Source of the DNA: Candidatus Magasanikiibacteriota bacterium
GTDB taxonomy: Bacteria > Patescibacteriota > Patescibacteriia > Magasanikbacterales > UBA922
DNA: 33,145 nt
NCBI GenBank assembly: GCA_014729395.1
Contig: WJJZ01000007.1
Location: forward strand, 1 to 33,145
Direction: 5' to 3'
The translations under genes and the position numbers were made by a program. The notes under the pieces are model-generated. The model did no database searches. It was not told where the DNA came from and saw only the letters and a program-made list of their open reading frames with translations. Every line of letters begins with the position of its first letter. The first letter of the stretch is position 1. Shown here in pieces: positions 1 through 33,145 of the stretch.

Positions 1-2
1 CA

Positions 3-200
3 TTAGTTTATTTTAAAATAACAGACGGTACGGCCTATGTTTTATTGAATATTCATGTTGACGGTTGGGCCGGTGCTTCAGTGACTCAGGGCTATATTGA
101 GCCACTGGTTGAAAAATCTTTATTACAATTTGATGAGATTGGTTCGGTTGAATTCGATTTGGCTCCCGAGGATGATTGGAAAGAGGTGTTCGGTATATAG
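3..200 (+). CDS. 3' end of a CDS entering from the left edge (hypothetical; possibly GerMN-like)
   Basis: Open frame 3..200 reads LVYFKITDGTAYVLLNIHVDGWAGASVTQGYIEPLVEKSLLQFDEIGSVEFDLAPEDDWKEVFGI*; absent from the ORF track because its start lies outside the window. Family guess is weak. Confidence 0.6.
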   Translation, partial: LVYFKITDGTAYVLLNIHVDGWAGASVTQGYIEPLVEKSLLQFDEIGSVEFDLAPEDDWKEVFGI

Positions 201-227
201 TTTTTGGGTAATAATGGTCACAAAAAT

Positions 228-260
228 AAAAATACCTTGTTTAAGGTATTTTTTTTATTT
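228..260. terminator. Probable bidirectional rho-independent terminator
   Basis: AAATACCTT-GTTT-AAGGTATTTTTTTT between convergent gene ends (200 + and 266 -). Confidence 0.75.
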
Positions 261-265
261 AAAAT

Positions 266-832
266 TTATTCTCCGGCTCTACCACTGTACTCTCCGGTTT
301 CAGAATTGACTATTATTTCCTCTCCTTCTTTTATGAATATTGGCGCTTGGATTTTTAGTCCATTGTCAAGCGTAACTTCTTTGGTAACATTACCACTGGC
401 CGTATCACCTTTGACGGCCGGTGGAGACTGGGTAACAGTGTATTTGATTTTAATCGGTAATTGAATGGCAACAATATTACCTTCATGTAAAACTGCAATT
501 ACTTCCAGACCTTCTTTTAGATATTTGCCATCTTCTCCAATGGTATCACTATCAACATCAAGAGTTTCATAAGTATCCTTATTCATAAAAGAATACATGT
601 TTCCGTTTTTATAAAGGAATTGCATATTTTGCCTTTGAACCTGAACAGTATCAATATTTTCTCCACTCTTGTAGGTTATTTCAATTGTTTTATCGCCGCC
701 AATATTTTTCATTTTCGTTTTGGTAAAGGCCGAACCTTTGCCCGGGTTAACAAATTGAAAACCGGTGACAACCCATAAATCACCCTGATGGCGAATAACC
801 GCCCCTTTTTTAATATCTGTTGTTGAACCCAT
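266..832 (-). CDS. efp: Translation elongation factor P
   Basis: 188 aa; KOW-like N-terminus with NPGKGSAF around the modifiable Lys (K32), EF-P OB domains, C-terminal GEEIIVNSETGEYSGRA. Confidence 0.95.
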   Translation of the reverse strand: MGSTTDIKKGAVIRHQGDLWVVTGFQFVNPGKGSAFTKTKMKNIGGDKTIEITYKSGENIDTVQVQRQNMQFLYKNGNMYSFMNKDTYETLDVDSDTIGEDGKYLKEGLEVIAVLHEGNIVAIQLPIKIKYTVTQSPPAVKGDTASGNVTKEVTLDNGLKIQAPIFIKEGEEIIVNSETGEYSGRAGE

Positions 833-917
833 AGATTTTTCAGTTAGAAAAAAAGCTGGTAATAGAGTAATTGATTTGTAGATTTTCCAACTTACAACTC
901 TACAACTACCATAATAC

Positions 918-1925
918 TTAAAATATTTTTGACATCGGTAATACTAGCACATCATCAATGTTTTGACAATCTAAGAATACTTGAACCAGTCGATCAATTC
1001 CCAAGGCTATACCGGCGCACGGCGGCAACCCGTACTCCAAAGCTCGGATAAATTCTCCATCAATCGGAAAAGAATCCATACTATTATCTAATCTGTATTT
1101 TTTTTCTTTCTCCAATCGTTTTTTCTGTTCAATCGAGTCAGTCAGCTCGGAAAATGCATTGGCAAGTTCCAGGTTGTCAATATAAACTTCAAATCTTTCA
1201 GCATAGCGTGGATCGGCTTGACTCAGCTTGGATAAAGCAGCCATTTGTGCCGGGTAATTATAAATTATTTGAGCCCCTTTTAGGTTGGGTTCTATGTCAT
1301 TTAAAAAAATTCGATAAAAAAGTTCTTCATAACTCTCTTCTTCTTTTGCGTTGTAGCCCAATTTATTACACAATTTGATCATTGCACGTTTGTCGAGATG
1401 GTTACCCAAATTTACATCAATATATTTTTTCCAAATTTGTTTCATTTCCACTTTTTGCCAATTTGAAAAAATATCAGTTTTTAGTCCTGTTTTTTTGGCA
1501 ATAAATTGACAAAGATCAATTACATCTTCCATAATGGCAAACATATCAGATTCTTTTCTGTACCACTCTATCATAGTGAATTCCGGATTGTGGAGTCCAC
1601 CAAAACTTTCTTTGTTTCTAAAACACTTACAAATACTGAATATATTATCAAAGCCAGAGGCTAACATTTTTTTCATGCTGTATTCCGGGCTGGTATGTAG
1701 ATAAGCTTTGTAATTTTGACCTTTTTCGTCAATAACATCCAATTTCATTGGTGATAAATTTGGTGCTTGGCCCGGTGCTTTTACAATTATGGGAGTATCG
1801 ACTTCCGTGAATTTGTTTTTGCTAAAGAATAATCTTATATAAGAAATTATTTCAAAGCGCAGGCGGAGATTGTCAATATTATTTTTTAAATGTTGAACAT
1901 GGTCCATATTGATGATAAAATACAT
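918..1925 (-). CDS. epmA: EF-P--(R)-beta-lysine ligase / class II LysRS-like protein (EpmA/GenX/PoxA family)
   Basis: 335 aa class II aaRS catalytic core without anticodon-binding domain: VDTPIIVKAPGQAPNL, LHTSPEYSMKKMLASGFDNIFSICKCFRNKE, HNPEFTMIEWYR, ALEYGLPPCAGIALGIDRLVQ. Adjacent to efp. Start may be the internal MDHVQH. Confidence 0.88.
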   Translation of the reverse strand: MYFIINMDHVQHLKNNIDNLRLRFEIISYIRLFFSKNKFTEVDTPIIVKAPGQAPNLSPMKLDVIDEKGQNYKAYLHTSPEYSMKKMLASGFDNIFSICKCFRNKESFGGLHNPEFTMIEWYRKESDMFAIMEDVIDLCQFIAKKTGLKTDIFSNWQKVEMKQIWKKYIDVNLGNHLDKRAMIKLCNKLGYNAKEEESYEELFYRIFLNDIEPNLKGAQIIYNYPAQMAALSKLSQADPRYAERFEVYIDNLELANAFSELTDSIEQKKRLEKEKKYRLDNSMDSFPIDGEFIRALEYGLPPCAGIALGIDRLVQVFLDCQNIDDVLVLPMSKIF

Positions 1926-1967
1926 ACATTAGTGTCACTTTAACATCAATTAATAATTCTTTCAATT

Positions 1968-2357
1968 ATGGACTATATACTTTTTTTTGGGCATATTTTA
2001 CTGGCAGCAATTCTCGGTGGTTTAATAGGTTGGCAAAGGCGTCATATGGGAAAAAGTGCCGGGTTTAGAACTTTTGCACTTGTTTCCATTGGTTCAACTT
2101 TGTTTACAATATTGTCATTGAATGCTTTCTCGGCAGATCCGGCAAGAGTAGCCTCTCAAGTTTTGACCGGTATAGGTTTTATTGGTGCCGGAATAATTTT
2201 TCACAAAAAAGACTCAGTCGAAGGTTTGACTACGGCGGCATCTTTTTGGAGTGTGGCGGCAATCGGCATGGCAGTCGGAGCCGGGTGGTATATCGAATCT
2301 ATCATAGTTACCTTGGTGGTTTTTTTGGTACTTGCATCTCTAGTAAAGAAAAAATAG
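1968..2357 (+). CDS. MgtC/SapB family membrane protein
   Basis: 129 aa: AAILGGLIGWQRRHMGKSAGFRTFALVSIGSTLFT...GIGFIGAGIIFHKKDSVEGLTTAASFWSVAAIGMAVGAGWY, typical MgtC N-terminal domain. Confidence 0.92.
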   Translation: MDYILFFGHILLAAILGGLIGWQRRHMGKSAGFRTFALVSIGSTLFTILSLNAFSADPARVASQVLTGIGFIGAGIIFHKKDSVEGLTTAASFWSVAAIGMAVGAGWYIESIIVTLVVFLVLASLVKKK

Positions 2358-2410
2358 TTATATTGACAAATTTGCATAAAGTGATATATTTTATGCACCG
2401 TAATTTATAT

Positions 2411-2482
2411 GCGGACGTCGTATAATGGTTATTATCTCGGCCTTCCAAGCCGATGATGCCGGTTCGATTCCGGTCGTCCGCT
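2411..2482 (+). tRNA. tRNA-Gly(TCC)
   Basis: Cloverleaf GCGGACG...CGTCCGC+T; anticodon arm TCGGC-CTTCCAA-GCCGA; CCA not encoded. Confidence 0.93.
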
Positions 2483-2584
2483 CGAGAGAAAAATATTCAG
2501 ATTAAAAAAACTGTTTACAAAGCACAATTTTTCAATTTTAGTATTCTTGCCCGGCGTAGCCGCAAGCGAAGTCGAGGGGCGAAG

Positions 2585-2603
2585 ACGGGTCGTCCGCTCG
2601 AGA
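2585..2603 (+). repeat. Copy of the tRNA-Gly(TCC) 3' terminus plus flank
   Basis: GGTCGTCCGCTCGAGA at the 3' end of the tRNA-Gly gene (about 2472-2487) recurs at about 2587-2602. Confidence 0.7.
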
Positions 2604-2604
2604 C

Positions 2605-2632
2605 TTGAAAAAAAATGTGATTCAAGTATAAT
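2605..2632 (+). promoter_or_regulatory. Putative sigma70 promoter of the initiator tRNA transcript
   Basis: TTGAAA (2605-2610), 16 nt spacer, TATAAT (2627-2632). Confidence 0.65.
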
Positions 2633-2640
2633 GTAGTCTA

Positions 2641-2746
2641 CAATCAAATATCGCGGGGTAGTCCCGACAAGGTCGGGACGTCGGGCCCTGTTACAATCAA
2701 ATATCGCGGGGTAGTCCCGACAAGGTCGGGACGTCGGGCCCTGTTA
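2641..2746 (+). repeat. Two tandem 53-bp units carrying a truncated initiator-tRNA 5' half with embedded palindrome
   Basis: Units at 2641-2693 and 2694-2746: CAATCAAATAT + CGCGGGGTAG + TCCCGACAAGGTCGGGA + CGTCGGGC + CCTGTTA. A third CAATCAAATATCGCGGGGTAG at 2747 continues into the intact tRNA-fMet. Confidence 0.95.
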
Positions 2747-2757
2747 CAATCAAATAT

Positions 2758-2834
2758 CGCGGGGTAGAGCAGTCAGGCAGCTCGTCGGGCTCATAACCCG
2801 AAGGTCACCGGTTCGAATCCGGTCCCCGCAACCA
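2758..2834 (+). tRNA. Initiator tRNA-fMet(CAT)
   Basis: CGCGGGGTAGAGCAGTCAGGCAGCTCGTCGGGCTCATAACCCGAAGGTCACCGGTTCGAATCCGGTCCCCGCAACCA; C1-A72 mismatch, three G-C pairs in the anticodon stem, encoded CCA. Confidence 0.97.
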
Positions 2835-2866
2835 CGAAAAGTGGCGATTCTGTAGCCACTTTGAGT

Positions 2867-2900
2867 GGTCGCGTGGGCACGTAAGTGCCTTTACGCGACC
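2867..2900 (+). other. Strong hairpin in the tRNA spacer
   Basis: GGTCGCGT-g-GGCAC-gtaa-GTGCC-tt-ACGCGACC. Confidence 0.7.
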
Positions 2901-2953
2901 GTAAACATAGACAAAAAAGATGCCACTTCGTGGTAAACCAATTTTGTCACAGT

Positions 2954-3027
2954 GCGGTAGTAGCTCAGTTGGCTAGAGCGTCTCCTTGCCAAGGAGAAGG
3001 TCGCCGGTTCGAATCCGGTCTACCGCT
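2954..3027 (+). tRNA. tRNA-Gly(GCC)
   Basis: GCGGTAG...CTACCGC+T; anticodon arm TCTCC-TTGCCAA-GGAGA. Confidence 0.95.
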
Positions 3028-3033
3028 CAGATA

Positions 3034-3061
3034 AAAATATCGCTAAAACAGCGGTATTTTT
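3034..3061 (+). terminator. Terminator of the tRNA cluster
   Basis: TATCGCT-aaaac-AGCGGTA followed by TTTTTT. Confidence 0.7.
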
Positions 3062-3173
3062 TGATGCCGAAGATTGTATATTCGAACTAGGGTTATAAAT
3101 TAAGTGAAATAATTGACTCATTAAAGTTATTTTGTTAATAATAAGTTATCTAAAATAATATATATTATTCCGT

Positions 3174-3602
3174 ATGAAAAAGAGAAACAAAATTATATTA
3201 ATAATAGTAGGTATCATATCTTTTTTATTGACAGCTTGTTTCATATTATTCCTTGTTTTTGTGTTTTTTATGTTTAAACCAAAAGGAAACTGGGGGCTAG
3301 AAAATGGTAAGTTTATATCAAAAGACTGGAGAATGCTAAGATATTCTTCAGGAATTGACTTTGATTCACCCTATCCACCACATTGGAATCGTCTTGATGG
3401 GCCATACACTTCACTTGAAGAATGTAAAAAAGAAGCCCTTCAAAATAAGAATGAAGATGCCTTATGTGCCACCAGATGTGGTCAGCCATGGTTTATTGAT
3501 AATTTTGACATTTATTATTGTAAAGAAGCCGTTGCAATATTATGCAAAACAAATCAGTGTAAGATTGTTGAAGACCTTATCATTGGTGGAAAGCAATATT
3601 GA
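3174..3602 (+). CDS. Hypothetical membrane-anchored, Cys-containing exported protein
   Basis: 142 aa; N-terminal KKRNK + hydrophobic stretch; several Cys in the C-terminal half. Confidence 0.7.
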   Translation: MKKRNKIILIIVGIISFLLTACFILFLVFVFFMFKPKGNWGLENGKFISKDWRMLRYSSGIDFDSPYPPHWNRLDGPYTSLEECKKEALQNKNEDALCATRCGQPWFIDNFDIYYCKEAVAILCKTNQCKIVEDLIIGGKQY

Positions 3603-3684
3603 ACATAATTTATTAATGTAGATAACAACGTATAGGAGATTTTGCCCAAATTGTTAAGCAACTTCTGCTATATGTGAACGTCAT

Positions 3685-4542
3685 ATGAAAATAATTAAGA
3701 TTGTCTTAGTCATTTTAATAACCCTCATAATAGCGTTGACTTGCTTGTGGTATTTTTTTCATTTTAATGACCCGCATTTTTTTGATATTGATTATAGTAA
3801 AGGGGGTGCTGCGGATTATTCAGAGGATGAATATTTTGCCTTGCGAGATAGTGTCAGCTCTGAGGCAGTAGAAAAAAATGATTATAAAATATGTAACCAG
3901 CTTAAGATCAGCGCGACTTATAAGAGGCCTGGAAATTATGGCGCATTCGACAATGGTGTTTATAGAGGTGAACCGAGGGCGGACTGTTTTATGGATTATT
4001 ATCAAAAAACATTAGATAAAGATACCTGTGTTGAAATAGCAAAATTCGATAGATATAAAGCAAACAGATGTTTTTCATATATGGCAGAAATTTATTCAGA
4101 TATTTCCTTATGTGATCAGGTTGTTGGGGAAGATGGTCAAGATTTGGGTGCTCGTTGTAGGGCCATTTCTTCATTAGATTATAAGTATTGTTATGATATG
4201 ACATTAGATGAATATGATATATCAAAATATCATCGTGGAGTTGGTATTTGTATAGGTGATGTTGTCGAGCAGACGAAGGACGTTGCCCCATGTTTATTAA
4301 TTGACGGGCCTGATTATGGTGAACAATGGAATTTGCATAGAAATAAATGTGTTTGGAATTCTATGCTTGAAAGCGTGGAAGGAAGACAAAGGCGGCAGAC
4401 GATATTGACTCGGCCTGTTAGGTGGTATTGTGATGAGATGGTTGATGATTACCCACTTAGTGACTATAAGCAAAGATGTCTGGTTCATGATGATTCTACA
4501 GTCGGAGTTACTTCTCCATTACTTAGAGTTAATCAGAATTAA
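3685..4542 (+). CDS. Hypothetical membrane-anchored Cys-repeat exported protein
   Basis: 285 aa; N-terminal TM then about 12 regularly spaced Cys (KICNQL, RADCFMD, KDTCVEI, NRCFSY, SLCDQV, ARCRAI, KYCYDM, GICIGD...). Confidence 0.75.
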   Translation: MKIIKIVLVILITLIIALTCLWYFFHFNDPHFFDIDYSKGGAADYSEDEYFALRDSVSSEAVEKNDYKICNQLKISATYKRPGNYGAFDNGVYRGEPRADCFMDYYQKTLDKDTCVEIAKFDRYKANRCFSYMAEIYSDISLCDQVVGEDGQDLGARCRAISSLDYKYCYDMTLDEYDISKYHRGVGICIGDVVEQTKDVAPCLLIDGPDYGEQWNLHRNKCVWNSMLESVEGRQRRQTILTRPVRWYCDEMVDDYPLSDYKQRCLVHDDSTVGVTSPLLRVNQN

Positions 4543-4611
4543 ATATTTTATTAAATACAATTTTTTCAGTCCGAACACCGTCCCTCACTCGGCTCAAGAA
4601 AAAATAATTTT

Positions 4612-4638
4612 AAAAACTACGCATAAGTCGTAGTTTTA
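4612..4638 (+). terminator. Probable terminator
   Basis: AAAACTACG-CATAAGT-CGTAGTTTT hairpin. Confidence 0.55.
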
Positions 4639-4679
4639 TATTTATCAACATCTATATAGACAAAAAAGCTTTTTTATGA

Positions 4680-4785
4680 GATACTGTGTGTACAATATCC
4701 CTTTAAAAGGATATTAAGGTAAATAAGTAATTTATTTGCCCGAAAACTGTATGGCAAAAGCACCCTGAACTGGGTGTTTTTGTTT
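4680..4785 (+). ncRNA. Candidate small structured RNA with terminator
   Basis: TACAAT -10-like box; hairpins AATATCC..GGATATT and AAATAA..TTATTT, then CACCC-TGAACT-GGGTGTTTTT. The final hairpin also lies just past the 3' end of the convergent gene. Confidence 0.35.
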
Positions 4786-4786
4786 T

Positions 4787-5575
4787 TTATAAGCTTAGTT
4801 TTGGTACCCTCACCCTGCCATTTGTTGAAAGAAGGTCAGTCTTTTTAGTAGGTTTAAAATCAGACCACTTATACTCATGCCTATTAAAGTCCATTATTTT
4901 TCCACCGGCTTCTTTCACAAATAATACACCTGCGCCAATATCCCATAAATTCACTTTTGGCGTGGCATAAATATCAGCTCGACCTGTTCCCACCCAAGCC
5001 AGTTCTATAGCTGCAGATCCCAGTTTTCTCATATCTTTTGATTTTGAATAAAGTTTTTTATACAGATTTATCGTTTTTTTTCGGGGCGAGCCTCCATCAC
5101 AGCTTACAATGTAAGAATTATTTAATTTTTCCGTAGATGATACCTGGGCTTTTTGCTTTTTAGTTGTTTGTGTGTCAATTATCCAAGCTCCTTTATTTTT
5201 TATTGCTATATATCTTTCTTGAAGTATGGGGGCTTCTATCACTCCAAAAATCGGCTCGTTATTTTTCCACAGGGCAACTGAAATTGACCAAAAAGGATTA
5301 CCGTTTACATAATTGCCTGTGCCGTCAATCGGGTCTACCAGCCAAATATATTCATTTTTTTTGTTTTTTAAACCACTCTCTTCTGACAAAATAGAATGCT
5401 TTGGAAAATTTTTTTCTATTTTTTTAACAATAATTTCGTCGGCCAGAAGATCATATTTACTTTTGATTGCTTTTGATTTGCCTCTGATTGTAAAAGCGTC
5501 TTTTTTGTAGTGTTTTAATAAAGTTTTCCCTGTTTTTTGTACAAGATCAATAGTGAAATTTAATTCTTTGGTCAT
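4787..5575 (-). CDS. Inositol monophosphatase family protein
   Basis: 262 aa: SILSEESG, WLVDPIDGTGNYVNG, WDIGAGVLFVKEAGG motifs. Confidence 0.93.
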   Translation of the reverse strand: MTKELNFTIDLVQKTGKTLLKHYKKDAFTIRGKSKAIKSKYDLLADEIIVKKIEKNFPKHSILSEESGLKNKKNEYIWLVDPIDGTGNYVNGNPFWSISVALWKNNEPIFGVIEAPILQERYIAIKNKGAWIIDTQTTKKQKAQVSSTEKLNNSYIVSCDGGSPRKKTINLYKKLYSKSKDMRKLGSAAIELAWVGTGRADIYATPKVNLWDIGAGVLFVKEAGGKIMDFNRHEYKWSDFKPTKKTDLLSTNGRVRVPKLSL

Positions 5576-5614
5576 AAATATTTTGTTAGTTTCAATTTTA
5601 GTATACAGGAAAAA

Positions 5615-5703
5615 AATACGGATATACAGAGCATCCAGATTTTGGAGTATGTTGATAAAGCAACATACTATCCATAGATCTGAATTATCCGTATATCCGT
5701 ATT
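5615..5703. repeat. Imperfect 89-nt hairpin element (CGGATWTACGGAT family)
   Basis: Terminal inverted repeats AATACGGATATAC / GTATATCCGTATT and inner GTATGTTG-ataaag-CAACATAC. Confidence 0.8.
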
Positions 5704-5709
5704 ATGTCG

Positions 5710-5777
5710 TCGGAGTGAAAGGACTTGAACCTTCGGCCTCCTGCTCCCAATCCCGACAAGTCGGGACTAGCCAACTA
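5710..5777 (-). pseudogene. Broken tRNA-Pro copy with internal palindrome
   Basis: 5710-5750 is identical to 5803-5843 of intact tRNA-Pro; then TCCCGACAAGTCGGGA replaces AGCAGGCGCT; then CTAGCCAACT matches and homology ends. Confidence 0.9.
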
Positions 5778-5802
5778 ATAATAATTCCATTGTTAGATTT
5801 AG

Positions 5803-5876
5803 TCGGAGTGAAAGGACTTGAACCTTCGGCCTCCTGCTCCCAAAGCAGGCGCTCTAGCCAACTGAGCTACACTCCG
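5803..5876 (-). tRNA. tRNA-Pro(TGG)
   Basis: Reverse complement CGGAGTGTAGCTCAGTTGGCTAGAGCGCCTGCTTTGGGAGCAGGAGGCCGAAGGTTCAAGTCCTTTCACTCCGA; loop TTTGGGA. Confidence 0.94.
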
Positions 5877-5884
5877 CGTGTTAG

Positions 5885-5956
5885 TGCCGGGGGTGAGAAT
5901 TGAACTCACGACACGAAGATTTTCAGTCTTCTGCTCTACCACTGAGCTACCCCGGC
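5885..5956 (-). tRNA. tRNA-Phe(GAA)
   Basis: GCCGGGG...CCCCGGC+A; anticodon arm GAAGA-CTGAAAA-TCTTC. Confidence 0.95.
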
Positions 5957-5960
5957 CTAG

Positions 5961-6033
5961 TGGACTGTGCGAGAGTCGAACTCGCGACCTCCTGCGTGCA
6001 AAGCAGGCGCTCTACCAACTGAGCTAACAGCCC
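5961..6033 (-). tRNA. tRNA-Ala(TGC)
   Basis: GGGCTGT/ACAGTCC acceptor with G3.U70, anticodon arm CCTGC-TTTGCAC-GCAGG, A73. Confidence 0.95.
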
Positions 6034-6037
6034 TTAT

Positions 6038-6062
6038 AAAAAAACACCTAGTCTAGGCGAAA
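6038..6062 (-). terminator. Terminator of the CPA2 antiporter gene
   Basis: Minus strand CGCCTAGACTAGGTGTTTTTTT. Confidence 0.6.
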
Positions 6063-6102
6063 AAATTATACCAATCAAAAGCTCGATTGTCAAGATAAAA
6101 GA

Positions 6103-7800
6103 TTATTTATACAAGCCATTGGTAAAACGTAATTTCATTTCATCTTTTTGCTCCTTCTTCAGTTTTTTAAATGTTAGTTTTGTCCAAGGTTTGTTTTTTA
6201 ATATATCGGAAATCCATTCACCACCCAAAAGATGCGGCATCATGACATAGTTTGCTCCGACTTCGTACAAGTCGTCAAGATAAGTATTGTGATAAAGATT
6301 GGCAATTATATAGGGTTTGTTGCTTCTATTTCTTACGGATTTTATCAAAGTTTTTTGATCATCAGCTTCGGGAATAGTCGATATAATTAATTTTGCTTTA
6401 TCAAGGGGAAGGCTGTCTAAAAATTCAATATCTGCAGCATCACCAAAATAAGCCGGTATCCCTCTATGCTTGAGTTTAGATATGGCCTCAGGATTAAAAT
6501 CGACCACTGCAAATTTAATTTTTTTCTCAGCCAGAGCTTCACAAACTTTCCAACCTATACGGTGATAGCCAAAAATCCATACTTCATACTCCTCGGGTTT
6601 GTTTTCATCTTGTGTTTCATTGTCTTTACCCAGTTTGTTTAGAATTGGTAATATTTTTCTGTACGCTTGTTCGTTGTAAGTAATGGCATAAGAGGATATC
6701 ATTATTGTGATAAGCGCGACTAAAGTTAATATTGCCAACTCAGGTCCATTTAAAAAACCCAGCTCTTCGCCTTTGAAAACCAAAATAAAACCAAATTCGC
6801 TGACTTGGGCAGCCGTTATACCCGCAAGAAAAGCGTTTCGTCTCGTGTATTTCATTTTCCTCATTACAAAATACAAGATTAAGGGATCGGCAATTAAAAC
6901 AAAAACAGCCAAAATGATAGCCGGTAAAATGGCAGCCCTTAAATCACCCAATTGAAGTTCGCTTCCCAATACTATAAAAAATAAAACTATAAAAAAATCA
7001 CGCAGGGGTTTGATTCTACTACTGATTTCCGGTTGGTAGGGAGATGCTCCGAGTGAAATGCCGGCAATAATAGCTCCGATCTCGATACTAAATCCTGAAA
7101 TGTATACTATACTTGCCACTCCAAAGCACCATGCAATGGTAAAGATAAAAAGCAGCTCACTAGATTGGGCAACCCTATCCATAATGACGGGCAACAGATA
7201 TCTTGCCATTAAAAAAACCAGACCGATAAGTAAAAATCCTTTGCTAAATGTCATCACTAAGGTTCGATACCAGATTTCTCCGTGTATATTTGAAGTGTTT
7301 AGGAAAATCATCAGTGAGACCGCAATTATGTCTTGAACCAATAAGAGTCCGATGACATATCTTCCATAAGCTGATTCCAGGTCTTTTTTATCACCTAAAA
7401 TTTTTATGACGATTATGGTACTGGAAAAGGTTATAGCGGCGGCGATGAATAAAGATGATATTGTGCTGAAATTCAGTAGTTTCATTATCAAGAAACCGAT
7501 GCTGGCAGTAAGTATAAATTGTAGAACTCCGCCGACAAAAACAGCTTTGCCAACTCGTTTAACATAATCAAAATTTAGACTTAATCCAACGATAAACAGT
7601 AATAAGACTATTCCGAATTTGGCAAATGCGGCAAAAAATTCTTCATCCCCGTGGACTAAATTTAAAAAAAGCGGTCCGGCTATAAGACCGGCAATGATAT
7701 AGGCAACAATAAGAGGTTGTCGTAAGAGACGCATTAAAAAAGCAATCGTTACTGTTATACCCAGTAATGCGCTAATTTGAAGAAAGATATTATCTATCAT
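6103..7800 (-). CDS. CPA2 family monovalent cation:proton antiporter with C-terminal TrkA-N domain (Kef-like)
   Basis: 565 aa; multi-TM Na_H_exchanger fold, then VWIFGYHRIGWKVCEALAEKKIKFAVVDFNPEAISKLKHRGIPAYFGDAADIEFL. Confidence 0.95.
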   Translation of the reverse strand: MIDNIFLQISALLGITVTIAFLMRLLRQPLIVAYIIAGLIAGPLFLNLVHGDEEFFAAFAKFGIVLLLFIVGLSLNFDYVKRVGKAVFVGGVLQFILTASIGFLIMKLLNFSTISSLFIAAAITFSSTIIVIKILGDKKDLESAYGRYVIGLLLVQDIIAVSLMIFLNTSNIHGEIWYRTLVMTFSKGFLLIGLVFLMARYLLPVIMDRVAQSSELLFIFTIAWCFGVASIVYISGFSIEIGAIIAGISLGASPYQPEISSRIKPLRDFFIVLFFIVLGSELQLGDLRAAILPAIILAVFVLIADPLILYFVMRKMKYTRRNAFLAGITAAQVSEFGFILVFKGEELGFLNGPELAILTLVALITIMISSYAITYNEQAYRKILPILNKLGKDNETQDENKPEEYEVWIFGYHRIGWKVCEALAEKKIKFAVVDFNPEAISKLKHRGIPAYFGDAADIEFLDSLPLDKAKLIISTIPEADDQKTLIKSVRNRSNKPYIIANLYHNTYLDDLYEVGANYVMMPHLLGGEWISDILKNKPWTKLTFKKLKKEQKDEMKLRFTNGLYK

Positions 7801-7858
7801 GTAGTCTAAACAGATACAAATTTTTCTATATTATACCAAAAAAACGATTTCTTGTCTT

Positions 7859-7890
7859 ATAAAAAAAATACCAAGTGTTTGTTGGTATTA
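7859..7890 (-). terminator. Terminator of the 83-aa ORF
   Basis: Minus strand AATACCAA-CAAACAC-TTGGTATTTTTTTT. Confidence 0.75.
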
Positions 7891-7891
7891 A

Positions 7892-8143
7892 TTATTTTTT
7901 TGAAAGAACATATTTTATCACTACTTGATCGTAAGGTTTAAAAAATGCTTTTACATTGTTTATTTTTATTAGTTTTCCGCCAACATTTTCAAAAACTTCC
8001 GCTCCGTTTGCTGTAATTTTTCTAAAAAATTCGTTTCTATTTACTTTGCCGTCGGTATCGGCAATTTGAAAAAAATGATATGTAGGGCTGTGGATGGGAA
8101 TGTCTTCGAAAGATGTTATGATCCTCTTTTGTGTTTTTGTCAT
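7892..8143 (-). CDS. Hypothetical protein, orphan SD-bearing cassette
   Basis: 83 aa; AAGGAGGTGTAAATG start; TTGACA-17-TATTCT promoter; terminator at 7859-7890. Confidence 0.75.
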   Translation of the reverse strand: MTKTQKRIITSFEDIPIHSPTYHFFQIADTDGKVNRNEFFRKITANGAEVFENVGGKLIKINNVKAFFKPYDQVVIKYVLSKK

Positions 8144-8175
8144 TTACACCTCCTTGAATGAACTGTTTGTATAAA

Positions 8176-8204
8176 AGAATAATAATTTAAATGTGTCTTG
8201 TCAA
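8176..8204 (-). promoter_or_regulatory. sigma70-like promoter for the 83-aa ORF
   Basis: Minus strand TTGACA (8199-8204), 17 nt, TATTCT (8176-8181). Confidence 0.7.
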
Positions 8205-8244
8205 GTATTTAGCTAAAATTAGAATAAAAAAAATCGGTTTAAGC

Positions 8245-8273
8245 TTGACATGGAATTACTTTTTTGTTATTAT
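8245..8273 (+). promoter_or_regulatory. sigma70-like promoter for the 374-aa ORF
   Basis: TTGACA (8245-8250), 17 nt, TATTAT (8268-8273). Confidence 0.7.
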
Positions 8274-8330
8274 TGCCTATAAACAAAATCTAGGATTTAA
8301 GTCCTTTACAAGCTACAAGGAGGTGCGAAA

Positions 8331-9455
8331 ATGGATAACACTACACAACCACCATCTAAACAGATGGAAACTAACCTTGCAGAGGCTATAGAAGAAATTG
8401 CAGTAAACGATGTTGCCTTAGCCCCTACAAAGTTAGCGAGATTTTGGCAGGCTCTCGGTTTCCCGCAGGATCTATTCAAAGATGAGCAGGCCATGAATTT
8501 AATAGCCAGAGAAGCTATAAGACGCAGGAGGCTCTTCTCAAATTCAAATGTAGATGAAGAAATAATCGCTACATTGGTGGGGGAGTACTGTTGTCTGTCA
8601 AAGGATGAAGTGAAATTCATTGCTCATTTTAATAAGTGGCATGAAAGTAGGCAAAAGCAAATGCTGGAATGTTTTCGACTCCTTGCAAAAGATATCAAGA
8701 GAGTCTCTGAGGATGAAATATATCTGATTAAGGCGGAAGAACGACTTGAAAGTTCAAGACATGGGCTGCGGTGTTCTCTTCAGCATGTTCAGGGAATAAT
8801 GGATAATTTGAGTGATTTTGAAATGAACAAGGCTAGACTATGGCTTCTTTATAAGAAATTTAAGGAGCTTGAGACTAGACTTGGAAGACGGCTTCTTCCT
8901 CAATCCAAGCTTTTTCTCTTTTGGAAACTTTTCAATGTATCCGAGATTGACAAAGAAGATAGAGAAGAGGACGATAAAAGAAAAAAAAGAAGACAGAAAG
9001 CTCAGCCAAAGGCGGGTTGGATCAAAAAAGCCAGGTCTGTCATGACGACAGATGTTAGGGGTCTGTTGGACAGAAAACAGCAGATTGTCGGTAGGCCTCC
9101 ATTGCGTGGAGTCCTCAAAGTAAAAGATCTTGCCCGGATTGGTAAAGAGCTTTTTGTGAGGGTTATGCAGGACGAGTTGGAGGAGATAGAGAGAGAGGAG
9201 GAGAAAAAGAAGTTGACCAAAGCAGAGGCCTTGAAGAAGAAGATTGGGGTCCAAAAGAGAGCCGAGACCATTCTTGTTGGAATGGATGAGTGGACTGTGA
9301 TTCGTTTTTTTCTGAAGGCCGATGAAAAAGAGGTAATCGAATTCAATGCTTATGACGAAGCATTGAAGGAGCGAGGGTATGAACGCTATTCAGGGATTTT
9401 CCGTCTTGATGTTGAGAATCTCAGGAAGATCGACTTGAGTTCACTTGACAGTTAG
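8331..9455 (+). CDS. Hypothetical protein, highly charged, orphan SD-bearing cassette
   Basis: 374 aa; AAGGAGGTGCGAAAATG; dedicated promoter; Lys/Glu/Arg-rich centre; no family recognised. Confidence 0.85.
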   Translation: MDNTTQPPSKQMETNLAEAIEEIAVNDVALAPTKLARFWQALGFPQDLFKDEQAMNLIAREAIRRRRLFSNSNVDEEIIATLVGEYCCLSKDEVKFIAHFNKWHESRQKQMLECFRLLAKDIKRVSEDEIYLIKAEERLESSRHGLRCSLQHVQGIMDNLSDFEMNKARLWLLYKKFKELETRLGRRLLPQSKLFLFWKLFNVSEIDKEDREEDDKRKKRRQKAQPKAGWIKKARSVMTTDVRGLLDRKQQIVGRPPLRGVLKVKDLARIGKELFVRVMQDELEEIEREEEKKKLTKAEALKKKIGVQKRAETILVGMDEWTVIRFFLKADEKEVIEFNAYDEALKERGYERYSGIFRLDVENLRKIDLSSLDS

Positions 9456-9472
9456 GAATTCCCTGGTATACT
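9445..9472 (+). promoter_or_regulatory. sigma70-like promoter overlapping the 3' end of the 374-aa ORF
   Basis: TTGACA (9445-9450), 16 nt, TATACT (9467-9472). Confidence 0.65.
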
Positions 9473-9503
9473 AAAAACAGACGAGAATCACAAGGAGGTG
9501 TGC

Positions 9504-9680
9504 ATGATGAATGAGAAAGATTTTCAGTGGGCCGAGGCCCTTTTCGACAAGGCAGCCGATCGAGAGAATCAGGTCGCTTTCTGCGATCTAGATCCCTACG
9601 ACCAGGCCGCGATACTGGAATTCAACGCGCGCTTTCAACCCGAGGAAGCGCCAAACGGCGACGTCGCAGTCGCCGGATAG
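9504..9680 (+). CDS. Small hypothetical protein (about 57-58 aa), GC-rich
   Basis: SD AAGGAGG at 9492-9498 overlaps the GTG start in the ORF track, so ATG 9504 or 9507 is likelier; own promoter and terminator. Confidence 0.65.
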   Translation: MMNEKDFQWAEALFDKAADRENQVAFCDLDPYDQAAILEFNARFQPEEAPNGDVAVAG

Positions 9681-9717
9681 TTCATTTCTCCGCCTCAGGG
9701 CGGACAAGTGACAACCC

Positions 9718-9751
9718 CTAGACGTACTGTTTTACCGGTACGTCTTTTTTA
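9718..9751 (+). terminator. Rho-independent terminator
   Basis: AGACGTAC-tgttttaccg-GTACGTCTTTTTT. Confidence 0.85.
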
Positions 9752-9858
9752 TACACAAAATACACAAGACACATAACGCGATACACGATATTTTATTTTT
9801 AATATATCATAAAATGTATTACCCATATGAATCGTGTTGTGTGAATCGTGAATCGTAT

Positions 9859-12800
9859 TTATCTTTTTTTCCTTACAATCCCCACAAACAACCCCCCAAC
9901 TCGTTTCAAGCCTTTACCCACTATTGCGCCACGGGCTTTGATAAACAGACCGACAATAATAGAAGTCAGACCGCCAGCAGTAGCGGTTAAATATTTTTCC
10001 GCCATTTCTTTTGATTTATCCGGATCCTCTTCAATAAGTTCTTTTTTTTCAATTACTTCTTCAACATAGCCTGTTTTAGCAATATCGATTTGTTTTCTTG
10101 GTAGAATTTGAAAGCCATCTTTTGTTTTCTGTACAATACCAATCAAATCAACCAGTTCACCTACTTGAAAATTTTTTTTATCAATTTTTGTATTTTTTTT
10201 GAAATATACTTTTACCTCATCACTACCATCATCAATATACATATGAGATCCTTTAATTTCTGTGATTTCGCCACTGATTTTTACGAGTAATCCAACCACG
10301 GCATCTGTTAACTGTGAGATCTCAATCGGCCTGGGTCTTGGGGGTTCTGTATGGCTTATGATTTTTATATCATTTTTTTCTTGGAGTTTGATTCTTTTTT
10401 CACCAGCTGTTTCGCTCAATTCTCCTGACACTTCAATATAGTCTCCAATAGCCAGGTCAGGAAAATCCTTTTTATACATATACACTTGAATGCCGGCGCT
10501 ATAATCCGCTGCCATAATGTAAAAATACTGTGTTCCCAAAATTCCGGGTTCAATTATTACCAAGCCTTCGGTTTTAATACGAGATCCAGGCTGTAAATTT
10601 TTTGCACTAGCTATATCACTGGTAATTATTGAATCCGAGTTGTTAATTTCTGTTTTTTCAGATGAAGGTTTGGCCTGGTGAAATATGTTTTCCAAACCCG
10701 GTGTTGGTACAGAGGTCCAGTACCTGTTTCCGTCTTTACTAAGGGCATAACTTTGCCCTTCGTATGATTTTTCAAATTCCACTTCTTTTATAACTAACTC
10801 ATTCGGCAAAAGCAGACGTATTTTGTCGTTAGTATTATTGATGGAAATTTTGGTTTCTTCTCGGAAGAAGGCTAGGTATTGCCCGGGTTCAATAATAATT
10901 CCGAAAGGAATTGGAAAAGGTTTGGAGCCACCATCTTCATCGTCCAGCAGTAGACCATCAAGATCAATGGCTGTTTCTCCGGAATTATAAATTTCTATAA
11001 ATTCATAACTATCAACACCCGCCGGATTGGGAATGAATTCGGAAATTTCAATATTTATGTAATCTTGAATTAAGTAAATTTTATCATTATTTTTTTCTTT
11101 GTCTTTTTGGGCTTCAGTTTTTGGTTCTTCACTATTTTCTTCTTCCTCATCTTCGGGAGTTTCAATGACATTAGCTTTTCCTTTGGTAATTTTTTTGGTC
11201 AAAGAAAAATCTTTATTGTCTTCGTCTGTGTCAGCTCCGTCCTCAACTCTCGCGCCAGAATATGGGTCGTTGGCAAGTGGGGCATTATCATTTATATCGC
11301 CATCGTCCCAAGTGCCATAACTAACTTCGTCAATCAAATTATCATTAGGATCAAATAGTTTTATAATGTCTCCCGAATTGTTTAAATTTCCTTTTGGTTT
11401 TTCAATGACAAAAAATTTTTTTGATTTTATATTTCCTTCAAGATTGGTTTTTGAGTCGCCGCCTTCTTTTATGTACCAATTTTCCAGATCAATGGTCTTT
11501 GTAGTATTGTTATATAATTCTACAAATTCACTTTCACCGCTAACGGGATCTGATACGATTTCGTTTATAACAATATCCGAAGGGTCATAATAAATATTTT
11601 CAGTTTCACCATCATTATCATCCGCTGTATCATCATAGTTTTCGTTCCGGTTTGAATTGTCTTCACTCGGACTTGTAATTTGGTTGGCTCTCCCCGGGGT
11701 CGGGGTGGTAGTAAGAGAAAAATCATCTTTATCAATGTCAGAATCCAGGCCGTCAGTATTTCTCGCAATTGAATTGGGATCAGAGGCAGTCGGAGCATTA
11801 TTATCTAAGGATTCATCTTCCCAATCCCCATAACTGACTTGATCAATTATTTCAGCATTCGGATTTTTAAAAATAATAATATCTCCGGAATTATTCAGTT
11901 TTGAGCTTGGAAGTGTAATAACCAGGAAACCAAATTCGGAAATTGTGGAGCTGGGAGCAAAAATTTGGTTATTACCGTCATACAGAGTACAATCGTTTAA
12001 ATCAATACTTGAGCTTGAGCTGTTATAGAGCTCTATCCATTCTTTTTCACCGCTTGTGGGATCGGAAACAAATTCATTTATTTTTATGGAACTGAAATCA
12101 GGTGTTGAACTGGCGTTCGGCGGTGTAGAGCTAGCGTCGGTTTCTTCGATGACTGATAAAAATAAAGTGGCGGTGCTGCTTGCTCCAAGATTGTCTGTCA
12201 CTTTTAGGCTAATTGTATAATTACCGGCTTTACTAAAGTTAATAGATGAAACAGTGCTGGTACTAAATAATGAGTTTTCTAAAAACCACTCAAATTTTTT
12301 AATTTCACCATCACTGTCAAGTGACTCTTCACCACTAAAAGATATTTCCTCATTTGTTTTAGCTGTGGTGGTACCGGTTATGGCAGCGATCGGTGGAAAA
12401 TTCACTTTTTTTTCTTCAGGTTTTTCAGTATGCCAATAATTTTTTTGTCCGGGACTACCTCCATAAGGATTTTCCATCCAGTTGTTTTCCGATTCGGCGG
12501 GTTCATCAAAATCAATACGTTCAAGCGACGAACTAACCGCTACTTTATAAGTGAAAATTTCAATAATATCTGAATCAGTAGTCCCGGATTTGATAGCGAT
12601 TTGTTCACCGCTTTTGTTTAGAGTTCCCCATGAGCTATCAAATACAGTTGAAGTCACATTAGGGTGGTCTTGAAAAAATAATTCATCATTTTGCGCAATA
12701 ATTGCATATTCGTTTGGGTTCAGTAACCAATCTTGCTGTGTACTGGAAGGGCTGATCTGTAGACCATGGTTGGTGTCATTTTCCCAAAATTTCCAGTTTT

Positions 12801-12984
12801 CCATATTAACGGTTGACGACGATGAATTGAATATTTCTATCCACTGGTGATCCTTCGAAGCACAACCGGTAGGGCAAATTTCGGAAATGATAATGCTTCG
12901 GGCTTCGCTTTGGACGGGCACAGTGTCTGAAAGGAAGAGTAATGGGAGGAGGGAGAGCACTGTAAGGATATTGTGTTTTTTCAT
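9859..12984 (-). CDS. Secreted/surface lamin-tail-domain protein with PKD domain and C-terminal membrane anchor
   Basis: 1041 aa; signal peptide; repeated LTD motifs (IIISEICPTG..WIEIFNSS; IKINEFVSDPTSGEKEWIELYN; IVINEIVSDPVSGESEFVELYN; EISEFIPNPAGVDSYEFIEIYN); PKD-like AITGTTTAKTNEEISFSGEESLDSDGEIKKFEWFLE; C-terminal hydrophobic segment + KKR. Confidence 0.88.
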   Translation of the reverse strand: MKKHNILTVLSLLPLLFLSDTVPVQSEARSIIISEICPTGCASKDHQWIEIFNSSSSTVNMENWKFWENDTNHGLQISPSSTQQDWLLNPNEYAIIAQNDELFFQDHPNVTSTVFDSSWGTLNKSGEQIAIKSGTTDSDIIEIFTYKVAVSSSLERIDFDEPAESENNWMENPYGGSPGQKNYWHTEKPEEKKVNFPPIAAITGTTTAKTNEEISFSGEESLDSDGEIKKFEWFLENSLFSTSTVSSINFSKAGNYTISLKVTDNLGASSTATLFLSVIEETDASSTPPNASSTPDFSSIKINEFVSDPTSGEKEWIELYNSSSSSIDLNDCTLYDGNNQIFAPSSTISEFGFLVITLPSSKLNNSGDIIIFKNPNAEIIDQVSYGDWEDESLDNNAPTASDPNSIARNTDGLDSDIDKDDFSLTTTPTPGRANQITSPSEDNSNRNENYDDTADDNDGETENIYYDPSDIVINEIVSDPVSGESEFVELYNNTTKTIDLENWYIKEGGDSKTNLEGNIKSKKFFVIEKPKGNLNNSGDIIKLFDPNDNLIDEVSYGTWDDGDINDNAPLANDPYSGARVEDGADTDEDNKDFSLTKKITKGKANVIETPEDEEEENSEEPKTEAQKDKEKNNDKIYLIQDYINIEISEFIPNPAGVDSYEFIEIYNSGETAIDLDGLLLDDEDGGSKPFPIPFGIIIEPGQYLAFFREETKISINNTNDKIRLLLPNELVIKEVEFEKSYEGQSYALSKDGNRYWTSVPTPGLENIFHQAKPSSEKTEINNSDSIITSDIASAKNLQPGSRIKTEGLVIIEPGILGTQYFYIMAADYSAGIQVYMYKKDFPDLAIGDYIEVSGELSETAGEKRIKLQEKNDIKIISHTEPPRPRPIEISQLTDAVVGLLVKISGEITEIKGSHMYIDDGSDEVKVYFKKNTKIDKKNFQVGELVDLIGIVQKTKDGFQILPRKQIDIAKTGYVEEVIEKKELIEEDPDKSKEMAEKYLTATAGGLTSIIVGLFIKARGAIVGKGLKRVGGLFVGIVRKKR

Positions 12985-13048
12985 ATATTATCTTATTTAA
13001 TTTTAGTGAAAAGGAAACTGTCAATTTATATTTTTTCTTAGTTGGTGT

Positions 13049-13120
13049 GTCATTCCCGCGAAGGCGGGAATCCAGAAAAACGGACTTCGCATACTGGATT
13101 CCCGCCTTCGCGGGAATGAC
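13049..13120. repeat. Dispersed palindromic repeat, VIPAKAGIQ type
   Basis: 27-nt arms GTCATTCCCGCGAAGGCGGGAATCCAG / CTGGATTCCCGCCTTCGCGGGAATGAC; partial extra CGGGAATGACATTGA near 13145. Confidence 0.9.
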
Positions 13121-13246
13121 ATTGAATTGGTTTACAAATTGGGACGGGAATGACATTGACTCAGTTAAGAAACAAACGCCTAACAAATATTTATACATTT
13201 TTTTGATTGGCCGGTGGTTGATAAAATTTAAATCAAGAAAAAATAA

Positions 13247-13270
13247 AACCGCCCGGTTAGGGCGGCTGTG
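13247..13270 (-). terminator. Terminator of the AI-2E family transporter gene
   Basis: Minus strand GCCGCCC-taac-CGGGCGGTTTTATT. Confidence 0.6.
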
Positions 13271-13291
13271 ATGTTTGGTTGTTCTTTTTTA

Positions 13292-14356
13292 CTAATTTTT
13301 TTCCAGTTCATTTTTATAATAATAGTCATATATACTCATTATCGATAAAAATAATGCAGCTATGATTGGCCCAATCACAAATCCGGATATTCCAAATATT
13401 ATTAAACCACCAAGAGTTGAAAATAGAACTACTAAGGGGTGCATTTGAGTATCGTTACCAACAAGATATGGCCTTAAAAGGTTATCTATAGTACTAATAA
13501 TTACGGCACCAAAAACAAGAATTAAAATTCCTTGCCAAATATTACCGACCGCAATCATGATTATACCGGCAGGCATCCAGACCAAAAAAGAACCAATCGC
13601 GGGGATGATAGATAATGCAATCATGACAATACCCCAAATTAGTGCCGCTTCAATTCCTGTAAGCCAGAATACTATTCCTCCCAAAATACCTTGAACACCG
13701 CCAACTATAATTGTCCCTTTTATTGTGGCACTGGTGGTTGAAGTAAATTTTTCATACAATAAATTTTCATATTTGTCACCCAGTGGAGACAAATGCATAA
13801 GCTTTTTTAACATTCGAGGACCATCCTTGAAGAAATAATATAATGTATAAAACATTATAAATAGCATGAATATAAAGCGTAGCGAGTTTTGGGTTATATT
13901 TTTTAAATTGTTGAATATAAGTACGCTAACTGTTTTTGCAGCATTGGCTGCATAACCGGTCCACTCTGTTCTGATGGTTTCGGCATAGGGAGCAAATGGA
14001 GTTGTCTCTAAAATATTTGATATATTTTTCACACCATCGAGAAAATTGGCTTGAGAGACGGCATGGTACAGGTCGATTGACTCATTTATAACCAATAAAC
14101 CTATAACGACAAGTGGTAAAAAAAGTATAACGATTATTAATAAAATACTGATAATCGAACTGAAACCGGGCATTTTTATATGTTTGTGAACGAATTTATA
14201 TAAAGGATAAAATATTATTGCCAATACCGCTGCCCAAAAAATAGGATAGAAAAAGGGAAGAAATATATAAATAACAGCAATTGCCAAAATGATTATTAAT
14301 CCGAAAAAAAATACGGACCTCATTTTGTTGAAACTGACTTTATCTGTTTTTGCCAT
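13292..14356 (-). CDS. AI-2E family transporter (PerM/YdiK-like permease)
   Basis: 354 aa; multi-TM; GIEAALIWGIVMIALSIIPAIGSFLVWMPAGI...LRPYLVGNDTQMHPLVVLFSTLGGLIIFGISGFVIGPIIAALFLS. Confidence 0.93.
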   Translation of the reverse strand: MAKTDKVSFNKMRSVFFFGLIIILAIAVIYIFLPFFYPIFWAAVLAIIFYPLYKFVHKHIKMPGFSSIISILLIIVILFLPLVVIGLLVINESIDLYHAVSQANFLDGVKNISNILETTPFAPYAETIRTEWTGYAANAAKTVSVLIFNNLKNITQNSLRFIFMLFIMFYTLYYFFKDGPRMLKKLMHLSPLGDKYENLLYEKFTSTTSATIKGTIIVGGVQGILGGIVFWLTGIEAALIWGIVMIALSIIPAIGSFLVWMPAGIIMIAVGNIWQGILILVFGAVIISTIDNLLRPYLVGNDTQMHPLVVLFSTLGGLIIFGISGFVIGPIIAALFLSIMSIYDYYYKNELEKN

Positions 14357-14437
14357 AAATGTAAAATTATTCTTATATAAAAATTATAGCAAATTTTTGC
14401 CATCCGGTACAATAAAATTTATTTAAAAAATAAATAA

Positions 14438-14459
14438 AACCCCACAGATGTGGGGCTTG
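14438..14459 (-). terminator. Terminator of the 16405-14463 gene cluster
   Basis: Minus strand GCCCCACATCTGTGGGGTTTTA. Confidence 0.6.
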
Positions 14460-14462
14460 GTA

Positions 14463-14780
14463 TTAGGCAATTTTATCTTTGCCATTTTCTTCTTTTACAA
14501 TTTCAGCTTTGTGCACCTCACCGGTTTTTGTATTTGTCAGCTCAATATAATCTTCTTCATTGTTTTTTTCAGGTTTTTTTGTGAAACCGAGTCTTTCTTT
14601 TAATTTCTCAATCAAATTACTTTTTCTTTTTTCTTCGGCTTGTGCATCTTTCAGTTTTGTATCCATAGGATGTTCGTATTCTTCAGTACTTTCTTTTTTT
14701 GGTGCTTCCGGTTTTTGTGTGTGGGCTGTGGGGGCGCTAAATTCAGGGGACCCTGGGGGTTTAAATGGTGTTTCGCTCAT
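14463..14780 (-). CDS. Hypothetical charged/low-complexity protein
   Basis: 105 aa; Pro-rich N-terminus and Lys/Glu-rich body; last gene of a co-directional cluster. Confidence 0.7.
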   Translation of the reverse strand: MSETPFKPPGSPEFSAPTAHTQKPEAPKKESTEEYEHPMDTKLKDAQAEEKRKSNLIEKLKERLGFTKKPEKNNEEDYIELTNTKTGEVHKAEIVKEENGKDKIA

Positions 14781-14815
14781 ATGTTTTGTTTAAAATTAGC
14801 TTATAATTAAATATT

Positions 14816-15739
14816 TTAAGCGGCTTTTTTAATCCCAAGTCTTTCCGCAATTCTTTCTGTCATTTTTTTCTTTTTCGCTTCTTTTGTTTTTTGTTGGTAA
14901 TCGGGTCTCAATAAGGTCATCCTTCTCATTAAGATTTTTTTTAATAATCCCATAACTTCATCGGGGTCATTTGGTAATTCTTTCTCCAGGTTACCTTTCA
15001 TTTTTGCCATATTTAATTCATTGGGTGTGTGCTCTTTTACGAATTCCACCAGTGCAGCTCGGTCATTCAGGGTTTCGGCTATATCTTCAATTGTGTTGAT
15101 TCCGAGTGATTTATAGATTTCATCTTGATTTATATCTCTTTTATCCAGTTCATTAGCCAGCCAAGCGGCAATTTGCATTTGCGGTGGGGTTTCAGGTCGG
15201 TTTAAATTCTGTGATTCCGGATCCGAAGCTTGTCTCACGGTTTCGGTTGTTTTGTATGGTTCTATATTTTTTAATTTTGTTCTCAATTCATCTATTTCCT
15301 TTTCTTCTTCCGCTGTGAGTTTTTGTGCTTCCATAGTTTCTCGAGTCAACTCTTCACGTTGTTTTTTATCTGCTAACTCTGCTTCTCGCTCGGGTGTTTT
15401 TTCGATATAAATATCTATTTGTTTTTTAAGAAATTCTTTGGGGTCCTCTTTTTTTGTAAGCCATTGGGCGAATTTTTCTTTATCTTTGCGTCCGGAAATA
15501 TTAACAAAAAAATCCAACAAATTTTCCAAATTGCCGTCCTTTATTTTTTCAAGAGTTTGGTTTATTTCGTTGTTCCCCATTTCTTTGGTTTGAATACCAG
15601 CCTTTTCCAATGCATTTTTTACAGAATCGGTAAATTCTCCACTAAGTTTGGTATCAGCCGGTTTTTCTTTCTTCATTGTTTCCGATTGTGGGGTTGGAGG
15701 TCGTTTTACCTCGGGTCTGTAACCTTGTTTTTCTAGCAT
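14816..15739 (-). CDS. Hypothetical charged protein
   Basis: 307 aa; N-terminus MLEKQGYRPEVKRPPTP; Lys/Glu-rich helical composition. Confidence 0.75.
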   Translation of the reverse strand: MLEKQGYRPEVKRPPTPQSETMKKEKPADTKLSGEFTDSVKNALEKAGIQTKEMGNNEINQTLEKIKDGNLENLLDFFVNISGRKDKEKFAQWLTKKEDPKEFLKKQIDIYIEKTPEREAELADKKQREELTRETMEAQKLTAEEEKEIDELRTKLKNIEPYKTTETVRQASDPESQNLNRPETPPQMQIAAWLANELDKRDINQDEIYKSLGINTIEDIAETLNDRAALVEFVKEHTPNELNMAKMKGNLEKELPNDPDEVMGLLKKILMRRMTLLRPDYQQKTKEAKKKKMTERIAERLGIKKAA

Positions 15740-15748
15740 ATTTTTAAT

Positions 15749-16405
15749 TTAATCTTCAACTATGTCAGTTAATTCTATTATTTCTTCATCTTCTTGGATC
15801 TTGAGCCTGGGGTCATTCATAATTATGTTTATTATTTCATCAACCTTTTGTTTGGAAGTGGTTTTCTCATTTTGTACCAGTTCTCTAACCGCTTTTGTTA
15901 CTTCTCGTTTATATTCATTGGAAGGTTCTTCCGTTTGTTTATCGTAAGCTACTCCAAATAAGTTTTTCATGCCTTCAAACAGCATATTGATTTTCATTTC
16001 GTCGGAAATATCTTTGTTATTGGCAATACTTTGGACCGTATCCATTACATCCATTTTTCTTTCGTTTAACACCATTTCATTGGATGGTAATGTATCGGCG
16101 GTAGCTACGTCATCTTTTGTTTTTTTAAGGTCTGTAGGAGCTATGGTCACCCTCAATTCTTCCAATGCTCTTTCTTTTTGTTTTGTATTAAGATTCGAGT
16201 CATTTATTATTCTTTTCATTTCCCCTCGTACCCGGGTTTCGTCTTTTTTATCAAGAAGAGCGGTAATTTGACTAAGTTCGTCTATAACTGAAGACAAGCC
16301 GCTTTTAGGTTTTTCTTTTACCAATTTTCCTGATTCATCCAAGGACACTTCTTCTGGTGGTTTGAATTTTGGTCTATAGTCAGGGTGCATGGTGGCTAAA
16401 CTCAT
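15749..16405 (-). CDS. Hypothetical charged protein
   Basis: 218 aa; MSLATMHPDYRPKFKPPEE N-terminus resembles the neighbour; 9-nt gap to the next gene suggests an operon. Confidence 0.75.
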   Translation of the reverse strand: MSLATMHPDYRPKFKPPEEVSLDESGKLVKEKPKSGLSSVIDELSQITALLDKKDETRVRGEMKRIINDSNLNTKQKERALEELRVTIAPTDLKKTKDDVATADTLPSNEMVLNERKMDVMDTVQSIANNKDISDEMKINMLFEGMKNLFGVAYDKQTEEPSNEYKREVTKAVRELVQNEKTTSKQKVDEIINIIMNDPRLKIQEDEEIIELTDIVED

Positions 16406-16473
16406 ATTCTATAAATTATAAATTATGATAATAGTATAAGTTTTTAACAGACAAAAAGCAAATGCCATACTAC

Positions 16474-16502
16474 TTGACAACAAAGGGTTTTTGCGGTAGT
16501 AT
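16474..16502 (+). promoter_or_regulatory. sigma70-like promoter for the 117-aa ORF
   Basis: TTGACA (16474-16479), 17 nt, TAGTAT (16497-16502). Confidence 0.65.
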
Positions 16503-16532
16503 AAATAGTCAATTTAAAAAAAGGAGGTAAAA

Positions 16533-16886
16533 ATGTCCGATAAAGACAGAGAAAAGAGGGGGAAGGCCATTTTTTTCGACGAAAAAGAGAGATTCTCTTT
16601 AGAAATAGGAGGTGTAACACAATTGTTTGCCCCTCCTGTCAGGATGGCGGCATGGCATTTGTTTTATGAAGATGAAGAGGAGTCAATTAAGTTCGTTTAT
16701 CAAGCAGGAGAGCACGAAGATAGAATGGAAGAATTTTTCAGAAGATTTGGTTTTATTTTACAGCGTGCTATGGTGCTGGGAGAGGTCGTGGAAAGACTCG
16801 CCGAGGGTTGGTGCGAAAGAGAATTTTTCATTAAAGCCCAATCTATTAAGTTTGAGGGGAAATTTGGGAGGTCTTCAAAATCATAG
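16533..16886 (+). CDS. Hypothetical protein, orphan SD-bearing cassette
   Basis: 117 aa; AAAGGAGGTAAAAATG start; own promoter and terminator. Confidence 0.75.
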   Translation: MSDKDREKRGKAIFFDEKERFSLEIGGVTQLFAPPVRMAAWHLFYEDEEESIKFVYQAGEHEDRMEEFFRRFGFILQRAMVLGEVVERLAEGWCEREFFIKAQSIKFEGKFGRSSKS

Positions 16887-16916
16887 ACAGTATCAAAAAA
16901 GATCCTGTCTTTTTTA
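16885..16916 (+). terminator. Rho-independent terminator
   Basis: GACAG..TC-aaaaaa-GA..CTGTC TTTTTT. Confidence 0.7.
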
Positions 16917-17600
16917 AATTATTTCTTTTTTTTCTACAAATTTCCATTTTCCGGTGGGCAGTTTGTTTAATTTTAATTTTCCCAGGCGCAACCTCTTGAG
17001 GGATTGCAGGTTGTATCCTAAACGTCCGAGCATTTTTCTGATTTGTCTATTTTTACCTTCTTGTAAGACTAATCTATATTTTTTTGGATTGTCTGTTTTT
17101 TTGATCTTTATTCCCCTTACTTTTTCACCTATATCCATGCCTGATTCCAGAGTTTTTTTATCTTTATTTGACAAAGTTTTGTCCAATTCAATTTCATACT
17201 CTTTTTCGTGTTCGTATTTTGGATGGGTAAGCCTGTTTGTGAGTTCTCCATCATTTGTCAATAAAACAAGTCCTTCTGAGTCTTTGTCCAATCGTCCAAC
17301 CGGATAGACTCTTCGCTTAATCTTGCTTTTATCGAGCAAATCAATAACAGATTTACCTTGTTTGCTGCTAGTACTCGTGACATAACCAACTGGCTTATTT
17401 ACAGCGATATATATTTTGTCAGTATCAGTATTTAATATTTGATTTTCAATTCCTACCTCATCTTCTTCAGGATTTATTTTCATACCAATTTCAGCAATTC
17501 GCCCATTGACTTTTATCTTTCCTAATTTAATAAGCTCCTCGGCTCGGCGGCGGGAGCAAAAACCTAAATTTGCAATGTATTTTTGTAATCTGATAGTCAT
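16914..17600 (-). CDS. RsuA/RluB family pseudouridine synthase
   Basis: 228 aa; S4 domain RLQKYIANLGFCSRRRAEELIKLGKIKVNG, catalytic GRLDKDSEGLVLLTNDGEL, EGKNRQIRKML. Confidence 0.95.
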   Translation of the reverse strand: MTIRLQKYIANLGFCSRRRAEELIKLGKIKVNGRIAEIGMKINPEEDEVGIENQILNTDTDKIYIAVNKPVGYVTSTSSKQGKSVIDLLDKSKIKRRVYPVGRLDKDSEGLVLLTNDGELTNRLTHPKYEHEKEYEIELDKTLSNKDKKTLESGMDIGEKVRGIKIKKTDNPKKYRLVLQEGKNRQIRKMLGRLGYNLQSLKRLRLGKLKLNKLPTGKWKFVEKKEII

Positions 17601-17608
17601 AAGTGTTA

Positions 17609-18316
17609 TTATATTTTCATCGCCTTAGTTTTCCACGTTTTTGGCATTTTTTCTATAGCATAGCGCAGAGCTGTACGGGGCATTTTATTTTTCTTTTTCA
17701 TGACATAGGCGAAAACTTCTTTGGGGTGAAAATCAGCCGCTACTTTTAACATCCAGCCATAACCTTTCTGAACCATATCATCTTCGTCTGTCAGCAGCTG
17801 ATCAGCTGTCCAAAATATGTCTTTTAAATAGTTCTTCTTTTTTATTAAATTTATAAATATAACTGCCGAAGCTCTTTTTACCCAGCGGTTTCTTGATTTT
17901 GTCCATTTTTTTAGTTTTGGTATTAATTCCGGGTATTTGGAAACCAAATCTCCCAGGGCATGGGTACAAAAGTCATCACACATGGCCCAGTTGCTAATAT
18001 ATTTTTTAACCCAGCGTTCAAATATTTTGAAATCTTGCTTTGTGTAAAGTTTGTTTATTTTTTTGGCCCAGGCGAAAGCAACCAAAGCATTTTCTTGTAT
18101 CCCTGTTCCAAGTAGCAACTCGCACATGTTCAATATATCCTTCTTTGGTCTGTCCTTTATTATATTAAAATATTTTAAAGAAATTTTTCTAACAATGGGA
18201 GTTCTTACGCCAAAAATTTTTATATCTTCCCGAAAAAAATTAGTGCAACCTCTTTTGTATTTTAAATCGACGTTTTTTTTGAATTCATTTTGGAGGTTGT
18301 ATAGAATTGTTTGCAT
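17609..18316 (-). CDS. DNA alkylation repair protein (AlkD-like HEAT-repeat)
   Basis: 235 aa; FGVRTPIVRKISLKYF, NWAMCDDFCTHALGDLV, RWVKRASAVIFI, MVQKGYGWMLK. Confidence 0.93.
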   Translation of the reverse strand: MQTILYNLQNEFKKNVDLKYKRGCTNFFREDIKIFGVRTPIVRKISLKYFNIIKDRPKKDILNMCELLLGTGIQENALVAFAWAKKINKLYTKQDFKIFERWVKKYISNWAMCDDFCTHALGDLVSKYPELIPKLKKWTKSRNRWVKRASAVIFINLIKKKNYLKDIFWTADQLLTDEDDMVQKGYGWMLKVAADFHPKEVFAYVMKKKNKMPRTALRYAIEKMPKTWKTKAMKI

Positions 18317-18330
18317 AAAAGTAAATTATC

Positions 18331-18401
18331 GATTATGGATGACACGGATTTACGGATATTTTTTCAAACCGTAAATCAGTAAATCGGTTTCATTCGTAAT
18401 C
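18331..18401. repeat. Imperfect hairpin element (CGGATWTACGGAT family)
   Basis: GATTATGGATGACACGGATTTACGGAT ... CCGTAAATC...TTTCATTCGTAATC. Confidence 0.65.
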
Positions 18402-18402
18402 A

Positions 18403-18954
18403 TTATATTTTGAACTCACCCTTCCTCAACATATACTCAAAACGAATTATATTATAAGATATAAATTCGTTTTCAATGGTTCCATCGACAGCCATTTGAG
18501 CCGCTTTTTTTAGGGGAACAAATTTTATTTCACTTACTTCTTCTCCTTTATCCAGTGGCAGGGGATCATGAACCAAGTCAGTGGCAACAAAGATATAAAT
18601 GTCCCACATCAAAGTATTACTGGGACTGTTTTTTCTTATTTGCTTCAATTTTTTTGCCTTAAAACCACCTTCTTGTTGAAGTTCGCGCATGGCGGCTTTG
18701 CGGGGGGTATCACCCGGTTCATCCATTCTTCCGCCCGGTAAAAACCAGACATTTCTTCTGTAGCCAAAACGATATTCATTAATTAATAATAATTCTTTTT
18801 TTTCATTTAAAGCCAAAACACTTACGCTCGCCGGGCGTTCACAAAATTCATATGTATCTTTTTCTCCGTCAGGAAAAAATACTTCACGCTGTTTTATACT
18901 AAAGATTTTTCCCTCATGCTTTGTTTTAATTGGGCCGAGTTTTATTTTTTTCAT
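18403..18954 (-). CDS. NUDIX hydrolase (ADP-ribose pyrophosphatase-like)
   Basis: 183 aa; Nudix-box-like GGRMDEPGDTPRKAAMRELQQEGG. Confidence 0.92.
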   Translation of the reverse strand: MKKIKLGPIKTKHEGKIFSIKQREVFFPDGEKDTYEFCERPASVSVLALNEKKELLLINEYRFGYRRNVWFLPGGRMDEPGDTPRKAAMRELQQEGGFKAKKLKQIRKNSPSNTLMWDIYIFVATDLVHDPLPLDKGEEVSEIKFVPLKKAAQMAVDGTIENEFISYNIIRFEYMLRKGEFKI

Positions 18955-19029
18955 ACTAATATAGCTTACTAAAAAATTTATTATTATTCAAACCAAAAAT
19001 CCGCCGCTTAGGCGAATTTTGATATTTTT

Positions 19030-19599
19030 TTATCTTTTAAATATATTTTTAATTCCTTTCCAGAAGCCTTGCTTTTTTGGCTTTTCTTGCGGAGGTGGAG
19101 AGAGTTTTATTTTTTGGGTGTCATCTGCCTTCGGAACACCTGCTTCTTGCATATTTTTTCGGGCTTTATGAGCCATTTTTTTGTCGTGTTCTGCCTGAGC
19201 TGATCGAATTTGGTTCAAATCGATTTTCATAACATTTTTTCCAGAAGAAGGTTCGGTTTTCTCCGAAATTTCTTTAGGTTTGGGTTTTTCTTTTTTTTCT
19301 TCAATTTTTCTTAATTGTTTGAGCTTGTCTTTTATATTATTATTAAGCTTTCTATATTCCTCCAAATTAGTGTCCGGCTTAAGAAAAACAACTTGTCCAT
19401 GTGGTGTAGAGTCAATATTTTCTATTATTTTATCATTGGTTTCGTCATAAGTTACTAGTTTTTCCGGTTCAGTTTGGTCTATTATTTCGTCAGGCATAAA
19501 AATGGATTTTCTTCGTATGGCTCTTAATTCGTCGAGGCGTTTTTTGAGCTCATCGGCAGTACCGGTTTCATGAGGATGCCAAAGTCTTGTTTCGTTCAT
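19030..19599 (-). CDS. Hypothetical charged protein
   Basis: 189 aa; Lys/Glu-rich; ends KQGFWKGIKNIFKR. Confidence 0.7.
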   Translation of the reverse strand: MNETRLWHPHETGTADELKKRLDELRAIRRKSIFMPDEIIDQTEPEKLVTYDETNDKIIENIDSTPHGQVVFLKPDTNLEEYRKLNNNIKDKLKQLRKIEEKKEKPKPKEISEKTEPSSGKNVMKIDLNQIRSAQAEHDKKMAHKARKNMQEAGVPKADDTQKIKLSPPPQEKPKKQGFWKGIKNIFKR

Positions 19600-19609
19600 A
19601 TTAAAATGA

Positions 19610-20560
19610 TTATCTAATTATAGCAAAAGCTATGTAACTAAAGTATAAAATTAAAAATGCAATACCATGCTTGCGACTTAGTCTGTGTCTCTTACCAACA
19701 AAAATGAACATGAAAAGTAGGAAAGTAGCCAATGTGGTAAAGATAACGTCCATGTTGGCGTGAGTGTCAAACGGTAGGGGTTTTATGGTTGCGGTTATGC
19801 CCAGGATCCAGAATACATTGAAGATGTTCGAGCCAATCGCATTACCAATCGCCAGGTCTGTATGGTTTTTTCTGATAGCAACAATGGTTGTTGCCAGCTC
19901 GGGCAAAGAAGTCCCGACTGCTACAATTGTTAGACCGATGAGAGCTTCACTAAGACCGGCAATTGTCGCCAACTTAATAGCATTACTTACTATCAGCTGA
20001 CCACCGAGGACGAGCCCGGTGATACCCATAAAAAATAACAAGATTGAAATTTTCCAAGGCATGATTTCAACTCTATCTTGCTCTCCACTTACCTTACTGA
20101 TTCCATATGTATAGTAAATAAAGATTCCAAAAAAAGCCAAAAAGACGATTCCATCAATTCTACCCAAAACATTAAAACCATTTCCATCAAAAATTGTATC
20201 ATTACCCATTATACCTACAAGAATAATTGCCAAAAAAGCAAAAGGTACTTCTTTGTATGTGGTCCCTTTTTTTACCTGGAGAGTCGTTATGGTGGCACCA
20301 ACACCCAGGATAAGTAGGATGTTGGCCAAATTACTACCAATAACATTAGCAATGGCAAGATCTGTCGTACCTTTGACTGCGGAAAATAAATTTACAACCA
20401 ATTCCGGGGCAGATGTACCAAAAGCAACAATTGTAAGGCCGATGACAATAGTACTAACACCCAGTTTTCTGGCCATAGAAGCAGAACCGCGAACCAAAGC
20501 CTCGGCTCCACCGATTAGAATCGCAATTCCGATGAGTAATAGAAAAATTGCAAGAAACAT
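19610..20560 (-). CDS. Calcium/sodium antiporter (CaCA family)
   Basis: 316 aa; duplicated alpha repeats VIGLTIVAFGTSAPELVVNLFSAVKGTTDLAIANVIGSNLANILLILG and LIGLTIVAVGTSLPELATTIVAIRKNHTDLAIGNAIGSNIFNVFWILG. Confidence 0.96.
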   Translation of the reverse strand: MFLAIFLLLIGIAILIGGAEALVRGSASMARKLGVSTIVIGLTIVAFGTSAPELVVNLFSAVKGTTDLAIANVIGSNLANILLILGVGATITTLQVKKGTTYKEVPFAFLAIILVGIMGNDTIFDGNGFNVLGRIDGIVFLAFFGIFIYYTYGISKVSGEQDRVEIMPWKISILLFFMGITGLVLGGQLIVSNAIKLATIAGLSEALIGLTIVAVGTSLPELATTIVAIRKNHTDLAIGNAIGSNIFNVFWILGITATIKPLPFDTHANMDVIFTTLATFLLFMFIFVGKRHRLSRKHGIAFLILYFSYIAFAIIR

Positions 20561-20613
20561 AATTTATTTTAGTAAAACAGGGGTAGTATAGCGTATTTAC
20601 AGTTCATAGCCAA

Positions 20614-20637
20614 TCCCGCCCTTCGCGAAGGGCGGGA
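20614..20637. repeat. Perfect 24-nt palindrome at the end of xth
   Basis: TCCCGCCCTTCGCGAAGGGCGGGA equals its reverse complement. Confidence 0.85.
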
Positions 20638-20644
20638 CGAACCG

Positions 20645-21430
20645 TTATATTTCAACCTCAACCCCCACCGGACAATGGTCAGACCCAAATACTTGGTCCC
20701 AAATAAAAGCTTTTTTAACTTTGTTTTTTATCCTCTTGCTGACAAAAAAATAATCAATACGCCAGCCTACATTTCTCTCACGAGCTCTGGCTCGAAAACT
20801 CCACCAGGAATATTTTTCTTTTTTTGGGTGTAGAGTCCTGAATGTATCAATAAAACCAGCTTTTATAAAATTATCGGCCCAATCTCTTTCTTCCGGTAGA
20901 AAACCCGGGTTCTTTTCATTTTGTTTTGGGTGAAAGAGGTCGATTTCTTGGTGTGCTACGTTGAAATCTCCGGTCCAGATTATCGGTTTATTCTTATCCA
21001 GTTTTTTTATGTACCCTAATAATTTTTTATTGAACTCAAGTTTGAAGTCCAAGCGTGAGAGGTCGTGTCTTGTGTGAGGAAAATAAGTATTTACAAAATA
21101 GAACTTATCAAATTCAAGTGTTTGCACTCGACCTTCATCATCAAATTTCTTTATTCCAATTCCGGTTGAATGTTTAGCGAAGCGTTTTTGCAAATTACTT
21201 TTTTCTTTTAATAATGTCATAGTACCGGCATAGCCCGGACGCTTGGCCGAATTCCAGTATTCTTCGTAGTTTACAAAGTCAAATTTTTCTTTGTTGCGGG
21301 TTGTGTCATCAATTTTTACTTCTTGTAAGCCTAAGATATCTGGTTTTTTGGTTTTTAAAAAATCAGTGAAGCCTTTGCGTACGGCTGCACGGATACCGTT
21401 TACGTTCCAAGAAAGGAAGGTGTATTTCAT
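20645..21430 (-). CDS. xth: Exodeoxyribonuclease III / AP endonuclease
   Basis: 261 aa; SWNVNGIRAAVRKGF, GLQEVKID, WTGDFNVAHQEIDLFHPK, WRIDYFFVSK, GSDHCPVGVEVEI. Confidence 0.96.
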   Translation of the reverse strand: MKYTFLSWNVNGIRAAVRKGFTDFLKTKKPDILGLQEVKIDDTTRNKEKFDFVNYEEYWNSAKRPGYAGTMTLLKEKSNLQKRFAKHSTGIGIKKFDDEGRVQTLEFDKFYFVNTYFPHTRHDLSRLDFKLEFNKKLLGYIKKLDKNKPIIWTGDFNVAHQEIDLFHPKQNEKNPGFLPEERDWADNFIKAGFIDTFRTLHPKKEKYSWWSFRARARERNVGWRIDYFFVSKRIKNKVKKAFIWDQVFGSDHCPVGVEVEI

Positions 21431-21446
21431 ATTTGTATTATATTAG

Positions 21447-21533
21447 CGGAGAGGGGGAGATTCGAACTCCCGAGCCGATTGCTCGACTAACACTTTTCGA
21501 GAGTGCCCCGTTCAACCACTCCGGCACCTCTCC
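21447..21533 (-). tRNA. tRNA-Ser(CGA)
   Basis: Reverse complement GGAGAGGTGCCGGAGTGGTTGAACGGGGCACTCTCGAAAAGTGTTAGTCGAGCAATCGGCTCGGGAGTTCGAATCTCCCCCTCTCCG; long variable arm; loop CTCGAAA. Confidence 0.95.
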
Positions 21534-21561
21534 ATGATAGAGATTTTTTATTTCTTAAACT

Positions 21562-21625
21562 ACAGGGCGAGAGTGGCGCCTTCAACCAGCTCAGCCACTC
21601 CTCCATTTTTAAGGATTTATTTTTT
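21562..21625 (-). repeat. 64-bp perfect direct repeat (copy 1) containing a tRNA-Ser-like 5' half
   Basis: ACAGGGCGAGAGTGGCGCCTTCAACCAGCTCAGCCACTCCTCCATTTTTAAGGATTTATTTTTT, identical to 21924-21987; reverse complement contains GGAGGAGTGGCTGAGCTGGTTGAAGGCGCCACTCTCG. Confidence 0.97.
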
Positions 21626-21869
21626 GTAATAAATCACGTAATTGCATTTTTAATAGTCGTTTACCTTCCGTAGTCTTCAAAAATTTTTCTCTTCTTTTTG
21701 CATCAGATTTTTCTACATAAGCTTCGTAGTGGATCAATTTTATAGGCCTTCTATTTTTTGTTGATTTTACACCACCTGTTCTGTGTTGTTTATATCGTGT
21801 TTTGAGTTGACTGGTAAATCCTGTGTAAAGTTGATTATTGGAAAGTAGTAGAATATAAACGTAATACAT
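21609..21869 (-). CDS. GIY-YIG nuclease family protein (UPF0213/URI-like)
   Basis: 86 aa; YYVYILLLSNNQLYTGFTSQLKTRYKQHRTGGVKSTKNRRPIKLIHYEAYVEKSDAKRREKFLK. Confidence 0.95.
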   Translation of the reverse strand: MYYVYILLLSNNQLYTGFTSQLKTRYKQHRTGGVKSTKNRRPIKLIHYEAYVEKSDAKRREKFLKTTEGKRLLKMQLRDLLQKINP

Positions 21870-21898
21870 AATTTAAATAATATAACTTTTCGCCCGTC

Positions 21899-21942
21899 AT
21901 GCGACGGGGCGCCCTGTCGAATGACAGGGCGAGAGTGGCGCC
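21899..21942. repeat. Twin palindromes next to the tRNA-Ser half (copy 2)
   Basis: CCCGTC-atgc-GACGGG-type and GCCCTGTC-gaat-GACAGGGC hairpins. Confidence 0.75.
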
Positions 21943-21987
21943 TTCAACCAGCTCAGCCACTCCTCCATTTTTAAGGATTTATTTTTT
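21924..21987 (-). repeat. 64-bp perfect direct repeat (copy 2) containing a tRNA-Ser-like 5' half
   Basis: Identical to 21562-21625; overlaps the 3' end of the TrpR-like CDS. Confidence 0.97.
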
Positions 21988-22257
21988 CAAGACTTTGCTA
22001 TACCCTCCCTCGCCATTTTTCATCCAGTAAGCAATCCTTGTTACTGTGGTTGTACTCATGCCGGTTTTTTTAGCAACATCACGATATGACATACCTTTTT
22101 CCAGAAGTTTGGCTGCTTGCCAGCGTGAAGCAATGTTATCCAATTCTTCCAAAGAGCAGACATCTCTTAGAAATTTCAGCATATCCTCTTCTTTTTTTAA
22201 ACTTAAAAAAGCCTTCACAAGTTCTTTAATTTTATTTGTTTTCCAGGTCTTTTTCAT
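21979..22257 (-). CDS. TrpR/YerC/YecD-like helix-turn-helix protein
   Basis: 92 aa; LRDVCSLEELDNIASRWQAAKLLEKGMSYRDVAKKTGMSTTTVTRIAYWMKNGEGGY. Confidence 0.93.
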   Translation of the reverse strand: MKKTWKTNKIKELVKAFLSLKKEEDMLKFLRDVCSLEELDNIASRWQAAKLLEKGMSYRDVAKKTGMSTTTVTRIAYWMKNGEGGYSKVLKK

Positions 22258-22383
22258 AATGTTATGCTGATTATCGTTTTTATTTATTATAGCATTAAAG
22301 CATATTTTAAAAAATTATACTTAAATTGACAAGTGTTGTATTTTTTGATAAAAATTTTATAGGTCTTTTTCAAAGGAGGTGCT

Positions 22384-22785
22384 ATGAAAACACAAGGAAG
22401 TGCGAAGGAAGAGAGGATTCGTCATTGGATTGATAAGAAATCGAATAATATTTTTTGGGTTTCAAATGGAGAAAAAAATATTGGATTGGATGTATTATTT
22501 TGTTATATAGACATGGCTGGATTTTTGCAAATTTTTTTTGCAGTTGGTGAGAATGAAGAATTTTTTAGAAGACATGGCGTTTTAGAGATAAAAATTTGCA
22601 ACAATAGTGGTCAAATTTTTGAGACTATTCATTATCCATTCCCAATTGATATTCGACATGGTGTTGCCAAAGTCTATGCAGAAATATCCCCTGATCCTTT
22701 TTCCGGATTTGATAAATCCGGTTATGCTTTGATGGAGATTGCATTAGGGTCAGACGATATTGCATTGAATTTTGTTGCTTCGTGA
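22384..22785 (+). CDS. Hypothetical protein, orphan SD-bearing cassette
   Basis: 133 aa; CAAAGGAGGTGCTATG; TTGACA at 22326-22331; terminator at 22794-22825. Confidence 0.78.
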   Translation: MKTQGSAKEERIRHWIDKKSNNIFWVSNGEKNIGLDVLFCYIDMAGFLQIFFAVGENEEFFRRHGVLEIKICNNSGQIFETIHYPFPIDIRHGVAKVYAEISPDPFSGFDKSGYALMEIALGSDDIALNFVAS

Positions 22786-22793
22786 GTAGCAAT

Positions 22794-22825
22794 AAAAGGC
22801 CGCAGAATCATACAGCGGCTTTTTT
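22794..22825 (+). terminator. Rho-independent terminator
   Basis: GCCGC-agaatcataca-GCGGC TTTTTT. Confidence 0.75.
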
Positions 22826-22828
22826 AAT

Positions 22829-24208
22829 TTACACACTGCTCCTCTTTTTTTCTAAGTTTATTAATAGGGAAGCTAATAAAAACCAAAAGAAAATTGACAG
22901 ATCATTTTTTATATAAGGAGAATCAACCAGGCCGGTGGTGAGAATTACAGCTAGGCTGGCCAGTAGGTAATAATTTATGTTTGACAGTTTGTTTCTGTTT
23001 TTTATTATCGATAAGTGACAAGCCAAAGGCCCTGAGTGAAACGAATGGGTGATAAGTGATATAAGAATCCATATAAAACCGAAGAGCCCGAGAATTCCTA
23101 GGTTTACCCACATAGTTAAGAAGATGTTGTGAGGATGGTGAAAAACTTCGACCCACTTATCAATTCTATATGGATATATTAGTGTTTTGTAAGAAGCCAG
23201 TCCGGCGCCTTTTAAGGGATGGTCTTGTAAAAATTCTACAGTTTCGGCCCACATGTTAATTCGAAGCTGTCCGGATCGGTCTTGCATAAGAAGCTCTTGT
23301 TTAACCGGGTTAGTCATTGGGGTGATGATTAAGATGAGTAGACCGGCTAACCCCAGTCCAATTGTCCATAGGCGGGTTTTTTTGTAAAAAAGCAGAAGCA
23401 GTCCGATTCCGGCAACCACTCCGACTAAACCACCGGTGGATTTGGCAAATATGATGGCGGGGATTGAGGTGAGAATAAATAGAATGGAGGTGATAACTGA
23501 TAAACGATAAGTGAAAAAACCTTTGTTGGGTTTATTTTTTATTTTTTTTAAATTTTTTATTGCCAAATATATTGCCAGCGGTATGATTGGAGCAAGGAAT
23601 AATCCAACCGCATTGGGGAAACCATACCAACCGGTGACTCTAAAACTGTCTCTGTTTTCCCAAAATTCCCATGGCACCATCCAACCGGTGAAGTGTTGGT
23701 AGATAGATAGCAGACTCGTTGCTAGGCCGGAGAGGACTAGGGCGAGGATAATTCGGTTTGACACCAACCCCCCCTGGCACTCCGTGCCCTTCCCCCCCTT
23801 ATAAGGGGGGGAATTAAAGGGGGGGTTGATGCTAAGAAGTACTAGAAAGATTAGAAAAGGTTCAATATAAAAAGCTTTCCATTCGCCGAGAGCGGCGCGG
23901 GTATTGATGGAAGTAAAGACTGATATGGTGGCGGCGAGGAGGAAGAGGAAGGAGGCAATAAAAAAGTTAGTGTATCTACGGATGATATGTGATAAGTGAT
24001 AAGTGATGGATTTGTTATATTTAATTAACCAAATGATGAGAATAATCCAAATCATTACTTCTAAGAGTGTGGTTGGTAGCGGTCCGATATTGAATCTGAT
24101 TAGATATGTCGGCAAAAGCAGGAATAGAAAAAACAGGCCGAGGTGGAAGCGGTAAGCAGCAATAAATGTAAAAAGTAAACTGAAAACAATAATTAGGCTG
24201 TATTCCAT
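22829..24208 (-). CDS. O-antigen ligase family protein
   Basis: 459 aa; multi-TM; GRITGWYGFPNAVGLFLAPIIPLAIYL-like segment, AETVEFLQDHPLKGAGLASYKTLIYPYRIDKWVEVFHHPHNIFLTMWVNLGILGL. Confidence 0.9.
   Translation of the reverse strand: MEYSLIIVFSLLFTFIAAYRFHLGLFFLFLLLPTYLIRFNIGPLPTTLLEVMIWIILIIWLIKYNKSITYHLSHIIRRYTNFFIASFLFLLAATISVFTSINTRAALGEWKAFYIEPFLIFLVLLSINPPFNSPPYKGGKGTECQGGLVSNRIILALVLSGLATSLLSIYQHFTGWMVPWEFWENRDSFRVTGWYGFPNAVGLFLAPIIPLAIYLAIKNLKKIKNKPNKGFFTYRLSVITSILFILTSIPAIIFAKSTGGLVGVVAGIGLLLLFYKKTRLWTIGLGLAGLLILIITPMTNPVKQELLMQDRSGQLRINMWAETVEFLQDHPLKGAGLASYKTLIYPYRIDKWVEVFHHPHNIFLTMWVNLGILGLFGFIWILISLITHSFHSGPLACHLSIIKNRNKLSNINYYLLASLAVILTTGLVDSPYIKNDLSIFFWFLLASLLINLEKKRSSV
23764..23829. 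repeat. Palindromic repeat inserted in frame in the ligase gene
   Basis: CCAACCCCCCCT ... AGGGGGGGTTG borders; internal GGCAC-tcc-GTGCC and TTCCCCCCCTTATAAGGGGGGGAA. Confidence 0.85.
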
Positions 24209-24217
24209 GTATCAATA

Positions 24218-24246
24218 TAAGTGATAAGTGATAAGTGATAAGTGAT
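24218..24246. repeat. Heptanucleotide tandem repeat (GTGATAA)n
   Basis: ATAAGTGATAAGTGATAAGTGATAAGTGATTG just 5' of the ligase start. Confidence 0.85.
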
Positions 24247-24272
24247 TGTCTCAAATTATCAGTTATTATTCT

Positions 24273-25703
24273 TCACTTATTTTTACTCTTCATAGAAATT
24301 ATTTCCATCAAAGTTTTTTTAGAAATACCTCCAATGACAAACATCACCGCCCCATAGACTACCATACCTATGACTGTCAACAAGATTACATTTAGATTGA
24401 TTAACTGGCAAATAGCAAAAGCCATACATAAACTGGATAGAATTATTTTTGCGAGAGTTTTGAGCTGTATTTTTTGTTTAATATATCGGCGGACTGTAAC
24501 ATAAAGAAATAAAGCCGCATAAAGCTCGGAAAATACAGTCATCCAAGCGGCACCGTACATGCCGTAAAGCGGTATAAAAATCAAATAGCCGATTAAAGTT
24601 ATAATGGCATTACTGGCATAAACCCAAATAGTTTGCTTTTGTTTGTTTATAGCTACGGCGGTGTGTCCGAAAATTGCTCCGACAAAAACCCCGAAAACAG
24701 CCAAAGATAAAATTTGTAAAGGCTTTGCCGAGGCCATGTATTTGTCTCCGGCAACCAAATTCATTATTTTGGGTGCAAGCACTATTGTACCCACAGTCAT
24801 CGGTACGGCCAAAAGCATCATGGCGTCAAATGCTTGTTGGAATCTGGTTTTAAATTCATCCGCTTGATTGCGCGACCAAGAGAAAGCCAGCAGGGGCATA
24901 ATAACACCCATTAGCATCATGGCGGTTTGAGCCAGAATATCAATTACTCTGTAGGGTGCTCCGTAAAAACCGACCTCGGTTTGATCACGAAATATACTTA
25001 GCAAGAGTATATCTCCTTTTAAATAGACTACGTTAAAAATAATTGAAATTGCAATCGGCCACATTTTTTTTACAATTTCTTGCCAGATTTTTTTATTAAA
25101 AGCAAAACTTGGGCGCGTGTATTTTATGGCGGCCAGCCACATTACAACCATGTATGAGACCCCTGATATGGTAATCACTCCCATCACCCAAAGAAATGAT
25201 CCGTTCAAATTGATTAAAATAAACAAGCCAACAACCAAAATAATCCTTCCAATAACTTCGCCAATTGCCTGAATGTACATTTTTAACCGCTGCTGATAAA
25301 AACCAATGAAAATTTGATTCATGGCATTGGCAAAAAAAGACAAAGAAGTAAAAGCAATGGCTATTTTTACCGGAGTGGGATAAGGAAAGAATAGAGCGAT
25401 AAGCGGGGCAATGGCAAAAAAGATCGTGGCGCTGACAAAGCGAAAGCCGAGTAAATTTTTTAATAATTTTTCTTTATCAAAACGAGGTTCACTCATCATT
25501 TGGGCGGTCACCGGTACCAGACCGAAGTCAATCAAGATGGCAATGAATTGCAAAAATGCAATCGTGGTGATATACCAACCGAACTTTGTTGGCTCCAAAT
25601 AACGGGTCAACATGCTAAGGGCAATTAAACCCAAAAAAGTGGAAATTACTTTTCCACCGATTTGGACAATTGTGTTGTGGGCTATTTTGCGAGTTGTGGA
25701 CAT
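24273..25703 (-). CDS. Polysaccharide flippase (Wzx/MATE-like, oligosaccharide flippase family)
   Basis: 476 aa, multi-TM; ARKIAHNTIVQIGGKVISTFLGLIALSMLTRYLEPTKFGWY-type N-terminus (sequence MSTTRKIAHNTIVQIGG...). Confidence 0.92.
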   Translation of the reverse strand: MSTTRKIAHNTIVQIGGKVISTFLGLIALSMLTRYLEPTKFGWYITTIAFLQFIAILIDFGLVPVTAQMMSEPRFDKEKLLKNLLGFRFVSATIFFAIAPLIALFFPYPTPVKIAIAFTSLSFFANAMNQIFIGFYQQRLKMYIQAIGEVIGRIILVVGLFILINLNGSFLWVMGVITISGVSYMVVMWLAAIKYTRPSFAFNKKIWQEIVKKMWPIAISIIFNVVYLKGDILLLSIFRDQTEVGFYGAPYRVIDILAQTAMMLMGVIMPLLAFSWSRNQADEFKTRFQQAFDAMMLLAVPMTVGTIVLAPKIMNLVAGDKYMASAKPLQILSLAVFGVFVGAIFGHTAVAINKQKQTIWVYASNAIITLIGYLIFIPLYGMYGAAWMTVFSELYAALFLYVTVRRYIKQKIQLKTLAKIILSSLCMAFAICQLINLNVILLTVIGMVVYGAVMFVIGGISKKTLMEIISMKSKNK

Positions 25704-25705
25704 AA

Positions 25706-25815
25706 ATAATAATTCGGATATGCTGATAATGCGGATTTACGGATCGTCTGAATATAGACCAATGTAATATCCAATTATCCTAAATCTGTATCATCAGCAT
25801 ATCTGCATTATTAAT
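25706..25815. repeat. Imperfect hairpin element (CGGATWTACGGAT family)
   Basis: AATAATAATTCGGATATGCTGATAATGCGGATTTACGGAT ... ATCCTAAATCTGTATCATCAGCATATCTGCATTATT. Confidence 0.75.
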
Positions 25816-25907
25816 TTATTCATAGTTTATCACTTTTATAATGCGATTTCAATTGCTTTTGAACCTGTTTTTTTGGTATAATAATAACGCTTAAATAAAT
25901 ATTTACC

Positions 25908-27803
25908 ATGAAAAAATTCACTAATAAATTTTTATTAACCAGTGTTATTTTGGTAGTGCTGGGAGTATTTTCAAATATTGCTGATGCAGAGGCATATGCG
26001 GCACCGCCATCAATTGACCCGGGCTATGCCGCCCGCTATGTTTCGCAAACTATTCCCGACCCGATTGTGGTAGAGGCGGGTAGAACCAAAACAGTTGTTA
26101 TCAGTTTTAAAAATGTTGGTAAATATACTTGGGATGAAACCAGTACTCGCTATATATCAGCTTACACGCGTGAGCCAAAGTTTAGACACTCTGAATTTAT
26201 GGGAGCCAATTGGTTGGAGCCAAGACAAACGGCAAAAATAAAAGGAATAGTGAAACCGGGAGAAATCGGTGAGCTGGAAATTCAGGTCAAAGCACCCTTG
26301 GAAACAGGACGTTATGTGGAATTTTTTCATTTAGTGGCTGACGGCTATACTTGGGTAGAGGGCGGTGGATTTTATTTGGTTTTTAATGTGATAGAAGCGA
26401 CTGCTGCCACTGAAACCGAACAAATAAAAACTGAAAATTTAATTGCTGAAAAAGATAAAATTAACAACAAAGCAAAGTTAGCTCTATTGAGCACAAAAGA
26501 AGTCAGTGCCGCCGGCGGGCAACAAGTAAAAGTGGTAGCTGCTTTTAAAAACGATGGTGAAAAAATATGGGACGGCTATTCTTTTACAACTGGCAACAAT
26601 TCCGCTCTGGCCGCTGTTACGGAAAAGCTGACCTTTGCCGACAGTAGTTGGCGTGACGGACAATCTGTTTTGGCTGGCAATAAGCAAGTCGCGCCAGGTG
26701 AATATTTACGCGAAGTGTTTTACTTTAGAACCCCTGTAAAAAAGGGAAATTATACCGCTAGTTTTAAATTGAGAGTTGCCGGTGAGTTTGTTGACGGTGG
26801 TGAGATAGAAATTCCGGTTACTGTTACATCTGACGCACCGGATCATTATCAAGTACCCGAGTTTTCCAATACTACCGAAGTCGCCAAAGCCAAGGAACCA
26901 AGACTCTCAAAAGAACCTAGGATACGAGTTGGACTTTGGAAGCCGGAAGATCCGGTTTTGATGCGTTCGATTGAAGACGATTATTATGTATATGCCGGAA
27001 GCGAGTTAAAAGGTGTTTTGAAAAGTCCAAATCTGGGCACGCTAAGTTATGAAAACGGTAAATATAAATTTGTATCAAAAGACGTTAGTTTTTCCTCGGA
27101 TCAATATATTAGACTTTCACCTGTTCATGATGAGCATGCTGTCTTTGTACTTATTAATTTGACTCGCAAAATTGCCTGGAAAGGAGCGATTAATTTCAAT
27201 AAATATCGTGGGGCCATGGAATATAGATATACCCAAGACGGCAGCACTTTATATGTAATAAATGATTTATTATTTGAAGATTATGTGGCCGGGATTGCAG
27301 AGACTTCCAATTACGCCCATATTGAATATATCAAGGCTTTGCTCACTGCCGCTCGTACTTATGCTTATTATGTGAAAGAATATAGTGGCAAGCATGACGC
27401 CAGGAATTTTGATGTAGTGGGTCACACCGGGGATCAGCTTTATTTGGGAGTAATCAGTGAGGAGGACTTGCCGAATGTAAAGCGTGCGGCCGAAGCCACA
27501 GCCGGTTATATGGTAACGTATGATACTGATAATAATCCGGATACAGAATCAGATGTGGTAATTACACCATATTATGGCAATAGTGACGGACGAACCAGGA
27601 GTTGGACAGAGGTTTGGGGCGGTACCCCCAAGCCCTGGTTGGTTTCAGTAAAGGCTGAATATGACTACGGTCGGGCAATGTTTGGTCATGGAGTTGGCAT
27701 CAGCCAGCGCGATGCCGCCTATCGAGCCGAAGAGGAAGAGTTGGATTGGCAAGGACTACTAAAATATTATTATACCGGGGTTGAGGTGGAGAGGGTTTAT
27801 TGA
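25908..27803 (+). CDS. SpoIID/LytB-domain protein with N-terminal NBR1-Ig-like domains
   Basis: 631 aa; signal peptide; two Ig-like stretches (VVEAGRTKTVVISFKNVGKYTWDE..; VSAAGGQQVKVVAAFKNDGEKIWDGY..); SpoIID core YRGAMEYRYTQDGSTLYVINDLLFEDYVAGIAE...HGVGISQRDA. Confidence 0.9.
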   Translation: MKKFTNKFLLTSVILVVLGVFSNIADAEAYAAPPSIDPGYAARYVSQTIPDPIVVEAGRTKTVVISFKNVGKYTWDETSTRYISAYTREPKFRHSEFMGANWLEPRQTAKIKGIVKPGEIGELEIQVKAPLETGRYVEFFHLVADGYTWVEGGGFYLVFNVIEATAATETEQIKTENLIAEKDKINNKAKLALLSTKEVSAAGGQQVKVVAAFKNDGEKIWDGYSFTTGNNSALAAVTEKLTFADSSWRDGQSVLAGNKQVAPGEYLREVFYFRTPVKKGNYTASFKLRVAGEFVDGGEIEIPVTVTSDAPDHYQVPEFSNTTEVAKAKEPRLSKEPRIRVGLWKPEDPVLMRSIEDDYYVYAGSELKGVLKSPNLGTLSYENGKYKFVSKDVSFSSDQYIRLSPVHDEHAVFVLINLTRKIAWKGAINFNKYRGAMEYRYTQDGSTLYVINDLLFEDYVAGIAETSNYAHIEYIKALLTAARTYAYYVKEYSGKHDARNFDVVGHTGDQLYLGVISEEDLPNVKRAAEATAGYMVTYDTDNNPDTESDVVITPYYGNSDGRTRSWTEVWGGTPKPWLVSVKAEYDYGRAMFGHGVGISQRDAAYRAEEEELDWQGLLKYYYTGVEVERVY

Positions 27804-27821
27804 GGTATTGATAACATAAAT

Positions 27822-27850
27822 TGAGCCGGCTGTTGCGAGCCGGTTTTTTA
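27822..27850 (+). terminator. Rho-independent terminator of the SpoIID gene
   Basis: CCGGCT-gttgcg-AGCCGG TTTTTT. Confidence 0.8.
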
Positions 27851-27940
27851 AGTTGGTAAATAATGAAAAGCACGATATATTGGGACGAGTAGTAAATTTT
27901 GATAAAAGTTAGACTGATGATAAAATATAATTATAAAAAT

Positions 27941-30900
27941 ATGGAAACTGGTAAAAAAACAACCAACCAGGATTCTTATAAACTTGTTCCGGTTGATTCT
28001 AAAAAGAATAAGGAAGTAATAACAGAAAAGGGTGTGGATAATAATGTTGAAAAAGAATCAAAAGATTTTGAAGAGAAAATTCGTAATTTTGCTTTTGATT
28101 TTTTTGATTCAAGTTTTTCACATGTTATAAAATCGAATGAGATGGGGAAAACGTTAGATGGAATTTACTTACTTGAAGACACAGAAAAAAAATTAGCCAT
28201 TTTATCAGGTGATGAAGAAAATTATGAAAATAGAATTATTGGGAAACAATTTCAAAAAGCAGTAGAAATTTTTTTGGAAGAAATGGTTAAATTTATTAAA
28301 GAAAAAAAGAAAGAAAACAATTTGAAAGATGTTGAAAGATTTACAGATTATATAGAAGAATCTTTATTTTATTCTTCACCTTCTTTGTTAAGCAATCTTG
28401 ATTTATCATCTCAATTTGATCTAGCGGCCGCTACCACTCGTGTACCGGAGCTACAGGGTTTTGTTGGTCCGGGTATGGTGGGAGATATGGTTTACGAACT
28501 ATCTTTTTACCCCGACAATTCAATAGTGGATGAATTTTATAATAAAATTATAACTAGTCCGGTGGCTAAGCAATTGGATTATTTGGATTTTATTAAAATC
28601 ATGGCTCAAAAAGCTTCTGCCCAAGGTTCATGGGCACGACCTGCCCTCAATAGAATGATAGAGTTAAGCAATAAATTATCTAAGGATACAAAATTACCTT
28701 TTGTTAAATATGCCAGTGATTCAACTTTAGAATTATTGAATGTAGAAAAACAGGAACCTTCTCATGATGTTGTGCAGATGAGAGGCGGTCGAAAGTATGG
28801 TAGGCAGACAAAATTAAACGAATACATTCTACAAAAACATGAGAAATTTAGTCATATTATAATGACAGATATTGACTTGGCAGACAGTGATAGACTGCTA
28901 CGTGTTAGCCAAGATTATGTGGGAGTGATGGATCAAGCCGGATCAATAAATTATTTTTCCAAGTTTGAGAAAAAGGAGGAAGAAATACAAAAATCGGATT
29001 ACGATATTTTGATGGTTAGGACAATCAAAGAGTTTGTTCAACATAGAGGAGATGTGATGAATCAGCAAGATTTAAATCGTCTAATTGGTTATATAAACCG
29101 TAATTTATTGGATATAAAACAACCAAAGCAAATAATAAAATTTTGGCAAGAGCAAGAAGTTCTGACTGATGAAGAATGGGTTATTTTTTTTGAGTCAGAT
29201 TCAAGAATTACGGATTTACACAGGGAGTTTGAAAAATTTAAAAAAGACATATATAAAGAGTCTGGATTTTTAGCAGAAAAGGCCAGTAGAGATTATGTTC
29301 AGAGTTTCATTCAAAAAATATCTTCTGAAAAAAATAATTACTTACAAAAAAGGCGAGAACAGGTTTTGAAAGCATTAAGAGAAGGCGATGAAGAAGAGGC
29401 TTTTTCTATAGCAAGCAATACTGCTTCAGCTGCTTTTGCCTTGTCTTCTGGTTTGGAGAAGGGGAGTACAAACAGGGTTGTTGAAGATTTGAGAATGATA
29501 TATGAAGACATTACAAAAAGACACGATAATATTTGGCATGAAGCAAATTTAAAGCTTTTAGAAGAACAAAAAAAAATAGAAGCGAAAAACAGCAAATTAT
29601 TTGAAAATTTTTCAAGTTTATTTGGAAAGATATTTGAAAACAAGGAGGAACTTAATAATAATTTATATACAACACTCAAAAAAATAGAAAAACAGACTGA
29701 GAATCATTTGAGAAAAGTTCACATGATATCCGGTGACAGACTAATGGAAGATCCGGCAATTTTACCATTTGGGGTGGAAGATGCAAAAGAGGAAGAATTA
29801 TTGCTGTTTCAACAATTACATAGGCCCGGTTTAAAATCATATATTGAAGACAAGCTGAATTTCAATTTTGAGGAACTGGATTTAAGAACCCAGTTACATT
29901 TTTTAAGTTTTGTTTCAGAAAAAGATGATGGCACGTTTGAGGATGTAGAAGATTTGATGCAAAACAAACATTTGGATCATCAAGCTTTTTTGAAGACTTT
30001 TTTTGCTTGTGCAGCCGATAGAAAAATCGGACAAGATATAATTAATTTTGCCAGAACAAATGGAATTGAAAAAGCAAATCCAATTTTTGAAAGGTATCAA
30101 GAATTAATAGAAGATATATCAGAGGTCGAAAAATTGATTGCAGATTTTTTCGTTAGTAAAAAAGGTAAACAAGTTGACACCAGAAAAGTGGTCCAAGAGA
30201 TTGTTTTAAGATCAAATAGAACGCTTATTCAGGGTATGAAATTGGGAGAAAAAGTAAATGTGGAGGAGTTGAATTATCAATTACAAAAAATAAGGAAAGA
30301 TGTATCCAACTTTGCTTCTATCTTCAAAACCGCTTTCAAAGGCAAAGAAAAAATAGATTTGGAGAGTATAAAAGGTTTGGATTTTTCTACCAGCAAAATA
30401 GAAGAGCTTACAGATGAGGACAAACAAGAAATGCAGGAAATTGCAAAGAAAAATTGGCTGCCGCGCGGGAAAGCCGGGGAAGGTGTGATAAAAGAATTTG
30501 GGGAAACACTTGAGAGTGGTAAAGATATAGATTTTTATGTTCTAAAACAAGACGAAAATTTGGTATCATTCATGCGCTTTGATAAACCTGATTCTGACGG
30601 ACATCGCTATGCCGGATCTTTTAATGTAGATCCAGAATATCGCGGTTCAGCTATTGGCGAAGCTATGCTGGTAAACGCTTTGGAAGAACAAGCAAAAAAT
30701 TATGTAATTGACGCGACGGTTCACCCCGGAATTCAAGTGGGGACCGATTATGTGGAAAAGCGTGGTTTTAATATTACCGGGGTTATCCCAAACTATGATG
30801 ATAGCGGTGAGACATTTTTTGCGATTGAGCTTGATAGATATGGAAACGAAAAATTAAATACCAAAGACAAACAAGATTATAGCCAAGAAAAATTTGTGAG

Positions 30901-31138
30901 TATTTATAATTCAATTTACAAAGATAAGAAACTGGAAGAGTTGATCGGTTCAAAAATAATTGTAAGACATTTTGATCCTAAAAAACAAGGCGACCTGGTA
31001 GAGAAAGAAGTGGGTGAGCTAACTGAAAATGGTTATATTGGTACCAGATATTTTACTGATCCGGAGGATGATACACAAAGATATTATGTGTTTGAGATTG
31101 ATAGGAGAAAAAAGAAAGAGATGAGAGATGCGGCTTGA
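27941..31138 (+). CDS. Large hypothetical protein with C-terminal GNAT acetyltransferase-like domain
   Basis: ORF track starts at TTG 27899; METGKK at 27941 is a plausible start. C-terminal LVSFMRFDKPDSDGHRYAGSFNVDPEYRGSAIGEAMLVNALEEQAKNYVIDATVHPGIQVGTDYVEKRGFN matches GNAT motif A and the following region. Confidence 0.8.
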   Translation: METGKKTTNQDSYKLVPVDSKKNKEVITEKGVDNNVEKESKDFEEKIRNFAFDFFDSSFSHVIKSNEMGKTLDGIYLLEDTEKKLAILSGDEENYENRIIGKQFQKAVEIFLEEMVKFIKEKKKENNLKDVERFTDYIEESLFYSSPSLLSNLDLSSQFDLAAATTRVPELQGFVGPGMVGDMVYELSFYPDNSIVDEFYNKIITSPVAKQLDYLDFIKIMAQKASAQGSWARPALNRMIELSNKLSKDTKLPFVKYASDSTLELLNVEKQEPSHDVVQMRGGRKYGRQTKLNEYILQKHEKFSHIIMTDIDLADSDRLLRVSQDYVGVMDQAGSINYFSKFEKKEEEIQKSDYDILMVRTIKEFVQHRGDVMNQQDLNRLIGYINRNLLDIKQPKQIIKFWQEQEVLTDEEWVIFFESDSRITDLHREFEKFKKDIYKESGFLAEKASRDYVQSFIQKISSEKNNYLQKRREQVLKALREGDEEEAFSIASNTASAAFALSSGLEKGSTNRVVEDLRMIYEDITKRHDNIWHEANLKLLEEQKKIEAKNSKLFENFSSLFGKIFENKEELNNNLYTTLKKIEKQTENHLRKVHMISGDRLMEDPAILPFGVEDAKEEELLLFQQLHRPGLKSYIEDKLNFNFEELDLRTQLHFLSFVSEKDDGTFEDVEDLMQNKHLDHQAFLKTFFACAADRKIGQDIINFARTNGIEKANPIFERYQELIEDISEVEKLIADFFVSKKGKQVDTRKVVQEIVLRSNRTLIQGMKLGEKVNVEELNYQLQKIRKDVSNFASIFKTAFKGKEKIDLESIKGLDFSTSKIEELTDEDKQEMQEIAKKNWLPRGKAGEGVIKEFGETLESGKDIDFYVLKQDENLVSFMRFDKPDSDGHRYAGSFNVDPEYRGSAIGEAMLVNALEEQAKNYVIDATVHPGIQVGTDYVEKRGFNITGVIPNYDDSGETFFAIELDRYGNEKLNTKDKQDYSQEKFVSIYNSIYKDKKLEELIGSKIIVRHFDPKKQGDLVEKEVGELTENGYIGTRYFTDPEDDTQRYYVFEIDRRKKKEMRDAA

Positions 31139-31224
31139 GGTTTTTGATAAAAATTTGAGCTTGAAAAATAATAGATGGATAGAAAATTTTATATTTTTTT
31201 TATATAAATTTTAGCTTTCAGATC

Positions 31225-31252
31225 TTGACAATTTTTATAATTACGATATACT
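31225..31252 (+). promoter_or_regulatory. Strong sigma70-like promoter of a short transcript
   Basis: TTGACA, 16 nt, TATACT upstream of a non-coding interval. Confidence 0.7.
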
Positions 31253-31257
31253 TTTTA

Positions 31258-31336
31258 ATAAAGGTAGTCCCGTTTTACTATGGGTCAAGAAATACTGCTT
31301 ACCGGCAAAATCCCTTCGGGGATTTTTTGCTTTGTA
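31258..31336 (+). ncRNA. Candidate small RNA
   Basis: Promoter above; GGTA...TACC enclosing CCCG...TGGG; terminator GCAAAATCCC-TTCG-GGGATTTTTTGC; no ORF. Confidence 0.5.
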
Positions 31337-31415
31337 GAATATTTTATACTATTTTTATAATTTTTTTAAAATAGCTTCATCCAATAAATTTTATAATATT
31401 AAACGGTGGATTCAT

Positions 31416-31491
31416 GGGCCCATAGTTTAACTTGGTAAAACACTGCCTTTGGTAAGCAATATTCGGGGTTCAAGTCCCCGTGGGTCCACCA
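31416..31491 (+). tRNA. Atypical tRNA, identity unresolved (formal anticodon TGG; possible degenerate Thr(GGT))
   Basis: GGGCCCATAGTTTAACTTGGTAAAACACTGCCTTTGGTAAGCAATATTCGGGGTTCAAGTCCCCGTGGGTCCACCA; canonical acceptor, D and T arms and encoded CCA; anticodon stem has C.A mismatches at both ends. Confidence 0.75.
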
Positions 31492-31497
31492 CCTAAG

Positions 31498-31526
31498 GCA
31501 ATCTCCTTACTGGAGGTTGTTTTTTA
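31498..31526 (+). terminator. Terminator after the atypical tRNA
   Basis: CAATCTCC-ttact-GGAGGTTG TTTTTT. Confidence 0.7.
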
Positions 31527-32327
31527 CCCATTAAAAACCGTGGAGCCGCCATCGGTGTCAGGTGGGGTGATTTTGTCTTTTGAGAGATTCCACAGACCTT
31601 CAAAGATATTTTTTTGCATATTATAAATATCCGGATCTTCTATGATTACCGCCACTTTGCTGTCTTCTCGCAAGGTGAAATAAGCGATTTTATTATTATA
31701 AATTTGCATTGCCGTATTAAATGACTTGATATTTTTTGGTAATAGGCGACTGTCGGTCAGTTTTTTGCCTTGTTTTTTGAGGTATTCTTGGTTGGCCGGG
31801 GTATTTACAACCAAAATTTGCTTATTTATACCCTTTTTTCGCCTATCTTCGACGTATTCTTTGTTAATTTTGTCAGCATATTTTTGGACTGCCTCTAAAT
31901 CTACTATGGTGTAAAGGGTGTCTGTTGTATTCAAGGTATCATAAAGTGCCTGTTCGTAACCATCTTCTCCTTCAAAAAATCTCACCCCGGGCTTTTTTTC
32001 TGCTAAATTATAAGCTCCGGTGAGCTGTTTTATTGCTTCTTGCATTTCCTGAGCAAATACAGCTGTTTCTTGCTTTTTTTCCTCAACCAAGCCAAAAAGT
32101 CTACTGGGGTGGTTTGGTTTGTAATAAGCGTTTCTACCTTCTTTTCTGTAATCAATAAAGTCCTTGGCAAGAAGGGTAGCCAGGGAATCATAAATTGAGG
32201 CTCTACTTAGCGTAGTTTTTTCTTGAATTTTAGGGACGCTACATTCTCCATTTTCCGCTAAGATTTGATAAATTTCCGCATCAGACGGGTCAAATCCGGC
32301 TGATAAAAGGATTTCGTGGGTGGTCAT
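31524..32327 (-). CDS. TrmB-like transcriptional regulator
   Basis: 267 aa; N-terminal winged HTH LLSAGFDPSDAEIYQILAENGECSVPKIQEKTTLSRASIYDSLATLLAKDFIDYRKEGRNAYYKPNHPSRL. Confidence 0.88.
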   Translation of the reverse strand: MTTHEILLSAGFDPSDAEIYQILAENGECSVPKIQEKTTLSRASIYDSLATLLAKDFIDYRKEGRNAYYKPNHPSRLFGLVEEKKQETAVFAQEMQEAIKQLTGAYNLAEKKPGVRFFEGEDGYEQALYDTLNTTDTLYTIVDLEAVQKYADKINKEYVEDRRKKGINKQILVVNTPANQEYLKKQGKKLTDSRLLPKNIKSFNTAMQIYNNKIAYFTLREDSKVAVIIEDPDIYNMQKNIFEGLWNLSKDKITPPDTDGGSTVFNG

Positions 32328-32436
32328 AGGATAAAGGCTTAAAAGGCCTGAAGAGCTTGAAATGCTCGAAAGGCTTTTTTTGGATTAAGTTGATACAAGT
32401 AACCCCTCCCTAATCCTCCCCAGACCCCACCTCCTG

Positions 32437-32528
32437 CCCTCCTCCCCTTGGTAAGGGGAGGAGGGACTTGCTAAAGAGGTTTATCAAACTCGCTTAGTAA
32501 GTTCCCCCTCCCTTTTTAAGGGAGGGGG
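32437..32528. repeat. Two C/G-rich hairpin repeats in the TrmB leader
   Basis: CCCTCCTCCCCTT-ggt-AAGGGGAGGAGGG (32437-32465) and CCCCCTCCCTT-ttt-AAGGGAGGGGG (32504-32528). Confidence 0.85.
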
Positions 32529-32688
32529 ACAGGGGGTGGGTTGCCTGTACAAAGAAAGGAGGGCAGCCTGCCTACTGGCAGGGGATGGGTTGTGTTGAAG
32601 CTGAATATCCCTCAACCCAGCCAAAAATGAGTAATTCTACTCAATTTGGATAATTTTATTAGCACACAAATTTTGCCTAAATGTAAAT

Positions 32689-32719
32689 ATATTATAGCAG
32701 ATTAAAATATATTAGTCAA
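32689..32719 (-). promoter_or_regulatory. Putative promoter of the TrmB-like gene
   Basis: Minus strand TTGACT-AATATATTTTAATCTGC-TATAAT (17 nt spacer). Confidence 0.65.
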
Positions 32720-32741
32720 GTTTACACTAGACATATTATAT

Positions 32742-32780
32742 AACAAAAAGAATAGCTAAACTAAGCTATTCTTTTTGTTT
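32742..32780. terminator. Long AT-rich hairpin, possible bidirectional terminator
   Basis: AACAAAAAGAATAGCT-aaacta-AGCTATTCTTTTTGTT. Confidence 0.65.
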
Positions 32781-32806
32781 AAAATATCTTTACATACAGC
32801 CTAGAC

Positions 32807-32835
32807 TTGACAAATGCGATAAAACATGGTATACT
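32807..32835 (+). promoter_or_regulatory. Strong sigma70-like promoter of a non-coding transcript
   Basis: TTGACA (32807-32812), 17 nt, TATACT (32830-32835). Confidence 0.75.
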
Positions 32836-32841
32836 GTGATG

Positions 32842-32997
32842 TTCGATGATAAAAAAGCAATTTGATTTGAACACTTTAAAATTCAAAAAGACACAAGCCT
32901 TTGGAGAGAGGGGTAAGTGAGAAATAAGAAATTTCTAAGAAAATTATTCAATTTCTTGCGACCATAGTAACTCTCTTCAAAAAAGTGAGTTTTTTTG
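32842..32997 (+). ncRNA. Candidate structured RNA of about 155 nt with terminator
   Basis: TTTGGAGAGAG (32900-32910) pairs with CTCTCTTCAAA (32971-32981); inner AAGAAATT/AATTTCTT; alternative terminator ACTCtCTT-caaaa-AAGtGAGTTTTTTT. Confidence 0.5.
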
Positions 32998-33100
32998 TTC
33001 TGATTGATAAGATTCGGTCTTTACCGAATTAACATGTATAGGGCAGGGATAAAATAATATTAAGCCTGGAGCCCATATACATTATATATAGACCGCCTTC

Positions 33101-33145
33101 GTCCTGAGTTCATCAAAGGACTACGGCGAGTCAAGACCGCCTTCG
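33101..33145. repeat. Dispersed repeat starting at the right edge (truncated by the window)
   Basis: AGACCGCCTTCG...CAAGACCGCCTTCG; about 44-nt spacing, with CGCCTTCGTCCT/AGGACTACGGCG imperfect inverted repeat. Confidence 0.6.

Follow-up and report, generated by a model that had tools for sequence, protein, structure and literature searches.

The GIY-YIG locus and its flanking repeats

The window, by which we mean the whole 33,145-nt stretch of DNA analysed, carries a single-domain GIY-YIG nuclease gene between two direct repeats, upstream of an intact tRNA-Ser(CGA) gene (Table 1). A preliminary description of this locus made from the sequence alone had listed most of its features, and these were confirmed. 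The repeats are identical at 64 of 64 positions with a spacing of 362 bp; on the minus strand each contains a tRNA-Ser 5' half, GGAGGAGTGGCTGAGCTGGTTGAAGGCGCCACTCTCG, that breaks off after the CG of the CGA anticodon; copy 2 leads into twin GC-rich palindromes; the repeats form the 3' ends of the GIY-YIG and TrpR-like ORFs, which they overlap by 17 nt and 9 nt respectively; and the intact tRNA-Ser(CGA) lies 28 nt from copy 1. Searched by blastn, the genome yielded no further full copy of the 64-mer, and the GIY-YIG ORF is absent from this locus in relatives. We also looked for the window's own empty site through synteny of xth or the TrpR-like gene with tRNA-Ser(CGA) in relatives, where these flanks are not conserved.

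Table 1. Features of the GIY-YIG locus and of ORF-less footprints in the window.
Feature	Coordinates	Strand	Remarks
GIY-YIG nuclease ORF	21609..21869	-	86 aa (86 codons), single domain; model pLDDT 94
64-bp direct repeat, copy 1	21562..21625	-	also codes for end of GIY-YIG CDS
64-bp direct repeat, copy 2	21924..21987	-	also codes for end of TrpR-like CDS
Broken tRNA-Ser 5' half, copy 2	21930..21966	-	37 nt, to CG of anticodon; opens complete unit
Broken tRNA-Ser 5' half, copy 1	21568..21604	-	followed by CCCTGT; read as remnant, second unit without ORF
Palindrome 1, CGCCCTGTCATTCGACAGGGCG	21910..21931	.	anticodon loop of broken copy
Palindrome 2, CGCCCCGTCGCATGACGGGCG	21891..21911	.	second of the two palindromes that copy 2 leads into
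Intact tRNA-Ser(CGA)	21446..21533	-	retained downstream
Footprint without ORF: tRNA-Pro(TGG) 3' half and hairpin TCCCGACTTGTCGGGA	5709..5766	-	after intact tRNA-Pro (5802-5876)
Footprint without ORF: two tandem 53-bp broken tRNA-Met 5' copies and hairpin TCCCGACAAGGTCGGGA	2650..2755	+	before intact tRNA-Met (2758-2834)
16-nt repeat of tRNA-Gly(TCC) 3' end and flank	2588..2603	+	beyond hairpin-rich insert

Beyond the palindromes comes CGAAAAGT, which matches the continuation of a tRNA anticodon arm; the palindromes thus appear to interrupt the anticodon loop, though with 8 nt the match is only suggestive. Copy 1 still carries six hairpin nucleotides, the initial CCCTGT, and so resembles the beginning of a second unit whose ORF is gone. 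Most plausibly, each 64-mer opens one of two tandem units built from TrpR tail, tRNA-Ser half, hairpin and GIY-YIG ORF: unit 1 comprises the tRNA-Ser half, two hairpins and the GIY-YIG gene, while unit 2, its ORF gone and its hairpin reduced to six bases, stands before the intact tRNA-Ser(CGA). On this reading the TrpR tail would belong to the native flank, and the duplication would have supplied the final codons of the GIY-YIG ORF. Unlike most sister loci, the window's tRNA-Ser half has only 78% identity to the adjacent tRNA-Ser(CGA) over its 37 nt.

The preliminary description had also proposed that one repeat plus the ORF forms a minimal tRNA-associated mobile cassette. The mobile cassette gained support from recurrence at many tRNA genes, from filled and empty orthologous sites, and from the tandem pair at locus L084 of a relative, where two complete 344-bp units are followed by an intact tRNA-Trp. 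The unit itself had to be redrawn and is better described as a broken tRNA, a hairpin and a GIY-YIG ORF adjoining an intact tRNA.

Recurrence in the host genome and in relatives

A search with the window protein found nine small GIY-YIG genes in the 1.01-Mb host genome, which is Magasanikbacteria-like (Patescibacteria); eight of these genes adjoin tRNA genes (Ser-CGA, Trp, Asp, Ser-GGA, Ala-GGC, Ser-TGA/GCT, Leu-CAA and Ile-TAT). In four of these cases (Trp, Asp, Leu and Ile) the ORF has the intact tRNA on one side and a broken version of that tRNA on the other. The remaining gene, L008, falls in another GIY-YIG clade and has no tRNA beside it. Hairpin footprints that contain no ORF are present at tRNA-Pro, Met, Gly, Leu, Arg and Glu, so the ORF is not required for each footprint.

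At L006 (1162-1396), 16 nt made up of the tRNA-Ser(TGA) 3' end and its flank are repeated around a hairpin-rich insert of ~190 nt without an ORF. At L025 the ARAGORN call is tRNA-Cys(gca); position and sequence suggest a tRNA-Pro(TGG), part of which is repeated internally.

Of 46 family genomes searched with a profile, which like all genomes used here appear to be metagenome-assembled, 43 gave matches. Judged by named records, these genomes stand close to Magasanikbacteria. We built a protein tree from 138 GIY-YIG domains (83 columns), many forks of which are unresolved. It places 32 domains, in two YhbQ/UPF0213-like control clades, apart from the window subfamily (SH-aLRT 95). In the window subfamily 85 of 106 genes lie within 350 bp of a tRNA gene, all on the same strand as the tRNA, vs none of the 32 control genes at a tRNA on the same strand (Fisher p 1e-17); about 2.8 tRNA-adjacent genes would be expected from the tRNA density in a 384-kb sample of the host genome. 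The other 21 genes are found at tmRNA (7), at 16S rRNA (1), at a tRNA cut by the contig end (1), at contig edges (5) or with nothing near (7). We rejected assignment of the window gene to the YhbQ/UPF0213-like housekeeping type, since it falls in a separate clade and sits at a tRNA. A wider, named set spanning the CPR has 80 loci, 49 of them beside a tRNA gene and again without exception on its strand, and 26 show a broken copy; this set includes a few non-CPR MAGs, among which contamination is possible. The arrangement recurs at nearly every tRNA kind in related bacteria of the ultra-small CPR group and is a real, general phenomenon.

It is extremely unlikely that repeated tRNA sequence created this arrangement during assembly. 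Several copies do lie at contig ends, but many are deep in long contigs, for example in G040 (6 contigs) and in contig C6 of the host genome, and the same architecture is found in many unrelated assemblies.

Draft contigs of G035, G041, G042, G048 and G049 often break at GIY-YIG/tRNA units, which suggests that these repeats fragment CPR assemblies.

Broken tRNA copies and hairpins

A tRNA match on the far side of the ORF is present in 65 of 89 tRNA-adjacent cases, with the intact tRNA downstream in 46 and the mirrored order in 19. The broken copy is usually of the same tRNA as the intact one; some of the matches counted are short or cover only the flank, and some are to an adjacent tRNA of a different kind. 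The break ends (n=116) fall mainly in the D arm or loop (39), the anticodon loop (31) and the T loop (17). Strong GC palindromes occur in 40 of 61 broken stretches vs 80 of 1220 background windows. Several broken copies, such as those at L119 (positions 1-34|35-58) and L089 (13-35|36-48), pick up the tRNA sequence directly after the insert, which indicates that the inserts are clean, and at L097 and L003 a 30-nt double hairpin lies inside the D loop. Apart from the window locus, broken copies are 98.1% identical to the local intact tRNA vs 91.2% to the best match in another genome, and thus derive from, or stay equal to, the local gene.

Hairpins were assigned to CCCGA/TCGGG or CCGCC/CTGCC types, classes that we defined after inspecting the data. 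Hairpin class tracks protein clade, with 5 changes on the tree vs a shuffled mean of 11.7 (minimum 8), and the split holds inside one genome (G000), where Ile differs from Asp, Trp and Leu.

This tracking would also fit a reading in which the hairpins, including the 30-nt double hairpins, are the true mobile elements, REP- or MITE-like and resident in tRNA loops, with GIY-YIG as a helper nuclease and the ORF loci as master copies. The host genome has three exact copies of the 30-mer double hairpin TGCGCCCAAGGCGCACCCGCCTCGGGCGGG, all at the T-loop position, two of them at tRNA-Arg and one at a tRNA-Asp copy, and the ORF-less footprints at six kinds of tRNA point the same way. Those footprints, however, could be decayed cassettes; hairpin sequences vary widely, 21 of the 61 broken stretches have no strong hairpin, and certain of these palindromes are also found at places in the genome that have no tRNA nearby. 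We consider this reading tenable but rather unlikely. Short twin hairpins regarded as mobile are found in the double-hairpin elements of fungal mitochondria, from which the present hairpins differ in being bacterial, in the loops of broken tRNA copies and beside a nuclease gene. REP repeats have as their helper a RAYT (REP-associated Y1 transposase), and the likeness is that of genome-scattered palindromes paired with a clade of nuclease-like proteins; here, however, the protein is GIY-YIG, no Y1/HUH enzyme was seen in the cassette, and the sites are tRNA loops. Assignment to REP/RAYT or IS200/IS605 elements was rejected on the ground that the ORF of the unit has a GIY-YIG domain only and no HUH Y1 transposase.

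Integrative elements at tRNA genes likewise lie between an intact and a partial tRNA copy, and in prokaryotes they commonly leave partial copies behind (PMC9897764). On this account tRNA genes would be general hot spots of recombination and integration, and the GIY-YIG ORFs and broken tRNAs would be unrelated leftovers of integrase-borne elements. We find this very improbable, as the ORF is typically the sole gene in the few hundred bp that separate intact from broken copy, two sister GIY-YIG clades of these genomes never occur at tRNAs on the same strand, and breaks occur in all three loops. The cassette differs from integrative elements in its size of ~300 bp, in having no integrase in the unit and in the hairpins in the loops of its broken copies. 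An integrase-borne island was rejected for the window, where the unit holds one ORF, the GIY-YIG gene; sister loci were scanned for GIY-YIG and tRNA.

Filled and empty sites

Orthologous loci with and without the ORF were compared. At tRNA-Leu(CAA) in one genus, the tRNA of three genomes (G042, G043 and G044) stands between an upstream and a downstream gene, and G045 has, between the same flanks, a broken tRNA-Leu (positions 1-36), a hairpin-bearing stretch, the ORF and an intact tRNA-Leu. A motif that is promoter-like by eye, TTTTTCGCTATAGTA, is conserved ahead of this tRNA and in G045 stands ahead of the broken copy. At tRNA-Ile(TAT) in another genus the ORF is present in G046 and G049 and absent from G009 and G047, while hairpin-broken copies are found in all four. 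The linkage of lgt to tRNA-Ser(GGA) is kept in many relatives, and the ORF is there only in G000 and G008. Two clusters in the window itself have no ORF where relatives do: Ala-Phe-Pro (5709-6033), with a GIY-YIG ORF in three relatives, and Gly-Met-Gly (2411-3028), with one in eight. The presence and absence at orthologous sites expected of a homing gene is thus seen at Leu(CAA), Ile(TAT), Ser(GGA) and the Pro and Met clusters.

Target isotypes cluster on the protein tree (43 changes vs 74.4 +/- 1.8 when shuffled). Host genus does not (70 changes vs 71.1 shuffled). The nuclease clades therefore sort by tRNA and not by genus, which is the target specificity across hosts expected of homing genes.

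The GIY-YIG protein

The window ORF matches the Pfam GIY-YIG family (PF01541, E 3e-14) and has no other domain. The active-site residues Y5, Y15, R25 and E61 are invariant in the alignment, as in members of the GIY-YIG superfamily, and the structure, predicted with a pLDDT of 94, has a fold that matches UPF0213, Slx1 and I-TevI. Among solved structures the closest in fold are UPF0213 and Slx1, a structure-selective nuclease, so the protein may recognize stem-loop structure, not sequence. Most unsaturated pairs have a dN/dS of 0.12-0.32, with 0.51 and 0.60 in two Asp-clade pairs; the low values indicate purifying selection for protein function. Several ORFs of the set have internal stops, as expected for a decaying selfish gene.

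Purifying selection would also be expected of a host factor that acts on tRNA and tmRNA (in processing or decay, or in the manner of an anticodon nuclease) and is encoded beside its substrate. Such a factor would be consistent with the same-strand linkage to tRNA, tmRNA and, once, 16S rRNA, and with a stable tmRNA-ORF-infC order. It accords poorly with the patchy presence of the gene at orthologous loci, the internal stops, the broken tRNA copies and the occupation of nearly all isotypes in turn, and we judge it improbable.

Members at tmRNA and 16S rRNA

The seven tmRNA-linked members (L020, L022, L032, L063, L079, L086 and L101) form one clade and lie between tmRNA and infC, and no tmRNA fragments were found at these seven loci. 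This target-specific clade could be vertically inherited. At L060 (429-2231, minus strand) a GIY-YIG ORF lies within a 16S rRNA gene, in the loop of an extended 19-bp stem in the V3 region; this insert adds ~270 nt and has no intron match.

A structured repeat of ~110 nt (CCACGAAAAGTGGC..TTTGAGTGGTCGCGTGG..TTTACGCGACC..GCCACTTCGTGG) is present in the window at 2834-2940 (plus strand), where it begins at the CCA end of a tRNA. The same repeat is found after tRNA-Ser(TGA) in L006 and after tmRNA at all seven tmRNA-linked loci, and it is tandem in some loci. A search of the tmRNA loci that carry it against Rfam at the gathering threshold gave tmRNA matches only.

Comparison with known systems

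We rejected a group I or group II intron, since Rfam at the gathering threshold gave only tRNA matches in 17 loci. A phage vehicle was rejected as well: among IMG/VR contigs there was one relative, and phages gave only remote GIY-YIG proteins.

GIY-YIG genes have been reported in the CPR from rRNA-gene insertions, which are not group I or II introns and for the most part occupy the tip or the base of stem-loops in the rRNA (PMC11270868). That survey does not mention tRNA and places GIY-YIG outside homing spread, citing its rarity and poorly conserved sites (PMC11270868). The cassette shares with these insertions its hosts and the lack of introns, and L060 is one such insertion; the main sites of the cassette, however, are tRNA genes, and its proteins are target-specific.

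The nearest working analogue is SegB, which offers a tested precedent for GIY-YIG enzymes cutting tRNA genes. SegB of T-even phages is reported to cut inside tRNA genes at the motif RAWTSGAAC and to drive tRNA amplification by recombination (PMC13096335). In our own reading the complement of this motif, GTTCSAWTY, fits the T arm. The T4 segB gene lies between tRNA-Arg and tRNA-Ile on the strand of the tRNA genes, and, like the cassette gene, it is a free-standing GIY-YIG gene on the same strand as its flanking tRNA genes. SegB differs in having 221 aa, of which only the first motif resembles the window protein, and in residing in phage genomes; broken tRNA copies and loop hairpins are not described in the accessible text of that report (PMC13096335). 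Membership of the SegB family was rejected, as homology over the length of SegB is absent (BLASTP E 0.12; hhalign probability 25% over 19 columns).

A proposed mobile element family in tRNA genes

Residence at tRNA genes, duplication of the tRNA, breaks with hairpins in its loops, gain and loss at orthologous sites and target specificity are established at the level of sequence. On these grounds the cassette is well supported as a mobile, tRNA-targeting, free-standing GIY-YIG element of the homing type, and possibly as something more. We think it probable that the loci belong to a family of minimal mobile elements at home in tRNA genes, whose nuclease is predicted to cleave its target. The nuclease would cut the tRNA gene in or near a loop, and recombinational repair would install the cassette together with a second tRNA copy, so that one copy remains functional. 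The hairpin insert would destroy the cut site in the other copy, thereby protecting the occupied locus. At loci with a downstream intact tRNA, transcription of the ORF may start from the tRNA's own promoter, with the tRNA cut out of the joint transcript.

A bolder proposal, which we offer tentatively and hold to be rather doubtful, is a transposition system confined to tRNA-gene loops. It would consist of a single-domain GIY-YIG protein and its cognate hairpins or double hairpins, with ORF-less hairpin units as non-autonomous partners; it would use no transposase, integrase, reverse transcriptase or ribozyme, and a functional tRNA would be rebuilt at each visit.

We found no report of tRNA-linked GIY-YIG genes in the CPR in the open-access literature, which points to an element family that is apparently undescribed. 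If the mobile-element reading is correct, tRNA genes would be a common home of CPR GIY-YIG genes, until now reported there solely from rRNA inserts, and at ~300 bp and one gene the elements would be among the smallest autonomous selfish elements known. They would account for the clusters of pseudo-tRNAs and hairpins near tRNA genes in streamlined genomes and would be a source of small, tRNA-isotype-specific nucleases with predicted cut sites. How an element manages to live inside essential RNA genes would thereby become testable.
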